DNA of 64,000 bases, taken from contig CAIQCB010000057.1 in assembly GCA_903870245.1 (NCBI GenBank), positions 248,001 to 312,000 on the forward strand, given 5' to 3'. Positions 1 to 64,000 of this stretch are shown in pieces (the first letter of the stretch is position 1; every line of letters starts with the position of its first letter). The notes under the pieces are model-generated. The model did not search any database. It was not told the DNA's origin and saw only the letters and a list, made by a program, of their open reading frames with translations. Source of the DNA: an uncultured Methylocystaceae bacterium. Its GTDB lineage: Bacteria > Pseudomonadota > Alphaproteobacteria > Rhizobiales > Beijerinckiaceae. The translations under genes and the position numbers were made by a program.

Positions 1-465
1 TAAAAACCGGGGCCGGCTTAGGTCCCCATAGCCGCTTTGAGCGGCTCGTGTTCTGAAGCCCTCGTCTCTGCCATGGGATACTTGCTTATTAGAGCACGCC
101 GGGCTTGCGATCGCTATAATCATAAGCTGAAGCATATCGGCAAGTATTTACTACCACGACAAACAGATGATGTCGCAGTACGGTGAGCTGTGCATCTATG
201 TCATATCATAATGATTAATTGAGATTACGCTTCTCAGTGAATAGGGCGGCGACAAAAGGGCTCGGTAGAAATCAAGCTTGTGCTTGACTAAAACTCTTCG
301 CGCCTAACGATTAACTAAAGCATGTCCTTAAGAAAACGCCCTAACAAATCTTAGGGAAAATTAACAATTTTGGTTAATCCTTACTATAAGTATCAGCACG
401 CTGAGTTCTTGAAACGATTCGTTGGGCGGCTTGCTCAACATCAAGTCGAAAGCTAAGTTATCATT
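1..465. other. Intergenic region upstream of the galactofuranosyltransferase
   Basis: No convincing gene is visible here. The sequence becomes AT-rich toward the downstream gene, as expected for a promoter region. A short hairpin (GCCGCT, 3-nt loop, AGCGGC, positions 31-45) has no T-run after it, so I do not call it a terminator. Confidence 0.5.
360..378. promoter_or_regulatory. Inverted repeat ATTAAC-N7-GTTAAT, possible operator
   Basis: Two perfect 6-base arms are separated by 7 bases, about 90 bases before the glycosyltransferase start and within AT-rich DNA. The arrangement resembles a dimeric regulator site. No regulator is identified and chance occurrence in AT-rich sequence is possible. 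Confidence 0.25.
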
Positions 466-2475
466 ATGCGCTCAAATTCGGCTCGAAGTTTTTTTACGGC
501 TGAGAAATTTGGCGGCGTCCGTAAAGCGCCATCCAGTCCTCATAACGCAGGTCAATCTCACGTGTCGGTATTAACCGACGATGCGACGGATGCATCGGAC
601 CTGGAACCCGAAACCCAAAATCGGCTGCAGGCAATTTTATTTGATTCGGAGGTTTTCGATTCAGCGCTGTATTATCAGGCGCGCTCGCGTTCCGGGGTTC
701 CTCTCGGCAGGCTGCCCGCTGATGAAGAAGGGCTGCATGTCCCCGCCAGGGCCGAAGTGACGTTCAACAGCCTGCTCAATGCGTTTTTCGAACGCAACTG
801 GACCTCGCACACGCCCATCAAAAGAATCTCCTGCGTGCTGGAAACATCGGGGCCTGCGACGCTGACACTGCACCGGACGGGTCATTCGGCCTATCCGGTC
901 GAAAGTCGCGCGGTTTCCGGCGCGCGAACTGTCACGACATTCGATATCGATCTCGATATGCCCACGCCACGGCAACTGGGCTGTCTATACGTGACAATTA
1001 CGGATGTCGGCGAGAATTTCACGCTTCACAGTGGAGAATGGTCAACGCCGCAGACGCCAGAGCGCGCGGTCGCCCTCGACATTGTTTTCTGCACCTTCAA
1101 CAAGGTTTCCTTTGTCCGCCGCAATCTCCGGTCTCTGGCCGCGATCCACGACTCCGTCCCCGAAATCCGCCGCATTCATGTCATCGATCAGGGCAGCGAC
1201 AGCGTCGCCGCCGCCATCGACGACGATCCTCTCCTAGACTCGCTTCGCCGCTCAGGCGTCCTCAGAATTGTTGAGCAGGAGAATCTTGGCGGAGCCGGCG
1301 GCTTCACGCGCGGCGTCATGGAGTCGCTCTCAGCCGGGGAGACTACAAATGTGCTCCTTCTTGACGACGACATCGTCATTGAGCCTCGCATTCTTCAGCG
1401 TCTTGTCGCCCTGATCGGACATTCGCGCGACAATCCGATCATTGGCGGTCATATGCTCGATCTCTATCGCCCTACACGGGCGGTAGCCTGCGCCGAGATG
1501 TTCGATCTTGAAAACGGCGGCTGTCAGCGTCTTCCGCCATTCGATTTTGATTGCCGGCATCCGGAGAATCTCGTTCACATGTGCGAGATCTCCCAGCCGA
1601 CTTATAACGCCTGGTGGTTCTGCTGCTTTCCGCGCGAGATTTTCGAGCGGCGCGGCCTGCCCATGCCGTTCTTTATCCGCACGGACGACGCCGAATTCGG
1701 CGTTCGCGCGACCCTCGCAGGCGAAAAGCTGATCCAGCTGCCGGGGATTTTTGTCTGGCACAAGCCTTTCGACGCCAAGCAGATCGCCTGGATGTCCTAT
1801 TACTCGCTGCGCAACGATCTCATTCTCTGTAACATCGCCGCCCCGCAGGCGCGTCAGCTCGATAAACGCTACCGCTATCATTTCTGGAACGCTATCAAGG
1901 CCTTCCGGTATGACGAGGCGCTCGCAACATGTCTCGCAATCGAGCACTACCTGCAGGGTCCGGAAAAACTCTTCGAGGGGCTTCCGGAGCGCCACAAGGG
2001 ATTGCTCGCCGCGCTCGCGCCGGTGACTGCGCCAAAACTCTCGCTCTCCCACGCCCCACGGCCAGATCCCGCGCCGCGGGAGACCCTGCCGTCCGGGATG
2101 CCCTCCTTACTCAAGGACGCACTCTCCATCTACTGGAACTTTATCCACGGCCTTGCAGGCAATGGCGATTTTTCAGCCGCAACGGCGAAAACTATTTATC
2201 ATGATCGCCTTTCCTGGCCATGGACCTATGGCGAGCGCGGCGTCGTCGTCCACGATCCGCATGAGGGCGAATACCGCCTTTACAAGCGTGACAGCCGCAT
2301 GGCGTGGGCCCTCGCCCGTCGCTTTCGGCGCGCCATGCGCGCATGGCGCAGCAGCGCCATGCGTCTGCGAGACGCCTATGCTGAGTCTGCGCCGGCTTAT
2401 ACGACATGGGAGAGCTGGGAAACGATCCTTGGCCGCGAAATCCCGCGCGCACCGGAAAAAGACTTAACCTCATGA
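466..2475 (+). CDS. GlfT2-like galactofuranosyltransferase
   Basis: A 669-residue protein resembling polymerising galactofuranosyltransferases, which transfer galactofuranose from UDP-Galf to a growing cell-surface glycan at the cytoplasmic face of the inner membrane. An N-terminal beta-rich region (about residues 60-190) precedes a GT-A fold. The metal-binding DDD lies at residues 300-302, a WW pair at 383-384, a DD pair at 407-408 and a histidine at 432. The spacings W384-D408 (24) and D408-H432 (24) equal those I recall for mycobacterial GlfT2 (W348, D372, H396). The N-terminal 50 residues are poorly conserved in character, so the start is uncertain. The gene overlaps the UDP-galactopyranose mutase gene by ATGA, which makes its substrate. 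The family assignment is strong; the acceptor is unknown. Confidence 0.85.
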   Translation: MRSNSARSFFTAEKFGGVRKAPSSPHNAGQSHVSVLTDDATDASDLEPETQNRLQAILFDSEVFDSALYYQARSRSGVPLGRLPADEEGLHVPARAEVTFNSLLNAFFERNWTSHTPIKRISCVLETSGPATLTLHRTGHSAYPVESRAVSGARTVTTFDIDLDMPTPRQLGCLYVTITDVGENFTLHSGEWSTPQTPERAVALDIVFCTFNKVSFVRRNLRSLAAIHDSVPEIRRIHVIDQGSDSVAAAIDDDPLLDSLRRSGVLRIVEQENLGGAGGFTRGVMESLSAGETTNVLLLDDDIVIEPRILQRLVALIGHSRDNPIIGGHMLDLYRPTRAVACAEMFDLENGGCQRLPPFDFDCRHPENLVHMCEISQPTYNAWWFCCFPREIFERRGLPMPFFIRTDDAEFGVRATLAGEKLIQLPGIFVWHKPFDAKQIAWMSYYSLRNDLILCNIAAPQARQLDKRYRYHFWNAIKAFRYDEALATCLAIEHYLQGPEKLFEGLPERHKGLLAALAPVTAPKLSLSHAPRPDPAPRETLPSGMPSLLKDALSIYWNFIHGLAGNGDFSAATAKTIYHDRLSWPWTYGERGVVVHDPHEGEYRLYKRDSRMAWALARRFRRAMRAWRSSAMRLRDAYAESAPAYTTWESWETILGREIPRAPEKDLTS

Positions 2476-3578
2476 AGCGCTTTTGCATCGTCGGCGCCGG
2501 CTTTAGCGGCGCCGTTATCGCCCGGATTCTTGCCGAAAATAATTGCTTCGCCGACGTGCTCGACGAGCGCCCCCACATCGCCGGCAATTGCCACACCGAA
2601 CGCGACGCCGAGACCGGCGTTATGGTTCACCAATACGGCCCACATATTTTCCATACCGGCGACGCCCGTGTCTGGGCTTTTGTGAACCGTTTCGCCGATA
2701 TGCGGCCCTATCGCCACCGGGTGATGGCGGTGGCGGGCGGCCGTGTCTATTCGCTGCCGATCAACCTGCTCACCATCAACCAGTTCTTTGGCCAGACCCT
2801 CGACCCTGCACAGGCGCGCGCTTTCGTGGCGGCGCGGGCGCGCAAAGATATCGCCGAGCCCGCCAATTTCGAGGAGCAGGGGCTCAGCATGGTCGGTGAG
2901 GAACTCTACCGAACCTTTTTTGAAGGCTATACCTCGAAACAATGGGGCTGCGCGCCGAGTGACCTGCCGGCGTCGGTTCTCAAGCGCCTGCCCCTGCGCT
3001 TCAATTACGAAGACAGTTATTTCGATCATCCGTGGCAGGCGATTCCGGCCGAAGGTTACACGGCGATGATCGCCCGCATCCTCGATCATCCAAATATTCG
3101 TGTTTCGCTCGGCCGCGCCTTCACGCCCGCCGACGCCGGGGACGATCACGTCGTCTACAGCGGTCCGCTCGACCGCTATTTCGACTATGCGCATGGTCGG
3201 CTCGATTATCGAACACTCGATTTCGAGCGCTTCACCGCGACCGGCGATTATCAGGGCGCGGCGGTGGTCAATTACTGCGACGAAGCCGTTCCCTTCACCC
3301 GCATTACCGAACACAAGCACTTCGCGCCCTGGGAGCGCGACGAAATCTCAGGCTCCGTGTTGTACCGTGAATTTAGTCGGGCCTGCGGACCAGCGGATAC
3401 GCCCTATTATCCCATTCGACTTGCCCGGCAACAAAAGACGCTGGACTCCTACCTCGAACGCGCAAAAACGCTGGAAAACGTCACATTCGTCGGGCGGCTT
3501 GGAACCTATCGCTACATCGACATGGATGTCGCCATCAAGGAAGCGCTGGATACGGCGGAGACGCTGTTGCGTCGGTGA
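2472..3578 (+). CDS. glf: UDP-galactopyranose mutase
   Basis: This flavoenzyme interconverts UDP-galactopyranose and UDP-galactofuranose in the cytoplasm and supplies the upstream transferase. The 368-residue length is usual for bacterial Glf. An FAD-binding Rossmann motif (VGAGFSGAV) starts at about residue 7. The family motifs YGPHIFHT and GYTSKQWG are present, and the C-terminal GRLGTYRYIDMD segment matches the conserved FAD-contacting end. I chose the ATG at 2472 because it overlaps the stop of the preceding gene as ATGA and places the Rossmann motif at the N-terminus. The two genes are almost certainly cotranscribed and translationally coupled. Confidence 0.95.
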   Translation: MKRFCIVGAGFSGAVIARILAENNCFADVLDERPHIAGNCHTERDAETGVMVHQYGPHIFHTGDARVWAFVNRFADMRPYRHRVMAVAGGRVYSLPINLLTINQFFGQTLDPAQARAFVAARARKDIAEPANFEEQGLSMVGEELYRTFFEGYTSKQWGCAPSDLPASVLKRLPLRFNYEDSYFDHPWQAIPAEGYTAMIARILDHPNIRVSLGRAFTPADAGDDHVVYSGPLDRYFDYAHGRLDYRTLDFERFTATGDYQGAAVVNYCDEAVPFTRITEHKHFAPWERDEISGSVLYREFSRACGPADTPYYPIRLARQQKTLDSYLERAKTLENVTFVGRLGTYRYIDMDVAIKEALDTAETLLRR

Positions 3579-4148
3579 TAAATGATATAAATTTAGAATT
3601 TTTGTGAAAAAGACCAGATTTAGGACGAATATATGACGCTTTGATCGACCTAGATATATATTGATAATGTCAAATAGTTTAGTCCGGTATTTAATGAGAC
3701 GCATCCGCTAAGAAAAATTGAACAAAAAGGATGATTATTCCAGTCTTTGGTATAACGATATTTGGGTTGTGCTTATTTTTTTGATCATGATGTTCGGCTG
3801 GTTAACCAGAAAGCGAGTTTCGATGAGTTTTACCACACAAACTACTGGAATTTGGCTTGTTGATTGAGATGAGAAGGCGGTATTTGTTGAAGCTTAGATT
3901 GCCAGTTTATATTGTTGCACTTATCGAGAATCTCGATTATGCGCAAAAAATAAACTCCTCGGCTCAGTCAATATGTGCAAGCGTCTTTTAGGCTGGAAAT
4001 GCACCCACTCCAAAATTATCTATGGGGGAATTATATTGATAACGCCGAAACATTAATATATTCTCCCGGTGCTAAAATATACTGTTTGTGCTTTCATTAT
4101 CTAATGTACTAAACAATCCTCAGGGTAAAGCTAACCAAACGAGGTGAC
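3579..4148. other. AT-rich intergenic gap
   Basis: A 570-base stretch that is clearly richer in A and T than the surrounding genes. I see no credible coding sequence and no clear terminator. Only a Shine-Dalgarno-like GAGGTG just before the next gene stands out. The composition suggests foreign or decayed DNA between two surface-glycan genes. Confidence 0.6.
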
Positions 4149-5129
4149 ATGATGAGCATCATTGAGTATTATCATCAGATCAGAAAGAAATATTCATTAG
4201 CATCGAAACATGATGTCGAGTGGCGGCATGATGTCACCACGGCGCAGTTGGAAGCAATATTACAGAGATTGAATGCTGCTGAAGCTGCTCTGAAAGAGCA
4301 GGGTTCAAAAAAAATGAAAAAGGTCGATTTGACTGCCTCTAAAGCCGAAGAAAAGTTATGTGAATTTGAAAAACTTTACGACAGGCATACTGGAGGCTGG
4401 TTTATTCCGGGTTGGCTTACTGAGCCCTTCGATAATGAGCAAATCGAAAACTGGCAATCCATATATAAAAATACGCCTAATTATGCGCCTGTGGAAATGG
4501 AGGTCGGGAGGTTTTACCGTGCGCTCGTGTCATTGGTCAGACCACGACGTGTTTTGGAAACCGGAACGAATAATGGCTACTCGGCATTCTGTATTGGCAA
4601 AGCATTAAGAGAAATAGACGAGAAAGCAAAACTTTTCACGCTAGATTTGTATGAAATGGAACATATCTTCAAGGGAACGGAAGTGGAGCCCCTAATCAAA
4701 TTTCTAGCGGCTAATTCCCTCGAAATCGACCTTGCCGAATTTGCAGATGAGTCTGGCGTTATATTTTTCGATATGCTGGTTCTAGACTCAGATCACCGTT
4801 ACAAAACAATCATCGGGGAAATAAACAGATACGCGCCTTTCCTGACGAATGGAGGCGTAATGATTTTGCATGACTCGATGTTTTTTGACGGCATCGCGAA
4901 GGTCGTGGAGCAGCTTATGGAGCGCAAGGAATTTGAGCTTGTCAATCTTCCGACCCCGCGTGACTGTGGCCGCGGCATTCGCCCCCCCGGAATAACGATC
5001 GCAAGAAAAGTAGCGGACGTTCCGGCTAATTTTCTAACGCCGGACCCAGACCTTTTAGAGCTGGAAGTCAATTTGCCCGGCAGAAATGACCTGGATACTG
5101 CACTGCTATGTCGCTTCCCGAGAATATAA
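4149..5129 (+). CDS. Class I SAM-dependent methyltransferase (Methyltransf_24-like)
   Basis: A 326-residue protein with a predicted coiled-coil N-terminus (about residues 25-70) followed by a class I methyltransferase fold. Motif I reads VLETGTNNGYS from residue 135. A later LDSDHRYKTI segment and the GGVMILHDS strand are typical of the Methyltransf_24 and cephalosporin-hydroxylase-like group often found in polysaccharide and O-antigen loci. GAGGTG stands 3 bases before tandem ATGs at 4149 and 4152; 4152 would have the better spacing. Codon use is more AT-rich than in neighbouring genes, suggesting horizontal acquisition. The substrate is unknown; a sugar or glycan is inferred only from the nearby galactofuranose genes. 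Confidence 0.75.
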   Translation: MMSIIEYYHQIRKKYSLASKHDVEWRHDVTTAQLEAILQRLNAAEAALKEQGSKKMKKVDLTASKAEEKLCEFEKLYDRHTGGWFIPGWLTEPFDNEQIENWQSIYKNTPNYAPVEMEVGRFYRALVSLVRPRRVLETGTNNGYSAFCIGKALREIDEKAKLFTLDLYEMEHIFKGTEVEPLIKFLAANSLEIDLAEFADESGVIFFDMLVLDSDHRYKTIIGEINRYAPFLTNGGVMILHDSMFFDGIAKVVEQLMERKEFELVNLPTPRDCGRGIRPPGITIARKVADVPANFLTPDPDLLELEVNLPGRNDLDTALLCRFPRI

Positions 5130-5590
5130 TAATGGCGTCATGGTCGCTTTCGCCTGCAGCGCTGTGCCGGAGTGCCCGTAACTCAGAAATATACTCCCCT
5201 ACATGGTTTCTGAGTCTGGCCGGCCTGTCATCCGATGTGTGGCATCGAGTGGAGCTTAGCCACCAGGCCCCGGCCCTGAATCTTAAGCTTTGCAGAAAAG
5301 GGCATTGAATGATGTCGTATAAAATATTGAATAATGGGTTGTATGAGGGATCTATAACCGGATAGCAGACGCTCAAAGAGTTCCTGTCCGTTTCACTGGC
5401 GGCTTCGCCAGTTCTTGCCCCGTCGAAATCGCCAAGCATGGGTTCGGTATTACAGGGCGAGGCCAATCCCTCCGTCATGACCGTCGCCGATCTGGTCGTC
5501 GATGGCTGTCCCGGTTCAACGCCTTTGGCGCAAATGTTGTGATTGAGGAGCGGAGATATTCTGGTTCATCGTAGCCCTCATGGAGCGATG
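5130..5590. other. Non-coding or decayed DNA before IS remnant
   Basis: No intact gene is recognisable. Short open stretches exist in all frames but none has a start, ribosome site and family signature together. The position directly beside a broken transposase suggests decayed mobile DNA. Confidence 0.5.
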
Positions 5591-5977
5591 ATGAAACAGA
5601 AAGCCGTGCCGGTTAAGCAGCTGGGTGATATGATCAGGGATATTCGTCGCGCAATCCGTTGACATTTCTCGGCTTGAGAGAAAATCCACATTGTTCTCGA
5701 TAGCCCGCGCGGCGAGGAGAGTATCGCCGAGATCTGTCGGCGCGAGGGGATCGCCACCTCGAAGTTTTATGGCTGTTCCAATGAGTTTCTTGAGGCCTGA
5801 AAGAAACCTCTGGCGGGCGATACGGCGCGGGCGGGGATGTCTGACGGGGTCAAGGCGCTGCGTCGCGAGGCGTTATTGCTGAAAGAGGCCGTCGCCGATC
5901 TCACGCTCGAGAATCGGCTGCTCAAAAAACCATTAATGCGGATGGGGGGAACGCGGCAAGAAACCGTTTCCCTCTGA
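5591..5977 (+). pseudogene. Decayed IS3-family transposase OrfA
   Basis: Reading the frame from the ATG at 5591 gives a recognisable IS3-family OrfA. It shows KQLGDMIRDIRR, then FSA-EKIHIVLDSPRGEESI, the helix-turn-helix AEICRREGIATSKFYG, SNEFLEA, KKPLAGDTARA and the leucine-zipper-like KEAVADLTLENRLLKK. The frame is broken by stops at 5660, 5675 and 5798, so no functional protein can be made. In intact relatives OrfA binds the element ends and is fused by frameshift to OrfB. The subgroup within IS3 is not determined. Confidence 0.85.
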
Positions 5978-6134
5978 AAAGCTTGAGATTATTCGGCCGA
6001 TCAAAGACACTCACCTGCCGGCGCGACGGGTGCTCGAGATTCTGGGCATTCCGCGCTCAAATTTCTACCGCCGGGATGATCGAAATCAGCGCGCCAGCGG
6101 GTCAGGGCCGTCGTATCCGCGCGGTGTCGGTTGA
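5958..6134 (+). pseudogene. Truncated IS3-family transposase OrfB start
   Basis: An overlapping frame beginning near 5958 reads KKPFPSEKLEII, then HLPARRVLEILGIPRSNFYRR, which is the N-terminal helical region of IS3-family OrfB (the integrase subunit). Homology stops at about 6080 and a stop follows at 6132-6134. The DDE catalytic core is entirely absent, so most of OrfB has been deleted. Together with the broken OrfA this marks a dead insertion sequence; I could not identify its terminal inverted repeats. Confidence 0.8.
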
Positions 6135-6506
6135 CAAGCGGAGAGGCGGAAATAATTTGTCTCTCCGAGACCTGCCCGAATATTTGAAGCTTGCTTTCGC
6201 TCGCCACACTTCAAGGGTGAAATTGATGGAGCCGTCAGCGCCCGTCCGGCGTCTGTCGGATCGCACGGAAGACATGTTAACAACGATTGGCGGAGACAGA
6301 ATGTCGAGCTTCCACATCGGCGCTGCCCATGCAAATAAAAAGGGCAGGGGACTGCGGCCCTGTTTTCGACCGTGCATCAATATTCGCATGAATGCGCACG
6401 TGAATACACTGGATGCGTGTTTATGTGAGCAATCAGGTCATTTGGTTCATTCGCGTTTTATGCCAATCCAATTATCTGCAAATTCATCGCTATGCGGAGC
6501 GTGACT
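6135..6506. other. Intergenic region between IS remnant and efflux operon
   Basis: No gene is supported. This stretch must hold the promoter of the downstream four-gene efflux operon. I see no unambiguous -35/-10 pair and no regulator gene next to the operon. Confidence 0.5.
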
Positions 6507-6806
6507 ATGGAAGAGGCGCATTCACCAAGCCGCCGCGGGCAAAGCCGTTGCGGCGGCGCCCTTGTCAGTCCTGTGCTCATGGCGAGTTTCCTTGGCGGCT
6601 GCGCCGGCGGTGCGCCATCCCTCGTGATCTTCGGCGCCTATTTTCCCGCGTGGCTGCTCAGCGCCATAATCGGCGTCCTTGGCGCGCTCTGCGCGCGCAC
6701 CGCAATTGGCGCGGCTCGGCTGGACCCTCCCTATCTGTTGTTCGTCTGTGTCGCTGTCGGGATCATCGTCGGAAGCCTCTTCTGGCTCATGCTCTACGGA
6801 AGATAG
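6507..6806 (+). CDS. YtcA-like small membrane protein
   Basis: A 99-residue protein with an N-terminal hydrophobic segment ending in LGGCAGG, which looks like a lipobox, followed by two predicted transmembrane helices (about residues 40-62 and 72-95). Size, layout and position directly before an MdtN/MdtO/MdtP-like set match enterobacterial YtcA, which precedes mdtNOP. I chose the ATG at 6507 because GGAG lies 7 bases before it; an ATG at 6492 is also in frame. The stop is 8 bases before the membrane fusion gene. Its role in the pump is unknown in the family as well. Confidence 0.7.
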   Translation: MEEAHSPSRRGQSRCGGALVSPVLMASFLGGCAGGAPSLVIFGAYFPAWLLSAIIGVLGALCARTAIGAARLDPPYLLFVCVAVGIIVGSLFWLMLYGR

Positions 6807-6814
6807 GCGCGACA

Positions 6815-7864
6815 ATGAACGATCACGGGAGCGTCATAAGCTCGTCTCGCAAACGATTTGTCTCGGCGGCGATTATCGCGGCTGGCGTCGCGATGGCCTG
6901 GTTCGTTTACGATAGAAGCGTGAGGCATCCCTCATCGGATGCGGCTTCCATCGACACCGAAGTCGTGCATATCGCTGCGGCTGTCGGCGGACGCGTGATC
7001 GACATCGAAGTCGAGGAAAACGAGAAGGTCAAGAAGGGCGACGTTCTGTTTCGTATCGATCCTTTGCCCTACAAGCTCGCGGTTGATCAGGCGGAGGCGG
7101 ATCTGGGCGTCGCCCAGGCGGCGCTTGACGCACAGCGGCGCGTTATTTCGACGGAAAAATCAAATCTTCAAATCGCCGACGAACAGATCAAACGCGCGCA
7201 GACGAATTACGATCTGGCCGCCCGCACCACCGAAAGACTACGTCCGCTTGCCGGCAAAGCCTATGTGCCGACGCAGCAGCTTGATCAGGCGCAGTCTGCC
7301 CAACGAGACGCCGCGACTTCGCTTACGCAGGCGCGAGAACAGGAAAACGCCGCGCAACGCGCCATCAGCACTACTGAGGGCCCGGCGGCGGCCATTCGCG
7401 CCCGACAGGCGGCCCTGGCCATCGCCAGGCGGGCGCTGGAAGATACCATCGTGCGCGCCCCCCATGATGGCCGCATCGTCGGTCTGACCGTAAAGTCGGG
7501 CGAGATCATCGCGCCGATGCAAAATCTCTTCACATTGGTCACAACGGAAAAATGGTACGCCGTTGTCAATTTTCGTGAAACCGATCTCGGATTTATCGCC
7601 GATGAGGATTGCGCCACAGTGTATTCGATGATCGACCGGCATACGCCAATAAAGGGCGCCGTCGAGAGCATCGGTTGGGGCGTGCTGGATACGGACAGGG
7701 TCAATCTTCCCAAAAACATGCCCTATGTCGAACGTTCTCTGAACTGGGTGCGGGTTGCACAGCGCTTTCCCGTGCGTGTGCGCCTGATGAATCCGCCGGA
7801 AAATCTGATGCGACTGGGGGCCAGCGCCGTGGTGGAGGTGAAACATGGCGCCGCCTGTTCATGA
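6815..7864 (+). CDS. HlyD/EmrA-type membrane fusion protein (MdtN-like)
   Basis: A 349-residue periplasmic adaptor that bridges inner-membrane and outer-membrane components of an efflux pump. It has one N-terminal membrane helix (about residues 12-30), a split biotinyl-lipoyl-like domain (VGGRVIDIEVEENEKVKKGD near residue 55 and APHDGRIVGLTVKSG near 220), and between them a long alpha-helical hairpin. The C-terminal beta-barrel contains the FRETDL motif typical of the EmrA/AaeA/MdtN group. The ATG at 6815 gives a short cytoplasmic tail before the helix. The gene overlaps the next by 20 bases. Confidence 0.9.
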   Translation: MNDHGSVISSSRKRFVSAAIIAAGVAMAWFVYDRSVRHPSSDAASIDTEVVHIAAAVGGRVIDIEVEENEKVKKGDVLFRIDPLPYKLAVDQAEADLGVAQAALDAQRRVISTEKSNLQIADEQIKRAQTNYDLAARTTERLRPLAGKAYVPTQQLDQAQSAQRDAATSLTQAREQENAAQRAISTTEGPAAAIRARQAALAIARRALEDTIVRAPHDGRIVGLTVKSGEIIAPMQNLFTLVTTEKWYAVVNFRETDLGFIADEDCATVYSMIDRHTPIKGAVESIGWGVLDTDRVNLPKNMPYVERSLNWVRVAQRFPVRVRLMNPPENLMRLGASAVVEVKHGAACS

Positions 7865-9866
7865 AGCAGGGCCAGTGGCCGGCAATATCTGGCTGCAACG
7901 CCTGGAGCCTTTCCCTGGCCGTTTCGACTATGCACTGCGTCTTGCGCTCATCTGCGCGCTAACGGCGCTTGTCGTAGAAATCTACCAGACGCCTTCGCCG
8001 GCTTTGACGATTTATCTTGTTTTCTTTCTCAACAAGCCGGATCGAATGGGCAGCGTCATCGCCAATCTGGCGCTAATTGTCGTAATCAGCATTGTAATTG
8101 TTTTGCTCATACCGCTTGTTATGGCGGTTATAGATCAGCCCCCGCTGCGCGTTGCGAGCATGACTATTCTATCCTTTGCACTGCTGTTTCTGGCCTCGGC
8201 GAGCAAGTTGAAGCCAATTGGCGCAACAGTCGCTCTAATTGCCGCCTATACGCTCGATCTGCTTGGTTCGGTGCAAATGGGCGAACTCGCCACGCGTGGG
8301 CTGCTTTATGCATGGCTGTTTATCGCCATTCCGGCCGGCGTGTCGCTTTGCGTCAATCTGTTGATGGCTCCGGCGCCGCGCGCTCTGGTCGAGGCGGAAA
8401 TCGCTCGTCGGTTGCGAATCTCGGCCCGACTTCTTGTCAGGGAGGACGCGATAACGCGGCGGGAAGTTGACGCGTCCCTGGGAGCGGGCAACGATGATCT
8501 GTTGAAACTTTTGAAAATGGCCCAGTTGGAAAAGTCGCTCTCCCGGCCGCACGTCGACGCCTTGACACAGGCGTCGCGAACGAGTTTTGAAATACTCGTG
8601 CTAGTGGATATCATGAGCGCGCAGAGGCTGAAATTTCCTGTTGTTCTTGCGAACAGCCTTTTCGATACGCTCGAAGAAATGGCGTCATGTCTGGATCGTG
8701 GGACCGCTCCGTCCGGCGTCGTCTGTCCCGGACAGGACGTGGCCCACAATCTGCCCTCCGGGCCTGCGGAGACGTTCAAAGCCATTCAAAACGCCATCGA
8801 TACCTTCACACAGACCAAAACGCTGTCCGTATTGCCGGGAGAGGATGGCATGCAGGGCGCCGCTGCAACAAAAACCGGCTTCTTCCTTCCTGACGCATTC
8901 ACTAACCCCGATCACATTCGCCATGCGCTGAAGACGACTGCTGCGGCAATGATCTGTTATTTGTTAATTCAATTGCTCGATTGGCCTGGCATTCATACCT
9001 CGCTCATTACCTGCTATATCGTATCGCTCGGCACAACGGCCGAAACAGTCGAGAAACTTGGGTTGCGAATCGTTGGTTGTCTGATTGGCGCATTCGCTGG
9101 CGTGGCGGCGATGGTTTTTCTCATCCCTGGCGTCACCTCGATTGGCGGGCTGATGATCATCGTATTTCTTGGCGCGTTACCAGCTGCATGGATCGCCGTC
9201 GGCAGCCCGCGTATCGCATATGCCGGCTACCAGATCGTCTTCGCATTCCTGCTCTGTGTCGTTCAGGGATCCTCGCCGGATTTCGATTTGACCGTCGCCC
9301 GTGATCGCGTGATCGGCATCCTGGTTGGAAATGTGGTGACCTATCTGATCTTCGCCAATGTTTGGCCCGTGAGCGTGGCCGGCCGAATTGATCGCGTCGC
9401 CGCCAAAATGTTGCGCGAACTTGCCGGTATGCTCGACCGCGCTGGCGCTGCGGCGCGGTTGACGCTCGTTGCACAGGCGCGCGCAACCCTCTCGACGCTC
9501 GCGCGGGACATGGATCTTGTTGCTTACGAACCGATGCGCATTCGTCCATCGGAAGCCTGGATCGACGCACGAAGACGTGGCCTCACGGACCTTGCCAGCC
9601 TCTACCATGCAACGGTTATGCTTGGCGCGGTCGAGACAAGGGGCGTTGATGTGTTAGCGCAGGATTTAAATGCGCTCGCCGATGAACTGATGTCTGTCGA
9701 TGACTCTCGCGAAGCTCAGATAACCTCCACCGGTCTGATCAACGGAGCCGATGCTGGATCATATTTTCTCGATGCAGCAAAAAAATTGATCGGCTGCGTC
9801 GGGAATGATTTCAGGCCGCACTATCCCGGGCACGGCCCCACGCAGGTGCGCCATGCGCGTGTCTGA
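7845..9866 (+). CDS. FUSC-family inner-membrane efflux protein (MdtO/AaeB-like)
   Basis: A 673-residue inner-membrane protein with the fusaric-acid-resistance layout: a cluster of about six membrane helices (residues 25-180), a soluble cytoplasmic segment (about 180-350), a second membrane cluster (about 350-500) and a cytoplasmic tail. Relatives such as AaeB and MdtO export aromatic acids or antimicrobial compounds together with an HlyD-type adaptor. Overlaps with the genes on both sides (20 and 14 bases) show one operon. The actual substrate cannot be read from sequence. Confidence 0.88.
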   Translation: MAPPVHEAGPVAGNIWLQRLEPFPGRFDYALRLALICALTALVVEIYQTPSPALTIYLVFFLNKPDRMGSVIANLALIVVISIVIVLLIPLVMAVIDQPPLRVASMTILSFALLFLASASKLKPIGATVALIAAYTLDLLGSVQMGELATRGLLYAWLFIAIPAGVSLCVNLLMAPAPRALVEAEIARRLRISARLLVREDAITRREVDASLGAGNDDLLKLLKMAQLEKSLSRPHVDALTQASRTSFEILVLVDIMSAQRLKFPVVLANSLFDTLEEMASCLDRGTAPSGVVCPGQDVAHNLPSGPAETFKAIQNAIDTFTQTKTLSVLPGEDGMQGAAATKTGFFLPDAFTNPDHIRHALKTTAAAMICYLLIQLLDWPGIHTSLITCYIVSLGTTAETVEKLGLRIVGCLIGAFAGVAAMVFLIPGVTSIGGLMIIVFLGALPAAWIAVGSPRIAYAGYQIVFAFLLCVVQGSSPDFDLTVARDRVIGILVGNVVTYLIFANVWPVSVAGRIDRVAAKMLRELAGMLDRAGAAARLTLVAQARATLSTLARDMDLVAYEPMRIRPSEAWIDARRRGLTDLASLYHATVMLGAVETRGVDVLAQDLNALADELMSVDDSREAQITSTGLINGADAGSYFLDAAKKLIGCVGNDFRPHYPGHGPTQVRHARV

Positions 9867-11391
9867 GGGCGCTTTGCGCCTGCTCATCCTCATACTGACG
9901 CTTGCCGGATGCGCGACGGACTCGGTCGAGATGGCGCCGGTGCGGTCCGATCAGCCTTGGACGCCCGCGACAACCGCCGCTGGCGAAATCGTCGCCGGTC
10001 AAAAAAGCGTGGCGACGTCATCGGACAAGCGCGAATTTATTCTTCCGGCGAACAATGAAATGGCGCAACTCCCCGCGCCAGACGCCTATGACAGCGCTCA
10101 TGTCTATACGCTTGCCGAACTGATCGACATCGCCGAGTCTAATAATCAATTAACCAGGACCGCATGGAATAATGCGCGCGAAGTGGCGCTGGCGGCAGGG
10201 ATAGCAAAAAGCGCTTATCTACCTAAATTGACGGCCGTGGCTGTGGGTGGCTGGCAGGCGTTTCCGCGCGCCGGGACCGTGGGGCCGCTCACCGATCCGA
10301 CCGCCTCCAGCACATCGAATGGCACGATTTCCTCTGTCACATTGAATTGGCTCCTCTTCGATTTTGGTCAACGCGCTGCTGTCGTCGAAGCGGCTGAACA
10401 ACTTTCGACGATTTCCAATATTGGTTTTACCGCAGCGCATCAGCAACTTATTTTCGACGTCAGTGTCGCCTTCTATAATTATTCCGCCGCCCGCGCCCGC
10501 GCCAGCATGGCGTCGCAGGCGTTGAAGAACGCACAGATGGTGGAGGCTGCGGCCGATGAGCGGATGCGGAAAGGAATTGGCACCGCCATAGAGGTTACCC
10601 AGGCGCATCAGGTGACGGCCCAGACGAATCTCGGATTGGTCCAGGCGAACGGCGCCGAGCAGAACGGCTATCTCACTCTGATTTCAACGCTTGGCATATC
10701 GCCCTTGACGAAATTGCGGATCGCTGACGTTTCAAACCGAAAGCTTTCCGCTGGCCTCGCGCAATCGGCGCAAAAAGTGATTTCCGTCGCGCTGGCGCGG
10801 CGACCCGATATTCTCGCAGCCTACTCGGCGCAAAAGGCGGCGCTTGCAAATGTCCGGGCTGCTGAAGCTGATTTCATGCCTAAAGTGTTTATGTCCGGCA
10901 CCGGCTCATACACCAATGGCAATCTTTTTCTCACGCAGGTGCCAGCCGTTGGAACGCAGGGTTCGATCGGAAACTTCTCTACCGGAGGACTCGGCGGCAC
11001 TGTATTCGGCGGCATGTCGATGCCGCTCTACGATGGCGGCGCACGCTCGGCGATGCTGATGCAGGCGCAGGTCAAAGCCGAAAACGCGGGGCTGGCGTTG
11101 GCGCGCACCCGTAACGAGGCGATCCGACAAATCGTTCTGTCCAACAACGCCTTGCGCACCAGTCTCGCAACCTGGGACGCCGCCGGCGCCTTGATTGCTG
11201 CGTCATCAACGGGTTTCAACGCGGCGCTGGACGCCTATCGTAATGGCGTCGGCGCGATCACCGAGGTCAATGTTGCGCAGTCGCAGTTGTTGCAGGCAAA
11301 GATCGCGTCCATTGAAGCGCACAGCGCAGCGCTATCTGCAGCGGCAGGGCTGGCGCTTGCTACAGGCGCGCTTGGCGCGGCGCCAGAATAG
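9853..11391 (+). CDS. TolC-like outer-membrane efflux lipoprotein (MdtP-like)
   Basis: A 512-residue outer-membrane factor of the NodT/MdtP type. The signal peptide ends in the lipobox LAGC near residue 19, so the mature protein is predicted to be lipid-anchored. Two tandem outer-membrane-efflux repeats follow, with the long helices expected for the periplasmic tunnel. The ATG at 9853 overlaps the FUSC gene by 14 bases and puts the lipobox in the right place; longer in-frame starts would bury the signal peptide. It completes a tripartite pump with the two preceding genes. Confidence 0.9.
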   Translation: MRVSEGALRLLILILTLAGCATDSVEMAPVRSDQPWTPATTAAGEIVAGQKSVATSSDKREFILPANNEMAQLPAPDAYDSAHVYTLAELIDIAESNNQLTRTAWNNAREVALAAGIAKSAYLPKLTAVAVGGWQAFPRAGTVGPLTDPTASSTSNGTISSVTLNWLLFDFGQRAAVVEAAEQLSTISNIGFTAAHQQLIFDVSVAFYNYSAARARASMASQALKNAQMVEAAADERMRKGIGTAIEVTQAHQVTAQTNLGLVQANGAEQNGYLTLISTLGISPLTKLRIADVSNRKLSAGLAQSAQKVISVALARRPDILAAYSAQKAALANVRAAEADFMPKVFMSGTGSYTNGNLFLTQVPAVGTQGSIGNFSTGGLGGTVFGGMSMPLYDGGARSAMLMQAQVKAENAGLALARTRNEAIRQIVLSNNALRTSLATWDAAGALIAASSTGFNAALDAYRNGVGAITEVNVAQSQLLQAKIASIEAHSAALSAAAGLALATGALGAAPE

Positions 11392-11562
11392 TGCCGGAAC
11401 CGGCGTTATCTTGGCTTCAGGAGATTGTATTGAATCACATTCGCTTGATATGCGGTCCATCGAAATGATGATCCGCTGAACATATTTTGACGATTGCGTT
11501 TTTTCGTGTGAGACTTTTGGAGATGAGTGACGTTTCCGCCGTCCGCGCGCCCGTGCCGCCCG

Positions 11563-12282
11563 CTACGCCGGCAGCATGATCACCTTCGTCTTGATCGGCG
11601 TGCGCGCATAGAGATCAATCATATCCTGGCTGAGAAGTCCGGTGCAGCCGCTGGTGATGCCGCTGCCGATCGTTTCGGGATCGCTGGTGCTGTAGATCGT
11701 GAAAACCGTGTAGACGCCGTTTTTATAGAGATAGAGCACGCGCGCGCCGAGCGGATTGTCGATGCCGCCCGGCATGCCGCGCGCATATTGTCGCGCTTCC
11801 GGCTGGCGGGCGATCATCTCTTTTGGCGGCGTCCACGTCGGCCATTCGGCCTTGCGCCCGACATAGACCTCGCCGCTCCACAGAAATCCGGGGCGGCTGA
11901 CATTGGCCCCATAACGGGTGGCGAGCCCGTCGCCCTCGATGCGGTAGAGGAAATAATGCGCCGGATCGATGATGATCGTGCCGGGCGCCTCCTTCGTATC
12001 GTAGCGCACGGTCTGGCGGAAATATTTCGGGTCGAGCCTGGTGAGATCGACCGCGGGGATCGGGAATTTCTCGCCGGGCAGCGGACCGTAAATCCGCGCC
12101 GCTTCGAGAAGGTTGCCATCGCTCATGCAACCGGCCATTCCCAGCCCGCCAAGACCGGCGGCGGCGGCGGTCAGAAACGACCGTCGGCTGAGACGCCCCG
12201 CCGTTTGGCCGGAAGAGGGGTTATGGTCGCGTTCGCTCGCGCCGGCGATCCCTTTTTTTATGATCATATAAAGCTTTTCCAT
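11563..12282 (-). CDS. L,D-transpeptidase family lipoprotein with altered active-site motif
   Basis: A 239-residue YkuD-domain protein expected in the periplasm. A twin-arginine-type leader (SRRSFLTAAAAG) ends in a lipobox (MAGC). The YkuD region spans about residues 95-238. The catalytic cysteine is kept in TSGCTGLL, but the usual HG before it is YS (TIYSTSDPETIGSG) and the usual Cys-x-Arg reads Cys-Thr-Gly. Canonical enzymes cross-link peptidoglycan or attach lipoproteins; activity here is uncertain. I chose the ATG at 12282, with 12267 as alternative. It stands alone between the efflux operon and the barrel gene. Confidence 0.8.
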   Translation of the reverse strand: MEKLYMIIKKGIAGASERDHNPSSGQTAGRLSRRSFLTAAAAGLGGLGMAGCMSDGNLLEAARIYGPLPGEKFPIPAVDLTRLDPKYFRQTVRYDTKEAPGTIIIDPAHYFLYRIEGDGLATRYGANVSRPGFLWSGEVYVGRKAEWPTWTPPKEMIARQPEARQYARGMPGGIDNPLGARVLYLYKNGVYTVFTIYSTSDPETIGSGITSGCTGLLSQDMIDLYARTPIKTKVIMLPA

Positions 12283-12489
12283 ACTCGCTGGCCAATTGCA
12301 GCGTTTCCGGTCCGTAAACCCCGGGCTCTCCGCCGTTGGGCTGGTGTTTGCGTCCCATGGCCATGTGGCGAGCATGTGGCAAGCACGCGGCGAGCTTGTC
12401 GCCCGCGCGCCAGTCAAGGGTTACGAAGATGATTTGGCCAATGAGCCGGAAAGGCGACCCTGGTCTCGTCCTTTGCAGCGTTGCGCCGC

Positions 12490-14046
12490 TTAACGCCCTG
12501 CGCCGCCGTCTTGCATCACGCCTTCGCCATGCCCGTTAAAGCTCCATGACAAACCAACGCGCATGATGTTGTTCGTCATCCTGCCCGTGGTGACAGTCCC
12601 GAACAGGAGACCGTTGCCGTTGCTGACGGCGCCAGTGGCGTAGCTGTTTAGTCCACCCATGCTCATATACAGATATTCGGCTCTCAGCGAGAGATGCGGA
12701 AGTATTGCATATTCGGTTCCAGAGCCCACGACCCAGCCTGCGCGCAGGGCGCTGGCGCTGTTGGAGAATAAACCACCGTTTGCATCATATTCCGAAATGC
12801 CGACGTTGCCGTAGGCTACGCCGGCGGTAGCGTAGCTGAGCGAGTCTCCGCGTGCGAAACCCGCCCTGAGGCGGCTGGTTCCAAACCAGTCAAGTCTGGA
12901 TTGCTGGCTCAACAGAACTCCGCCAAAACCGGCTTCCGTTACTGCGGCCTGATTCTGACCGTTGACGCCGCTCCATTGCCCATCCGTTTCGACGCCAATT
13001 ACAAAATGTTTGTAAAACTGAAAATTATATCCGACGTGTCCTCCCGCGACGAAGCCGCCGGTTCGGCTCGACGCATAGGTGGTCAAGCTAACCGGCGTGT
13101 TTGCGGCGGTCGTCCCCGCCAGAGCGCCGTACTGCCTGAAAACGTCTCCGCCATAGCCGCCATTGACGCCGATATATAAGCCGCTCCAGTCGCGCGCGGG
13201 CAGGGCTGTGAGGAACCCTGCAATGTCGCCATTAAGCAGCGGACGGTATTCGGCGATGTAGTCCTTTGCGCCGAATCCCGTATATCTGTAGTTCATGCCG
13301 CCGCGAATGATGTGGCTGCCAAACGATCCTGAGCCGAGTGCGCCATAGAGCGGCGCGGCGTTGGGAATCATCACGCCGCCCACCGGTCCGGATGCGGAAG
13401 GCATGGACACATATAAATACTCGGATTTCGCCGAAAGATTTTCTGAAATCGCAATTTCCGCGCCGGCGCCAAGCGCAAAGCCGACATTCGTCTGGCTGGT
13501 TGAGCCCACGATCAGGGAGTTCGAGCCGAGAAGCGGAGAACCCTGGTTTTGAACTTTTCCATAAGCGACGCCGCCGGTGACATAGGGCGCGACTCTACCA
13601 AGAGAGTAGCCAAGCCGCGCGCGCGTCGTTCCGAACCAGTTCAGGCCGGATACGGCGTCGACGTTGCTGATGAGTTGAGACTGGTCAGACAATCTGACCG
13701 ATTGCCGAGAGCTTTTGATGTCGCTCCATTGTAAATCGGTTTCTGCGCCGAGAATAAAATTATTCGCGAATTGATAAATGTAACCGATTTGACCACCAGC
13801 GATGAAACCGCTGGATCGATTGCCGCTTTGACCAACAACGCCCGCAGAGGGAGCAAGAGGGTAGGCAATCACGCCATTATCGATATTTCCGCCGCCGAAG
13901 CCACGGTTAAACCCCAGATAAAAGCCCGTCCATCTCGGGGCATCCTGTCGGGGCGCGGGGGAGGGGGCCGCCGGCAAATCCGCTCCATGCGCCAGGGAAG
14001 CAAAGATCATCGCGCCTGACAGGACAGCGGCAGGGATTTTACGCAA
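12490..14046 (-). CDS. Tandem outer-membrane beta-barrel protein (Omp25/31-like repeat)
   Basis: A 518-residue protein with a signal peptide (cleavage near residue 21, AHGADLPAAP). Two copies of a porin-like 8-stranded barrel domain follow: about residues 38-265 and 285-505. Each opens with W(T/S)GxYxGxNxG, contains GGxxGYxxQF and an ETDxQWS strand, and later has YLY before its last strands. Homologs in Brucella and Bartonella (Omp25/Omp31, hemin-binding proteins) usually carry one such domain. The start is probably TTG at 14046, with GGGAG upstream and no ATG before the signal peptide. The double-barrel architecture suggests internal duplication. Confidence 0.85.
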   Translation of the reverse strand: MRKIPAAVLSGAMIFASLAHGADLPAAPSPAPRQDAPRWTGFYLGFNRGFGGGNIDNGVIAYPLAPSAGVVGQSGNRSSGFIAGGQIGYIYQFANNFILGAETDLQWSDIKSSRQSVRLSDQSQLISNVDAVSGLNWFGTTRARLGYSLGRVAPYVTGGVAYGKVQNQGSPLLGSNSLIVGSTSQTNVGFALGAGAEIAISENLSAKSEYLYVSMPSASGPVGGVMIPNAAPLYGALGSGSFGSHIIRGGMNYRYTGFGAKDYIAEYRPLLNGDIAGFLTALPARDWSGLYIGVNGGYGGDVFRQYGALAGTTAANTPVSLTTYASSRTGGFVAGGHVGYNFQFYKHFVIGVETDGQWSGVNGQNQAAVTEAGFGGVLLSQQSRLDWFGTSRLRAGFARGDSLSYATAGVAYGNVGISEYDANGGLFSNSASALRAGWVVGSGTEYAILPHLSLRAEYLYMSMGGLNSYATGAVSNGNGLLFGTVTTGRMTNNIMRVGLSWSFNGHGEGVMQDGGAGR

Positions 14047-14507
14047 TGTCTGACTCCCGGGTTGCTACACAGTTAAGCTAGCAGGGCGTCAAATTAAAGC
14101 CAGAAGCATCGAACGATTAAGTTTTGCTGTGTCATAAATGTCACGGCCAGACTTTGGGGATCAGTTTATCAGCAATGCTGACGTCAAACGTCTGCTGCAA
14201 ATTTCAAATTATAATTTACTCGGAAATAGTGGCGTTTTAGGTCTATCACAGCAGTCTTTACAATCGAGCGGACTGGTCTTTGCGAGACGATGCGTTGAGC
14301 AAGACATTCTCGCAAGCCTAGGTCTTCATCCCTTTCGGATGATAAAAAACATTCTCGATGTTCGAATTTTCTCTGCTTCCGTCTCGGTCGAGACAGTCTT
14401 CTTCGTCACTGGAGTTTATCTAAAGTTCAATTGTGTTTATGCGCGCCGTATCTGATCCGGGCGCTTTCAGTTCTTGCTGAACTCTTGGGTCATAGCGCTG
14501 TTTCGTC
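14047..14507. other. Intergenic region between convergent-facing barrel and SulP genes
   Basis: This 460-base stretch lies between two minus-strand genes. It contains the promoter region of the barrel gene near 14050-14130 and the 3' flank of the SulP gene. An open frame at 14138-14455 on the plus strand lacks a ribosome site and any family likeness, so I do not annotate it. Confidence 0.5.
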
Positions 14508-16127
14508 TCACGCCGCTTTTCTTCGCGGGGCGAGGGGGTGTTCGGAGGAGGAGATGTGCCAGTCCAGCCCGGCGACCTCTGCGCGACCTCCCTCGCGATT
14601 ATAGGCCTCGCAGAACTGGTGGAGGAACTCCATTACCGTATGATCGACCGTCGCCGCCTCGGAGAGGTCGAACGTGATCGTCTTGCGTCGCGGCAACGCC
14701 GCCAGATCCTGTTTCAGCCGCAGATAATTGGCGAAGAAGGCGGCGCCGCCGAGCTTGACCCGATAGACGCCGGGATCGGGCGTCGTGACTTCAAGCCGTA
14801 AGCGCAAAACCTCGCTCCAGTTGACGCTGCGCCAGAAATGGAAACCGAATTCGGCGACGACGCCAATCGCCACGCCAATCAGCAGATCCGTCGCCAGCAC
14901 CCCGACGATAGTGATGAGAAAGACCCCGAGTTGATCCCAGCCCACCGCCAACGTCTTGCGAAATACGCCCGGCGAGGCGAGCCTGAACCCGGTGAACACC
15001 AGCAATGAAGCGAGCGCAGCCAGCGGAATTTCGTGAATGACTTTCGGAAATAGCGCCACGAAGATCAGCAGGAAAAGGCCATGGAAAAAATTGGCCCAGC
15101 CGGTGCGAGCGCCATTGGTGCAGTTGGCGGAGCTGCGAACGATCTCGGCGATCATCGGCAAGCCGCCGATCAGACCGCAGATCGTGTTGCCGATCCCGAC
15201 GGCGGCGAGATCCCGGTTGAGATCGGAGACGCGGCGTTGCGGATCGAGCCGGTCGACGGCGGCGGCGCTCAGCAGCGTTTCGAGACTGCCAACGAGCGAA
15301 ATCGCGACGACCTGCTGCCAAAAGACCAGTGTGAAGACCTTCGAGAAATCCGGAAAGGCGAAACTCGCCAGAAAATGTGTGGGGATGGTGACCAGAAACT
15401 TCGGGCCGATGGTGAATTCATGATGCGGCAAAAACTGGTTGTCGGGCAGGAAGAGATAGCGATGCTCGTCGTCGAGGTCGAAATATTGCGCCAGCGCCAT
15501 GCCGACCAACACCACTACGAGCGGCGCCGGAATCATCTTTACGTAGCGGTTGGAGACCAGGGTCCAGACGATCAGAATGCCCAGGCCGATCAGGCCGATG
15601 GTCGCCACCTCGGGGTTCATGTCGCGAATGCTGGCGGGAATGGCGGAGATAGTGGCGAAAAGCGTGTCGGCCTCCGGCTTCACGCCGAGCATCACGTGGA
15701 TTTGTTTCGCCATGATGATGACGCCGATGGCGGCAAGCATGCCATGAACGGCGGCGGCGGGAAAAAAGGCCGAGAGTTTGCCGGCCTTGAAATAGCCGAG
15801 CGCAATCTGGGCGAGGCTGGCGAAGACGATCGCCGCCAAAGTGTAGCGATAGCCGGCGAGGGCGTCGCCCGCACCCAGTTCGCGCACCGAATCGAGAATG
15901 ACAACGATCAGACCGGCGGCAGGACCGCAAATGGTCATGAAAGACCCGTTGATCCGCGACACCACCAGTCCGCCTATTATTGCCGTGATGATGCCGGCCT
16001 GAGGCGGGAAGCCCGAGGCCATGGAGATGCCGAGACACAGCGGCAGGGCAATCAGAAAAACCAGAAAGCCGGACAAAATGTCCGCTTGCCAGTTCTCCCT
16101 AAAATCCCTCAGCGCCTGTGATGTCAT
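14508..16127 (-). CDS. SulP-family inorganic anion transporter
   Basis: A 539-residue inner-membrane protein with 10-14 hydrophobic helices. The N-terminus matches the SulP signature region (GFLVFLIALPLCLGISMASG). A short C-terminal STAS-like domain follows from about residue 450 (TFDLSEAATVDHTVMEFL). Members move sulfate, bicarbonate or related anions with Na+ or H+; the substrate here is undetermined and no carbonic anhydrase gene is adjacent. I prefer the ATG at 16127 (AGGGAAAAAGAA upstream) over 16154. Confidence 0.9.
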   Translation of the reverse strand: MTSQALRDFRENWQADILSGFLVFLIALPLCLGISMASGFPPQAGIITAIIGGLVVSRINGSFMTICGPAAGLIVVILDSVRELGAGDALAGYRYTLAAIVFASLAQIALGYFKAGKLSAFFPAAAVHGMLAAIGVIIMAKQIHVMLGVKPEADTLFATISAIPASIRDMNPEVATIGLIGLGILIVWTLVSNRYVKMIPAPLVVVLVGMALAQYFDLDDEHRYLFLPDNQFLPHHEFTIGPKFLVTIPTHFLASFAFPDFSKVFTLVFWQQVVAISLVGSLETLLSAAAVDRLDPQRRVSDLNRDLAAVGIGNTICGLIGGLPMIAEIVRSSANCTNGARTGWANFFHGLFLLIFVALFPKVIHEIPLAALASLLVFTGFRLASPGVFRKTLAVGWDQLGVFLITIVGVLATDLLIGVAIGVVAEFGFHFWRSVNWSEVLRLRLEVTTPDPGVYRVKLGGAAFFANYLRLKQDLAALPRRKTITFDLSEAATVDHTVMEFLHQFCEAYNREGGRAEVAGLDWHISSSEHPLAPRRKAA

Positions 16128-16375
16128 TTCTTTTTCCCTGCTCGCCTGAAACAACTGAGAAGCTCTTGGAGGAACTGAGAAACCCTTGGAGGAAAGACTT
16201 TTCGATCCGGTTTAAGTCCAAATTTTGTTCCGGTCGGGGGCGTTGATTGGACCAATCGTCGCGCCTCGTGGGGCGTCCTGGCGGGATCGACGCGTCGTCG
16301 AAGACTTTCCACAGGGCGCGGGCTAAACTATAGCAACTCCGAGGCCAATCCCGGACGCCTCCGGAGCTTGCAATT

Positions 16376-16879
16376 ATGCTCGACGCATTGAAAAATTTCA
16401 TTAACGAGCTGACCGGCGACGCGCCGGCGGCCAAAGGCTTCGACGCCGCCGATTACCAACTCGCCGCCGCCGCCCTGCTGGTGCATATCGCCTCAATTGA
16501 CGGCGAATTCGACAATAATGAGCATGCCCGCATCCAACAACTGGTCGAAGCGAGATTTGGACTTTCGGCTGGAGCCGCCCGGCAGGTAATCGAGGAGGCG
16601 AGGGAGAGCGAGAGCGAGGCCGTCGATCTCTATCGCTTCACCAGCGTTCTCAAGCGCCGTCTCGACGCGGAGGGGCGGCTGGCCGTCGTTGGCATGTTGT
16701 GGGACATGGCGCATGCCGATGGCGCGGTGCATGAATTCGAGGAAAACGTCGTCTGGCGCGTAGCGGAGTTGTTGGGCGTCTCCACGCGCGACCGGGTTCT
16801 GCTGCGTCGCGAGGTGCGCGAAAGCCTTGAGACTCCATCCGAAGCTCAATCGTCACAGACCGGGGAGACAGAAGCATGA
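16376..16879 (+). CDS. TerB-family protein
   Basis: A 167-residue, all-helical protein of the TerB/DjlA N-terminal type. Two copies of an acidic metal-site-like stretch are visible: HIASIDGEFDNNE near residue 40 and MAHADGAVHEFEEN near residue 115. Stand-alone TerB proteins like this are common in alphaproteobacteria and their role is not defined; they are distant from true tellurite-resistance operons. CCGGAG lies upstream of the ATG. The stop overlaps the next gene by ATGA, implying cotranslation with an SDR enzyme. Confidence 0.82.
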   Translation: MLDALKNFINELTGDAPAAKGFDAADYQLAAAALLVHIASIDGEFDNNEHARIQQLVEARFGLSAGAARQVIEEARESESEAVDLYRFTSVLKRRLDAEGRLAVVGMLWDMAHADGAVHEFEENVVWRVAELLGVSTRDRVLLRREVRESLETPSEAQSSQTGETEA

Positions 16880-17667
16880 GCCGACCCATCACCCTCGTCA
16901 CCGGCGCATCCGAAGGCATAGGCGCCGAACTTGCCCGCGTCTTCGCTGGCAGGGGTCATGAAGTCGCGCTGGTTGCGCGGCGGGGCGAACTGATGACGAC
17001 GCTGGCGGAAGAAATCGCCGCCGCCGGCGGTAAACCGCCCCTTGTCGTGCCACTCGATCTTCTTGCCGCCGACGCCGCCGAAACTCTGTCCTCAAAGCTC
17101 GACGAGGCGGGAGTGACGGTTCAATATCTGGTCAACAACGCTGGTTTCGGCCTCATCGGCCGGGTCTACGAACTCGATCGGGCCGAGCAACTCTCGATGA
17201 TCGATCTCAACATCCGCGCCCTGACCTCCCTGACCCTGCGATTTCTGCCCGACATTCGAAAAGCGCGCGGCGGCGTGCTGAATGTCGCTTCGGTCGCCTC
17301 ATTCATGCCCGGGCCGGGTTTCTCGGTTTACTACGCGACCAAGGCCTATGTTCGCTCGTTCAGCGAGGCGCTCGCGGAGGAGTTGAAGCCGGCGGGCGTC
17401 AAGGTTTCTTGCCTGTGTCCTGGTCCGGTTGAGACAGGTTTCCAGTCACGCTCCGGCATGGCCTTCACAGGCGCGATGGCGGCGATGAAGCCGGCGCTTG
17501 TGCCGGCGTCCGAGGTCGCCGTGCAGGGTTATGACGGACTGATGGCTGGCAAGAGAGTCGTGATTCCCGGCCTGGTCAACAAGGCGCTGGTGTGGAGCGC
17601 GAGAATCACGCCGCGCGCCGTCCTGTTGCCGCTGCTGGCGACGGCCCAGAAGAAAAAATCGTCATAA
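16876..17667 (+). CDS. Short-chain dehydrogenase/reductase
   Basis: A 263-residue NAD(P)-dependent oxidoreductase of the classical SDR type. It has the cofactor motif TGASEGIGAELA at the N-terminus, NNAGFG near residue 90, a catalytic serine in the NVASVASF strand and the YYATK (YxxxK) motif near residue 155. The substrate is unknown. It is joined to the TerB-like gene by an ATGA overlap and followed directly by a strong hairpin terminator, so these two genes form a unit. Confidence 0.9.
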   Translation: MSRPITLVTGASEGIGAELARVFAGRGHEVALVARRGELMTTLAEEIAAAGGKPPLVVPLDLLAADAAETLSSKLDEAGVTVQYLVNNAGFGLIGRVYELDRAEQLSMIDLNIRALTSLTLRFLPDIRKARGGVLNVASVASFMPGPGFSVYYATKAYVRSFSEALAEELKPAGVKVSCLCPGPVETGFQSRSGMAFTGAMAAMKPALVPASEVAVQGYDGLMAGKRVVIPGLVNKALVWSARITPRAVLLPLLATAQKKKSS

Positions 17668-17670
17668 AAA

Positions 17671-17695
17671 AAGCGGGCGCTATGGCCCGCTTTTT
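17671..17695. terminator. Bidirectional rho-independent terminator
   Basis: A GCGGGC/GCCCGC stem with a 6-nt loop is flanked by an A-run on the left and a T-run on the right. It can therefore end both the plus-strand SDR transcript and the minus-strand rpmF transcript. Confidence 0.85.
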
Positions 17696-17715
17696 AATTC
17701 CGGGATAGATCCGGC

Positions 17716-17904
17716 CTATTCTTCGGCTGATTTAACCTTCAGCACCTGCCGGCCACGATACATGCCGGTCTTGAGATCGACGTGATGCGGACGGCGCAAT
17801 TCGCCCGAATCCTTGTCCTCGACATAGGACGGGGCCTTGAGCGCGTCTGCGGAGCGACGGAACCCGCGCTTCATTGGCGAGGTTTTTCTTTTCGGAACAG
17901 CCAT
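17716..17904 (-). CDS. rpmF: 50S ribosomal protein L32
   Basis: A 62-residue basic protein of the large ribosomal subunit. The start [10 protein letters not shown] and the [18 protein letters not shown]-terminus are diagnostic. A GGAG precedes the ATG at 17904. In many bacteria rpmF sits beside yceD and plsX; here those genes lie 31 kb away, as is usual in Hyphomicrobiales. The zinc-ribbon cysteines of some L32 proteins are absent. Confidence 0.97.
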
Positions 17905-18007
17905 TTGTTTTCTCCAGCGCGCCACGCCGCGCTTTCCGCGCGCGGGACGTCAAAAAATCGGGATGCGGCGGGTTACACCAAATCCGCCGCGCTGGCTAGT
18001 CATCTGC

Positions 18008-19024
18008 TCAGCCTTTGTCGGGTTCCGCCACCGAGGCAGGGGGCGTTGGCGCGCCGCTGTCTTTCTGGACGGCGGGCAGCGTCGCGGGGTCTTCCTCCAT
18101 CAGTTGTTTTGCGCCGCGATTATCCGCCGGTTTGGCGGCGGCTGAGGCTGGCGTCGCCGCGCTCAGCCCGGTTTGAGAGGAGAGCCAGCTGCGCCATTCG
18201 CCCCAGGAGCCGTTGAATGCGTTCTGATCGACGGCGTTCGGAATGCCGGGAATGCGGCCGTCCGAGCGATACTGCCAGAAGGTCCATTTCCGGTTCCCGT
18301 AGCGTACTTGCGGGTGATATTTCGTTGAACGCACCCAAATCGGATATTCCGACAGCGCATCCGAATGCAGGATCGCCTGATAGAAATCGACCGACGAATA
18401 AATGATTGGACGCTTGCCGTAATGGCGCTCCATCAGTTCGAGCATGGCCCGCATGTCGCGCAAAGCCTCGTCGCGAAATAGCGTGCGCTTGCAGCTTTTT
18501 GACTCAGGCGTCGCCTCGACGTCGAGGACCGGGGGCAGGGCCTCGGGATCGTTAGGAACATTGGCGATGAAATTTGCGATTTCCTCATGCGGCGGGCGAC
18601 ACCAGTAGACGAAATGATAGGCGCCCCGCGGCATGCCTGCGGCCTTGGCCGCCGCCCAGTTATATTGAAATTTCGCATCGCTGCGGTCGCCGCCCTCGCT
18701 GGCCTTGATGAAGGCGAAAGCGACGCCGGAGTCCTTCACCGCCTGCCAATCGATATCCCCCTGATATTTTGATACGTCGACGCCGTGCACGTCGAATTCT
18801 GCGCTGCGCGTCGCCGGAAATTTGTGCAGTTCGCTTTCCGGCACGGCGTAGGCAAGGAAACTGGGATCGCGTTTGGCGTTGACGAGCGGAGCGCTGGTTG
18901 CGAAGCGCGGGTTGCGCGCATAACCCGGGTCGAGGCCGCTGCCGCAACCGGCCAGAACAGCGGCCGTCGATACGGCGCCAGTCACAAGGAGGAGACGCGA
19001 AAATGAGAATTTGAACGAGCGCAT
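18008..19024 (-). CDS. GH25 lysozyme-family lipoprotein
   Basis: A 338-residue predicted lipoprotein (lipobox LAGC near residue 26) with a glycoside hydrolase 25 domain, which hydrolyses peptidoglycan MurNAc-GlcNAc bonds. The domain opens with GVDVSKYQGDIDW and contains FIKASEG, GAYHF, the catalytic DVE in PVLDVEA and the FWQYRSDG strand. A low-complexity Ala/Pro/Lys tail of about 60 residues follows. ATG codons at 19024 and 19042 are both possible; 19024 gives a standard signal peptide. It is presumably a cell-wall remodelling enzyme of the periplasm. Confidence 0.9.
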   Translation of the reverse strand: MRSFKFSFSRLLLVTGAVSTAAVLAGCGSGLDPGYARNPRFATSAPLVNAKRDPSFLAYAVPESELHKFPATRSAEFDVHGVDVSKYQGDIDWQAVKDSGVAFAFIKASEGGDRSDAKFQYNWAAAKAAGMPRGAYHFVYWCRPPHEEIANFIANVPNDPEALPPVLDVEATPESKSCKRTLFRDEALRDMRAMLELMERHYGKRPIIYSSVDFYQAILHSDALSEYPIWVRSTKYHPQVRYGNRKWTFWQYRSDGRIPGIPNAVDQNAFNGSWGEWRSWLSSQTGLSAATPASAAAKPADNRGAKQLMEEDPATLPAVQKDSGAPTPPASVAEPDKG

Positions 19025-19073
19025 ACCGTCAAATATCCCCATATCAGCAAACGGAGCGTTAACGCCCGTCTAT

Positions 19074-20486
19074 TCAGCGGTCCAGATGGAACCAAAGGCT
19101 GGCGATTGTAAGGAAAGCGCCGTAGCCGACGACATCGGTGATGGTCGTTACGAAAGGTCCGGAAGCCACGGCCGGATCGAATTTAAGCTTGTCGGCGATG
19201 AGCGGCACGACGATGCCGCCAAAGGCCCCGGCGACAAGGTTGGTGAACATCGCCAGCGCCATGACTGGCCCAAGACCAATGTTCTGAAACCAGTTCGCCG
19301 CGATAAGCCCGGTCACGAGACCAAAGGCGGCGCCATTGACCGCGCCGATAGCCAGTTCGCGCATCACGATTCGCGTGGCGTTGGCGCGGGTCAGTTCGCG
19401 GGTGGCCAGCGCCCGAACCGCGACGGTCATCGTCTGGGTGGCGGAATTGCCGCCCTGACCGGCGACAATTGGACCCAGCACGGCCAGTGCGATCATCTGT
19501 TCGAGCTGTGACTGGAAAGTTTTCAGCACCGTCGAAGTTATAAAGGCTGTCAGCAGATTGACAAAGAGCCAGCTGAAGCGGCTGCGCGCGATCCACCAGA
19601 AGCTGTCGGTCAGTTCTTCTTCCGGGTTCACGCCGCCGAGCGCGAGGATTTCCTCCGAGGCCTGTTCCTGGATCACGTCGACAATATCGTCGATGGTCAG
19701 GACCCCGACCAGTCTGTCGGCCTCGTCAACGACTGGCACCGAAACCAGATTATATCGCTCAAACAGACGCGCCGCCTCAATACTGTCCTCGGTCGCTTTC
19801 ATCCTGCGCCGGTCTGCCTGCATGATCTCATCGAGGCGCGCAGATGGGTTCGCCCGAACCAGCGCGTCGAGAAACACCGTTCCGAGCAGATGGTGGGCCG
19901 GGTCGACGACAAAGACCTCGAAAAAATTGTCCGGGAGTATTTCTTCATCGGTTTCCCGGAAAAAATCGAGTACGCGGCCGGCGGTCCAGAAGGGCGGCGC
20001 GGCGACCAGCGTTGTCTGCATCAGACGGCCGGCGGAGTCCTCAGGATACTCCAGAGAACGGCGCAGGACGATCCGCTCCTGCGCCGGCAAGGCGTCGAGA
20101 ACCTCCGCCTGTTCTTCCGGCTCCAGGGTTTCCAGAATGGCGACGGCGTCGTCGCTCTCCAGATCGCGGACGCCCTCGACGAGCGTTTCGACCGGCAATT
20201 CTTCGAGAATGTCCTCGCGGGTAGTCTCGCCGATCTCCATCAGCGCGGAGAAATCGAAGTCCGCGCCCATGAGTTCGACGAGCCGCGGCCGCGCCTCGTG
20301 GCTCAGCGCTTCGATCAGCGCGCCAAGGTCCGCCTCATGAAGATCGCCGACAACCGCGCGAACTTTTGCGGCGTCGCCCAACGCGACGGCCGCCTCGACA
20401 TCAAAAACGAAGTCGGGGTCCGGTCCGCCGCCCACTTCGTTGAAGTGATCCGCAGCGAGCGTTTTTTCTTCCTCGTCCGGCGCCAT
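19074..20486 (-). CDS. mgtE: Magnesium transporter MgtE
   Basis: A 470-residue Mg2+ channel of the inner membrane. The order is an acidic N domain of MgtE helical repeats (about residues 30-150), a tandem CBS pair (about 150-275, including SVPVVDEADRLVGVLTIDD) that senses intracellular Mg2+, and five membrane helices (about 300-470) with the conserved GQGGNSATQT pore segment. Length and order are normal for the family. No Mg2+ riboswitch is visible in the 72-base gap to the divergent deacetylase gene. Confidence 0.95.
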   Translation of the reverse strand: MAPDEEEKTLAADHFNEVGGGPDPDFVFDVEAAVALGDAAKVRAVVGDLHEADLGALIEALSHEARPRLVELMGADFDFSALMEIGETTREDILEELPVETLVEGVRDLESDDAVAILETLEPEEQAEVLDALPAQERIVLRRSLEYPEDSAGRLMQTTLVAAPPFWTAGRVLDFFRETDEEILPDNFFEVFVVDPAHHLLGTVFLDALVRANPSARLDEIMQADRRRMKATEDSIEAARLFERYNLVSVPVVDEADRLVGVLTIDDIVDVIQEQASEEILALGGVNPEEELTDSFWWIARSRFSWLFVNLLTAFITSTVLKTFQSQLEQMIALAVLGPIVAGQGGNSATQTMTVAVRALATRELTRANATRIVMRELAIGAVNGAAFGLVTGLIAANWFQNIGLGPVMALAMFTNLVAGAFGGIVVPLIADKLKFDPAVASGPFVTTITDVVGYGAFLTIASLWFHLDR

Positions 20487-20558
20487 TATCGATTCCGCGC
20501 TATATAGGCTGACGGCTCATAACCCGCCCGCGCGCGGAAGCAAACCGGCAAAACCGTC

Positions 20559-21494
20559 ATGAAGAAATTTTCGCAGTTCCTTGGCCTCGCTGCCGTTGTG
20601 AGTCTGACATCCGCAGGAGCGTCGGCTGCGCGCGCCGACTGCGGTCCCGAGTCGCTGGGCGTCTCACGCACCATGATCATCGGAAACGCAAATCCCACCG
20701 CCGTCGGTCTACAGACCTACCCCCGTACGCTTGATCTCGCCGATCACGAAGTGGTTCTGACGTTTGACGATGGCCCCGCTGCGCCGACTGCAAAAGTGCT
20801 CGACGCGCTGGCGAGAGAATGTGCGAAAGCGACCTTCTTCGTTATCGGACACAACGCCGAAGCCATGCCGGCGCTGGTCAAACGCGCCGCCGCCGAGGGC
20901 CATGCCATTGGCCATCATTCCTATAGCCATCCGGACCGCACCCTGCGTCTGATGGATGAAGCCATGGCTAAAGCCGATATCGACAAGGGCATCGCGGCCA
21001 CCAACAAAGCCGCCGGCGTCGAAACGGCGCCGTTTTTCCGTTTTCCCGGCTTCGCCGATACGCCGGCGCTGGTCTCCGATCTCAACGCCAGGGGCTACAC
21101 AGTCTTTGGTTCAGACGTCTGGGCGTCGGACTGGAAGTCCATGACCCCGAAAGCCGAACGCGAACTGATCCTCGCGCGTCTCGATAAAATCGGTCGCGGG
21201 ATCGTGTTGTTTCACGATTCTAAAACTCAAACAGCGGAGATGCTGGGCGAATTTCTTCGCGAACTCAAAAAACGCGGCTATCGGCTCGTGCATCTCCTTC
21301 CCGGCGCGGGCGAGACGGCGGTCGTCGCCGCCGGCCCGGAATGGACATCGACCACCGAGCCGATCATCGCCAAAACGCTCGCCGGTAAAAAAGCCGGCGG
21401 CAAAACGAAAACAAGACTTAACACAGAGGCCGATGCGCCGTCGTCACACACACATCCGATGGAAGAGAATACCTCGCCCGCCGAAACGCGTTGA
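20559..21494 (+). CDS. Polysaccharide deacetylase family protein
   Basis: A 311-residue secreted carbohydrate esterase 4 protein. The signal peptide (residues 1-26) ends in SAARA. The NodB domain carries the metal and catalytic motif TFDDGP, then HSYSH (HxxxH) near residue 130, and the later RFPGF and VLFHDS motifs. These enzymes remove N- or O-acetyl groups from peptidoglycan or other glycans. The C-terminal 60 residues are low-complexity Lys/Thr-rich. It is divergent from mgtE. Confidence 0.92.
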   Translation: MKKFSQFLGLAAVVSLTSAGASAARADCGPESLGVSRTMIIGNANPTAVGLQTYPRTLDLADHEVVLTFDDGPAAPTAKVLDALARECAKATFFVIGHNAEAMPALVKRAAAEGHAIGHHSYSHPDRTLRLMDEAMAKADIDKGIAATNKAAGVETAPFFRFPGFADTPALVSDLNARGYTVFGSDVWASDWKSMTPKAERELILARLDKIGRGIVLFHDSKTQTAEMLGEFLRELKKRGYRLVHLLPGAGETAVVAAGPEWTSTTEPIIAKTLAGKKAGGKTKTRLNTEADAPSSHTHPMEENTSPAETR

Positions 21495-21551
21495 CGGTTG
21501 AACGTTCGAATCATCCGACATAAACGCCGGGCAGTTCTGAAGAGTGGTCAC

Positions 21552-21794
21552 ATGAGGAAAAGCGCCGTTTATCTTATGATTGTAGTCTTGCTGGCGTTAT
21601 TCTGGCCAACTCTGTCGTTTGGATTTACGGAGAGCGGCAGTCATGCAAAAACACGCGAATTCGCCTGTGGTAACGATCCATTTCAGCAATGCATGGATGC
21701 GCTGATCCAGCTTTGCGGAAATCCGGCGCGTATGAATTGCGCGCGTAAATATCAGTCGAGATTATCAAAGATCTCACGCGACGCTGCAAAATAA
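21552..21794 (+). CDS. Small secreted cysteine-containing protein, unknown function
   Basis: An 80-residue protein with a signal peptide (residues 1-24, ending LSFG). The mature part has four cysteines in the pattern CGNDPFQQC then LCGNPARMNC, which could form two disulfides in the periplasm. I do not recognise the family. The ATG at 21552 follows a GTGG-like site; a bidirectional hairpin terminator lies immediately after the stop, which supports a real transcript. Confidence 0.6.
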   Translation: MRKSAVYLMIVVLLALFWPTLSFGFTESGSHAKTREFACGNDPFQQCMDALIQLCGNPARMNCARKYQSRLSKISRDAAK

Positions 21795-21823
21795 AAACGC
21801 CGCCAGAGTCTGGCGACGTTTTG
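21792..21823. terminator. Bidirectional hairpin terminator
   Basis: The stem AACGCCGCCAG / CTGGCGACGTT, with an A-run on the left and T-run on the right, sits between two convergent small genes. Confidence 0.75.
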
Positions 21824-21863
21824 GGGTTGGGGCTTATGCAGGCGACACCGCCCGACGCCAATG

Positions 21864-22067
21864 TCACCAGCGGCGGTAGACGCGCACCGGCCTGCGATAC
21901 GCCGGCGCATAGACCGGGCGTCGCGCGACAACAGCGCCATTTGGGCCAGCGCAGCCGCCGCGATAAACGCCACGCGCACAGACGATGGCTTCGGCGTCCT
22001 TGGGTGCAACGGTTAGCGTAGCCAGGAATGTCGAAGCGCCGAGAAGCGCCAGAGCGAGATATTTCAT
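21864..22067 (-). CDS. Small secreted basic protein
   Basis: A 67-residue protein with a signal peptide (residues 1-27, ending DAEA) and a mature part beginning IVCARGVYRGGCAGPNG, followed by an Arg/Tyr/Pro-rich tail. I recall similar VCARGVYRAGC-type small secreted proteins from Hyphomicrobiales, of unknown function. AGAGG lies just before the ATG. It is convergent with the small cysteine protein and shares its terminator. Confidence 0.7.
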   Translation of the reverse strand: MKYLALALLGASTFLATLTVAPKDAEAIVCARGVYRGGCAGPNGAVVARRPVYAPAYRRPVRVYRRW

Positions 22068-22260
22068 GCAAACCTCTTGAGACAGGACGCCAGATTGGCT
22101 TTCACCATGTACTCGCCTGACTTGCGCATGTCCACGCTCTCGGTTTCAATTGAACGGCGCGATCAAGCAGGGAGCGTGTGTTGGGTGGAATGATTTTGAG
22201 AGAGAGGACTCCGGGAGATCGATCCGCAGGCGTCTGCGCCTCTGGATCGATCTCCGGAAG

Positions 22261-22347
22261 TGGTGCGGCCGAATGGACTCGAACCATCACTGGTGTTACC
22301 CAACTAGCACCTCAAGCTAGCGCGTCTACCAATTCCGCCACGGCCGC
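22261..22347 (-). tRNA. tRNA-Leu (anticodon GAG)
   Basis: On the minus strand, the acceptor stem GCGGCCG/CGGCCGC, a long variable arm, the T-arm sequence GGTTCGAGTCC and an encoded CCA tail form a complete leucine tRNA of 87 bases. The anticodon stem CTAGC/GCTAG encloses the loop TTGAGGT, giving anticodon GAG, which reads CUC and CUU codons. Confidence 0.96.
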
Positions 22348-22434
22348 AAAAAAAGGCCCGGCAGTCCGCCGAGCGCTGGCGTGCAGGCTCTAACAAATCG
22401 ACCGGGTGATGACAAGTCGCCTCGACGCTTCCAG

Positions 22435-23181
22435 ATGACGATCTTGCAACATTCCGCCGACGCTCCGTCGCCGCGCGGCGACGGCGTCGATATGCGCGCG
22501 CCGTCGGGCGCGCCGCCAGTAGTGTGGCGCCGGTTAGAAGGTCTTGCCGACTACGCTGCAACGGTGTCCGCCATGGAGTCGCTGGCGACGGCCATCGGCG
22601 CGGGCGTTTCGCCAGAGACTGTCTGGCTGCTCGAACATCCGCCGGTGTATACTGCGGGGACCTCGGCGAGGGAGGGCGATTTGCTCGATACGCGCTTTCC
22701 GGTCCATCGGGCCGGGCGCGGCGGTCAATTTACCTATCATGGTCCCGGGCAGCGGGTCGCCTATGTCATGCTCGATCTCTCTCGACGCCGCCCGGATGTT
22801 CGGGCGTTTGTTGGAGCGCTTGAAGACTGGCTGATCGCCGCGCTGGCGGAGGTTGGCGTCGAGGGGGAGCGTCGCGCGGATCGCGTTGGCGTCTGGGTTG
22901 CCCGGCCTGACAAGCCGGCGGGCGTCGCCGACGCCCCTGCCGAAGACAAGATCGCCGCTCTCGGCGTTCGGCTGAAACGATGGGTCAGCTTTCATGGCGT
23001 CGCGCTCAATGTCGCGCCCGATCTCAGTCACTTCGCCGGCATCGCGCCCTGCGGCGTGCGGACGCCCCACTGGGGCGTCACCAGCCTTGCCGACCTCGGA
23101 GTCGCCGCCGATATGTCTACGATCGATGCGGCGCTGCGGCGGCGGTTTGAGGCGATTTTCGGCCCGACAGTCGATGGCTGA
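22435..23181 (+). CDS. lipB: Octanoyltransferase LipB
   Basis: A 248-residue cytoplasmic enzyme that moves octanoate from acyl carrier protein to lipoyl domains, the first step of lipoate assembly. The core matches Lip[24 protein letters not shown], the acyl-site lysine in [13 protein letters not shown] and the catalytic cysteine in GIAPCGV. The ATG at 22435 is my choice; an in-frame GTG at 22381 and an ATG at 22492 are alternatives, because the first 35 residues are not conserved. It is convergent with the radical SAM gene, with only 6 bases between them. Confidence 0.95.
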
Positions 23182-23187
23182 GAGCGA

Positions 23188-24084
23188 TTAGAGGCCGCGC
23201 AACCAGGCAGGGCGCAAGGGCGCGGAGTCGGGCGCGGCGATGGCGGCGCGTAATTGCGTCAGCAAACGTTCCTTGTCCCGGCCCAGGGTTCCTTTCAGGA
23301 TGAGCCAGTTCGAGGCGTGATCGCTGCGAAACACAGTCTGGCTCAGGTCGAGCTTTGACAAAAAAAGCTCCATTTCGCGCATCAGCTCCGACACCGAAAG
23401 CTCCCGCCAGTCGGGAAATTTGCCCCGAAATCTTTGTTCTCCCATAGGAAAACTCACCACCAGGGTTGCGAGAAACTCAGGTTGGGTCGCGTTGATCAAT
23501 GCGGCGGAGTTTTCGGCGTGTTTGCGGGACAGGCTTGCGCCGCCAAGGCCGTTAAGGATCATCACAGAACGCTTGATCCCGGCGGCCTGCAATTTATCCA
23601 GCGCCTCGCGCGCGCTGTCGAAGGTTTCGCCCTTGTCGACCCGCATCAAAACCTCGTCATCGCCGGACTCGGCGCCGACATAGACCATTGACAGACCGAG
23701 ATCGGCAAGACGTTTGAGATCCGCAACCGATTTATTGCGCAGGTTGCGGGGCAGGCAATAACTCGAGACGCGCCGCACGCCGGGCAATTCGCGCCGGATT
23801 CCTTCGAGGATGGCCTCGAGCCGCCGGATCGACAGGGTTAGGGCATCGCCATCGGCCAGAAATATACGCTTGACGCGATCGCCGTATATTTCGCCGCTGC
23901 GCCGGATGCTCTCCTCAACCTCCGACGCGTCGCGCGGGCGAAAACGCTTGTGCGGGGCCGTATACATCTCGCAAAAAGTGCAGCGGTTCCAAGAACAGCC
24001 GTCCGTCACGGGCAGGATCAGCGACTCTGCCTCGCTTGGCGGTCGGTAGACGGGCTCGACATAGCGGATGGGGCTGAGGCTCAT
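23188..24084 (-). CDS. Radical SAM protein (COG1032-like)
   Basis: A 298-residue protein with an N-terminal radical SAM iron-sulfur motif. The cluster cysteines read GCSWNRCTFCEMY, a CX4CX2C spacing rather than the common CX3CX2C. A later GAESGDDEVL strand is typical of Elp3/MiaB-type radical SAM barrels. It lacks a B12-binding domain. The reaction is unknown. The ATG at 24084 places the motif at about residue 30; longer frames lack support. Confidence 0.88.
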   Translation of the reverse strand: MSLSPIRYVEPVYRPPSEAESLILPVTDGCSWNRCTFCEMYTAPHKRFRPRDASEVEESIRRSGEIYGDRVKRIFLADGDALTLSIRRLEAILEGIRRELPGVRRVSSYCLPRNLRNKSVADLKRLADLGLSMVYVGAESGDDEVLMRVDKGETFDSAREALDKLQAAGIKRSVMILNGLGGASLSRKHAENSAALINATQPEFLATLVVSFPMGEQRFRGKFPDWRELSVSELMREMELFLSKLDLSQTVFRSDHASNWLILKGTLGRDKERLLTQLRAAIAAPDSAPLRPAWLRGL

Positions 24085-24587
24085 GACGTTGCTTCGTCGC
24101 CAGTTTGATCGACCCGGAATTTTGGGCGATGCCGCCCGGCAGTGCATAATGTACGCCCCCGGCGACCATGTGGGAAGAGGCTTTCAGGGGGACTTCGCCG
24201 AGCGGGCTGCATCGTCCAAAATCAATAATAAATGCAAACTGCGGTGTTTTCTGCGTCGCCATGACCTGAATGGCGGCAATGACCGCCACGGCGATGGCGC
24301 CACAGCGACCCGTGGAACAATCGCCGGCGTCGGACAATCAGAGGCGACCTATCTCTGTCGGGAGTTGGAAGATCGCGTTTGGCGTCAGGGCGCTCATGAC
24401 CGACTGAAAAGCAAGCGCAAACACAATCTGGACTCGCGCGCTGTCGTCAATGCGAAGTCCGCAGTAAGGTCGTTTTTCGAAGCGCCCTGGTAATAACGCC
24501 CGATCGCGTGGCGAGTAGAAATCCACCGACCGGAATGATATGGCTCTCGCCGATTCCAATAACTGAATTATGCGACGAGGCGGTTAC
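24085..24587. other. Intergenic region, no gene supported
   Basis: Several overlapping open frames exist on both strands, but none combines a ribosome site, a family likeness or normal codon bias. The region holds promoters for the radical SAM gene (minus) and the small gene at 24588 (plus). Confidence 0.5.
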
Positions 24588-24800
24588 ATGACGGACACGT
24601 TCGATGTTGCGTTGAACCGGGACGAAATCGCCCTGATCCAGGCGGCGTTGGGCGAGCGCCTCGGTCATCTCCTCAAGGAGTGGGAGCATCAGGAGCAGAT
24701 CGGCGCGACGGATGCGGCGACCCGCCTCTTCGAGCAGGCCGACGTGGTCCGCACGCTGATGAACAGGGTAGGCATGGCGCCGTTGAAATTGCGACTGTAA
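24588..24800 (+). CDS. Small hypothetical protein
   Basis: A 70-residue acidic, helical protein with no signal peptide or membrane segment. The ATG at 24588 has GAGG 7 bases upstream, which favours it over the ATG at 24570. I do not recognise the family. It lies 140 bases before the SmbP-like gene. Confidence 0.6.
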   Translation: MTDTFDVALNRDEIALIQAALGERLGHLLKEWEHQEQIGATDAATRLFEQADVVRTLMNRVGMAPLKLRL

Positions 24801-24939
24801 TCGTTCCCCGGCCTTCGGGCGGCGCCACCGGAGCGACGCTGGTCTCCGTCTGCGACCTTCGGCCTCTTCCAACATGAGCTTGTTATCGCCATATTGGGTT
24901 GCGCCGTCCCGTCTGAGGATCGGTGAACAGGAGTTAGCA

Positions 24940-25278
24940 ATGAATCGCAAGACTTTCATTCTGGCGACGGGTCTGGCTGCTGCGGCTTTCGCACTGCCGC
25001 GTGTGGCGTTGGCGGACAGCCACCTGTCCGAGGCCATCACCCACACAAAGGAAGCAATTGAACACGGCAAGTTGGGCCACGCCGATGTTCTGGTTACGCA
25101 CGCCGAGGAAGCCCTGAAGCACGCCAAGGCGGCGGAGGGCGAGAAGGCCAACGCCCATGTCAAGGAAGGCGTGCATCATCTTGAGGCGGCTGTCGATCAC
25201 GGCAAACAGAAGCACGCCGATATCGCGACAAAACATGCGGAAGAGGCGCTGACGCATCTCGACGCCGGCGCCAAATAG
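24940..25278 (+). CDS. SmbP-like histidine-rich periplasmic metal-binding protein
   Basis: A 112-residue protein with a signal peptide (about residues 1-26, ending ALA-DS). The mature part is a run of amphipathic helices with repeated HxxEA and EHGKxxHA-type units and 13 histidines in about 87 residues. This closely matches the small metal-binding protein SmbP of Nitrosomonas europaea, a four-helix bundle that binds Cu2+ and other metals. AACAGGAG precedes the ATG. A strong terminator follows. A periplasmic copper or iron buffering role is inferred. Confidence 0.88.
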   Translation: MNRKTFILATGLAAAAFALPRVALADSHLSEAITHTKEAIEHGKLGHADVLVTHAEEALKHAKAAEGEKANAHVKEGVHHLEAAVDHGKQKHADIATKHAEEALTHLDAGAK

Positions 25279-25306
25279 GCTGCAAACCGCCCGTGGCGAG
25301 TTTCGA

Positions 25307-25337
25307 GGCCGCGTCCGGTTCGGGCGCGGCTTTTTTT
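25307..25337 (+). terminator. Rho-independent terminator after SmbP-like gene
   Basis: A GCCGCG/CGCGGC stem followed by seven T residues lies 28 bases after the SmbP-like stop codon. Confidence 0.85.
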
Positions 25338-25345
25338 CGCGCAAA

Positions 25346-26881
25346 TCAACCCTGTCGCGCCCCCGCCGTGGATCGGATCGGTTCCAGTCCCAGCCAGCGA
25401 CTGAAAGCGGGATAACGGCGCCGGATGACCGCCTCCGCCGCGAAAGTCGCCAGCAGCGACAGACCCAGCGTCGGCAATAGCACGCCCAGCGTCGCGATCA
25501 GCCCGATGAGGGACGGCGCAAGTCGGCGACGCGGGAGCACTTCCGAAGGAGCGCCAAGCGCATTCTCCGGTCGCCGTCTCCACCACATCAGCGTCGAACT
25601 GACAACGAGAACCAGATATCCCAGCGCCGTCGTCAACCCGAGTATCTGATTGGGCCAGCCGAAGAGCTGGCCCTCATGCGCGGCCACCCCGAGGCCGATC
25701 ACCCGATCAACGAGCGGTCGATCGGCAAAGCCGCTCTGTTTAACGAGTTCAAAGCTTTTCGGATCGAATTCGAGCGTCGCCCGAAGCGGCCGATTTTGTG
25801 TGTCAGAGCGCGCCACCCAGTTGGGCGAGGTGGACGAAGGCGGGGAGATCAGAACCGGCTCGGCCAGCGAAAGGGGATACACCCGAGCAGCGATCTTGTC
25901 GAAACCAGCCGGAGGTCGTTCCTTCGTCCCTTTCGTTGCGTCGCCAGTTCCTGAGGCGTTGTGTCTGGCGTGTTCGTCCCCCGGCTCATTTTGCCGGGGC
26001 TGAGCGGCGTCAAACATTTCCTGTCGACGGTCGCGGGCCGAAGCGGGGCCCGTCGTCCAGTCCTGCCGGATTTCGCGCGCCGCGCCAAGATTGCGCAGAT
26101 ACTTAAATGACGTCCCCCAGACCTTCGTCCATGGCAGGGCTGAGATCAGGAAAAACAGAGCGAACAGCGACAGCCAGAAACCTGTGACGCTGTGTATATC
26201 CTTGAGGAAGACGCGGCCGCTGGCTGCCAGGCGCGGGTAAAACACGCCCGCAAAGCCGACTCGGCCGGACGGCCACCACAAGTAAAGACCGGTCAGTATC
26301 AAAACAATAGCCCAGGCGGCGGCCATCTCAACGACAATAGCCCCGGCGTCGCCGAGCAGCAGTTCGCCATGCAGGTCGTGGATGATGTGCGTGAAACGGT
26401 TTTTTTCTTTCTCGATGGCGATGATATCGAGCGTGTCCGGTCGCACCAGCGCGCGCAGGGCGTCGCCGTCCCTGGTCATTAACCGAACGCGCGCTGCGTC
26501 CGAAGGCGTATTGCGCAATTCCAGCGAGAGCAGCCGCGCTTCAGGAACGGCGTTAAGGGCTGCAGCCACCTGTTCGTCGAGACGTTTCGTCTCGCTGGAC
26601 AAATTCATTTGATCATAGCGCTTGTCGAGGTAGGCGTCGATCTGTGGCTTGAACAGATAAACAGCGCCGCTGAGGCTGAGAACTGCGATAAATGGCAGGC
26701 AAAAGAGTCCGGCGTAGAAATGCCAGCGCCAGATTCTGCGATAGGCGGCGGCGTTCCTCGACGATGCTGATCGCAGATCGTTTTGCCTTGTCGATCTGGC
26801 GCCGCGGCGGGTCGGCGACGAAGCCCTGTTAGGCCGCGCCATCATCATCGAACCGTCGTAATCGATCCTGTTTTCATCCAT
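25346..26881 (-). CDS. PepSY-associated TM-helix protein
   Basis: A 511-residue inner-membrane protein of the PepSY_TM type. The N-terminal helix (FYAGLFCLPFIAVLSLSGAVYLF) is followed by a periplasmic PepSY-like region, an IHDLHGELLLG motif, a helix with LTGLYLWWP and further helices, the second HxxxLF-type element AAHEGQLFGWPNQ and a final WWRRRP. Relatives occur with siderophore receptors and are linked to iron reduction or uptake; the nearby DUF2946-like gene fits a metal context. A glycosylation-like low-complexity stretch near residue 300 is Asp/Arg/His-rich. Function is inferred only from family and context. Confidence 0.88.
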   Translation of the reverse strand: MDENRIDYDGSMMMARPNRASSPTRRGARSTRQNDLRSASSRNAAAYRRIWRWHFYAGLFCLPFIAVLSLSGAVYLFKPQIDAYLDKRYDQMNLSSETKRLDEQVAAALNAVPEARLLSLELRNTPSDAARVRLMTRDGDALRALVRPDTLDIIAIEKEKNRFTHIIHDLHGELLLGDAGAIVVEMAAAWAIVLILTGLYLWWPSGRVGFAGVFYPRLAASGRVFLKDIHSVTGFWLSLFALFFLISALPWTKVWGTSFKYLRNLGAAREIRQDWTTGPASARDRRQEMFDAAQPRQNEPGDEHARHNASGTGDATKGTKERPPAGFDKIAARVYPLSLAEPVLISPPSSTSPNWVARSDTQNRPLRATLEFDPKSFELVKQSGFADRPLVDRVIGLGVAAHEGQLFGWPNQILGLTTALGYLVLVVSSTLMWWRRRPENALGAPSEVLPRRRLAPSLIGLIATLGVLLPTLGLSLLATFAAEAVIRRRYPAFSRWLGLEPIRSTAGARQG

Positions 26882-27158
26882 TTTGAGCGTCCATTCCGAT
26901 CACCGCCGAAGCGCACGCCGGGCGAGGTTTGTGCGTGGGGGCGCGAAGAAAATTGTTCGAACGCCGCACAGGAAAAATTCCTTGGTGAGCGGAGATCGAA
27001 GCGTGGCCGGGAGCTGATGATGGGTCCTGTTACGGGAGGTCCATCGTGAGCCGACCGGCGCCAGAAGGTGGATTATTCGTTAGGCCGCTGGGCCAGTTCG
27101 TCGGGCGTGCGGCGTCGACACGGGCGCCATCACACAGTTTTCAGACGTCGACGAAAAA

Positions 27159-27602
27159 TTAAACGCGCGAGACGGGCGGCGCGCGCGCCGCGAGCGGCGA
27201 CAGTTCGGGACTGGAATGAATTTTATCGATAAAAAGATGAGGCGACGGTTTTGACATCGACGCCGGCGGCGGCGTCAAGTAAGCCGCGAGTATTGCGATG
27301 ACGCCCGGAGTCAGCTCGCTAAAACTCAAAAAGCAGCAATCAGTTTCATGATGATGGGAAAGTGGCGCAGGCGCGGGCGCGGGCTGAGGCTGGTGTATGG
27401 GGCTCGATATGGCGGCGTTGTCGTTCAGGCACAGGGCATTGGCGAGGGGGTGTGCGCCCGCGTGTTTGCCGGCGATACCGGCGATGGATATTTGCAGAAC
27501 GAGAAAGCAGATAGCCACAAGCCGCGCCGCATGAACAAGCACGGTCGGAAGCCCGGAATGGCAGGATCTGATTTGCACTGATGACATAATTCTGAAAATC
27601 AA
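27159..27602 (-). CDS. Hypothetical exported protein, DUF2946-like
   Basis: A 147-residue protein with one N-terminal hydrophobic segment (about residues 22-45), a Pro/Ala-rich linker and HHHETDCCFL near residue 83, then a second hydrophobic stretch and an ARAPPVSR end. A hydrophobic leader, a His/Cys motif and a terminal RAPP are features I associate with DUF2946 proteins near metal transporters. It is transcribed toward the PepSY gene with a 277-base gap, so an operon is uncertain. Alternative start 27587. Confidence 0.55.
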   Translation of the reverse strand: MIFRIMSSVQIRSCHSGLPTVLVHAARLVAICFLVLQISIAGIAGKHAGAHPLANALCLNDNAAISSPIHQPQPAPAPAPLSHHHETDCCFLSFSELTPGVIAILAAYLTPPPASMSKPSPHLFIDKIHSSPELSPLAARAPPVSRV

Positions 27603-27679
27603 CCAATTCTACATTTCAACGCTATGGGATAAAGCAAGTTTCGGTCAAGCCCCATTTCACTGCGGCGTCGGGATCCCTC

Positions 27680-28636
27680 CTAGCGTCCCGGCAGGAAAAC
27701 ATCGGCTCGAATCTGGTTCAGGCTTGCTCCACGCAGGAAGATCTCGCGCCTGAGTCTATTAACCAGATTCTCCCCACCGCACAGGAAAAACGCTGTCTCG
27801 GCAAAACCTGTCACAGTAGCCAGAGCCAGCGCCGAAACGTCTCCGCCAAGTGGCGCGGAGGGATCGAGCACGACCGGTTTGTAGTCGAAGTGAGCCTGGC
27901 GCCCGGCAAGCGACTGCAGCGCATCACCAAGATAAAGCCCTGAGGTGTTTCGCGCGCCATGATACAGACGAATGGGACCACGGTGACCGCAGCCCAGGGC
28001 CTCGCGAAGAACGCCGTAGAGCGGCGCCAATCCTGTCCCGGCGCCAATCAGCGCCATGGGCTGATCGGGATCGACGCCTTCGTAAATACAAGCGCCCGAC
28101 GGACCGGCGATGCGCAGCCTGGCGCCCGCTATAATTTCATTTCGCAATAATCTGCTCATGCGGCCATTGTCATGCAGACGGATATGTAGTTCGAGGAAGT
28201 CGTCTTCGTCGGGGTGACTGGCCAGAGAGTAATGCCTTCGCAGATCGTCCCGCGCGATCAACTCCAGAAACTGTCCAGGACGGTAGTCGAAACCATCGGC
28301 TTCAAGACGCAGGCGAACGATGTCCGGCGCAAGTTTTTCAATGGCGCGCACTTCGGCGTCGATCTCCCGGCCGACGTCTCCGGGCCGCATAATGACGAGA
28401 TCGCTGGTCGGAACGCATACGCAGGCCAGAAAATACCCGGTCGCCTTTTGACCGGGCGTAAGTCCTTCCTGCGATGCGGGCGGCAGGGTTCCTTCAATCG
28501 CGCGATGCAGACAGGTCTGGCATTGACCGGCCCGGCAGGAACTGGGCGGGTCGAGACCCGCACGCTCCAGCGCCTGGAGGACCGTTTCGCCGGGCTCCAG
28601 ATTGATCGCAGACCCGCCGGTGGTTAGTCGAGTCAA
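27680..28636 (-). CDS. 2Fe-2S ferredoxin-NAD(P)H reductase, hemoglobin partner
   Basis: A 318-residue electron-transfer protein with a plant-type ferredoxin domain first (Cys34, Cys39, Cys42 and Cys72) and an FAD/NAD(P) reductase module after (HYSLAS FAD site near residue 140, GAGTGLAPLYG nucleotide site near 200, LCGG near 288). The layout resembles BenC/CysJ-like oxygenase reductases. The start is TTG at 28636, overlapping the hemoglobin stop codon (TTGA) with AGGA 7 bases upstream and no other start nearby. This strict coupling indicates that it feeds electrons to the truncated hemoglobin. Confidence 0.88.
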   Translation of the reverse strand: MTRLTTGGSAINLEPGETVLQALERAGLDPPSSCRAGQCQTCLHRAIEGTLPPASQEGLTPGQKATGYFLACVCVPTSDLVIMRPGDVGREIDAEVRAIEKLAPDIVRLRLEADGFDYRPGQFLELIARDDLRRHYSLASHPDEDDFLELHIRLHDNGRMSRLLRNEIIAGARLRIAGPSGACIYEGVDPDQPMALIGAGTGLAPLYGVLREALGCGHRGPIRLYHGARNTSGLYLGDALQSLAGRQAHFDYKPVVLDPSAPLGGDVSALALATVTGFAETAFFLCGGENLVNRLRREIFLRGASLNQIRADVFLPGR

Positions 28637-29007
28637 TCCTGTTTCCTGCTCAGCACATCCTCGCGCACTGAATTGGCGAGATCGCAGACTTCCCTGACTT
28701 CCTTTTCGCCAACTCCAAGTTGGCGCAGGGTTCGATCGAGATTTTCGAGAACAGCGTCGACATGCGAGTCGTTCAGACCCTTTTCAAGAAGTCGCTTGTG
28801 GGCGTTTCGCATATCGAGGCCCGTGTAGTTGTTGGGCCCCCCGAACGCCATAGTCAGAAAGGACTTTTGCTTGGCGATCTGATCGTTCATGTCGACGCCA
28901 TCGAAAAAGCGCGCAACACGCCCGTCAGCCAGAAGATTACGGTAAAAAAGTTCAACGGCTGCGTTAACCGCTTTCTCTCCGCCGATTCGTTCGAAAAGTG
29001 TCGACAT
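28633..29007 (-). CDS. Group 1 truncated hemoglobin
   Basis: A 124-residue 2-over-2 globin. Tyr22 (B10), Gln47 (E11) and the proximal His70 (F8) have the same mutual spacing as Tyr33, Gln58 and His81 of Mycobacterium tuberculosis trHbN, which oxidises nitric oxide to nitrate. The motifs FFDGVDM and GGPNNYTG are typical of group 1. The stop overlaps the start of a ferredoxin reductase gene, so the pair probably forms an NO-dioxygenase system or an O2/NO sensor-carrier. No nitrite-responsive promoter motif is evident. Confidence 0.93.
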   Translation of the reverse strand: MSTLFERIGGEKAVNAAVELFYRNLLADGRVARFFDGVDMNDQIAKQKSFLTMAFGGPNNYTGLDMRNAHKRLLEKGLNDSHVDAVLENLDRTLRQLGVGEKEVREVCDLANSVREDVLSRKQD

Positions 29008-29141
29008 GACCTCTGCGATCCCTGGTTGATCCGTAATTGATCGGGATTAAGCAGGGTGGCGGCGCGGGAAACAAATGCCATTGCGGCGCAAATTGATGGC
29101 GCCAGTCAGCCCAAGGCAAACACTAAAAAAATCTGATGAGG

Positions 29142-30302
29142 TTATGCCCCCGGAAGGCTTTGCCAATCCAGAGTGACGACCTTTCCGTTCTCGACTGTCA
29201 ATGCGAGATGGCCGCGTTTTAATTCCAGCGCCTTGTCCCCGAAAATCGTTCGTCGCCATCCCTTGAGCGCCGGAGTCTCAGCGTCGTCGTCGCTGGCGAG
29301 CGCCTCCAAGTCTTCAACGGTTGCAATCATTTTGGCGGCGACGCCAGTTTCTTCGCTGACCTGACGCAATAATACTTTGAGCAATTCGACCGTCGCGCCG
29401 TTGGCGCCGCGCCGCGAACGCTCGATGCGCGGTAATGTTGAAGGGTCACGCGCAAAACTGCGTTCGACGGCGGCGACAATATCTGCGCCAGCGCGTGAGC
29501 GCTCCATTCCTTTCGGAAAGGAACGCAAATTGGCGAGGGCGTCGATCGATCGCGGCGCGGCCTGAGCGATCTCGACAAGAATGTCGTCCTTCAATACCCG
29601 GGAGCGCGGCACGTCACGGCTTTGAGCCTCCTGTTCGCGCCAGGCGGCCAGTTCCATCAGCGCGGCGAGATCGCGCGGTTTGCGCACACGATGGCGCAAG
29701 CGCTCCCATGCCTTCTCCGGATGCTGCTCATAGGTGTCGGGAGAGGTCAGCGTCTCCATTTCGTCGACGAGCCAGTCCAGTCGATTGGAGCGTTGCAGGC
29801 GCAGTCGCAGGTCTATGTAAACATCGCGCAAGTGGGTAACGTCGGCGATGGCGTATTCGATCTGGGCTTCTGACAGGGGGCGGCGGGACCAATCCGTGAA
29901 TCGGGAGGACTTGTCGAGATTCGCCCGGGTGATCGCCTTGACCAGATCGAGATACGAGGCCTGTTCGCCAAAGCCGCAGACCATCGCCGCGACCTGGGTG
30001 TCGAAAAGCGGTGCAGGGATCAACCGTCCCAGACGCCAGATGATTTCTATGTCCTGTCGAGCGGCGTGGAAGACCTTGACGACCTCGGTTTTGGCCATGA
30101 GTGAGAAAAATGGAGATAAATCAATACCTTCAGAAAGAGCGTCGATCGCGACCGCCTCCTCCGGCGAGGCGATCTGGATCAGGCAGACTTTCGGCCAGAA
30201 AGTTGTCTCGCGAAGAAATTCCGTATCAACCGTTACAAATTCATGTCGGGAGAAACGTTCACAGACGTCGGCGAGTTCATCGTTCTGGGTCAGTAGCTTC
30301 AT
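29142..30302 (-). CDS. rnd: Ribonuclease D
   Basis: A 386-residue 3'-5' exoribonuclease that trims tRNA precursors. The DEDD exonuclease core begins with [11 protein letters not shown] (first catalytic DxE) near residue 20 and includes the second aspartate in [11 protein letters not shown] and the YAIADV (Y-x3-D) motif. An HRDC domain follows at about residue 210. The ATG at 30302 gives the normal family length; longer frames carry no similarity. Confidence 0.93.
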
Positions 30303-30544
30303 CAGCAAACTCTGGGACTTTCTCTGGCCTCCAATGCCCTTCCTTCCCACCCTTGCGGCCTCATGACAATCTTTTCCGGCGATCGGGGCCGATTTTTTAG
30401 CGACGAGGACCAATGTTTTTCTCCCTGTCCGGCGAAATCCGGGCCAGGCGGAGGATTTTAGGGGGTTGAGGGACTTTAAGGTTGCAGAGCGCTGCCGAAG
30501 CATTACCTTGCGCCGCCACTCTTTGTCAGGGAGTTTTCGTTCTC

Positions 30545-31483
30545 ATGGTTTCTTTTTCCTCGAGGTCGCCGCGTCGTGACGCGGCGCTGGCCCTCGGCGC
30601 GGTCGGCGCCTTTTTCGCTCTGGCGGCCACGCCGGTTTTTGCAGAGCACAGCGGCGTTAATCCTGGCTGGGTTCAATGTCGCGACGCTGATCCAGAAAAA
30701 CGCCTTGCCGGGTGCAGTCAGGTGATCGCGGCGATTGCGCAGGAGTCTCCTCACAATCAGGTCGCCGCATACGTCAATCGCGCCGGCGCCTATCAGTCGA
30801 AAGGCGACTATGCGCATGCGCTGGAGGATTTCGGCCGGGCGCTGGAGATCGATCCTAAATCCGCCACCGTGCTGGTGGCCCGTGGAGCGGCGCATCACGC
30901 CAAGGGCGATCTCGACAGCGCCATCGCCGATTACGAACGCGCGATCGCAGAGGATAAAAAAGCCATCGCCGCCTTTGTCGCCCGCGCTGCCGCCTGGCGG
31001 AGCAAAGGCGACAAGGATAAGGCGCTGGTCGATCTCAACGAGGCGGTGAGGCTGGACAAGCGCCACACCCCGGCTTTGCTGGCGCGCGGAGCAATTTATC
31101 ATTCCGCCGGCGATCACGCCCGCGCCATTTCTGATTATGCCGCCGTGATCGCCCGCGAACCCAAAAACGCCATCGCCCTGAACGGTCGCGGCGCCTGCCG
31201 TTACGCAATGGCGGAATATGACAAGGCCCTTGCGGATTTCAACGCAGCCTTGAAAATCGACAACAAATATCTCTCGGCGCTGGTTAATCGCGCCAACGCC
31301 TGGCGCGGCAAGAAAGATTTTGCCCGCGCCAAGGCGGATTATGACCAGGCGTTGATTCTGAAGCCCGGCATGCCGGCGGCGAAAAAGGGCTCTGAGGATA
31401 TGGCAAGGCTGCTCGCCAGCAAGTCGTCCGGCGCGCCGGCATCAGCCGACTCGGCGCCTGCCGTCGAGCACGATCATAATTAA
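30545..31483 (+). CDS. Secreted TPR-repeat protein
   Basis: A 312-residue periplasmic protein with a signal peptide (about residues 1-38, ending VFA-EH). It then has about six tetratricopeptide repeats (residues 75-290), each with the pattern A-x2-N/ARGxA-x3-G-x2-A-x2-D. The linear arrangement implies a protein-protein interaction scaffold. The ATG at 30545 has AGGGAG upstream. The partners are unknown; the gene is flanked by RNase D (divergent) and a peroxiredoxin (convergent). Confidence 0.82.
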   Translation: MVSFSSRSPRRDAALALGAVGAFFALAATPVFAEHSGVNPGWVQCRDADPEKRLAGCSQVIAAIAQESPHNQVAAYVNRAGAYQSKGDYAHALEDFGRALEIDPKSATVLVARGAAHHAKGDLDSAIADYERAIAEDKKAIAAFVARAAAWRSKGDKDKALVDLNEAVRLDKRHTPALLARGAIYHSAGDHARAISDYAAVIAREPKNAIALNGRGACRYAMAEYDKALADFNAALKIDNKYLSALVNRANAWRGKKDFARAKADYDQALILKPGMPAAKKGSEDMARLLASKSSGAPASADSAPAVEHDHN

Positions 31484-31515
31484 CGGGAAGAATGTCCTGC
31501 GCCGCCGCCACCCTG

Positions 31516-32139
31516 TCAAAGGTCTCGGGCGGCGGCGAGGACCTCTTTGGCGTGCCCGGGAACCTTGACCTTTCGCCAGATCCTGGCGATGCGGCCCTTG
31601 GCGTCGATGAGGAAAGTTGAGCGGTCAACTCCCATGTATTTCCGGCCATACATGCTTTTCTCGATCCAAACTCCATAGGCGAGAAGCGCAGTCTTGGCCT
31701 CGTCGGCGGCAAGCGGAAACTCCAGTCCGTATTTTTCCCTGAATTTATCGTGGCTTTTCACGCTGTCGGGGGATACGCCGACCACAACCGTATCCGTCTT
31801 GCTGAAATCATTCTTCAAGCCATTGAATTCAATAGCTTCTTTCGTGCACCCGGAGGTGTCGTCCTTAGGATAGAAATATAAGGCGACTTTCTTGCCCCTG
31901 AAGCCTGAAAGCGACAGGATTTCGCCACTGGCCCCTGGCAGTTTGAAGGCTGGCGCCGTGTCGCCCGCCTGCAATCCGGCGGTTTCGGCAGACGGGGCCG
32001 CCGCCGGCTCCGGCGAGGCCTTGGCTCTGGTGGTTTTGGTCCCGGCGGCCGTTTTGAAAGCGGCCGGCGAGGCCGATTTAGCCGGGTTTTTGGCGGCGGT
32101 TTTTTTCGGCGCCGATCCGGTTGAAGATTTTGCCGCCAT
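31516..32139 (-). CDS. Peroxiredoxin (BCP/PrxQ type) with basic N-terminal extension
   Basis: A 207-residue thiol peroxidase. Residues 1-55 are an Ala/Lys/Thr-rich low-complexity extension not found in typical BCP. The peroxiredoxin domain has the peroxidatic cysteine in PKDDTSGCTKEA. The second cysteine five positions on, present in E. coli BCP, is missing. It reduces hydroperoxides with thioredoxin or another thiol donor. AGGAAGG precedes the ATG at 32139. The basic tail may bind nucleic acid or membranes; this is inference. Confidence 0.92.
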   Translation of the reverse strand: MAAKSSTGSAPKKTAAKNPAKSASPAAFKTAAGTKTTRAKASPEPAAAPSAETAGLQAGDTAPAFKLPGASGEILSLSGFRGKKVALYFYPKDDTSGCTKEAIEFNGLKNDFSKTDTVVVGVSPDSVKSHDKFREKYGLEFPLAADEAKTALLAYGVWIEKSMYGRKYMGVDRSTFLIDAKGRIARIWRKVKVPGHAKEVLAAARDL

Positions 32140-32288
32140 ATCGCCTTCCTTTCGTCCTATCCGAGGGATGAGTGTGGTAACCTCAGGTTTACATGCAACG
32201 CGTGGTCCGGACGGCAAGCCTGCTTGATCCAGATGCGTCCATGACATCGAGGGGTCGTCGTCTGATCGGGCCCGGGGAGCGAGACTAG

Positions 32289-35200
32289 TTGGACAGCGGA
32301 AGCGCGCATGATGAGCGCGTCGATCAGGCGGAACGGACGTCGGGCCTGTCGTCGGGTTCGCCCACGTCGACAACGCCGTCCTGGTCACGGCTCCTTGCCG
32401 TCAGCCTTTTGGGCTTCGCAGTCACATTCGCCATTCTGGTCGGCGTTTTTTTCCTGGCGTTGTCGCGCGGCCCCATAGACCTGACCTGGCTCGCCCCCGA
32501 GATCATTGCATCTCTCGGCGAGCACGCCGGAAAGGGATACGCCTTCTCGCTTAAACGCGTTGTTGTCGCCAGCTCGGATCACGGGCCGACGCTATCCGTC
32601 GACGGTCTGGCCGTCAAAAGCGACGGGCGGGCCATTCTGATAGCCCCGCGCGCGGAACTGTCTCTTGACCCCGGCTGGCTTTTGCTCGGCAAATTCAAAC
32701 CCAGTCGCCTCGAAGCGATGGACCTCGATCTGCGACTATCCGTTCTCGCTGATGGAGCGGTGGCGTTATCCGCCGGCGCTGAGCCGGTCAAAACAACAAG
32801 CGATACAGCACCGGCCTCGCAAGTGACGGCGCCTCGCGTCGCGCTGATGCGCACGATCGTCAGCGCCATGACGGGTTTGATGAATTTGGCGACCAGCCCC
32901 TCCAGCGCCATAGGCGCGCTGGACCGCCTGGGCGTATCCCATGGCAGATTGATCGTCGACGACAGCGTCACCAATCGCACCTTGCGCTATGACGATCTGT
33001 CGCTCAGCCTCGACAAGAGCGATGGCAACATGAGCTTCAGCCTGTCGGCGTCTGGCCCTTCGGGACGCTGGACAGCGGATGCGCTGGCCAGCGGCGCCCC
33101 GGGCGGTCAGCGTGACTTTCGCGCCGCCATTCGCGATCTCTCCATCGACGAGGTCTCGCTGATCGGCGGTTTTCGCCAGACAAACTTCGACACTGACGCG
33201 CTCATGGAGGTCGATCTCGCATTCACTCTCTCGCCAAAGGACGATGTCCTTCAGGCCAGCGGTCGGCTGGAGATAGGCAAAGGCTACTTCCGACTTGAGG
33301 AGCGTGATCACGAGCCTTTTATGATCGACCATATCTCCCTTGCCGCGTCCTGGTCTCCAACGGCGCGCAAGGTGCTTGTGTCTCCCATTGTCTTCAAGGC
33401 CGGCGGTTTCGATTTCACGGGATCAGGAGAAGCTGCGCCGCCGGCGGAACTAAAGGCGGGCGTCGATCCGGGGGCCGACGCATGGAAACTGTCGTTTCAT
33501 CTCGACAAACCAACAAAGGTCGGGCCCGAGCGCGCGGCGGAGCAGGTGGTGGATATCAAGCAATTCGATCTCGGCGCACGGTTCCTTTATGGCGAGAGCC
33601 GTTTGATGGTCGATCGTTTCGTGCTTGAGGGGCCGGAAATTCACGCCGGACTGACGGCCAACCTCGATCTGAGCGCTGCGACGCATATCCGGTATTCGCT
33701 GACGGTGCAAAATTCGCAGCTTCGCGCGCTCGCTCGTCTGTGGCCAACGCATGTCACGTCGGGCGTGCGCACATGGTTCGCGGATCACGTGACAGCGGGT
33801 TTAATCAGAAGCGCCAAATGCTCCGGCGATTTTGACGATGCCGCGCTGACCGCCATGCACTACGAGCGACCGCCGCCGGACGGATCATTGTTGCTTGAGG
33901 GCGATCTCGTTGATGCGACGGTCGTCAATGTGCTGGAAGGCATGCCGCCGATCACCGGCATCGCCGGCCACATGCGCATCACCGGCCGCACGGCGTCTTT
34001 CTTTGCGACAGCGGCGACGACCGAAACGGCGCCGGGCCGTCGTCTGACGCTCTCGCAGGGCAGTTTCATCGTCACGGATAATGCGCTGCGGCCGACACCC
34101 GCAACCCTCGACGTCAAGACCGTCGGCAGCATTGAAGCTGTCGCGGATCTATTACGCATACCGTCGATCGCGCCCTACGCCAGCATTCCGATCGAACCCG
34201 GCGCGCTCAAGGGCAACATCGACGGACGCATGCGTCTGGACTTCGAAATCGGCGACGACGCGCGCGATGATCATATGAAGTTCTGGGTCGACGCCATGAC
34301 GAGTAGTCTCAGCGTCGAAAAGCTTATCGGCAAGGAGCGACTGGAAGCGGGCGCACTGCATGTTCTGGCGACGCCTAAGGGACTTGCTGTCAATGGCTCC
34401 GGAAGATTGTTCGCCGCTCCCGCCGCGCTCGACCTGCATCGCGCTTTCGGCGAAAAAGGTCCGGCTCAGGCGCAACTGACATTCACCTTCGACGACGCCG
34501 CCCGCCAACGCGCGGGCTATGTCATCCCCGGGCTGACGGGAACCGTTGCTGCGATCGTGCGCACGCCGCTGCCCGTGGAAGACCTCAAAACGCATGTCGA
34601 ACTGGATTTGACCCGGGTCGGTTTCGACAATCTCCTGCCCGGTCTGGTGAAACCGGCGGGGAAACCGGCGAAAGCGTCATTCGTGCTCGTTCATCGTAAT
34701 GACTCGATCGCTCTCGAACAGCTCAACTTTGACGCGGGCGCCTCAAGGGCGCAAGGTTCGGTTGAATTGACGAAGGATGGCGCTTTCCGTTCGGCGAAAG
34801 TCGCGCCGATAAGCCTGTCGCCCGGCGACGATATGCGCGTCGATATTCAGCGCGTCGGCGCTTTGACAAAAATCCTCATCCGCGGCTCCAATGTCGACGC
34901 CCGACCGATATTGCAAACCTACCTTCGCAACGGCGGACGCAACGCCGGTAAAGCCGGCGCAGAAAATAAAAATAATGGCGCGCCGGGAGATTACGACGTT
35001 GATTTCAGTTCGCCCGTCGTCACCGGTTACGGCAAACAGATTCTGTCAAATGTGGCCTTGAAGCTTGAGGCGCGCAACGGTCGTCCAAAAAACATGTCCC
35101 TGACCGGCAACTTCGGTCGTGAGCGACTTGCCGCCACGATTGCAGGTAACCAGGGGGATATCCCCCAACTTGATATTGCGACCAACGACGCTGGTTCTTT

Positions 35201-35771
35201 TCTGTCTTTCGTCGATCTCTATCGCAAGATGGAGAGCGGGGCGTTGACGATCAGTCTTCGGCTCGGCGCCAATCGATCAGAGGGAAACGTTCGTATCCGC
35301 GATTTCTTCGTCAAGGGGGAGCCGACGATGCGTCAACTCATGCAGCAGAGCGGCAATTTGCGCACCGATGATCGTGGGGTGACGCGCTTTGATCCTGACT
35401 CGGTTCAGATCGGACAACTGCTCGCCGACTTCGGCTGGAACGGCGGTCAGCTCTCGGTGCGCGAGGGCGTGATGTCCGGTCCCGCGATCGGCATGACCTT
35501 TGATGGCGTGATTGATATGGCGCGCGAAAACATCGATCTCGCCGGCTCCTATGTGCCCGCCTATGCGCTGAACAGTCTCCTGTCTCACATTCCGGTGGTC
35601 GGCGTTCTGGTAGCGGGTGGTCAAAACGAGGGCGTTTTCGCGCTCAACTATCGTCTGAGCGGCGCGCTGTCCTCGCCCGTCGTGACCGTTAACCCGCTTT
35701 CCGCCATTGCGCCGGGATTGATGCGCAAGATCATGGGCGTGCTGGACGGCACGGCGCATGTGCCGCGGTAG
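32289..35771 (+). CDS. AsmA-like/DUF3971 large inner-membrane-anchored protein
   Basis: A 1160-residue protein with one N-terminal helix (about residues 36-58) and a long repetitive beta-rich periplasmic domain. The C-terminal region (about residues 1040-1130, including GMTFDGVIDMARENIDLAGSYVP) is typical of AsmA/YhdP family proteins. These form long grooved bridges that carry phospholipids toward the outer membrane. The start is probably TTG at 32289 with GGGGAG upstream and no in-frame ATG before the helix. It shows the usual neighbour order with peroxiredoxin and tyrS. Confidence 0.88.
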   Translation: MDSGSAHDERVDQAERTSGLSSGSPTSTTPSWSRLLAVSLLGFAVTFAILVGVFFLALSRGPIDLTWLAPEIIASLGEHAGKGYAFSLKRVVVASSDHGPTLSVDGLAVKSDGRAILIAPRAELSLDPGWLLLGKFKPSRLEAMDLDLRLSVLADGAVALSAGAEPVKTTSDTAPASQVTAPRVALMRTIVSAMTGLMNLATSPSSAIGALDRLGVSHGRLIVDDSVTNRTLRYDDLSLSLDKSDGNMSFSLSASGPSGRWTADALASGAPGGQRDFRAAIRDLSIDEVSLIGGFRQTNFDTDALMEVDLAFTLSPKDDVLQASGRLEIGKGYFRLEERDHEPFMIDHISLAASWSPTARKVLVSPIVFKAGGFDFTGSGEAAPPAELKAGVDPGADAWKLSFHLDKPTKVGPERAAEQVVDIKQFDLGARFLYGESRLMVDRFVLEGPEIHAGLTANLDLSAATHIRYSLTVQNSQLRALARLWPTHVTSGVRTWFADHVTAGLIRSAKCSGDFDDAALTAMHYERPPPDGSLLLEGDLVDATVVNVLEGMPPITGIAGHMRITGRTASFFATAATTETAPGRRLTLSQGSFIVTDNALRPTPATLDVKTVGSIEAVADLLRIPSIAPYASIPIEPGALKGNIDGRMRLDFEIGDDARDDHMKFWVDAMTSSLSVEKLIGKERLEAGALHVLATPKGLAVNGSGRLFAAPAALDLHRAFGEKGPAQAQLTFTFDDAARQRAGYVIPGLTGTVAAIVRTPLPVEDLKTHVELDLTRVGFDNLLPGLVKPAGKPAKASFVLVHRNDSIALEQLNFDAGASRAQGSVELTKDGAFRSAKVAPISLSPGDDMRVDIQRVGALTKILIRGSNVDARPILQTYLRNGGRNAGKAGAENKNNGAPGDYDVDFSSPVVTGYGKQILSNVALKLEARNGRPKNMSLTGNFGRERLAATIAGNQGDIPQLDIATNDAGSFLSFVDLYRKMESGALTISLRLGANRSEGNVRIRDFFVKGEPTMRQLMQQSGNLRTDDRGVTRFDPDSVQIGQLLADFGWNGGQLSVREGVMSGPAIGMTFDGVIDMARENIDLAGSYVPAYALNSLLSHIPVVGVLVAGGQNEGVFALNYRLSGALSSPVVTVNPLSAIAPGLMRKIMGVLDGTAHVPR

Positions 35772-35835
35772 AGCGCATTTCGACGAAGTGGCGCCAGGTT
35801 CGTAGAAATAACCCGGCAAAAAGCCTGAGGCCCTG

Positions 35836-35855
35836 CCTGATCCACCCGGATCAGG
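35836..35855. repeat. Perfect hairpin between convergent genes
   Basis: CCTGATCC and GGATCAGG (8-bp stem, 4-nt loop) lie between the ends of the AsmA-like gene and tyrS. The lack of a T-run makes it a weak candidate for a bidirectional terminator. Confidence 0.4.
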
Positions 35856-35881
35856 AAATGCTGGACGCTCTCAAAACCCGA

Positions 35882-37144
35882 TCATGCGCGGGTCAACAAC
35901 ACATGTTTCTTCTTGCCGAGCGAAAGTTTCACGACGCCGTCCGCTTCGAAATCCTTTTCCCCGAGCAGGGCGCGTTCGTCGGTGACGACGAGATCGTTGA
36001 CGCGCAAGCCGCCGCCTTTTACCTGTCGCCGCGCCTCGCCGGTCGAGGCGACGAGCCCCGCCTTGACGAAGGCGCTCAGCACGCCAAGCCCGGCGACGAT
36101 TTCTTCCGCTTCAAGCGCGATTTTTGGCAAGGATAACGCCAACGCGCCTTCCTCGAAGGTCGCGCGCGCCGTCTCAGCCGCCTGTTCGGCGGCCTCGCGA
36201 CCATGGATCAGCGCCGTCGCTTCGGTCGCGAGAGTCTTTTTGGCTTCGTTGATCTCGGCGCCCTGCAGGGCGGCGAGGCGGGCAATCTCTTCGAGCGGCA
36301 GAAAGGTGAAAAGCCTGAGGAAGCGCGCCACATCGGCGTCCTCGCTGTTTCGCCAATACTGCCAGTAATCATAGGGTGTGAGCATATCGGCGTTAAGCCA
36401 GACAGCCCCGGCGGCGGTCTTGCCCATCTTGGCGCCCGAGGCGGTCGTCAGCAAAGGCGAAGTCAGCGCATAGAGCTGCGGCGTCCCCATGCGGCGGCCA
36501 AGATCGAGTCCGGTGACGATATTGCCCCACTGATCCGAGCCGCCCATTTGCAATTGCGCGCCATATCGGCGGTTGATTTCGACGAAATCATAGGCCTGCA
36601 AGCACATGTAATTGAATTCGATGAAGGAGAGTTCGTGCTCGCGTTCGAGCCGAAGCTTCACCGAGTCCATGGTCAACATGCGATTGACCGAGAAATGACG
36701 GCCGACGTCACGCAGGAATTCGATATAATTCAGACCGGCCAGCCAGTCGGCGTTATCGAGCATCCTGGCGTCGGTCGCACCGTCCCCGAAGGTCAGAAAC
36801 CGTTCGAAGACCCTGCGGATAGAGGCCTTGTTTGCGTCGATCTGCTCGATCGTCAGGAGCTTCCGGCTTTCGTCCTTGCCCGAGGGGTCCCCGACACGCG
36901 TCGTGCCGCCGCCCATCAAGGGCAGCGGACGACCGCCGCAGCGTTGCAACCAGGCCAGCATCATGATTGGCAAGAGCGAGCCGACATGCAGCGAGGCCGC
37001 CGTGCAGTCGAAGCCGATATAGGCGGCTAGACTCCCGGCCAGCGCCTTTTCGTCAAGCCCGGCGAAATCCGAGCATTGATGAACAAAGCCGCGCGCCATC
37101 AGCACGTTCAAAAACTCGGATTTGGGAGCGTAATCTTGTGTCAT
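35882..37144 (-). CDS. tyrS: Tyrosine-tRNA ligase
   Basis: A 420-residue class I aminoacyl-tRNA synthetase. The HIGH-like motif is SLHVGSLL near residue 50 and the KMSKS-like loop is AKMGKT near residue 238; the C-terminal S4 domain ([13 protein letters not shown]) binds tRNA. The tyrosine-site [10 protein letters not shown] is intact. The ATG at 37144 gives the normal family length. Confidence 0.97.
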
Positions 37145-37302
37145 GTTAAAACTTGGAGCGGCTGCTGGCGGGACGCGCGCAAGGGTTGCGCGCCGCACTT
37201 CCATACAATAGGGAAGTAGGATCGACAAAGGGGGCGCGAAAACAAAGCTCTCCCGCAACCGCCCGGCCGATTGCGCATCAGCGGCGCGAGACGGAACGCT
37301 CC

Positions 37303-38727
37303 ATGCTCTTCTATGAACCGCTGTTCCTGTTCCTGTTCGGACCGGCGGTCTATCTTGCCTATTTTTTCTTCGGCGCCCGACGTGAGCGCCGCGTCCTCAT
37401 CCTGCTTGTCGCCAGCATTGCGTTTTACGGCTGGAGCGAGCCGCTCTTTATCATCGTTTTGTTGGCCTCCGTCGCGATTGATCTGGCGGTGGCGAACCGG
37501 CTGGCCGAGACATCGACAGACGATTCCGGGCGCAGATGGTGGCTGACGTTTGGCGTCGCCGCCAATCTCGCCATTCTGGTTTATTACAAATACGCCGGCT
37601 TTCTGGCGGTTAATCTTGATGCGCTACTGAAAGCCTTTACGCTGCAAGGCCTTCATATTCCGCAAATCGCCTTGCCGATTGGCGTCAGTTTCATTGTTTT
37701 CGAGAAGATCACCTATCTGGTCGATGTCTATCGCGGGGTGACAGCCCCGGCGACGCGACCCTCACTTTATGCGCTTTATGTGTTTTTTTTCCCCAAACTG
37801 CTCGCAGGCCCCATTATCAAATATCATGATATAGCCCGTCAGATCGAAGCCTGTCCTCACGCCGACATCGACGATTTCATCACAGGTTTTTCCCGTTTCA
37901 TGCTGGGCGTGGCCAAGAAGCTTCTGATCGCCGACGCCATGGCCGGCGGCGCCGATCTGATCTTCGCGCGCGAGCCTGCGACGCTCGGCTTCGGCGACGC
38001 CTGGGCCGGCGCCATTTTTTTCACGCTTCAAATCTATTTCGATTTCTCGGGTTACTCCGACATGGCCATCGGTCTGGCGCGGATGTTTGGCTTTCGGCTG
38101 TTCGAAAACTTCAACATGCCTTATATCGCCACAAGCATCACCGATTTTTGGCGACGCTGGCATATGTCGCTGACGGGCTGGATACGTGAGTATCTTTACT
38201 TCCCGCTCGGTGGGAACAGGCTGGGCGAGATGCGCACCTATCTCAATTTATGGATTTGTTTTTTGGCTTCCGGCGTCTGGCATGGCGCCGCATGGCCCTA
38301 CGTTGTATGGGGCGCCTACAACGGGGTGTTTCTGGTTCTCGATAGACTTTTTCTCGACGATGGCCTCAAGCGACTGCCGGACTGGTTCGCCAATCTGCTG
38401 ACGATGTTGATTGTTATCGCGGGCTGGACAATTTTCCGCTCGACATCCTTGCAGCAGGCCGGGACGCTCTTGTCGCTGATGGCTCATCCGGGCGCATTGG
38501 CGCGCGCGCCGGTCGACCTGCCGCCGGAATATGTCTGGATGGCGATGATTGCGACGATGATATGTCTGGCGCAGCGTTTAGGCGCCGGGATCGCCGGAAT
38601 TGATTGGGGCGGTCTGGCGCGACGCTTTTCCTTCGCCTCAAATGGCCTGCTGGCGCTATTGTTCCTTGCCGCCGTGGCGAAGGGGCTCGCCGATCCGTTC
38701 AAACCTTTCATCTATTTCCGGTTCTAG
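37303..38727 (+). CDS. MBOAT family O-acyltransferase (AlgI-like)
   Basis: A 474-residue polytopic inner-membrane protein with about 11 helices. The AlgI-like signatures [34 protein letters not shown] and GVWHGAAW (catalytic histidine 327) are present. MBOAT proteins of this group move an acyl group from acetyl-CoA across the membrane to a polysaccharide acetyltransferase. The next gene, 3 bases on, encodes an AlgX/AlgJ-like protein, the typical partner. No alginate or other polysaccharide synthase lies nearby. Confidence 0.92.
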
Positions 38728-38730
38728 CGC

Positions 38731-39933
38731 ATGAACGGTGGAATGTTCGCTCGATTGCCGATTTATGGCTGCGCCGCTTTCGTCCTGTTTCTGTTTTTGG
38801 CGAATGTCTGGAATTTCGCCGTCGAGCGCGACTGGCCGAAGCTGCGACTGCGCAGCGCTTCGCCGCTGGCGGGCGTCGCAAGGCCGAAGCCGACTCCCTG
38901 GACTCTGGAGTCCTTTCTGGATGGTGAAACGCAGAAATCGGCGTCGATCAATCTGGGACGGTCGTCGCCGATCTTTCCAATTTCAGTTCGGGCAAAAAAT
39001 CAATTGATCTATTCATTGTTTGGCGCCTCGGCGGCTCCTGGCGTGGTTGTTGGGCGCCATGGTCAATTGTTCGAACAGTTTTACATTGACGAATTTTGCC
39101 GGCGCGATGGTGTGGCCGACGGTCAACGGCTTCTGTCGTGGGCGCGGGATATCTCGGAGATTCAACAGAGCGTCGCGCGGGCCGGTAAATCTTTTGTCTA
39201 CGTGATTTCGCCCTCCAAGGCGGCGCGTTATCCGGAGGATCTGCCGCCCTCTGCGCCCTGTGCGGCGCACGCGTCCGAAATGCCGGACAAGCTTCCCCCC
39301 TATCTCGCCGCTTTGCGCGCAACGCAGACGCGCTTTGTTGATGGGGCCAATTTGATCTCGGCCCAGCGAGCGAATTTCGCCGTTCCCCTTTTTCCGCGCG
39401 GCGGCACGCACTGGAACAGCCTCGCAGCGAGTTTGACGCTCAGAGAGATCCTGCGCGTTGCGCCCTCGCCGCTCGGCGACTTCGATTTTTCCTGGCGTTT
39501 GGCGCCGGAACCGATTGGCACGGATCGCGATCTGGCCGATTTGATGAATTTGCTTCGGCCGGATCTCGATTATCCGACGACCGCGATCGCCTCGACGACT
39601 GCCCCAGGCGCCTGTGCTCGATCGCCGCGTTTGCTCGCGATGGGCGGCAGCTTCTTGCATCAGCTTTTGGCGGCGTCGATGTTGTCTTCCTGTCCGCCGC
39701 AGGTGGATTACTGGTTCTTTATGCGCACCGAGGATAATGGCGTCGAACTTGGACATTTTCGCCGTCCGCCGGGCGAGATCGGAAATGGCGAGCGCCTCAA
39801 GGTCGATCCGGACGAACTGGACGATAATTTACGCCAGGCCGACATGGTATTGCTTGAGGAAAACGAAACAAATCTTTCGACGATGAAGCAGGTTGGCCTG
39901 TTGCGCGCCGCCGCAGGGCGTCTCTGGCCGTAA
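38731..39933 (+). CDS. AlgX/AlgJ-like SGNH O-acetyltransferase
   Basis: A 400-residue protein anchored by one N-terminal helix (about residues 8-26) with a periplasmic SGNH-like domain. The GTHWNS motif with catalytic-type His227 and the serine of GGSF (Ser307) fit the AlgX/AlgJ group, although the usual GDSF aspartate is glycine here. It would accept acetyl groups from the preceding MBOAT protein and put them on an exopolysaccharide. The target glycan is unknown. Confidence 0.82.
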   Translation: MNGGMFARLPIYGCAAFVLFLFLANVWNFAVERDWPKLRLRSASPLAGVARPKPTPWTLESFLDGETQKSASINLGRSSPIFPISVRAKNQLIYSLFGASAAPGVVVGRHGQLFEQFYIDEFCRRDGVADGQRLLSWARDISEIQQSVARAGKSFVYVISPSKAARYPEDLPPSAPCAAHASEMPDKLPPYLAALRATQTRFVDGANLISAQRANFAVPLFPRGGTHWNSLAASLTLREILRVAPSPLGDFDFSWRLAPEPIGTDRDLADLMNLLRPDLDYPTTAIASTTAPGACARSPRLLAMGGSFLHQLLAASMLSSCPPQVDYWFFMRTEDNGVELGHFRRPPGEIGNGERLKVDPDELDDNLRQADMVLLEENETNLSTMKQVGLLRAAAGRLWP

Positions 39934-40158
39934 CTCCCGCGCGCCGCCTCTCGCGAGGGGCCCATGCCTGCGCCCCGGACATTGATCCGGGATCTCTTCA
40001 CCCTCACATGCGAAAGAGAGTCGCAGGGCGTGGCGGGACACCTTCATTCGCCCGATGGAGGGGTTATATCCTGGATGTTTGGCGGAGAGCTGTTTGCCGG
40101 GGCGACCTCCGGGTATTTGTTCCGATCAACATAACGATAAGCAAGGAAGGAGTGAGAA

Positions 40159-40692
40159 ATGGCGATGAAATCTCATTTTGCGCGCGCGCTTGGCGCGGCT
40201 GGCGTGATGGCGCTGCTGGCTCCGGCGGCGGCTTTGGCGGGCGATCGCGTTGGCACATTGCAATGCAAACTGATGGGCAACGATTTGACCGTTCTGATCG
40301 AAAATCAGCAAATCGACTGTAACTACAGCGACTCCAGGGAAGGAACCGCGCCCTCCCATTACACCGGCGTCCTGACCAAGGTTGGCCCCAACATTTCGAT
40401 CAATGGACCGGGCGAACTCGGCTGGGGGGTCGTCGCCGAAACCTCTGACCCCATCGGACCCGGCGCTTTGGCCGGCGAATACGCCGGCGGCGGCGTCTCG
40501 GGCAAGATCGGCGTGGGCGGCGGCGGCGCGCTGCTGGTCGGCGGCTCGAACCAGACCTTTTCGTTGCAGCCCTTCAGCATTGAGGCGGGGTCCGGACTGG
40601 GCTGGAACGCCGGCGTCGAGAAGCTAACGCTGACCTATGTGCCGCCGGAAGAACCCTTGCCGGCGAAGAAACCGCGTAAGCGCGGCCACTGA
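40159..40692 (+). CDS. DUF992 family exported protein
   Basis: A 177-residue protein with a signal peptide (about residues 1-28, ending ALA-GD). The mature part starts RVGTLQCKLMGN and has a glycine-rich centre (GGGVSGKIGVGGGGALLVGG) typical of DUF992, which is found almost only in alphaproteobacteria. The function of the family is not established. AAGGAG lies before the ATG at 40159. A Lys/Pro-rich tail ends the protein. Confidence 0.88.
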   Translation: MAMKSHFARALGAAGVMALLAPAAALAGDRVGTLQCKLMGNDLTVLIENQQIDCNYSDSREGTAPSHYTGVLTKVGPNISINGPGELGWGVVAETSDPIGPGALAGEYAGGGVSGKIGVGGGGALLVGGSNQTFSLQPFSIEAGSGLGWNAGVEKLTLTYVPPEEPLPAKKPRKRGH

Positions 40693-40714
40693 TCTGCAAA
40701 TCGCGCAAGGAGAT

Positions 40715-41458
40715 TTACGCCGGCGCGCGAAAATCCTTCATTGAATCTGAGGGAAAATCGTAAAGCCTCGCGCTGTCGGTCCATTCGGGCCTGAGTAGCG
40801 CGAGGCATTTTTTTGCAAACTCTTCCGGCGTTCTCAGCGTATTGGGGTCTTCGCCTGGGAAAGCCTGGGCGCGCATGCGGGTCCGCAAGGCGCCGGGATT
40901 GGCGACCATCACGGTCACGCCCGTTCCCGCAGTCTCGGCCGCATAGGTGCGGGCCAGCGCCTCCATCGCCGCTTTGGAGATCGCATAGGGTCCCCAATAG
41001 GGCCTCATCGGCGCCCGATGGCCGACGCTGGAGGTGACGAATGCGACCCGTCCCGCGCCGGAAGCGCGAAGCAGCGGGTCCAGCGACCGGATCAGCCGCC
41101 AGTTGGCGGTGACGTTTACCGCCATGACGCGATTCCAGTCTTTGGGGTCGACATGCGCCAGCGGCGACAACACGCCGAGCAGGCCGGCGTTGCCGATGAA
41201 AGCATCGAGCTTGCCCCAGCGCTCGAAAATCGACGCGCCCAGCCGGTCGAGCGCGTCAAAATCAGCAAGATCGCAGGGGACGAGCGTCGCGGCGCCGCCC
41301 AGAGCGGTGATTTCGTCGTCGAGTTCCTCCAGCGCGCCCTGGGTGCGCGCCAGCGCCACGACATGCGCGCCGTCGCGCGCCAGTTCCAGCGCCAGCGCCC
41401 GGCCGATGCCGCGAGAGGCGCCCGTGACGAGGGCGATGCGTTGGAGTGCTGAGGTCAA
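40715..41458 (-). CDS. Short-chain dehydrogenase/reductase downstream of purF
   Basis: A 247-residue SDR enzyme with TGASRGIGRALA at the N-terminus, GNAGLLG near residue 90, a catalytic serine in FVTSSVGH and YAISK (YxxxK) near residue 160. Start is TTG at 41458; no in-frame ATG lies before the cofactor motif. It follows purF by 50 bases, an order common in Hyphomicrobiales, so cotranscription is likely. The substrate is unknown. Confidence 0.88.
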   Translation of the reverse strand: MTSALQRIALVTGASRGIGRALALELARDGAHVVALARTQGALEELDDEITALGGAATLVPCDLADFDALDRLGASIFERWGKLDAFIGNAGLLGVLSPLAHVDPKDWNRVMAVNVTANWRLIRSLDPLLRASGAGRVAFVTSSVGHRAPMRPYWGPYAISKAAMEALARTYAAETAGTGVTVMVANPGALRTRMRAQAFPGEDPNTLRTPEEFAKKCLALLRPEWTDSARLYDFPSDSMKDFRAPA

Positions 41459-41508
41459 AACAGACAGCTCTTTTGATGTATCGAAAAAGTCGACCAGTGG
41501 TCTCCCGG

Positions 41509-42984
41509 TCAGCTCGCCTCGGCGAGCAGCGAGAGCTGCGCGCGATTTTCGCCGGCGATATCAGTGAGCGCCGTCGGATAATCGCCGGTGAAGCAGTGAT
41601 CGGTGAACTGCGGCCGTTGTGGATCGCGACGCTCGTACCCCATGGAGCGGTAGATGCCGTCGACAGAGAGAAAGGCCAGCGAGTCGCAGCCAATATAGGC
41701 GCGCATTTCCTCAAGGGTGTGGGTTGCAGCCAGCAGCTTGTCCTTCTGCGGCGTATCGATGCCGTAATAATCCGGATTAGTGATCGGCGGCGAGGAGATC
41801 AGGAAGTGCACTTCCGTCGCGCCCGCATCGCGCATCATCTGCACGATTTTCACCGACGTTGTGCCGCGCACGATGGAGTCGTCGATCAGGATCACCCGCT
41901 TGCCCTGAACCACGCAGCGATTGGCGCTGTGCTTCATTCGTACGCCAACCTCGCGCACCGATTGCGTCGGCTGAATGAAGGTTCGGCCTACATAATGGTT
42001 ACGGATGATGCCGAGTTCGAACGGCACGCCGGATTCCTGCGAATACCCCAGCGCCGCCGGCACGCCCGAATCCGGCACCGGAACGACGACATCGGCATCA
42101 ATGCGACGCTCGCGGGCGAGTTCCGCGCCCATCGCCTTGCGCACCTGATAGACCGGACGACCATGCACCACGGAGTCGGGACGCGCAAAATAGATGTATT
42201 CGAAGATGCAGGGCCGCATCGGCTGCGGCGAGAACGGCCTCAGACTTTCGAGCCCGTTCTCGGAGATTATGACGATCTCGCCGTTCTCCACATCGCGCAC
42301 GAAGCGCGCGCCGATGATATCGAGCGCACAGGTCTCCGAGGCGAGAATAAATTTGCCGTCGAGTTCGCCGATGACCAGCGGGCGGATGCCCAGCGGATCG
42401 CGTGCGCCGATCAGCTTTTTGTTGGTCAGCGCCACTAGCGAATAGGCGCCCTCGATCAAACGCAACGCCTCAATGAAACGATCGATAAGCTGTGTTTTTC
42501 GGCTGCGGGCGACAAGATGCAGGATGACTTCCGTATCCGACGTAGATTGAAAGATCGCGCCTTCTCGGATGAGTTCGCGACGCAGGGTTTGCGCGTTGGT
42601 CAGATTGCCGTTGTGCGCCACCGCGAAACCGCCGGTGTTTAACTCGGCGAACAACGGCTGGACATTTCGCAACACGGTTTCGCCGGTCGTGGCGTAGCGC
42701 ACATGCCCGACGGCGGCCGCGCCCGGCAGACGACGGATCGTGCTTGCCTTGGAAAAATGATCGCCAACGAGGCCCAACCGTCGCTCACCGTGAAAACGAC
42801 CGTTGTCGTAGGAGACGATGCCGGCCGCCTCCTGTCCACGATGTTGCAGGGCGTGCAGGCCCAGCGCCGTGATCGCCGCCGCCTCGTGAAAATCAAAGAC
42901 GCCGAAGACCCCGCAATATTCCCGCAAGCGATCGGCGTCGAGATCGTCGGTCATCGGCTCTGGGAGGCTGCTGTCCTGCTGCAT
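41509..42984 (-). CDS. purF: Amidophosphoribosyltransferase
   Basis: A 491-residue enzyme for the first committed step of purine synthesis, PRPP plus glutamine to phosphoribosylamine. A propeptide of 23 residues precedes the nucleophilic Cys24 (REYCGVFGVF). The glutaminase domain has AHNGNLTN, and the phosphoribosyltransferase domain has the PRPP-binding VILIDDSIVRGTTS. Iron-sulfur ligand-like cysteines appear (CALDII, NRCVVQ). It sits with cvpA upstream, the ancestral purF neighbour. Confidence 0.97.
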   Translation of the reverse strand: MQQDSSLPEPMTDDLDADRLREYCGVFGVFDFHEAAAITALGLHALQHRGQEAAGIVSYDNGRFHGERRLGLVGDHFSKASTIRRLPGAAAVGHVRYATTGETVLRNVQPLFAELNTGGFAVAHNGNLTNAQTLRRELIREGAIFQSTSDTEVILHLVARSRKTQLIDRFIEALRLIEGAYSLVALTNKKLIGARDPLGIRPLVIGELDGKFILASETCALDIIGARFVRDVENGEIVIISENGLESLRPFSPQPMRPCIFEYIYFARPDSVVHGRPVYQVRKAMGAELARERRIDADVVVPVPDSGVPAALGYSQESGVPFELGIIRNHYVGRTFIQPTQSVREVGVRMKHSANRCVVQGKRVILIDDSIVRGTTSVKIVQMMRDAGATEVHFLISSPPITNPDYYGIDTPQKDKLLAATHTLEEMRAYIGCDSLAFLSVDGIYRSMGYERRDPQRPQFTDHCFTGDYPTALTDIAGENRAQLSLLAEAS

Positions 42985-43025
42985 CGTCGACTCCGTTGTT
43001 CCGTCGTCCTGGCCGCGATGGCCGC

Positions 43026-43676
43026 CTAGTTCGCCTCTCCGCCCGGCGCCGGCGTCGGCTCGGCGGGAGCGGGCTCCGCCGGCGTCTGCGTCGGCGCAGA
43101 TTCGGCCGGAGGCGTCTCTGCGGCCGGCGCTTCGGCCTCCGCCGGCGGCGTTTCCGACGCCGTGGCTTTTTTGGCTTTTATCTTGGCCACCAGGCTGTCG
43201 ATATCGTCGGGCAGGAGGTCGCGAAGCTTTTCACCGCCTGCTTGCAATATGGGCTTGGTGTGAGCGTTGCGCACCCAGGTCGGCTGGTTCGCTTCGCTCA
43301 CAAGCCAGCTGTAGAAAACGAAGGCGACAATCGCCAGCAACAGACCGCGCACGGCGCCGAAGACGAAACCCAGTGTGCGGTCCAGCGCCCCGATTTTCGA
43401 GTCGAGGATCATGTCGGAGAGCTTCACGGTCACCAGAGACACAAGAATCAGCGAAATGAAAAACACAAGGGCGATTGCGGCGGCGAGGGCGAGCTCCGCC
43501 TTGCTGATGTGTGGCGTGACGTAGGGCAGGGCGCTGGGATAGAGATAATAAGCCGCCGCCGCCGCGATGACCCACGAGAGAATCGCCAGAACTTCGCGGG
43601 TGAAACCGCGCAGCATGGCCAGCAGGCCGGAGACAACAACGGCGATAATCACCGCCAAATCAAGATATGAAGGCAT
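43026..43676 (-). CDS. cvpA: CvpA family membrane protein
   Basis: A 216-residue protein with four predicted membrane helices in the first 130 residues (from MPSYLDLAVIIAVVVSGLLA) and a long Pro/Ala/Glu-rich C-terminal tail. E. coli CvpA is needed for colicin V production and lies in the purF operon; the wider role may be in envelope stress. Order radA-cvpA-purF is conserved here. Confidence 0.92.
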   Translation of the reverse strand: MPSYLDLAVIIAVVVSGLLAMLRGFTREVLAILSWVIAAAAAYYLYPSALPYVTPHISKAELALAAAIALVFFISLILVSLVTVKLSDMILDSKIGALDRTLGFVFGAVRGLLLAIVAFVFYSWLVSEANQPTWVRNAHTKPILQAGGEKLRDLLPDDIDSLVAKIKAKKATASETPPAEAEAPAAETPPAESAPTQTPAEPAPAEPTPAPGGEAN

Positions 43677-43830
43677 TCCTGTCCTCTTCTCTTCGCGCTA
43701 CGCAACCGGATCGTGAAAAACGCCAATGGCTGAAACGGGCGGACTATCGCTATGACGGACCTGTGCGGACCGGGAAGCTTCTAGCGCAAGTTGGGGTCGG
43801 GCGGAAAGCCGAAAGCGGCGCTGTCCCCGG

Positions 43831-45213
43831 TCATCCTTGTTTGGGTTTGGCGGTCTGGGCGATCGCCGCGACAAGCTGACCAACATCGGCGCAGGGCCGC
43901 AGCGCCAATCCAGCGCGGCGCTCGTCGTCATTGATCTGCTGGGCCTGGGCCAGAACCGCCTGATGGAAGCCAAGCTTGGCCGCCTCCCGCAGCCGCATGC
44001 CGGCGTGAATTACCGGTCGCACCGCGCCGGAAAGCCCGATTTCCCCAAAAAACGTCTGATCGGGCGGCAACACCGCGCCGGAGAGCGAGGACACCAGCGC
44101 GGCGGCGGCGGCGAGATCGGCGGCGGGCTCGTCGGCCCGCAGGCCGCCAGCGACATTCAGATAAACGTCGTGCATGCCCAATTTCAGGCCGCCATGCGCT
44201 TCCAGAACGGCGAGAATCATCGACAGGCGATTCTGGTCGAAGCCCACCACCGCGCGGCGTGGCGTGCCAAGCGCGGTCGGGGCGACCAGCGCCTGAATCT
44301 CGACCAGCATCGGCCGCTGGCCCTCCATGCCCGCGAACACCGCCGCACCGGGGGCCGAGGCGTCGCGGCCGGCCAGAAACAGCGCCGAGGGGTTGGCGAC
44401 TTCGGCGAGGCCGAGGCCGGTCATCTCGAAGACGCCGATTTCGCCAGTGGCGCCGAAACGGTTCTTGGAGGCGCGCAGCATGCGGAAATGATGGGCGGCG
44501 TCGCCCTCGAAGGACAGCACGGCGTCGACCATGTGCTCGACAACGCGCGGCCCGGCGATTTGCCCGTCCTTGGTGACATGGCCCACGAGAATGATTGTCG
44601 CGCCGCTCCCCTTGGCGTGGCGCAGCAGGGCATGCGCGCTGGCCCGCACCTGAGTCACTGTGCCGGGCGCGGCCGGCGCGAGGTCGGTGTGCATGGTCTG
44701 GATCGAGTCGATCACAATCAGCGCCGCCGGCTTGCCGCTCTTCAGCGTGGCGAGAATGTCTTCGACCTGAGTGGCCGAGGCCAGATCGACCGCCGCATCG
44801 GCGAGGCCCAGCCGGCCGGCGCGCAGCCGCACCTGATCGACCGCCTCCTCGCCGGAGATATAAATCACCCGTTCGCCGCGACGGGCCAGCGTCGCGCAAA
44901 CCTGAATGAGCAGCGTCGATTTGCCGATGCCGGGCTCGCCGCCAAGCAGCAGCACCGAGCCCGGTACGAAGCCGCCGCCGGTGACGCGGTCGAATTCGTC
45001 CATGCCGGCAACGATGCGCGCCGCCGGTTTGGCGTCGCCGGCGAGCCCCTCCAGTTCGAGAACCCGACCGCGACCGACGCGCAGCGCCGGCGCGCCGCCC
45101 TCGATCTCCTCGACGAGCGTATTCCAGTCGCCGCAGGCCTCGCACTTGCCTTGCCAGCGCGGCGAGGCGGCGCCGCAGTTCTGGCAGGTGAAAACGGAGC
45201 GGGATTTGGCCAT
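43831..45213 (-). CDS. radA: DNA repair protein RadA
   Basis: A 460-residue DnaB-like helicase that helps branch migration in recombination. It has an N-terminal zinc finger (CQNCG...CEACGDW), a RecA-like ATPase with Walker A GGEPGIGKST, the KNRFG motif (KNRFGATGE) and a C-terminal Lon-protease-like domain (LSSLSGAVLPPDQTFFGEIGLSG). I chose the ATG at 45213 rather than 45228 because it opens with the conserved MAKSRSVF. Confidence 0.96.
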   Translation of the reverse strand: MAKSRSVFTCQNCGAASPRWQGKCEACGDWNTLVEEIEGGAPALRVGRGRVLELEGLAGDAKPAARIVAGMDEFDRVTGGGFVPGSVLLLGGEPGIGKSTLLIQVCATLARRGERVIYISGEEAVDQVRLRAGRLGLADAAVDLASATQVEDILATLKSGKPAALIVIDSIQTMHTDLAPAAPGTVTQVRASAHALLRHAKGSGATIILVGHVTKDGQIAGPRVVEHMVDAVLSFEGDAAHHFRMLRASKNRFGATGEIGVFEMTGLGLAEVANPSALFLAGRDASAPGAAVFAGMEGQRPMLVEIQALVAPTALGTPRRAVVGFDQNRLSMILAVLEAHGGLKLGMHDVYLNVAGGLRADEPAADLAAAAALVSSLSGAVLPPDQTFFGEIGLSGAVRPVIHAGMRLREAAKLGFHQAVLAQAQQINDDERRAGLALRPCADVGQLVAAIAQTAKPKQG

Positions 45214-45691
45214 GTCCGCTTGGCGCATGTCGGGACGCGGCTTGTCAAGACAGCCTTTGCTTCCAGCGCCAAAGATGGCGGTCTGCTTACGCGGCGGGGC
45301 CGGATCGGGATGAAGCGCATAGTCGAGGCGTGATGCCGGCGATCGGGTCAGGAAGATCGACCGGCGAGAGATGATTTCGCCGGGTGCGAGCGATTTTTGA
45401 CAAATGACTTGGGGCGTCGATGAAAGCTTCGAGGGTCAATTACAGAAAAATGAAACGAAAGCTTTGGGATTCGTATGCTCAAAGATTGAATGTTCGCTGA
45501 TATTTACTTCAGCCCTTGAGCCATAAGATTTCCGTGTCCCTAACGCGTAATTTTCAAGAGAAAGTTTCCTGAATTATTCGGGCGAACCGTATAAAATTCC
45601 TTGTTGAGCCTGGGTATTTCAAATTGATGATAACGCGAACAGATTTTCAACCATGTGTTAGGTCGGCGGTCCCATCAGGGATGTCTGGATT
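45214..45691. other. AT-rich intergenic region at the edge of an island
   Basis: Beyond the radA promoter the composition shifts sharply toward A and T. No gene is supported. The change continues into the unknown membrane-protein gene, suggesting one block of acquired DNA. Confidence 0.5.
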
Positions 45692-46603
45692 TTACTCGAT
45701 TTCCAGTTCCTTGATGCTTGCGCCTGTCGCTCCACAGGAAACTAATTTCTTTTTCGCAATATTCGCCTCTTTTTCCATAAAGGGTCCGGCTGCGATGAGC
45801 CATTTTTTAACGGGCGAGAAAAATTTATAATCAGAATTTGTTATAATTTTCAGATCCACTCCGGAGCATGTCTGGATGTCTTCAAGCGTTTTCTGGATTT
45901 TTTTTCTGGATGTCGTTGTCCAGTCATAAGAGGCGGCGTAGACCATGAAGCTGGGCTCAACCTGTGCATTGCCTCTGGAAACAGACACGCCATTCGTCGA
46001 CTTTGCACGATCGCTGACGCTTTTGGCTTTGTCTTTAAATATGGTTGCATAATAGGGTGCGCCAACCAGGGCTATTGCAAACAAGGCCAAAGCGACATTA
46101 AGACCAAGAAAGACATAGGAATTTGTCATCAAGCCGGGCTTGCGCGATGATTCGAAAAAATTAAACTCGCCGTCGCGATCCATCGCCGTGAAGATGAAAC
46201 GCGCACAAGTATTCCTGTCCGGAAAATAAACTACAGATCTTCTTAGCTGTGTCGTTAACAAGATGCATTTTTGAATGTCGTGGTCGCCGGATAGCTCAAG
46301 AATATATATATCCTTCAGGGCCATGGTCTTGCGGCCCATCATCAAAAGCGGAAAAGACTCGAAAACCCTTTTCGGGAACGAAACTCTATCCTCGAAGAGG
46401 ATGACGCCGTAGGCCTCGTTCACCAGCGAAACGAGAGACAAAATCAGGAGGGGAGACAAGGCAATAATCAGTTTTTGGGATTCGAAAAGAAACAGGATCG
46501 AGGAAATGAGGATTACAGCCAGGGTCCACAAAAAGAACCAGGGCCATACAGCGCTCCTTTCATAAATTTCGTAATTAACGCTCTTCTGCTCATCTTCAGA
46601 CAT
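45692..46603 (-). CDS. Unknown AT-rich membrane protein with SPOR-like end
   Basis: A 303-residue protein with two adjacent membrane helices near the N-terminus (about residues 17-62), a cytoplasmic PH-like central segment (about 65-155, DRVSFPKRVFESFP then DIYILELSGDHDI), a third helix (about 163-183) and a C-terminal segment with WLIAAGPFMEKEA and KKKLVSCGATGASI, which resembles a SPOR peptidoglycan-binding fold. Only the general layout, not a named family, is recognised. GAGGAAG stands 10 bases before the ATG. Low GC relative to neighbours suggests lateral transfer. Confidence 0.65.
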   Translation of the reverse strand: MSEDEQKSVNYEIYERSAVWPWFFLWTLAVILISSILFLFESQKLIIALSPLLILSLVSLVNEAYGVILFEDRVSFPKRVFESFPLLMMGRKTMALKDIYILELSGDHDIQKCILLTTQLRRSVVYFPDRNTCARFIFTAMDRDGEFNFFESSRKPGLMTNSYVFLGLNVALALFAIALVGAPYYATIFKDKAKSVSDRAKSTNGVSVSRGNAQVEPSFMVYAASYDWTTTSRKKIQKTLEDIQTCSGVDLKIITNSDYKFFSPVKKWLIAAGPFMEKEANIAKKKLVSCGATGASIKELEIE

Positions 46604-47256
46604 TTATTATGCTTCCTCAAGTTCAGTTCATGAATATCCGTTCCGGGCGCAAGCGATAAAGACTGGAATGTTCTAAAATCGAAAAAATCGATCATGATTT
46701 GTAAACGAATTTTCCAAATGTCAGTTACCAGACAAGTAAAGTTTATATCAAGAGTCTGTCGATCCCGATCCTGTGAAAATCGTTGAAAAGCCTTTGTTTC
46801 AGGCGAAAAAAACGTTTTCAGACAGATTTGGCCCTGTTCAGATGGGCCTTTACTTGTTCGAGCAGGCTTGGGCTTGGGCTTGGGCTTGGCCTTGGGCTTG
46901 GCCTTGGGCTTGGCCTTGGTATTGGCCTTGGTCCGGCTCTTGCCGCTATGATGGAGCGGTTGTCGCCATTAATGTTTTGAACTATCGGCCATCGAGATAT
47001 CCTGTAGTAGACCGCGTCACGCAGTATGTCACGCCGCATGAAGAAATCCCGTTGTCGACTCGTATGAGACCCCATGTCAGCCAGCCATACAAAACCGGCG
47101 CCGTCGCAAATGGCTGACAGTTGCAGGTCGCCTGGCTCTGTCGCCGGAGATTTTCGCACCTGCTTTGGGTGACATAGCAAGAGCACGACCCCGCAGAGCA
47201 AGAGCATGCGCGCTGCTGGCGATAAATATGTGTCGCTCAAGCGACGCCTTGGGCCC
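46604..47256. other. Intergenic island segment containing hexanucleotide repeat
   Basis: A 650-base stretch with AT-rich left half and no supported gene. Open frames across it are products of the 6-base repeat, which stays open in every frame. Confidence 0.5.
46865..46930. repeat. Hexanucleotide tandem repeat (GGCTTG/GCCTTG)n
   Basis: Eleven 6-base units are present: four GGCTTG, then alternating GCCTTG and GGCTTG, one GTATTG variant and a final GCCTTG. The alternation makes a 12-base higher-order period. It is imperfect at the right end. Such simple repeats can expand or contract by slippage. Confidence 0.9.
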
Positions 47257-48009
47257 TTATCGCCGTCCAACGCGCAAGTGCAGCGGAACTTTAACCGGCG
47301 CGGAGACTTCCGCGCGCCATGCTTCCGCAAACATCGGTCGCACCGGCGCTAGCGGATCGGCGCCGGTTGCGTTTTTATATTTGGTCGCGGCCGACCATGT
47401 GCTGAGAAAATCGAGCAAATCGTCACAAGTTTGCGCAACCTCGACGTAAAATTCGGGCGCTTTAATCTCCGTGAAGGGAAAGGGCAGGTTTTCATACCGG
47501 CCAAAATAATAGACTGACTCCGGCCCCCACCAGGGGCCGAGAATGTCGGTCTTCAACCTCTCAAGCACATGATTCATCGACGCTGAAGATGTCCATGGCC
47601 AATTATAGGTCCACAGCGCGATGACGCCGTCCTTTTTCAGCGCGCGTCGCGCCTGTGCGTAAAAACGATTTAAATCGAACCAGTGCGCCGAGCAGGCGCA
47701 GGTGATCAGATCAACCTGCGCGTCGAGATCGATATCCTCCTCTGCTGATAGCAGCGCATAATCGATATTCGCCGCGCGGGCCGCCTGAGCGAGCAACCGC
47801 GCATCAGCGTCTGTGGCGCGCACGTGTTGGAAATGATCTGCGAGCTGTCGCGCCGCCAGCCCGGCGCCGGTTCCGCAATCCCACGCAAATGTGCGCGCTG
47901 GCGCGATCTGCGCCAGCCAATCGAACAGCGCGTCGGGATATTCCGGGCGGCGGGCGCGATAGCCGCCGGCGTCATGTCCGAAAAAGCGATTGTCCCGAGC
48001 GTCCGTCAT
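47257..48009 (-). CDS. SAM-dependent methyltransferase, class I
   Basis: A 250-residue protein with the UbiE/COQ5-like layout. Opening GGYRARRPEYPDALFDWL is typical of the Tam/YafE-like group, motif I is AWDCGTGAGLAA near residue 42, and DLITCACSAHWF follows near residue 105. The substrate is unknown. It starts 13 bases after the fabH stop on the same strand, so it may be read from the plsX-fabH operon, where ihfA usually sits in relatives. Confidence 0.85.
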   Translation of the reverse strand: MTDARDNRFFGHDAGGYRARRPEYPDALFDWLAQIAPARTFAWDCGTGAGLAARQLADHFQHVRATDADARLLAQAARAANIDYALLSAEEDIDLDAQVDLITCACSAHWFDLNRFYAQARRALKKDGVIALWTYNWPWTSSASMNHVLERLKTDILGPWWGPESVYYFGRYENLPFPFTEIKAPEFYVEVAQTCDDLLDFLSTWSAATKYKNATGADPLAPVRPMFAEAWRAEVSAPVKVPLHLRVGRR

Positions 48010-48021
48010 GTCGGCGCGCGT

Positions 48022-49023
48022 TCACCAGCGGATCAGCGCAGAGCCCCACGTGAAGCCGCCGCCGACCGCCTCCAGCATGACCAGATCGCCGTCCTTGATG
48101 CGTCCGTCCGCGCGGGCGACCGAGAGCGCCAGCGGCACGCTTGCCGCCGAGGTGTTGCCGTGAAGATGCACGGTGGCGACGACTTTCTCCGGCGCGATGC
48201 CGAGCTTGTGCGCGGACATGTCGATGATCCGGCGATTGGCCTGATGCGGCACAAACCAGTTCAGGTCTCCGGCGGTCAGTCCGGTGGCGGCGAAGGCGTC
48301 GGTCACGACGTCGGTGACCTGACCGACGGCGAAGCGGAAGACTTCCTTGCCCTCCATGCGCAAATGGCCGACCGTCTGGGTCGCCGAAGGGCCGCCGTCG
48401 ACATGCAGCTTGGCGCGGTGACGGCCGTCCGAGCGCAGGTGCGTCGTCAGCACGCCGCGCTCACTGAGATCGCCGGTCGAGGGGCGCGCTTCGAGCACAA
48501 TGGCGCCGGCCCCGTCGCCGAATAGCACGCAGGTGGTGCGGTCGTCCCAGTCAATGATGCGCGAGAAGGTTTCGGCGCCGATCACCAGCGCGCGTTTATG
48601 CGAGCCGGAGCGCAAGAATTTGTCCGCCGTCGCCACCGCGAAGACAAAGCCCGAGCAGACCGCCTGCAAATCGAAGGCCACGCCATGCGTCAGACCCAGC
48701 GCCGCCTGGATTTGCGTCGCGGTGGAGGGAAAGGTCCAGTCGGGCGTCGAGGTCGCAACGATGACGAGGTCGATGTCATTCGCGTCGAGACCGGCCTCCG
48801 CCAAGGCGGCGCGCGCCGCGCCTTCGCCAAGCGTTGAGGTGGTTTCGTCGGGGCCGGCGATGTGGCGCTGTTTGATGCCGGTGCGCTGAACAATCCAGTC
48901 GTCGCTGGTGTCGACCTGTTTGGCGAGGTCGTCGTTGGTGACGCATTTTTCAGGCAGGCAGGAGCCGACGCCGAGCACAACAGATCGCAGGCGGGGAAAT
49001 TCCCGGAGAGGGTCCATCGTCAC
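48022..49023 (-). CDS. fabH: Beta-ketoacyl-ACP synthase III
   Basis: A 333-residue condensing enzyme that starts fatty acid synthesis from acetyl-CoA and malonyl-ACP. The Cys-His-Asn triad is visible in [15 protein letters not shown] and [14 protein letters not shown] at 49023 overlaps the plsX stop (GTGA) and has AGGA at good spacing; an ATG at 49017 is the alternative. Cotranscribed with plsX. Confidence 0.96.
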
Positions 49024-50081
49024 TGGGCGGCTTCCTGGGGCGGGGTGGCGGGAGAATCGTTGAGATGCGCGAGTTCAACCGTGCCGCGGATGCGGTTCAG
49101 CAGATCGGCGCGGGCCATCTCATAACCGATTTCGACCGCGCGCGCGAAGCCGATGGCGTCGGCGCCGCCATGGCTCTTGATGACGATCCCCTCCAGGCCG
49201 AGAAACACGCCGCCATTAATGGCGCGCGTGTCCATACGCCCACGCAATTCCTGAAAGGCGCCGCGCGCCAGCAAATAGCCGAGTTTGGCGAGGAGCGAGC
49301 CGTTCATCGCCTGCCGGAGATAGGCGGCGATCTGCTTGGCTGTGCCTTCGGCCGTTTTCAGGGTGATGTTGCCGGTGAAGCCTTCGGTGACGACAACGTC
49401 AACGTCGCCACGGCCGATGCCGTCGCCCTCGACAAAGCCGGCGTAGGCCAGGCCCGGCAGGTTGGCTTCTCGCAGGATCTGCGCAGCTTCCTTGACCTCC
49501 TCGACGCCCTTGATCTCTTCCGTACCGACATTGAGCAGGCCGACGCTCGGCCGTTCCAGCCCCAGAATAATGCTGGCCATCGCCGAGCCCATGATCGCAA
49601 GATCGACGAGATGGGCGGCGTTGGCCCCCATCGACGCGCCAACGTCGAGCACGACCGATTGGCCACGCAGCGTCGGCCATAGGCAGGCAAGGGCCGGCCG
49701 GTCGACCCGGGCCATCATGCGCAGGCAGATTTTCGCCATCGCCATCAGCGCGCCCGTGTTCCCGGCGGAAACGGCGACATCCGCCTCGCCTTTCTTGACC
49801 GCTTCGATGGCTATCCACATTGAGGAGACGCGACGCCCCTGACGCAGCGCCTGGCTGGGCTTGTCGTCCATGCGGATCGCGACGCTGGCGTGGCGGACCT
49901 CCGAGGACTCAGCAAGACGGGGGTATTTGGCCAGTTCCGCGCGGATGGCGGCCTCGTCTCCAACGAGCAGAAAACGGCTATCGGGATGACTGTCCAGCGC
50001 ATGGGCGGCGCCAGCGATCGTCACGGTGGGGCCGAAATCGCCGCCCATCGCGTCCAGCGCAATCCGTATAATCTGCGCCAT
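49020..50081 (-). CDS. plsX: Phosphate acyltransferase PlsX
   Basis: A 353-residue enzyme making acyl-phosphate from acyl-ACP for phospholipid synthesis. It opens with [12 protein letters not shown] and contains [23 protein letters not shown] and [12 protein letters not shown], all family signatures. The ATG at 50081 (GGGAG upstream) puts the first motif at the N-terminus. It lies between yceD and fabH in one operon. Confidence 0.96.
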
Positions 50082-50253
50082 CTGACCGGCGATCTCCCGA
50101 CTGACTGGCGCCGCGCGGATCACCGCGCCGAATGGTGCACGCCCCGGCTGTCGACGCCTCGGCCTTTCGCATCCGCAGCGTCGAAGGGTGCTTGCCATTA
50201 GCCGGCCCCGGGCGCAAGGGGGTTGAACCGCCCTCGCTGGCGGCAGGGGTCGC

Positions 50254-50835
50254 TCAGCCGCTGTCGCCGCGTGGCGTTAATGTCCGTAGCGTAGCGAAAG
50301 GCGAGGTCTCGGCGTTATCGGCTGGCGCAGGCTCCTGAAATTCTGCGCCCGGCTTGCGAGGGTAGGGGTCGAGCGCCAAGGTCAAAAATTCAGAGACGCA
50401 GCCGCCCAGATCGACGCCGCCGCCGATCATGGGGTCTGGCGGGTCGTCTCCGGCGATGTCGATATCCTGCTCGGCGATCTGCGCGCCGCCCCGTGGCTCC
50501 CTATGCCGCCGGCGGTCGGCGTCCCCGGGGGCTGGCGCGAAACGCATGCTGAGCGGCTCGACGATTTCGGCGTCGAACGGCTCCAGCGTGACGACGCAAG
50601 CTTGACGCACCGTTGCCCGCAACTCGCCCTCGACCTCCAGCCCCTCGCCCCGCCAGCGCTTGACCCGCAGCTTCGCCGTCAGCGCGGGTATGCCGACGAG
50701 GCCATTATGTTCGGCAAGGGCGGCGCGTTCCGTCTCGCTGGCGACGATCTCGATCTCCAGTCCTTCCGGCGGCGTGGCGGCGACGCTGACCGGTCGCGAC
50801 AGCGGCGGCTGACGTTCATTCGTGGCGCTGGTCAT
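50254..50835 (-). CDS. yceD: YceD family protein (DUF177)
   Basis: A 193-residue protein of the large-ribosomal-RNA accumulation family. The core has [18 protein letters not shown] followed by a single cysteine in [11 protein letters not shown] and a later [25 protein letters not shown], which matches DUF177. Family members aid 23S rRNA stability. It heads the yceD-plsX-fabH set and is divergent from bamE. Confidence 0.9.
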
Positions 50836-50965
50836 TAACGTCTCCCTTGATGCGCCGCCGCAGTCCGGCGCCTTGCTTTCGATTTATTCGAAGTTTACCG
50901 AATTTGGGTAGGAGAAAGGAACGTCGTGACAGGGTTTGCGACGGATTCAGTCGGAGCGTTCAGCA

Positions 50966-51433
50966 ATGGTGCGGCAGATGCGTGGTTTTTCAAAGGCTTC
51001 GGTCATACAAACGCGCTATCGCGCAGCCCTGGGACTGTTCCTCGCCGCGCCTCTCGCGGGTTGTCTGGGGTACGACGGCGTAATTAATCACGGCGCGGTG
51101 ATCGACGCGCACCGCGTCTCCGAGGTTAAAACCGGCATGGACGCGCAGCAGGTGCTCAACACGCTGGGCACGCCGTCCACAACCTCGACCGTCGGCGGCG
51201 ACGCCTGGTACTACGTCAGCCAGCGGGTTGAGCGCTCATTCGCCTTCATGCCGCAGGAAATCGCCGATCAGCATGTGATGGCGGTCTATTTTGACAAAAA
51301 CAAAAAAGTCCAGCGCATCGCTAATTACGGCATGGAGGACGGCAAGCCGGTCAACTTCCTGTCGCGCACGACGCCAGTGCCTGCCGCCGAATACCACATG
51401 CTCCAGAGTATGATGTCCAAGTTTGGCTTGTAA
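50966..51433 (+). CDS. bamE: Outer membrane assembly lipoprotein BamE
   Basis: A 155-residue lipoprotein of the BAM complex, which folds beta-barrels into the outer membrane. Signal peptide ends in the lipobox LAGC near residue 32. The SmpA/OmlA core follows: RVSEVKTGMDAQQVLNTLG, GTPSTTSTVGGDAWYYV and VYFDKNKKVQRI. The ATG at 50966 with GGAG 9 bases upstream is preferred to a TTG at 50936. Confidence 0.94.
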   Translation: MVRQMRGFSKASVIQTRYRAALGLFLAAPLAGCLGYDGVINHGAVIDAHRVSEVKTGMDAQQVLNTLGTPSTTSTVGGDAWYYVSQRVERSFAFMPQEIADQHVMAVYFDKNKKVQRIANYGMEDGKPVNFLSRTTPVPAAEYHMLQSMMSKFGL

Positions 51434-51466
51434 TACCGTCGGCGTCATTAATCTCTCGTAAACTTT

Positions 51467-51712
51467 TTGATTCTTCTCGTGGTTGTCGCCGTTGGGCCAT
51501 TTTGGGGCCAACGAGCGATGGCGCAATTATGGCCGTCTGAGGCTAGGCGTCGCCCCGTCGACCCGGAAAGCTGGTTTTTCCTGCCTTTTTGGCCCTTCCG
51601 CATCCGTCCGGATTATGGCCGTCCGGCGCCGGCGCTTGTCGATCTTTTGCCGCTCCCGGAGCCTAGACTGAGGTCAAATCGCCATTGTGAGACGGGATTC
51701 CGCAACTCATGA
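51467..51712 (+). CDS. Possible small exported protein coupled to a lytic transglycosylase
   Basis: An 81-residue open frame with a TTG start, a hydrophobic signal-like leader (ILLVVVAVGPFW, then a possible cleavage after RAMA) and a Pro/Trp/Arg-rich remainder. Its stop overlaps the next gene as ATGA, the arrangement seen at truly coupled genes in this window. No ribosome site is obvious and I know no family. It could be chance. Confidence 0.4.
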   Translation: MILLVVVAVGPFWGQRAMAQLWPSEARRRPVDPESWFFLPFWPFRIRPDYGRPAPALVDLLPLPEPRLRSNRHCETGFRNS

Positions 51713-52770
51713 CTGACCTGACCTATCTACCTGAAAGCGATGACAGGTCGCTTTCGAACCTGACGGCGGCTCGCCGAAAATCACGCGCGAGGCTGCGTGA
51801 CCGCCTGCCGTCGTTCGAGGGATTGCGCGCGCTGCCCCTGCTTGCGCGCACGATGGGCGTCGCGGTCTTTCTCTGTGTTCTTGCGGTGTTTTCGCTGACT
51901 GCGCCGGGCGACGACAGTCCACGGGCCGAGCGTATCTATCGCGCCGCCAAATCCCGATCCCCTGCCTCGGCCCTTGCGCGATTTTTTGGTCAGGACGATG
52001 GTTCAGCGCTCGACTCTGATTTCTCAATTGAGCAGGCGGCGTTGACGTGGGGGCATCGCTTGCGGGATGCAGCGGAGCTCGATCAGCCGGGCGTCTTGCG
52101 TTTTGGACCAGTGAAAGTTCATCAATCGGTCGTCGAACATGTCGTCAAGGCGGCGCAGACAACGGATATGGACCCCGCGTTGCTGATGGCCATCGCCGAG
52201 AAAGAATCCAATTTCATAACCCGCGCCAAGGCCCGTACTTCGTCGGCGAGCGGTCTGTTCCAGTTCGTGGAGAAGACCTGGTTCCAGGCTATTAAAAATT
52301 TCGGGCATCGATACGGCCGCGCCGAAGAGGCGAACGCCATCGCCAGCGACGATGGTGCGTCCGTCGCGCCGCAGAAACGCGCCAAAATCCTTGGCCTGCG
52401 CAACGATCCCTATCTTTCGGCGGCGCTGGCGGCTGAAATGCTGAAGAAGGACGGCGCCAAGATCGCCGGGAAGATTGGCCGTCCGCTAACGCCGGGCGAG
52501 ACCTATCTCATTCACTTTTTGGGTCCCGAGGACGCCGAACGTTTCATGAAGACCATGAACGAAGCCCCGAACGTGTCGGCGGCGTCCTTGCTGCCCCGTC
52601 CGGCGCGCGCCAATCGACCAATTTTTTACGAGCAGCAGGGCCGCAGGTTAAAGGATCGCTCGGTGGCTGAAGTGCACGAAGCCTTTGAAGAAATGATGGG
52701 CAAACGCACCAATCGCTATGAAGACGTCGCCTCGAAGCTGCCGGAAGGCGTCACGGCCTATACCGAGTAA
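51709..52770 (+). CDS. Lytic transglycosylase (SLT domain), membrane-anchored
   Basis: A 353-residue protein with a cytoplasmic basic segment, one membrane helix (about residues 47-65) and a periplasmic SLT domain (about 140-260). The catalytic glutamate is Glu166 in AIAEKESNF, followed by SASGLFQF as in goose-lysozyme-like enzymes. It cleaves peptidoglycan glycan strands to leave 1,6-anhydroMurNAc. The C-terminal 80 residues are not recognised. Confidence 0.86.
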   Translation: MTDLTYLPESDDRSLSNLTAARRKSRARLRDRLPSFEGLRALPLLARTMGVAVFLCVLAVFSLTAPGDDSPRAERIYRAAKSRSPASALARFFGQDDGSALDSDFSIEQAALTWGHRLRDAAELDQPGVLRFGPVKVHQSVVEHVVKAAQTTDMDPALLMAIAEKESNFITRAKARTSSASGLFQFVEKTWFQAIKNFGHRYGRAEEANAIASDDGASVAPQKRAKILGLRNDPYLSAALAAEMLKKDGAKIAGKIGRPLTPGETYLIHFLGPEDAERFMKTMNEAPNVSAASLLPRPARANRPIFYEQQGRRLKDRSVAEVHEAFEEMMGKRTNRYEDVASKLPEGVTAYTE

Positions 52771-52788
52771 CGCCAGCCCCGACTGCGA

Positions 52789-53709
52789 TCAGGCGGCGCC
52801 GGCGATCATCAAATCAAGGTTTTGCACGGCGGCGCCGGAAGCGCCCTTGCCGAGGTTGTCCAGCCGCGCCACCAGCACGACCTGACGCTGCGTTTCGTTG
52901 GCGCAAACGTACAGCTCCATGTCGTCTGTGCCATTCAGGGCCAGCGCGTCGATTCGCCCGTTCGCCGGGGCCTTCGCCGGCCGCACATGCCGCGCGCCGG
53001 CGTAATGCCGGGCGTAGGCGTCCATGAACGCCGCCGGCGTTGGGTCGCCGGCCAAAGCGTCGAGGATCAGCGGGATCGACACCAGCATGCCCTGATGAAA
53101 ATTGCCGACAGATGGAACAAAGAGCGGGCGCGCCGTCAGCTTCGCATAGGCCATGATCTCGGGAAGATGCTTGTGGGCAAGGCCCAGCGCATAAAGCTCG
53201 AAGGCCGGCGCTGCCCCTGATTCATAGGCCTCGATCATCTGGCGACCTCCGCCGGAATAGCCCGAGACGGCGTTGATCGTCAGCGCCTGGTCGGGTGAGA
53301 TCAGGCCGGCGTCGACGAGCGGCCGCAACAGTGCAATGGAGGCGGTAGCGTAACAGCCGACATTGGCGACACGCGCCGCCCCGGCGATCATCGCCGGCTG
53401 ACTGGCGCAAAGCTCCGGAAAACCATAGACCCAGCCGGTCGCCACGCGATGGGCCGTCGAGGCGTCCAGAATGCGGGGCGCACGCGCGCCGAGCCCGTCA
53501 CAGAGCGCAACCGTCTCCAGAGCGGAGTCGTCCGGCAGGCACAGTATGGCGATATCGGCTGCGGCGAGGAGATCGCGTTTGATCTCCGGGTCCTTCCGCT
53601 TTTCCGCAGGAATTGCGAGGAGGTGGATATCTTTTCGTCCGGCCAGTCGCTCACGGATGCCCAGACCGGTCGTGCCGGCCTCGCCGTCGATAAAGATTTT
53701 GCAGGTCAT
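52789..53709 (-). CDS. argC: N-acetyl-gamma-glutamyl-phosphate reductase, type 2
   Basis: A 306-residue arginine-synthesis enzyme that reduces N-acetylglutamyl phosphate with NADPH. It opens with IFIDGEAGTTGLGI, the type 2 hallmark, and holds the catalytic cysteine in NVGCYATAS; NAVSGYSGGG follows. I chose the ATG at 53709, which puts the cofactor motif first; the ATG at 53730 adds 7 residues. It is convergent with the lytic transglycosylase gene. Confidence 0.95.
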   Translation of the reverse strand: MTCKIFIDGEAGTTGLGIRERLAGRKDIHLLAIPAEKRKDPEIKRDLLAAADIAILCLPDDSALETVALCDGLGARAPRILDASTAHRVATGWVYGFPELCASQPAMIAGAARVANVGCYATASIALLRPLVDAGLISPDQALTINAVSGYSGGGRQMIEAYESGAAPAFELYALGLAHKHLPEIMAYAKLTARPLFVPSVGNFHQGMLVSIPLILDALAGDPTPAAFMDAYARHYAGARHVRPAKAPANGRIDALALNGTDDMELYVCANETQRQVVLVARLDNLGKGASGAAVQNLDLMIAGAA

Positions 53710-53797
53710 TGGCGCATCCAATTGCTTCATGCGAACCGGGCGTCTTATGCGGTCGCGGCGATTGAAAAGGCAAGCCGGAAAGTCGATGCAATCCCTT

Positions 53798-53830
53798 AAA
53801 AAAAGAGGCGACGCGCGAAGCGTCGCCTCA
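53798..53830 (-). terminator. Rho-independent terminator of the HU-like gene
   Basis: On the minus strand a 10-bp stem GAGGCGACGC/GCGTCGCCTC with a 5-nt loop is followed by a T-run (seen as A-run on the plus strand). It lies just after the HU-like stop codon. Confidence 0.85.
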
Positions 53831-53861
53831 TGAATTTCAATAGTTCGGATGAAATCCGATA

Positions 53862-54251
53862 TCAGCCTGTCGCGGCGCCCTTCAGCTTCGACAGCGCACG
53901 GATCTTGACGCGCACGCTCGCCGGCTTGGCGGCGCCCTTGATCATTTCGCCCGTCGCCGGATTGCGGACCAACGTGCCCGCCTTTCGCGCCGGCACCTTG
54001 CGCAGCGTCACTTTCAGAAGACCCGGCAGTGTGAATTCGCCGACTCCGCGCGGATGAACGGAGCCCAGGAAAACGTTTTCGATCGTCGCATAAACGCTGG
54101 CGGCGGTCTTGCGCGGCAGTTCATTCTGTTCGGCGATCAGGCCAATCAGCGCGGATTTGGTCAGTGTCTCCTTGATCGGACGGACCGCAGCCGGTTCTGC
54201 CTTGGCGGTCTTTTTTCGCGCCGGCGCCTTGGTGGTTTTAGCTCTTGCCAT
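53862..54251 (-). CDS. HU-type DNA-binding protein with basic N-terminal tail
   Basis: A 129-residue nucleoid protein. The first 28 residues are a Lys/Ala/Thr-rich, histone H1-like extension. The HU domain follows (KSALIGLIAEQNELPRKTAA, then GVGEFTLPGLLKVTLRKVPA and the DNA-contact arm RNPATGEMIKG). Ordinary HU is about 90 residues. It binds and bends DNA. It stands alone with its own terminator. Confidence 0.92.
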   Translation of the reverse strand: MARAKTTKAPARKKTAKAEPAAVRPIKETLTKSALIGLIAEQNELPRKTAASVYATIENVFLGSVHPRGVGEFTLPGLLKVTLRKVPARKAGTLVRNPATGEMIKGAAKPASVRVKIRALSKLKGAATG

Positions 54252-54561
54252 TTTGGCTCTCCGTTAGACTAAAGAATCATTGGGGTTTCGTGATTGTTTC
54301 AGCGAACGCCGCACATTTTGCTAGCGATCTATTGATCGATTCGCAATCCTTAACCCTGGTTAAAGCAAGGCCAGAAACAGTTTCGCGCCAAAAGTCCCGG
54401 AAAAAGCCTGTAAAAATCCCGAAAACCGAAACCTGCTAAAGTTTGGCGCGACCGGCGAAACGCGGAAAAATCCAGAAAACCCCTTGTATTGAGGGTCCTA
54501 AACGGCGATTCGCGGACAATATGCTGACCGGGCGGGATGCTTCGCCTCGACGCGTTGCGGT
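54252..54561. other. Intergenic region upstream of the HU-like gene
   Basis: About 310 bases with a promoter-like AT-rich stretch near the HU-like start. No gene is supported. Confidence 0.45.
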
Positions 54562-54819
54562 TCAGGCCGAGGCCCAGACCATGCGATGGCGGTCGAAACC
54601 GTCGTCGGTTGCATCGGCGTGATCGAGTTCGGCGCGCACAAACCTCAAAAAAGCGCGGTCCGCCTCCGCCTGGGTGAGGTAGGGTCCGGCGACGTCCTCG
54701 TTCACAGCGAGGTAGCCCAGACAGGCGCGCTCGACAGAAGCGAAATTGCGATGGTCGGCATGACACCAGATTTTCGCCTTAGCGAGAGCCGAACTCGAAA
54801 TCATGGGGCCTAAATCCAT
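54562..54819 (-). CDS. Small hypothetical protein
   Basis: An 85-residue soluble protein with no signal peptide. The central part (AKIWCHADHRNFASVERACLGYL) and YLTQAEADRAFLRF look like a coherent fold, and codon use fits the genome. I do not recognise the family. The start could be 54819 or 54804. Confidence 0.5.
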   Translation of the reverse strand: MDLGPMISSSALAKAKIWCHADHRNFASVERACLGYLAVNEDVAGPYLTQAEADRAFLRFVRAELDHADATDDGFDRHRMVWASA

Positions 54820-54984
54820 TCATCCGTCGAATGAAGGAAATGTTGGCGCGTGAATATGACCAAAGCATGAAGCAATGTCCTGGAGCTTTTTCCTGTCTGA
54901 TTAATCAGACTGGGGCTCAGGTCTTCTGTTACATCGCGCATTCTTGCGCCGGACCGATTCCAATTCGGCGGTAAGCGTCCAAAG

Positions 54985-56010
54985 CTAGGGCCCGGACGAC
55001 GGCGTTGTGGGCAGTCCTGCGCGAAGAGCGCTGGAATAATCAGGTTGCAAGAGGCCGTCGGATTCCAGGGCTCTGGGGGAAATTTTCGAGCGTTCCCGCA
55101 ACGTGGCCATGGGCAGGCTCGTATCGAGCAGTCCTTGCGAATAGGCGTAATCGGGAAAATACCCGGAGGCCAACACTCGCCAGTCAAGCGGAATTTTCGA
55201 GCCGGTGAGTTTCGCCATTTTGAAGATCATTGTCGTGCAATTGCTGACGATCGTGTTGTAGAAGGCTGGTTGTGCGGCCAGCTTATTGGCCTCGTCGACA
55301 TAGGCGAGCAGCATGGCGCGGATTTTTTCCGGAGATGTTTTGACGCGATAGATGCGCAAATCTTCGCCCCGCGCTTTGGCGCGCAGGCGCAAGGCGTCGC
55401 GCTCGTCGGCGGCGAGATAGACTAACTCTGAGGCGCGAAAGAAACCGGCGACAACCGAAAAGCTCTGGGCGCGGGTCCGTCGCGCCTCAATGGACCAGAG
55501 CAGAAAGCGGCCATCGGTGAATCCGAAGCTCATCATGATGTGCGCGATGGGTTCGCCCATCCAGTAATCGGCGATGAGATCCAGCGAGGACAGTTTGCCA
55601 AGATCGAAGCGGCGCGTTTCCCAGCGTGGCGTGAAGTCGGTTTCGCTGCGCCAGTCGAAGTCGCGCACGTTATGCATCAGCAGCGTTTCACCCTCCAGCG
55701 TCGCCGTCGCAGGACGCGAAACATCGGTCGCCCAGTCGCGCGCGCCAGAGGGCTGAACCGTCGACCACCAGCCAAAGAAAAAGCCGATCAGCGACGCGCC
55801 GAGGATATAGGCGAAGCGTCTCTCCGTCGGGTTGGCGGCGGGACGAAGCGCGAAAAAGGCGACAAGCAGTAACGCCAGCATCCAGAGAGTTGAAACCGCC
55901 TCGCTCATCGCCGCGCCGAAAGGCGGATGATACCAAAGGGCCAGGGCGCCATAGACGCCGACGCCAGCCATCGTCAGCAAGAAGACGAACGATAGAAGAT
56001 ATTTGATCAT
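54985..56010 (-). CDS. DUF4105 membrane protein
   Basis: A 341-residue protein with three N-terminal membrane helices (about residues 5-28, 38-58 and 65-85) and a periplasmic DUF4105 domain. NTIVSNCTTMIF is the family's conserved cysteine motif and IAHIMMSFGF carries its conserved histidine, suggesting a NlpC/P60-like hydrolase or acyltransferase fold. Its role is not established. The gene follows the patatin gene by about 125 bases. Confidence 0.86.
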   Translation of the reverse strand: MIKYLLSFVFLLTMAGVGVYGALALWYHPPFGAAMSEAVSTLWMLALLLVAFFALRPAANPTERRFAYILGASLIGFFFGWWSTVQPSGARDWATDVSRPATATLEGETLLMHNVRDFDWRSETDFTPRWETRRFDLGKLSSLDLIADYWMGEPIAHIMMSFGFTDGRFLLWSIEARRTRAQSFSVVAGFFRASELVYLAADERDALRLRAKARGEDLRIYRVKTSPEKIRAMLLAYVDEANKLAAQPAFYNTIVSNCTTMIFKMAKLTGSKIPLDWRVLASGYFPDYAYSQGLLDTSLPMATLRERSKISPRALESDGLLQPDYSSALRAGLPTTPSSGP

Positions 56011-56134
56011 GGGACAGAAAACATTGATACGTCGATCATGGAGCTTGTTGTATCTTTCGCATCAACGAAGGCCGGGGTCGAGGTCGGGCTCGCGGCGCAA
56101 GGCAAACCAGGTGTCTTTTCGAACCGGCTGGCTC

Positions 56135-57220
56135 CTATAGCAGCGCGCAGTCGATCGAGGAGCGTTCGCCCAGACATTTCGCCTGCGTCGCCAACCATTT
56201 CTCCGCCGCTTGCGCGCCGTAATCGTGCAACTCGACCAAACGCCCCCATCGTGGATCGAGTTTGGTCGAATGACCAAGATCGAATACTTTTTCGTCCGCA
56301 GCGATCCGGTGCAGGCGCAAATTATGCAGCCGACGAAAGAAGGGGTTTTTGAACTCGACGTTGTGCGGCTCCTCGTCCAGCGCTGTTTTGAGCAGGCCGA
56401 TGAGGTGGATCGCCTGCGTCAGATTGGCGTTGAAGGTGATTTCGTTCAGACGATGGGCGATTTCCTTGGCCGTGGCAGGATTGCGGCCGCGGCGTGGCGG
56501 GTTGAGTTGCACCAGCAAAAGATCGTTCGCGTCGGTTTCGTTGATCAGCGGCTCGAGCGCGGGATTGGCCGTATAACCGCCGTCCCAGTAATTTTCACCG
56601 TCGATTGTCACGGCGTGGAAAAGTTCGGGCAGACAGGCGGAGGCCATGACTGCGTCAGCGGAGATATCTTTGTTTCTGAAAATCCGAAGCGAGCCATCGG
56701 AAACCCGCGTCGCAGACACCAGCAGCTTGACGGCTTCCGGTTTTTTGAGAGCGTCGAAATCGATTTCCGCTCTGAGGATGTCGAGTAGAGGATTGAGGTT
56801 GAAAGGGTTGAACTGATAGGGCGAGAAGAGGCCCGAAAAAACAGTCTGGGCGATCTCGACGCTGCGCGCCGGCGACAACCAGCCGGTCATGGGCGTATCG
56901 AAATCGAGCAGACCGGAGAGTGCTGCCATTGGCGTGGCTGTCGCCGATTGCGCAATCTTGCGCCAGAAAGCCTCGAGCGCTTTTTTCGCGCCGGGCCGAC
57001 CGTCAACAAGCAATCCATGCGCGAGAACCACGGCGTTCATGGCGCCGGCGCTCGCTCCGCTGATCGCCTCGAACCCGAGCCAGTCCTCATCGAGCAAACG
57101 ATCAAGCACGCCCCATGTGTAGGCGCCATGCGCGCCGCCGCCCTGGAGGGCGATGTCGATCGACACGGGCGTCGGGTTTGGCTTTTTTGCTGTGGCAGTC
57201 GTTGCGTCGATGGCGGTCAT
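56135..57220 (-). CDS. Patatin-like phospholipase
   Basis: A 361-residue cytosolic lipid acyl hydrolase. It has the oxyanion GGGAHGAYTWG, the nucleophile elbow GASAG and the catalytic aspartate in WDGGYTANPAL. The serine-aspartate dyad is thus complete. The preferred lipid is unknown. AGAGGA lies upstream of the ATG at 57220. It is the second gene after the DUF4239 gene on the same strand, 46 bases away, so an operon is likely. Confidence 0.92.
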   Translation of the reverse strand: MTAIDATTATAKKPNPTPVSIDIALQGGGAHGAYTWGVLDRLLDEDWLGFEAISGASAGAMNAVVLAHGLLVDGRPGAKKALEAFWRKIAQSATATPMAALSGLLDFDTPMTGWLSPARSVEIAQTVFSGLFSPYQFNPFNLNPLLDILRAEIDFDALKKPEAVKLLVSATRVSDGSLRIFRNKDISADAVMASACLPELFHAVTIDGENYWDGGYTANPALEPLINETDANDLLLVQLNPPRRGRNPATAKEIAHRLNEITFNANLTQAIHLIGLLKTALDEEPHNVEFKNPFFRRLHNLRLHRIAADEKVFDLGHSTKLDPRWGRLVELHDYGAQAAEKWLATQAKCLGERSSIDCALL

Positions 57221-57266
57221 GTCGGAGCAATCCTCTTGGGCCAGTAGAGCAGGACGGTCGGTGACG

Positions 57267-58055
57267 TCATAATCCGCTTTCGGGTATAATTTTGAGCAAA
57301 TCCGAGAGCGGCGTTGGTTTGACGACCAGCGGCGGCGCGAACGGCAGTTCGTGCAGGGCGATAAGGCTCAATAGAACAATAACGGCGGAAGTAAAAATCG
57401 TCATAGCGGCGATCTGAGGACCTCTTCTCTCCAGATGGACCGAAGCCACGCTGATCTGGGCGATCAACGCCAGAAACAACACCGACGACCATTTGATCGT
57501 TTCCGTGTTATCCGTGCTCAGTTTCAGGCGATTGGACCGCGTCTCGCGAAGCTTCATGGAAATTTCAGCCAGGGGGTTGTCGCAATTTCTCTTTATCCCC
57601 GTGGAAGTGCAGTCTTTCGTGGCGATGCGGATCAAATTATCCTGGGCAATTTCAGCTTCGGCGGCGGCCTCTCCCCGCGTCATTGCCGGCCACTCCCTCT
57701 CAACGACCGCTGACGCATAGCTGCGGATCGCCCGGCTAATGTCGTCGTAAGGCAAATCGGAAACGGCCACGAGACCGTAAAGCGAGGTGAGTTCGGCGGC
57801 CTCTTCCCTGACGATGTCGGCGGCTTTTCTGTTATTGTCCCACACGTCATTGGAGAGGAATCCAATCAGGATGCCCAAAATCGGAATCACGCTTCCGAAA
57901 AACGAGGGCGTCACGCCGCGAAAAGGCTGAATGCGATCGCGACATTTTTCGCTGAAAGTCAGCCAATGCAGTAGCGACGCGGTAAATCCAAAAAAGACTG
58001 AAAGGACAAAAATAATCTCCGCCGCCGGGAGTATGAGCCATTTTTCGATCATCAT
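57267..58055 (-). CDS. DUF4239 (bestrophin-like) membrane protein
   Basis: A 262-residue protein with two N-terminal helices (about residues 6-28 and 40-58), a soluble helical centre (VREEAAELTSLYGL onward) and two C-terminal helices (about 182-200 and 208-228). This layout is typical of DUF4239, annotated by some resources as bestrophin-like. Tandem ATGs at 58055 and 58052 are the start candidates. It probably heads an operon with the patatin gene. Confidence 0.82.
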   Translation of the reverse strand: MMIEKWLILPAAEIIFVLSVFFGFTASLLHWLTFSEKCRDRIQPFRGVTPSFFGSVIPILGILIGFLSNDVWDNNRKAADIVREEAAELTSLYGLVAVSDLPYDDISRAIRSYASAVVEREWPAMTRGEAAAEAEIAQDNLIRIATKDCTSTGIKRNCDNPLAEISMKLRETRSNRLKLSTDNTETIKWSSVLFLALIAQISVASVHLERRGPQIAAMTIFTSAVIVLLSLIALHELPFAPPLVVKPTPLSDLLKIIPESGL

Positions 58056-58356
58056 CTTATCTCGCCGCGTGAAAAAACCACTGTTTGCGCCGGATCGCGC
58101 TTCCCTCATCCTCAGAACAGCAATGATCGTCCATTATCTAACCGATCTGGACGGGCGTTTGCGCAAGTTTTTCGAGGACAGGGTGAATTGATAATGAGCA
58201 ATATATCCAATAAATGAAACGATTGCCCAAATCTGTTGCGCAATTGCCACATTTCGATGACATTGTTTCGTTTTATAGACTTTTCCGGACAGGCCCGTTA
58301 ACCTGTTCCTGTGATCGGCGACGATCAGCCCTTATCCGGCATGACTACAGATTCGA
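58056..58356. other. Intergenic region between divergent genes
   Basis: About 300 bases, AT-rich toward the right. It must contain promoters for the DUF4239 gene (minus) and the barrel gene (plus). No small gene is supported. Confidence 0.45.
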
Positions 58357-59310
58357 ATGAAAATCACTACAATTCATAATCACTGTTATTTCCGGCGCAT
58401 TTATCTTTTGATTGCATCAGGTCTGTTTAGCCTCGGCGCATTCGGCGTATCGCAAGCCTCGGAGCAAGCCGGTAATCTTCTTTTCCCCTTTTTTGCCGGC
58501 TCTACCCATGCGCCGCTGGCGACGGACGAATTGCCGGCGCCGGCCGGCGCTCGCTTGAGCGCCGCAACCTATGCATGGGAAGTCTTCACCCCGGTCGAAC
58601 TCGCCTCGTCGCCCTACAACAAGACGTTGCGTATCCCTGTCTGGTTGCGTCTTCTCGCGTCAGTGCCCGCCAACAATGGTTGGAACATCAATTTTCTGGC
58701 GTATTCTCTTTACATCGATCGATGGACGACGACGCCGGGCGGCCCCCTTGAGCCTTCGAAGACCCGGCACGAAGCCGGACGGGGAGACGCAGGCGTTCAA
58801 GTTACATTCACGCATGACCTCAACGAACGCTGGAGCGCCGGTTTCGGCGCCCGTTTGCAGGGTCCGACCGCCGGCCCCGGCATCCTCGCCAACACGGCTG
58901 ATGCGGAACTGGGCAGCGGTCGTTGGCAAATCATGCCCTGGGTCAGCTTTCGCGCCTCATTGCCGGAATTGTCGGAGGGAGCTTTTTTCGCGCCCACCAT
59001 GCGCTGGACGATGAGTTATGGCGGAGATATCGAGCGTCGCAGAATTAACGAACCCCAGATCCGCCCGACGTTCCAGATGGATTTGTCGAAAAAATGGTTC
59101 CTGATGCTTTATCCGACCTACGCCATACGCATCAATTACGGCGGTTCCGTTCCGGGTCAGACGGGCCGGTTGTTTCTGCCAATCGATGGTCTTGTTGGCT
59201 ACAGATTTTCGGATAGCTTCCAGGTCAGTCTGCAGGCGGCTACGCCGATCGTCAATCAATACCCGGTGTTCGATCTTTTCACGATGTTATGGTTCAGGGG
59301 AAGTTTTTGA
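58357..59310 (+). CDS. Hypothetical outer-membrane beta-barrel protein
   Basis: A 317-residue protein with a signal peptide (about residues 1-35, ending SQA-SE). The mature part is beta-rich with alternating hydrophobic strands, many aromatic girdle residues and a C-terminal aromatic ending (WFRGSF), the recognition signal for BAM. I do not recognise a named family. It is divergent from the DUF4239 gene. Confidence 0.7.
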   Translation: MKITTIHNHCYFRRIYLLIASGLFSLGAFGVSQASEQAGNLLFPFFAGSTHAPLATDELPAPAGARLSAATYAWEVFTPVELASSPYNKTLRIPVWLRLLASVPANNGWNINFLAYSLYIDRWTTTPGGPLEPSKTRHEAGRGDAGVQVTFTHDLNERWSAGFGARLQGPTAGPGILANTADAELGSGRWQIMPWVSFRASLPELSEGAFFAPTMRWTMSYGGDIERRRINEPQIRPTFQMDLSKKWFLMLYPTYAIRINYGGSVPGQTGRLFLPIDGLVGYRFSDSFQVSLQAATPIVNQYPVFDLFTMLWFRGSF

Positions 59311-59419
59311 GGCCGACAGACCAGTGAGACCAGTCGCCCAGTGAGGCTGACGAAAAAAATATGTCGTTGTCCGCAGGACACATACGACCCGGCGGGAATT
59401 GGTGTATGGCTCCCGATCG

Positions 59420-61279
59420 ATGCTCACAATCAATGATCTCACCTACAGGCTCGGCGACCGGTTGCTGTTCGATAAGGCAGGAGCCTTTTTGCCGGCGCGG
59501 GCCCGCACCGGTTTTGTCGGCCGCAATGGCGCTGGCAAGACAACGCTTTTCCGGCTGATCGCCGGCGAAATCGCCGCAGAAAGCGGAACCATCGCCCTGC
59601 CAGCGCGCACGAGATTGGGCCGGGTAGAGCAGGAGGCTCCCGGCGGCGCGACGCGGCTGATCGATTTCGTTCTTGCCGCCGACATTGAGCGGGCAGAGCT
59701 TCTGTCGCGCGCTGAAACCGCTCACGATCCGCATGACATCGCCGAAATCCAGACGCGCCTTGCCGATATCGACGCCCATTCCGCCCCCGCCCGCGCCGCT
59801 ACGATTCTGCACGGCCTCGGCTTTGACTCCGGGGCTCAGCTGCGCGCCCTGTCCGAATTCTCGGGCGGCTGGCGGATGCGTGTCGCGCTTGCCGCCGTAT
59901 TGTTTTCGGCCCCCGATCTGCTGCTGCTTGACGAGCCGACCAATTACCTCGATCTCGAAGGCACGCTGTGGCTGGTTGATTACCTTGCCCGCTATCCTGC
60001 AAATGTGCTGGTCATAAGCCATGACCGCGATTTGCTTGATGCGGTGGCGACGCATATCCTGCATCTCGAACGCGGGAAGCTCACGCTTTATAAGGGTAAT
60101 TACGCCTCCTTCGAGAAACAGCGTCGCGAGGCCGCCCTTCTCGCGGCGAAAGCCGGCAAGAAACTCGACGAACAGCGCAAGCATTTGCAGGCTTTCGTTG
60201 ATCGCTTCCGAGCCAAGGCCACCAAGGCGCGGCAGGCGCAATCGCGGCTCAAGATGCTGGAGCGGATGGAGCCGGTCACGGCGATCGTCGACGACAGCGT
60301 GCTGCCGATCCATCTGCCGTCGCCGGAGAAACCGCTGTCGCCGCCGATCATCGCGCTGGAGCGCGCCTCGGTGGGCTATGGCGACCGCGTGGTTCTGTCG
60401 CGTTTAACCTTGTCTCTTTCGAACGACGACCGCATTGGCCTGCTTGGCGCCAATGGCAATGGCAAATCGACCTTCGCGAAATTGCTCGGCGGTCGTCTGG
60501 AGACAATGGATGGGCGGATGGTGCGCGCAGCCAAACTCGACTCCGGCTTTTTCGCCCAGCATCAGGTTGATGATCTCAATCTCGACGACACGCCCTGCCG
60601 GGTGTTCGCGCGGCTGATGCCAGAGGCTCCCGAGGCGCGGGTGCGCGCGCGCGCCGCACAGACTGGATTTTCCGGCGCTCGCGCCGACACGAAGGTTGCG
60701 CATCTTTCCGGCGGCGAGAAGGCGCGACTGTTGCTGGGCGTCGCGACCTTCAATGCGCCGCATCTGTTAATTCTCGACGAGCCGACGAACCATCTCGATA
60801 TCGACAGCCGCGCCGCGTTGATTGAGGCGATCAACGCCTATGAAGGCGCCGTCGTCCTGGTTTCCCACGACCGGTATTTGCTCGAAGCTTGCGCCGACCG
60901 TTTGTGGCTTGTCGCAGACGGAAACGTGCGCGCCTTCGACGGCGACATGGACGATTACGCCAGGCTGGTTTTGTCGAAAACCCGCACGGAGGAGCCTAAT
61001 TCTGCGGCTCCTGCGCCCAACGCCCCGCCTTCCGTCGTCCCAAAACGCCGCGACGCCGGCCAGATGCGGCGGACGCTCGCCGCCGCGGAGGAGAAGGTCG
61101 AGAAATTGACGACTTTGCTGGCGCGCGTCGACGCGGCCCTGGCCTCGCCGGAGGCTTTCACCCGCAACCCGCCGGAAGCGGCGCGGCTTGCCGCTCAGCG
61201 TGCGGAGTTGGCGGAGGCGCTGGCCGCCGCCGAGGATCATTGGCTGACGCTGGCGGGGGAGGCGGAGAACGCCGGCTGA
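59420..61279 (+). CDS. ABC-F family ATPase (Uup-like)
   Basis: A 619-residue soluble protein with two ABC ATPase domains. The first has GRNGAGKTT, FSGGWRMR and LLLDEPTNYLD; the second has GANGNGKST, LSGGEKARLL and LILDEPTNHLD. Between them is the ABC-F linker (about residues 220-300) and at the end a coiled coil (AAEEKVEKLTTLLARVDAAL), as in Uup. Family members act on ribosomes in translation or recovery. No membrane partner is present. The ATG at 59420 puts the first strand at the N-terminus. Confidence 0.93.
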   Translation: MLTINDLTYRLGDRLLFDKAGAFLPARARTGFVGRNGAGKTTLFRLIAGEIAAESGTIALPARTRLGRVEQEAPGGATRLIDFVLAADIERAELLSRAETAHDPHDIAEIQTRLADIDAHSAPARAATILHGLGFDSGAQLRALSEFSGGWRMRVALAAVLFSAPDLLLLDEPTNYLDLEGTLWLVDYLARYPANVLVISHDRDLLDAVATHILHLERGKLTLYKGNYASFEKQRREAALLAAKAGKKLDEQRKHLQAFVDRFRAKATKARQAQSRLKMLERMEPVTAIVDDSVLPIHLPSPEKPLSPPIIALERASVGYGDRVVLSRLTLSLSNDDRIGLLGANGNGKSTFAKLLGGRLETMDGRMVRAAKLDSGFFAQHQVDDLNLDDTPCRVFARLMPEAPEARVRARAAQTGFSGARADTKVAHLSGGEKARLLLGVATFNAPHLLILDEPTNHLDIDSRAALIEAINAYEGAVVLVSHDRYLLEACADRLWLVADGNVRAFDGDMDDYARLVLSKTRTEEPNSAAPAPNAPPSVVPKRRDAGQMRRTLAAAEEKVEKLTTLLARVDAALASPEAFTRNPPEAARLAAQRAELAEALAAAEDHWLTLAGEAENAG

Positions 61280-61585
61280 TTATTCGGCGATATCGGCGAA
61301 TTCCGGATGGCGTTTCAGGTAGGCCGCGACGAAGGAGCAGGTCGGCCGAACCCTGAGCCCCTGTGCGCGCGCAGAGATCAGCGCCGTGCGGATCAGCTTT
61401 GACCCAACGCCGCGGCCCGCCAGCGCCGGTGGCGACTCTGTGTGATAGAGGTCCATCACGCCATTAGAGATTCGATAATCGACGAGGGCGCGATGGCCGT
61501 CGATCTCGATCTCGAAACGGCTTTTTTCTGCGTTGTCGCGCACCGTCGCCTCGCCATTATTTCCAGCGCTGCTGTCGATTTCCAT
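61280..61585 (-). CDS. GNAT-like N-acetyltransferase (YjdJ type)
   Basis: A 101-residue short acetyltransferase with the acetyl-CoA motif GRGVGSKLI and the [16 protein letters not shown] end characteristic of the small YjdJ/GNAT group. The substrate is unknown. It is convergent with the ABC-F gene with no gap between the stop codons. Confidence 0.87.
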
Positions 61586-61984
61586 CCCGGCTTTCCTGTG
61601 TCTTGCAACCCCTCATCTGGTTCGCCTACGGCGAACCACCTTCTCCCGCAAGGGGAGAAAGGAAAAGGCGGCGAGGCTGCTCGTTATCCCCTCTGCCCTC
61701 ACGGGAGAGGGTGGCGCGCAGCGCGAGTGAAGGCAAGCCGCATGACTACTCTCTCGCCGGCAAATCAACGATGCGATTTTTTAAGCTCCCCCGTTCGGCC
61801 CCGCTGCGAAGGGCGGCGTTCTTGCGTCAGAAGTCAGCGCCGCCGACGTAAGATTTCGAGATCGCGGGAGAGGCGGGAGCGCCTGCTACCCGAGGTTGTC
61901 AGCGCCCCGGCTTCTCCCGGCCCGGGGGAGGGGCTATGTTGCATCCCGAACCTTCCCGCCGATTCGACCAACTGGAACCTCGAC
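61586..61984. repeat. Palindromic intergenic repeat patch upstream of proS
   Basis: Within this gap a GGTTCGCC-TAC-GGCGAACC hairpin (61619-61637) is followed by a CTTCTCCC/GGGAGAAAG hairpin (about 61640-61661), then CCCTC...GAGGG (about 61688-61711) and a third CTTCTCCC-type arm near 61911. The unit resembles the CCCTCATCC...TTCTCCC...GGGAGAAGG intergenic element I know from alphaproteobacteria. No coding function is visible. Confidence 0.7.
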
Positions 61985-63328
61985 ATGCGCCTGTCCCGAT
62001 ATTTTCTGCCGATACTCCGCGAAACGCCCAAAGAGGCCGAGATCGTTTCGCATCGGCTGATGTTGCGTGCCGGGCTAATTCGTCAGGAATCGGCTGGGAT
62101 TTACGCCTGGCTGCCGCTTGGCCTGAGGGTTCTCAACCGGATCAACACGATCATCCGCGAGGAGCAGAATCGCGCGGGGGCTATCGAATGTTTGATGCCG
62201 ACGATCCAGTCCGCCGATCTGTGGCGCGAGTCCGGTCGCTACGACGCCTATGGCAAGGAGATGCTGCGCATTTCGGATCGCCACGAGCGCGAGATGCTCT
62301 ATGGCCCAACCAACGAGGAGATGATCACCGAAATCTTCCGGGCCTATGTGCGCTCTTACAAGGATTTGCCGCTCAATCTCTATCATATTCAGTGGAAATT
62401 TCGCGACGAGGTGCGTCCGCGCTTCGGGGTGATGCGCTCGCGTGAGTTTTTGATGAAGGACGCTTACTCCTTCGATCTGACGGCGGAGGGCGGGCGTCAC
62501 TCCTATAACAAAATGTTCGTGGCCTATTTGCGCACCTTCGCCCGCATGGGTCTGACGGCGATCCCGATGGCCGCCGATACTGGCCCGATTGGCGGCAAGC
62601 TCAGTCATGAATTCATCATTCTGGCGGACACCGGCGAGAGCGAGGTGTTCTGCCACAAGGACTTCCTTGGATTCACGCCGCCGCCCGCCGATATCGATTT
62701 CGACGATCCGGCCGCCATGCAAGGCATGGTCGACGCCTGGACGAGCCGCTATGCGGCGACCAGCGAGATGCATGACGCCGCTGCTTTCGCGGCTGTGCCG
62801 GAAGCATCGCGGGTTGCTGCGCGGGGTATCGAGGTCGGGCATATTTTCTATTTCGGCACGAAATACTCCGAGCCGATGAAGGCGGTCGTCAATGGCCCGG
62901 ATGGCAAGGAAGTCGTCGTGCAGATGGGCTCCTATGGCATCGGGCCGTCGCGCCTCGTTGCTGCGATCATCGAAGCCGGTCATGACGACGCCGGGATCAT
63001 CTGGCCTGAGACGGTCGCGCCTTTCCATGTCGGCGTTGCTGATTTGAAAGTCGGGGATGCGGAGACAGCAAGGGTCTGCGCCGAACTGGTCCAGCACTAT
63101 GAGAATGCTGGCCTGGACGTGTTGCATGATGATCGCGACGAGCGGCCGGGCGCGAAATTCGCCACCCTCGATCTGATTGGCCTGCCCTGGCAAATTCTGG
63201 TTGGGCCGAAGGGCCTTGCCGAGGGCCGCGTCGAGGTCAAGTGCCGGCGGGATGGCTCGCGGGAGCTGTTGACGCCGCAAGAGGCTGTCAATCGCGTCGT
63301 CGACGCGCTGCGAAAGGCCGGCGCATGA
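61985..63328 (+). CDS. proS: Proline-tRNA ligase
   Basis: A 447-residue class II synthetase of the shorter alphaproteobacterial type, without the editing insertion found in E. coli ProS. It starts [19 protein letters not shown], has [10 protein letters not shown], motif 2 ([21 protein letters not shown]) in split form and motif 3 [14 protein letters not shown]-terminal anticodon-binding domain follows. Its stop overlaps the lolC start as ATGA. Confidence 0.96.
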
Positions 63329-64000
63329 GCGTGACGGATCGTCCGACGAAGGGCGCCAACGCCTTCTCGTCGTTTGAAGGGATGGTCGCGCTACGCTATC
63401 TGCGCGCTCGCCGGGCTGACGGATTTGTGTCGGTGATCGCCGGTTTTTCCTTTCTTGGCATTATGCTCGGTGTCGCGACGTTGATCGTCGTTACGGCGGT
63501 GATGAATGGATTCCATCGCGAACTGATGGATAAAATCATGGGCATCAATGGCCACGCCTTTGTGCAGGCCGTAGAGACTCCCTTCACCGACTGGGACGAT
63601 ATCGCGCGTCGCATCGAGAAAACGCCGGGCGTGAAACTGGCGATCCCGATGGTCGAGGGCGCTGCCGGCATTTCGACGCAGTTTGGACAGTCCGGCGTGC
63701 TGGCGCGTGGCGTGCGCGAGCAGGATTTAACGCGATTGCCCGGAATCGCGGGCAATATCCGCGACGGGTCGCTCGATGGATTCGACAAGGCGGAGGGCGT
63801 TGCCATTGGTCAGCGGCTCTCCGAAACGCTCGGCGTCCGGGTTGGCGACAAGGTTAGCTTGCTGATCGCCAAAGGCGGGCAGACCCCCTTTGGCGTCGCG
63901 CCGCGCATCAAGGCTTATACGGTCGTCGCCATATTTTCGATTGGCATGTCTGAGTTCGATAATGTTTTCGTCTATATGCCGCTTACCGAGGCGCAGGCAT
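63325..64000 (+). CDS. Lipoprotein-releasing ABC permease LolC/E, partial
   Basis: The first 225 residues of an inner-membrane permease that releases lipoproteins for transport to the outer membrane. Opening [20 protein letters not shown] and the first membrane helix ([18 protein letters not shown]) match LolC/LolE, followed by the periplasmic MacB-like domain ([18 protein letters not shown]). The gene continues past the window end. It is coupled to proS by an ATGA overlap, an order common in Hyphomicrobiales. Confidence 0.92.

Follow-up and report, generated by a model that had tools for sequence, protein, structure and literature searches.

A truncated globin gene followed by a gene for a ferredoxin reductase has been described before. 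In Legionella pneumophila, Rodionov et al. (2005) reported the glbN-lpg2536 genes as the sole NsrR target of that organism and, in the passage cited here, suggested NO oxidation as for Hmp (PMC1274295). Gardner (2012) repeated this idea and, in the section cited, suggested that ferredoxin reductases act as donors to truncated globins (PMC3820574). In algae, a diaphorase domain and ferredoxin/FNR are described, in the part of the work cited, as reducing the group 1 globins THB1, 2 and 4 (PMC7082302). The idea of a two-protein counterpart of flavohaemoglobin is therefore already in print for the Legionella pair and dates from 2005. We know of no adjacent reductase gene for cyanobacterial GlbN or Chlamydomonas THB1, and in the Methylocystis and methanotroph literature on truncated hemoglobin, NO and NsrR no title or abstract opening was found that names the pair.

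The window, by which we mean the whole stretch of 64,000 nucleotides that was analysed, carries a globin and reductase gene pair of this kind. We hypothesize that the pair encodes a two-protein (split) NO dioxygenase, a reading that we hold to be rather probable from the sequence comparisons presented below. The locus comprises the following features.

29142-30503, same strand as the globin: ribonuclease D, upstream of the globin (TIGR01388, over cut-off)
29037..29050, minus strand: FNR/DNR-like box TTAATCCCGATCAA with 1 mismatch, starting 43 nt before the globin ATG
28633..29007, minus strand: group 1 truncated globin (TrHbN-1/GlbN type), 124 aa (ORF list, sequence, Pfam)
28644..28647, minus strand: AGGA, a possible ribosome-binding site inferred from the sequence, 7 nt 5' of the TTG
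28633..28636, minus strand: TTGA overlap of the reductase TTG start and the globin TGA stop (read from the sequence)
27680..28636, minus strand: [2Fe-2S] ferredoxin-FAD-NAD(P)H reductase, 318 aa, TTG start (ORF list, Pfam, NCBIfam)
28406..28606, minus strand: plant-type [2Fe-2S] domain of the reductase (Fer2, Pfam)
28082..28354, minus strand: FAD-binding domain of the reductase (FAD_binding_6, Pfam), with Arg134-x-Tyr136-Ser137
27758..28051, minus strand: NAD-binding domain of the reductase (NAD_binding_1, Pfam)
27159-27602: ORF without family matches, downstream of the reductase and followed by a PepSY_TM protein

Both ORFs lie where an earlier note on this DNA had placed them, and the overlap that it had read between the globin stop and a TTG start of the reductase is seen as TTGA at 28636-28633. 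Its wording that the two are translationally fused was too strong, since these are two separate ORFs with overlapping ends. In 16 related loci (within L003-L033) where the reductase aligns from residue 1, that residue lies 4-11 nt past the globin stop (13 loci) or 118 nt past it (3 loci), with positions taken from alignment coordinates rather than start codons. The overlap was not seen in these 16 loci, and a conserved fusion device was rejected on that ground.

The window's genus is probably of Methylocystis type: among the best 80 of 545 relatives the closest named loci are from Methylocystis. The earlier note had suggested counting co-occurrence across genomes, and that count supports the pairing: an adjacent globin-reductase pair is present in 31 of 39 genus genomes, and among the best 80 of 545 relatives the reductase is directly downstream at 74 of the 80 named globin loci. 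Chance adjacency is excluded because the pair is conserved to this extent in the genus. In the other eight genus genomes, four of which are at least 90% complete, neither orthologue was found, the best globin matches being weak (E 1e-9 or worse, or none) and the reductase matches distant or none. The globin and reductase genes thus come and go together within the genus. The figure of 74 is composed of 73 loci found by script and L150, whose pair shows as L033, and it includes as paired three incomplete loci, L154 (reductase interrupted) and L115 and L117 (contig ends). The titles of paired loci in the same set name Pseudomonadota, Acidobacteria, Hydrogenedentota, Lentisphaeraceae, Myxococcaceae and Marinimicrobia, where phylum names are those in the record titles of MAGs.

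The six named loci without the reductase, again among the best 80 of 545, are L105, L118, L121, L128, L134 and L157. Within the genus, at least one extra globin copy, L105, has no reductase beside it. Four of the other loci encode proteins in which two or three globin domains, all belonging to this clade, are combined, with no adjoining reductase (L118:2285-3109, L128:1530-2741, L134:3251-4453 and L157:4152-5360); their contigs are titled Gammaproteobacteria or Proteobacteria, and an NsrR box is present at L128 as well. Truncated globins in tandem have been described as a class (Hade et al. 2017). A further arrangement, two successive globin genes before one reductase, occurs in Mariprofundus-type and other genomes (L161, L165, L167 and unnamed loci such as L206 and L211). 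In a sample taken across the phylum, a globin was matched at E<=1e-12 in 42 of 397 genomes. For strong globin matches (E<1e-30), the reductase is adjacent in 26 of 35 genomes; four of the nine misses have a contig edge just past the globin (G298, G346, G352, G362), and in five the reductase match is absent from the fetched flanks (G248, G290, G323, G426, G551). Conversely, strong reductase matches (E<1e-70) adjoin a globin in 26 of 39 genomes of this sample, and weaker reductase matches in 0 of 22.

What kind of globin is encoded at the locus? It matches Pfam Bac_globin (PF01152) with an E value of 7e-17, and His70 is its proximal histidine. Its pocket residues are Tyr22 (B10), Phe35 (CD1), Gln43 (E7), Lys46 (E10), Gln47 (E11) and His70 (F8), where the topological names follow the GlbN numbering, placed on the alignment with 1s69. 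A sequence search of solved structures returned this cyanoglobin (1s69) as the top relative at 104.7 bits, with the group 1 truncated haemoglobin 3aq5 at 103.2 bits, Chlamydomonas THB1 (4xdi) at 90.4 bits and M. tuberculosis HbN (1idr) at 58.6 bits. The alignment with 1s69 is gap-free to residue 76, such that Tyr22, Gln43, Gln47 and His70 are numbered identically in both proteins, and residue 46 is Lys in the window globin and His in 1s69. Nothing in the window globin corresponds to the pre-A stretch of HbN: globin residue 3 pairs with 1idr residue 14, and the ORF begins two residues earlier.

These results bear on the proposal in the earlier note that Tyr22, Gln47 and His70 reproduce the spacing of M. 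tuberculosis trHbN. The residues are indeed present, and their spacing is presumably the same as that of B10, E11 and F8 in trHbN; it is not specific to trHbN, since 1s69 has the same numbering, and it points to the TrHbN-1/GlbN type as a whole. Identity with trHbN did not hold up, as the pre-A region is missing, E7 is Gln where trHbN has Leu, E10 is Lys and cyanoglobin is closer. A close trHbN orthologue was accordingly rejected, at 58.6 bits for 1idr vs 104.7 bits for cyanoglobin.

Tyr B10, Gln E7, Lys E10, Gln E11 and His F8 are found in 114 of 114 paired globins, where the conservation of E10 Lys and E11 Gln is partly selected because the named loci were found via two peptide patterns, one of them containing these two residues. 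Included in these comparisons are 33 paired globins from a profile search that share the pocket, the profile having been built on 14 sequences that all have those residues. The full set of five residues occurs in 0 of 28 other globins of the order, and in 27 of these 28 a reductase match is absent from the locus. In the exception (L051:1501-2944), a distant BenC-like [2Fe-2S] reductase comes directly after a truncated globin that is itself distant and whose pocket, with Trp at B10, is quite unlike that of the paired globins; this locus may possibly represent a second, separate globin-reductase pairing. Within the close set the pocket signature is present in 204 of 206 globin domains, unpaired globins included; a tie of the signature to this particular reductase is not proved, since the pocket is also retained by close globins that lack the reductase and since E10 and E11 were part of one search pattern.

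The reductase is composed of Fer2, FAD_binding_6 and NAD_binding_1 domains, and together with Cys34/39/42/72 these three Pfam domains bear out its earlier description as a ferredoxin-FAD-NAD(P)H reductase with a plant-type ferredoxin. Of 76 paired reductases, all 76 have Arg134 as well as the cluster ligands (C-x4-C-x2-C...C, Cys34/39/42/72), and 74 have Tyr136. The best full-length NCBIfam match is to the iron-sulfur-binding ferredoxin reductase NF004317 (PRK05713), yet its 208.6 bits fall under the cut-off of 338. Assignment to MmoC was rejected at 135.6 bits vs an NCBIfam equivalog cut-off of 500, and assignment to BenC at 120.1 bits vs 430.

In a quick tree of 80 reductases (69 paired and 11 unpaired, thinned from 127, with some long branches and the root set by hand), the paired label changes 3 times vs 10.5 times when shuffled, and 0 of 500 shuffles were as low. 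The unpaired reductases, of which the 13 before thinning are those that were fetched and not a full sample, form two groups inside the family plus the root end, which holds the hcp-linked and two other distant reductases; this pattern would fit a globin-linked reductase family with two losses of linkage. Globin and reductase distances are correlated (r 0.57, 76 pairs thinned from 114; permuted maximum 0.11), also in the distant subset (r 0.53, n=62; permuted maximum 0.14), where shared descent alone would give a correlation too. The earlier description of the reductase as private to the globin is upheld within the genus; elsewhere, same-family reductases stand without a globin in some lineages. 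One could regard the enzyme as a general electron donor of the MmoC, BenC or Hcr kind that came to lie beside the globin by an accident of operon history, given that MmoC and BenC are among its NCBIfam matches under cut-off, that strong reductase matches adjoin a globin in the 26 of 39 genomes mentioned above, and that the genus has a paralogue next to hcp. However, such an accident would hardly account for the joint presence and absence of the two genes in the genus, for their adjacency over six phyla by title (best 80 of 545) or for the clustering of the paired reductases, and we consider it very improbable.

The regulatory surroundings of the pair differ between lineages. An Rrf2-family (NsrR/RirA-like) gene adjoins 41 of the 80 named globin loci among the best 80 of 545 relatives (36 by a script distance rule and 5 by coordinates), and 40 of the 41 have the reductase. 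The published NsrR motif is given in the cited passage as gATGyAT-N5-ATrCATc (PMC1274295). When its core was scored, omitting the outer g and c, 30 of the 79 upstream regions in this set contained it with one mismatch or none (19 perfect, 28 at paired loci), where 0.28 would be expected from 100 base shuffles (largest shuffle 2); L142 was excluded from the promoter counts for having too little upstream sequence. An Rrf2 gene is also present at 26 of these 30 regions. Boxes for NnrR (3 of 79; 0.52 expected, largest shuffle 3) and DNR (2 of 79; 0.95 expected, largest shuffle 3) are not enriched among the same best 80 of 545. All six Rrf2 proteins that were scanned score over the Rrf2 superfamily cut-off and under every equivalog cut-off, with NsrR as the top equivalog score for L121, L113 and L163 and RirA for L091, L109 and L131, which carry Methylocystis or Methylocystaceae titles.

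The NO context is therefore strong in other lineages and thin in the window's genus. RirA is an iron regulator, and the RirA-like Rrf2 genes of Methylocystis type count against the NO reading, as does the presence of an NsrR box at 1 of 19 Methylocystis-type named loci (L091-L109, among the best 80 of 545). In the window the best NsrR match has 4 mismatches, on which an NsrR site was rejected; no Rrf2 gene was found beside the pair, and the promoter scan did not find a sigma-70 site. The FNR/DNR-like box is a weak regulatory lead at most, being one of three motifs tried and of a kind that shows no enrichment in relatives. Within the genus, an upstream Rrf2 gene is present at 8 of 31 loci (searched within at most about 1.5 kb of the globin, up to 2.1 kb for L244 and 169 nt for L083), and exactly those eight (L062, L064, L066, L068, L074, L082, L089, L244) have a 23-nt palindrome, AAGAAGTAT-N5-ATACTTCTT. 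It lies about 38 nt before the globin start with 0-3 mismatches, vs at least 6 in the other 23 loci, and this link between palindrome and Rrf2 gene points to a possible regulator switch inside the genus. As a candidate site in the window the palindrome was rejected, as it is not present there. Upstream of the globin in L070, L073, L085 and L088 (weaker in L086 and L087) we also observed CCTGGAATTGG together with an opposite arm like CCAATTCCAGG just 5' of the ribosome-binding site, and these arms could be an RNA hairpin or an operator pair.

An alternative hypothesis is that the globin serves to carry or buffer O2, either for methane monooxygenase or for respiration at low O2, with the reductase acting as a methaemoglobin reductase that keeps the globin ferrous. 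The methanotroph-type host and the FNR-like box of the window agree with this. Other roles proposed for truncated globins also speak for it and against the NO reading: in the cited portions of two studies, group II/III truncated globins rise in Methylocella under suboxia or anoxia and are thought to bring O2 to methane monooxygenase (PMC11102522), and three trHbN occur in a microaerophilic iron oxidiser, where a terminal oxidase role was proposed (PMC3770913). The NO reading was weighed lower, and O2 supply higher, because the Rrf2 proteins of the kin are nearer RirA and the NsrR box occurs at so few of their loci. Against O2 supply stand pockets of the Tyr/Gln/Gln type, which have high O2 affinity and are held, in the section cited, to suit enzymes rather than O2 transport (PMC11904497), and the NsrR boxes and Rrf2 genes that mark the pair in numerous lineages, including many whose names are not those of methanotrophs. 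On balance we judge O2 supply to be unlikely as the main role.

Further NO-related genes in the genus provide context for the NO dioxygenase reading. Flavohaemoglobin Hmp over cut-off was found in 0 of 39 genus genomes, and eight partial matches in six genomes cover the reductase part alone. The hybrid cluster protein gene (hcp) is present in 22 of 39 genus genomes and was not found in the window's genome. Where present, it can form a second cluster together with a related ferredoxin reductase and an Rrf2 gene that matches the NsrR model under cut-off, as at G036:C1:844767-847962 and its genus equivalents. The start of the window's contig (L249:2-2998) holds an Rrf2 gene nearer RirA and cut by the contig start, a small cytochrome c, a COX1-family protein of 448 aa and then a predicted ATPase; judging from gene order and size, this cluster is probably norCBQ, an NO reductase. 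A probable NO reductase in the window's genome counts against the split NO dioxygenase, as do the unpaired globins with the same pocket and the related reductases without a globin. The missing pre-A region counts against it likewise, this region being described in the passage cited as important for the NO dioxygenase activity of M. tuberculosis GlbN (PMC7082302).

How would a split NO dioxygenase work? The reductase would pass single electrons from NAD(P)H to FAD, on to its [2Fe-2S] domain and from there to the ferric globin. The ferrous globin would bind O2 tightly through Tyr B10, Gln E7 and Gln E11, and the oxy-haem would convert NO to nitrate, leaving the haem ferric and ready to be reduced again. 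Lys E10 may ligate the resting ferric iron and assist electron transfer, as in Chlamydomonas THB1; E10 residues are described, in the section cited, as able to ligate haem iron and aid electron transfer, with THB1 using Lys (PMC11904497). In the cell, the pair might shield methane oxidation and respiration from NO arising in nitrogen metabolism, replacing the absent flavohaemoglobin.

Alternatively, the same two proteins could serve a function other than NO dioxygenation, with the reductase driving nitrite reduction, peroxidase activity or the scavenging of S-nitroso compounds. Truncated globins have nitrite reductase, peroxidase and S-nitroso activities in vitro, and the same NO-type regulation would be expected in that case. 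Peroxidase is also named in the title of a Roseobacter study. The O2-binding pocket and the proposed parallel with Hmp nevertheless fit dioxygenation best, which makes these activities a distinctly unlikely primary function in our estimation.

If the pair is a split NO dioxygenase, a broader model can be sketched. Tentatively, and with less confidence than for the function of the pair itself, we suggest that it belongs to a widespread, little-studied family of two-component NO dioxygenases with E10-Lys-gated electron entry from a co-inherited reductase, which would replace flavohaemoglobin in Methylocystis, would have moved as a unit between at least six phyla and would have changed its regulator repeatedly (NsrR box, separate Rrf2 palindrome or FNR-like box). 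A conserved, co-inherited reductase offers a concrete partner candidate outside pathogens, in organisms relevant to methane and nitrogen cycling, and the model, if true, would show how bacteria without Hmp cope with NO in air. What is gained over the 2005 idea is breadth, reductase clustering, evidence on regulators and an organism for study that is not a pathogen. The breadth, the clustering, the regulator switch and the fact that both genes are missing together in some Methylocystis genomes go beyond the cited Legionella passages, and we do not claim that they are unpublished.

Set against known systems, the window pair resembles Legionella glbN-lpg2536, to which it is likened by gene order and description, in having a cyanoglobin-type globin followed by a ferredoxin reductase gene; unlike that operon, a predicted NsrR target in the cited passages, it has no NsrR box. 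With flavohaemoglobin Hmp it shares the combination of haem with a FAD/NAD reductase and the proposed NO dioxygenase chemistry, and it differs from Hmp in being two ORFs rather than one chain, in its truncated globin and in the extra [2Fe-2S] domain. As in M. tuberculosis trHbN, the globin is of group 1; unlike trHbN, it has no pre-A region, and its score against 1idr is 58.6 bits. It is closer to cyanobacterial GlbN (1s69), with which it has Tyr22, Gln43, Gln47 and His70 in common, and it departs from that protein at E10, where Lys takes the place of His. Lys at E10 is in turn what the window globin has in common with THB1 (TrHbN-1), for which the cited source describes this residue as the haem ligand.
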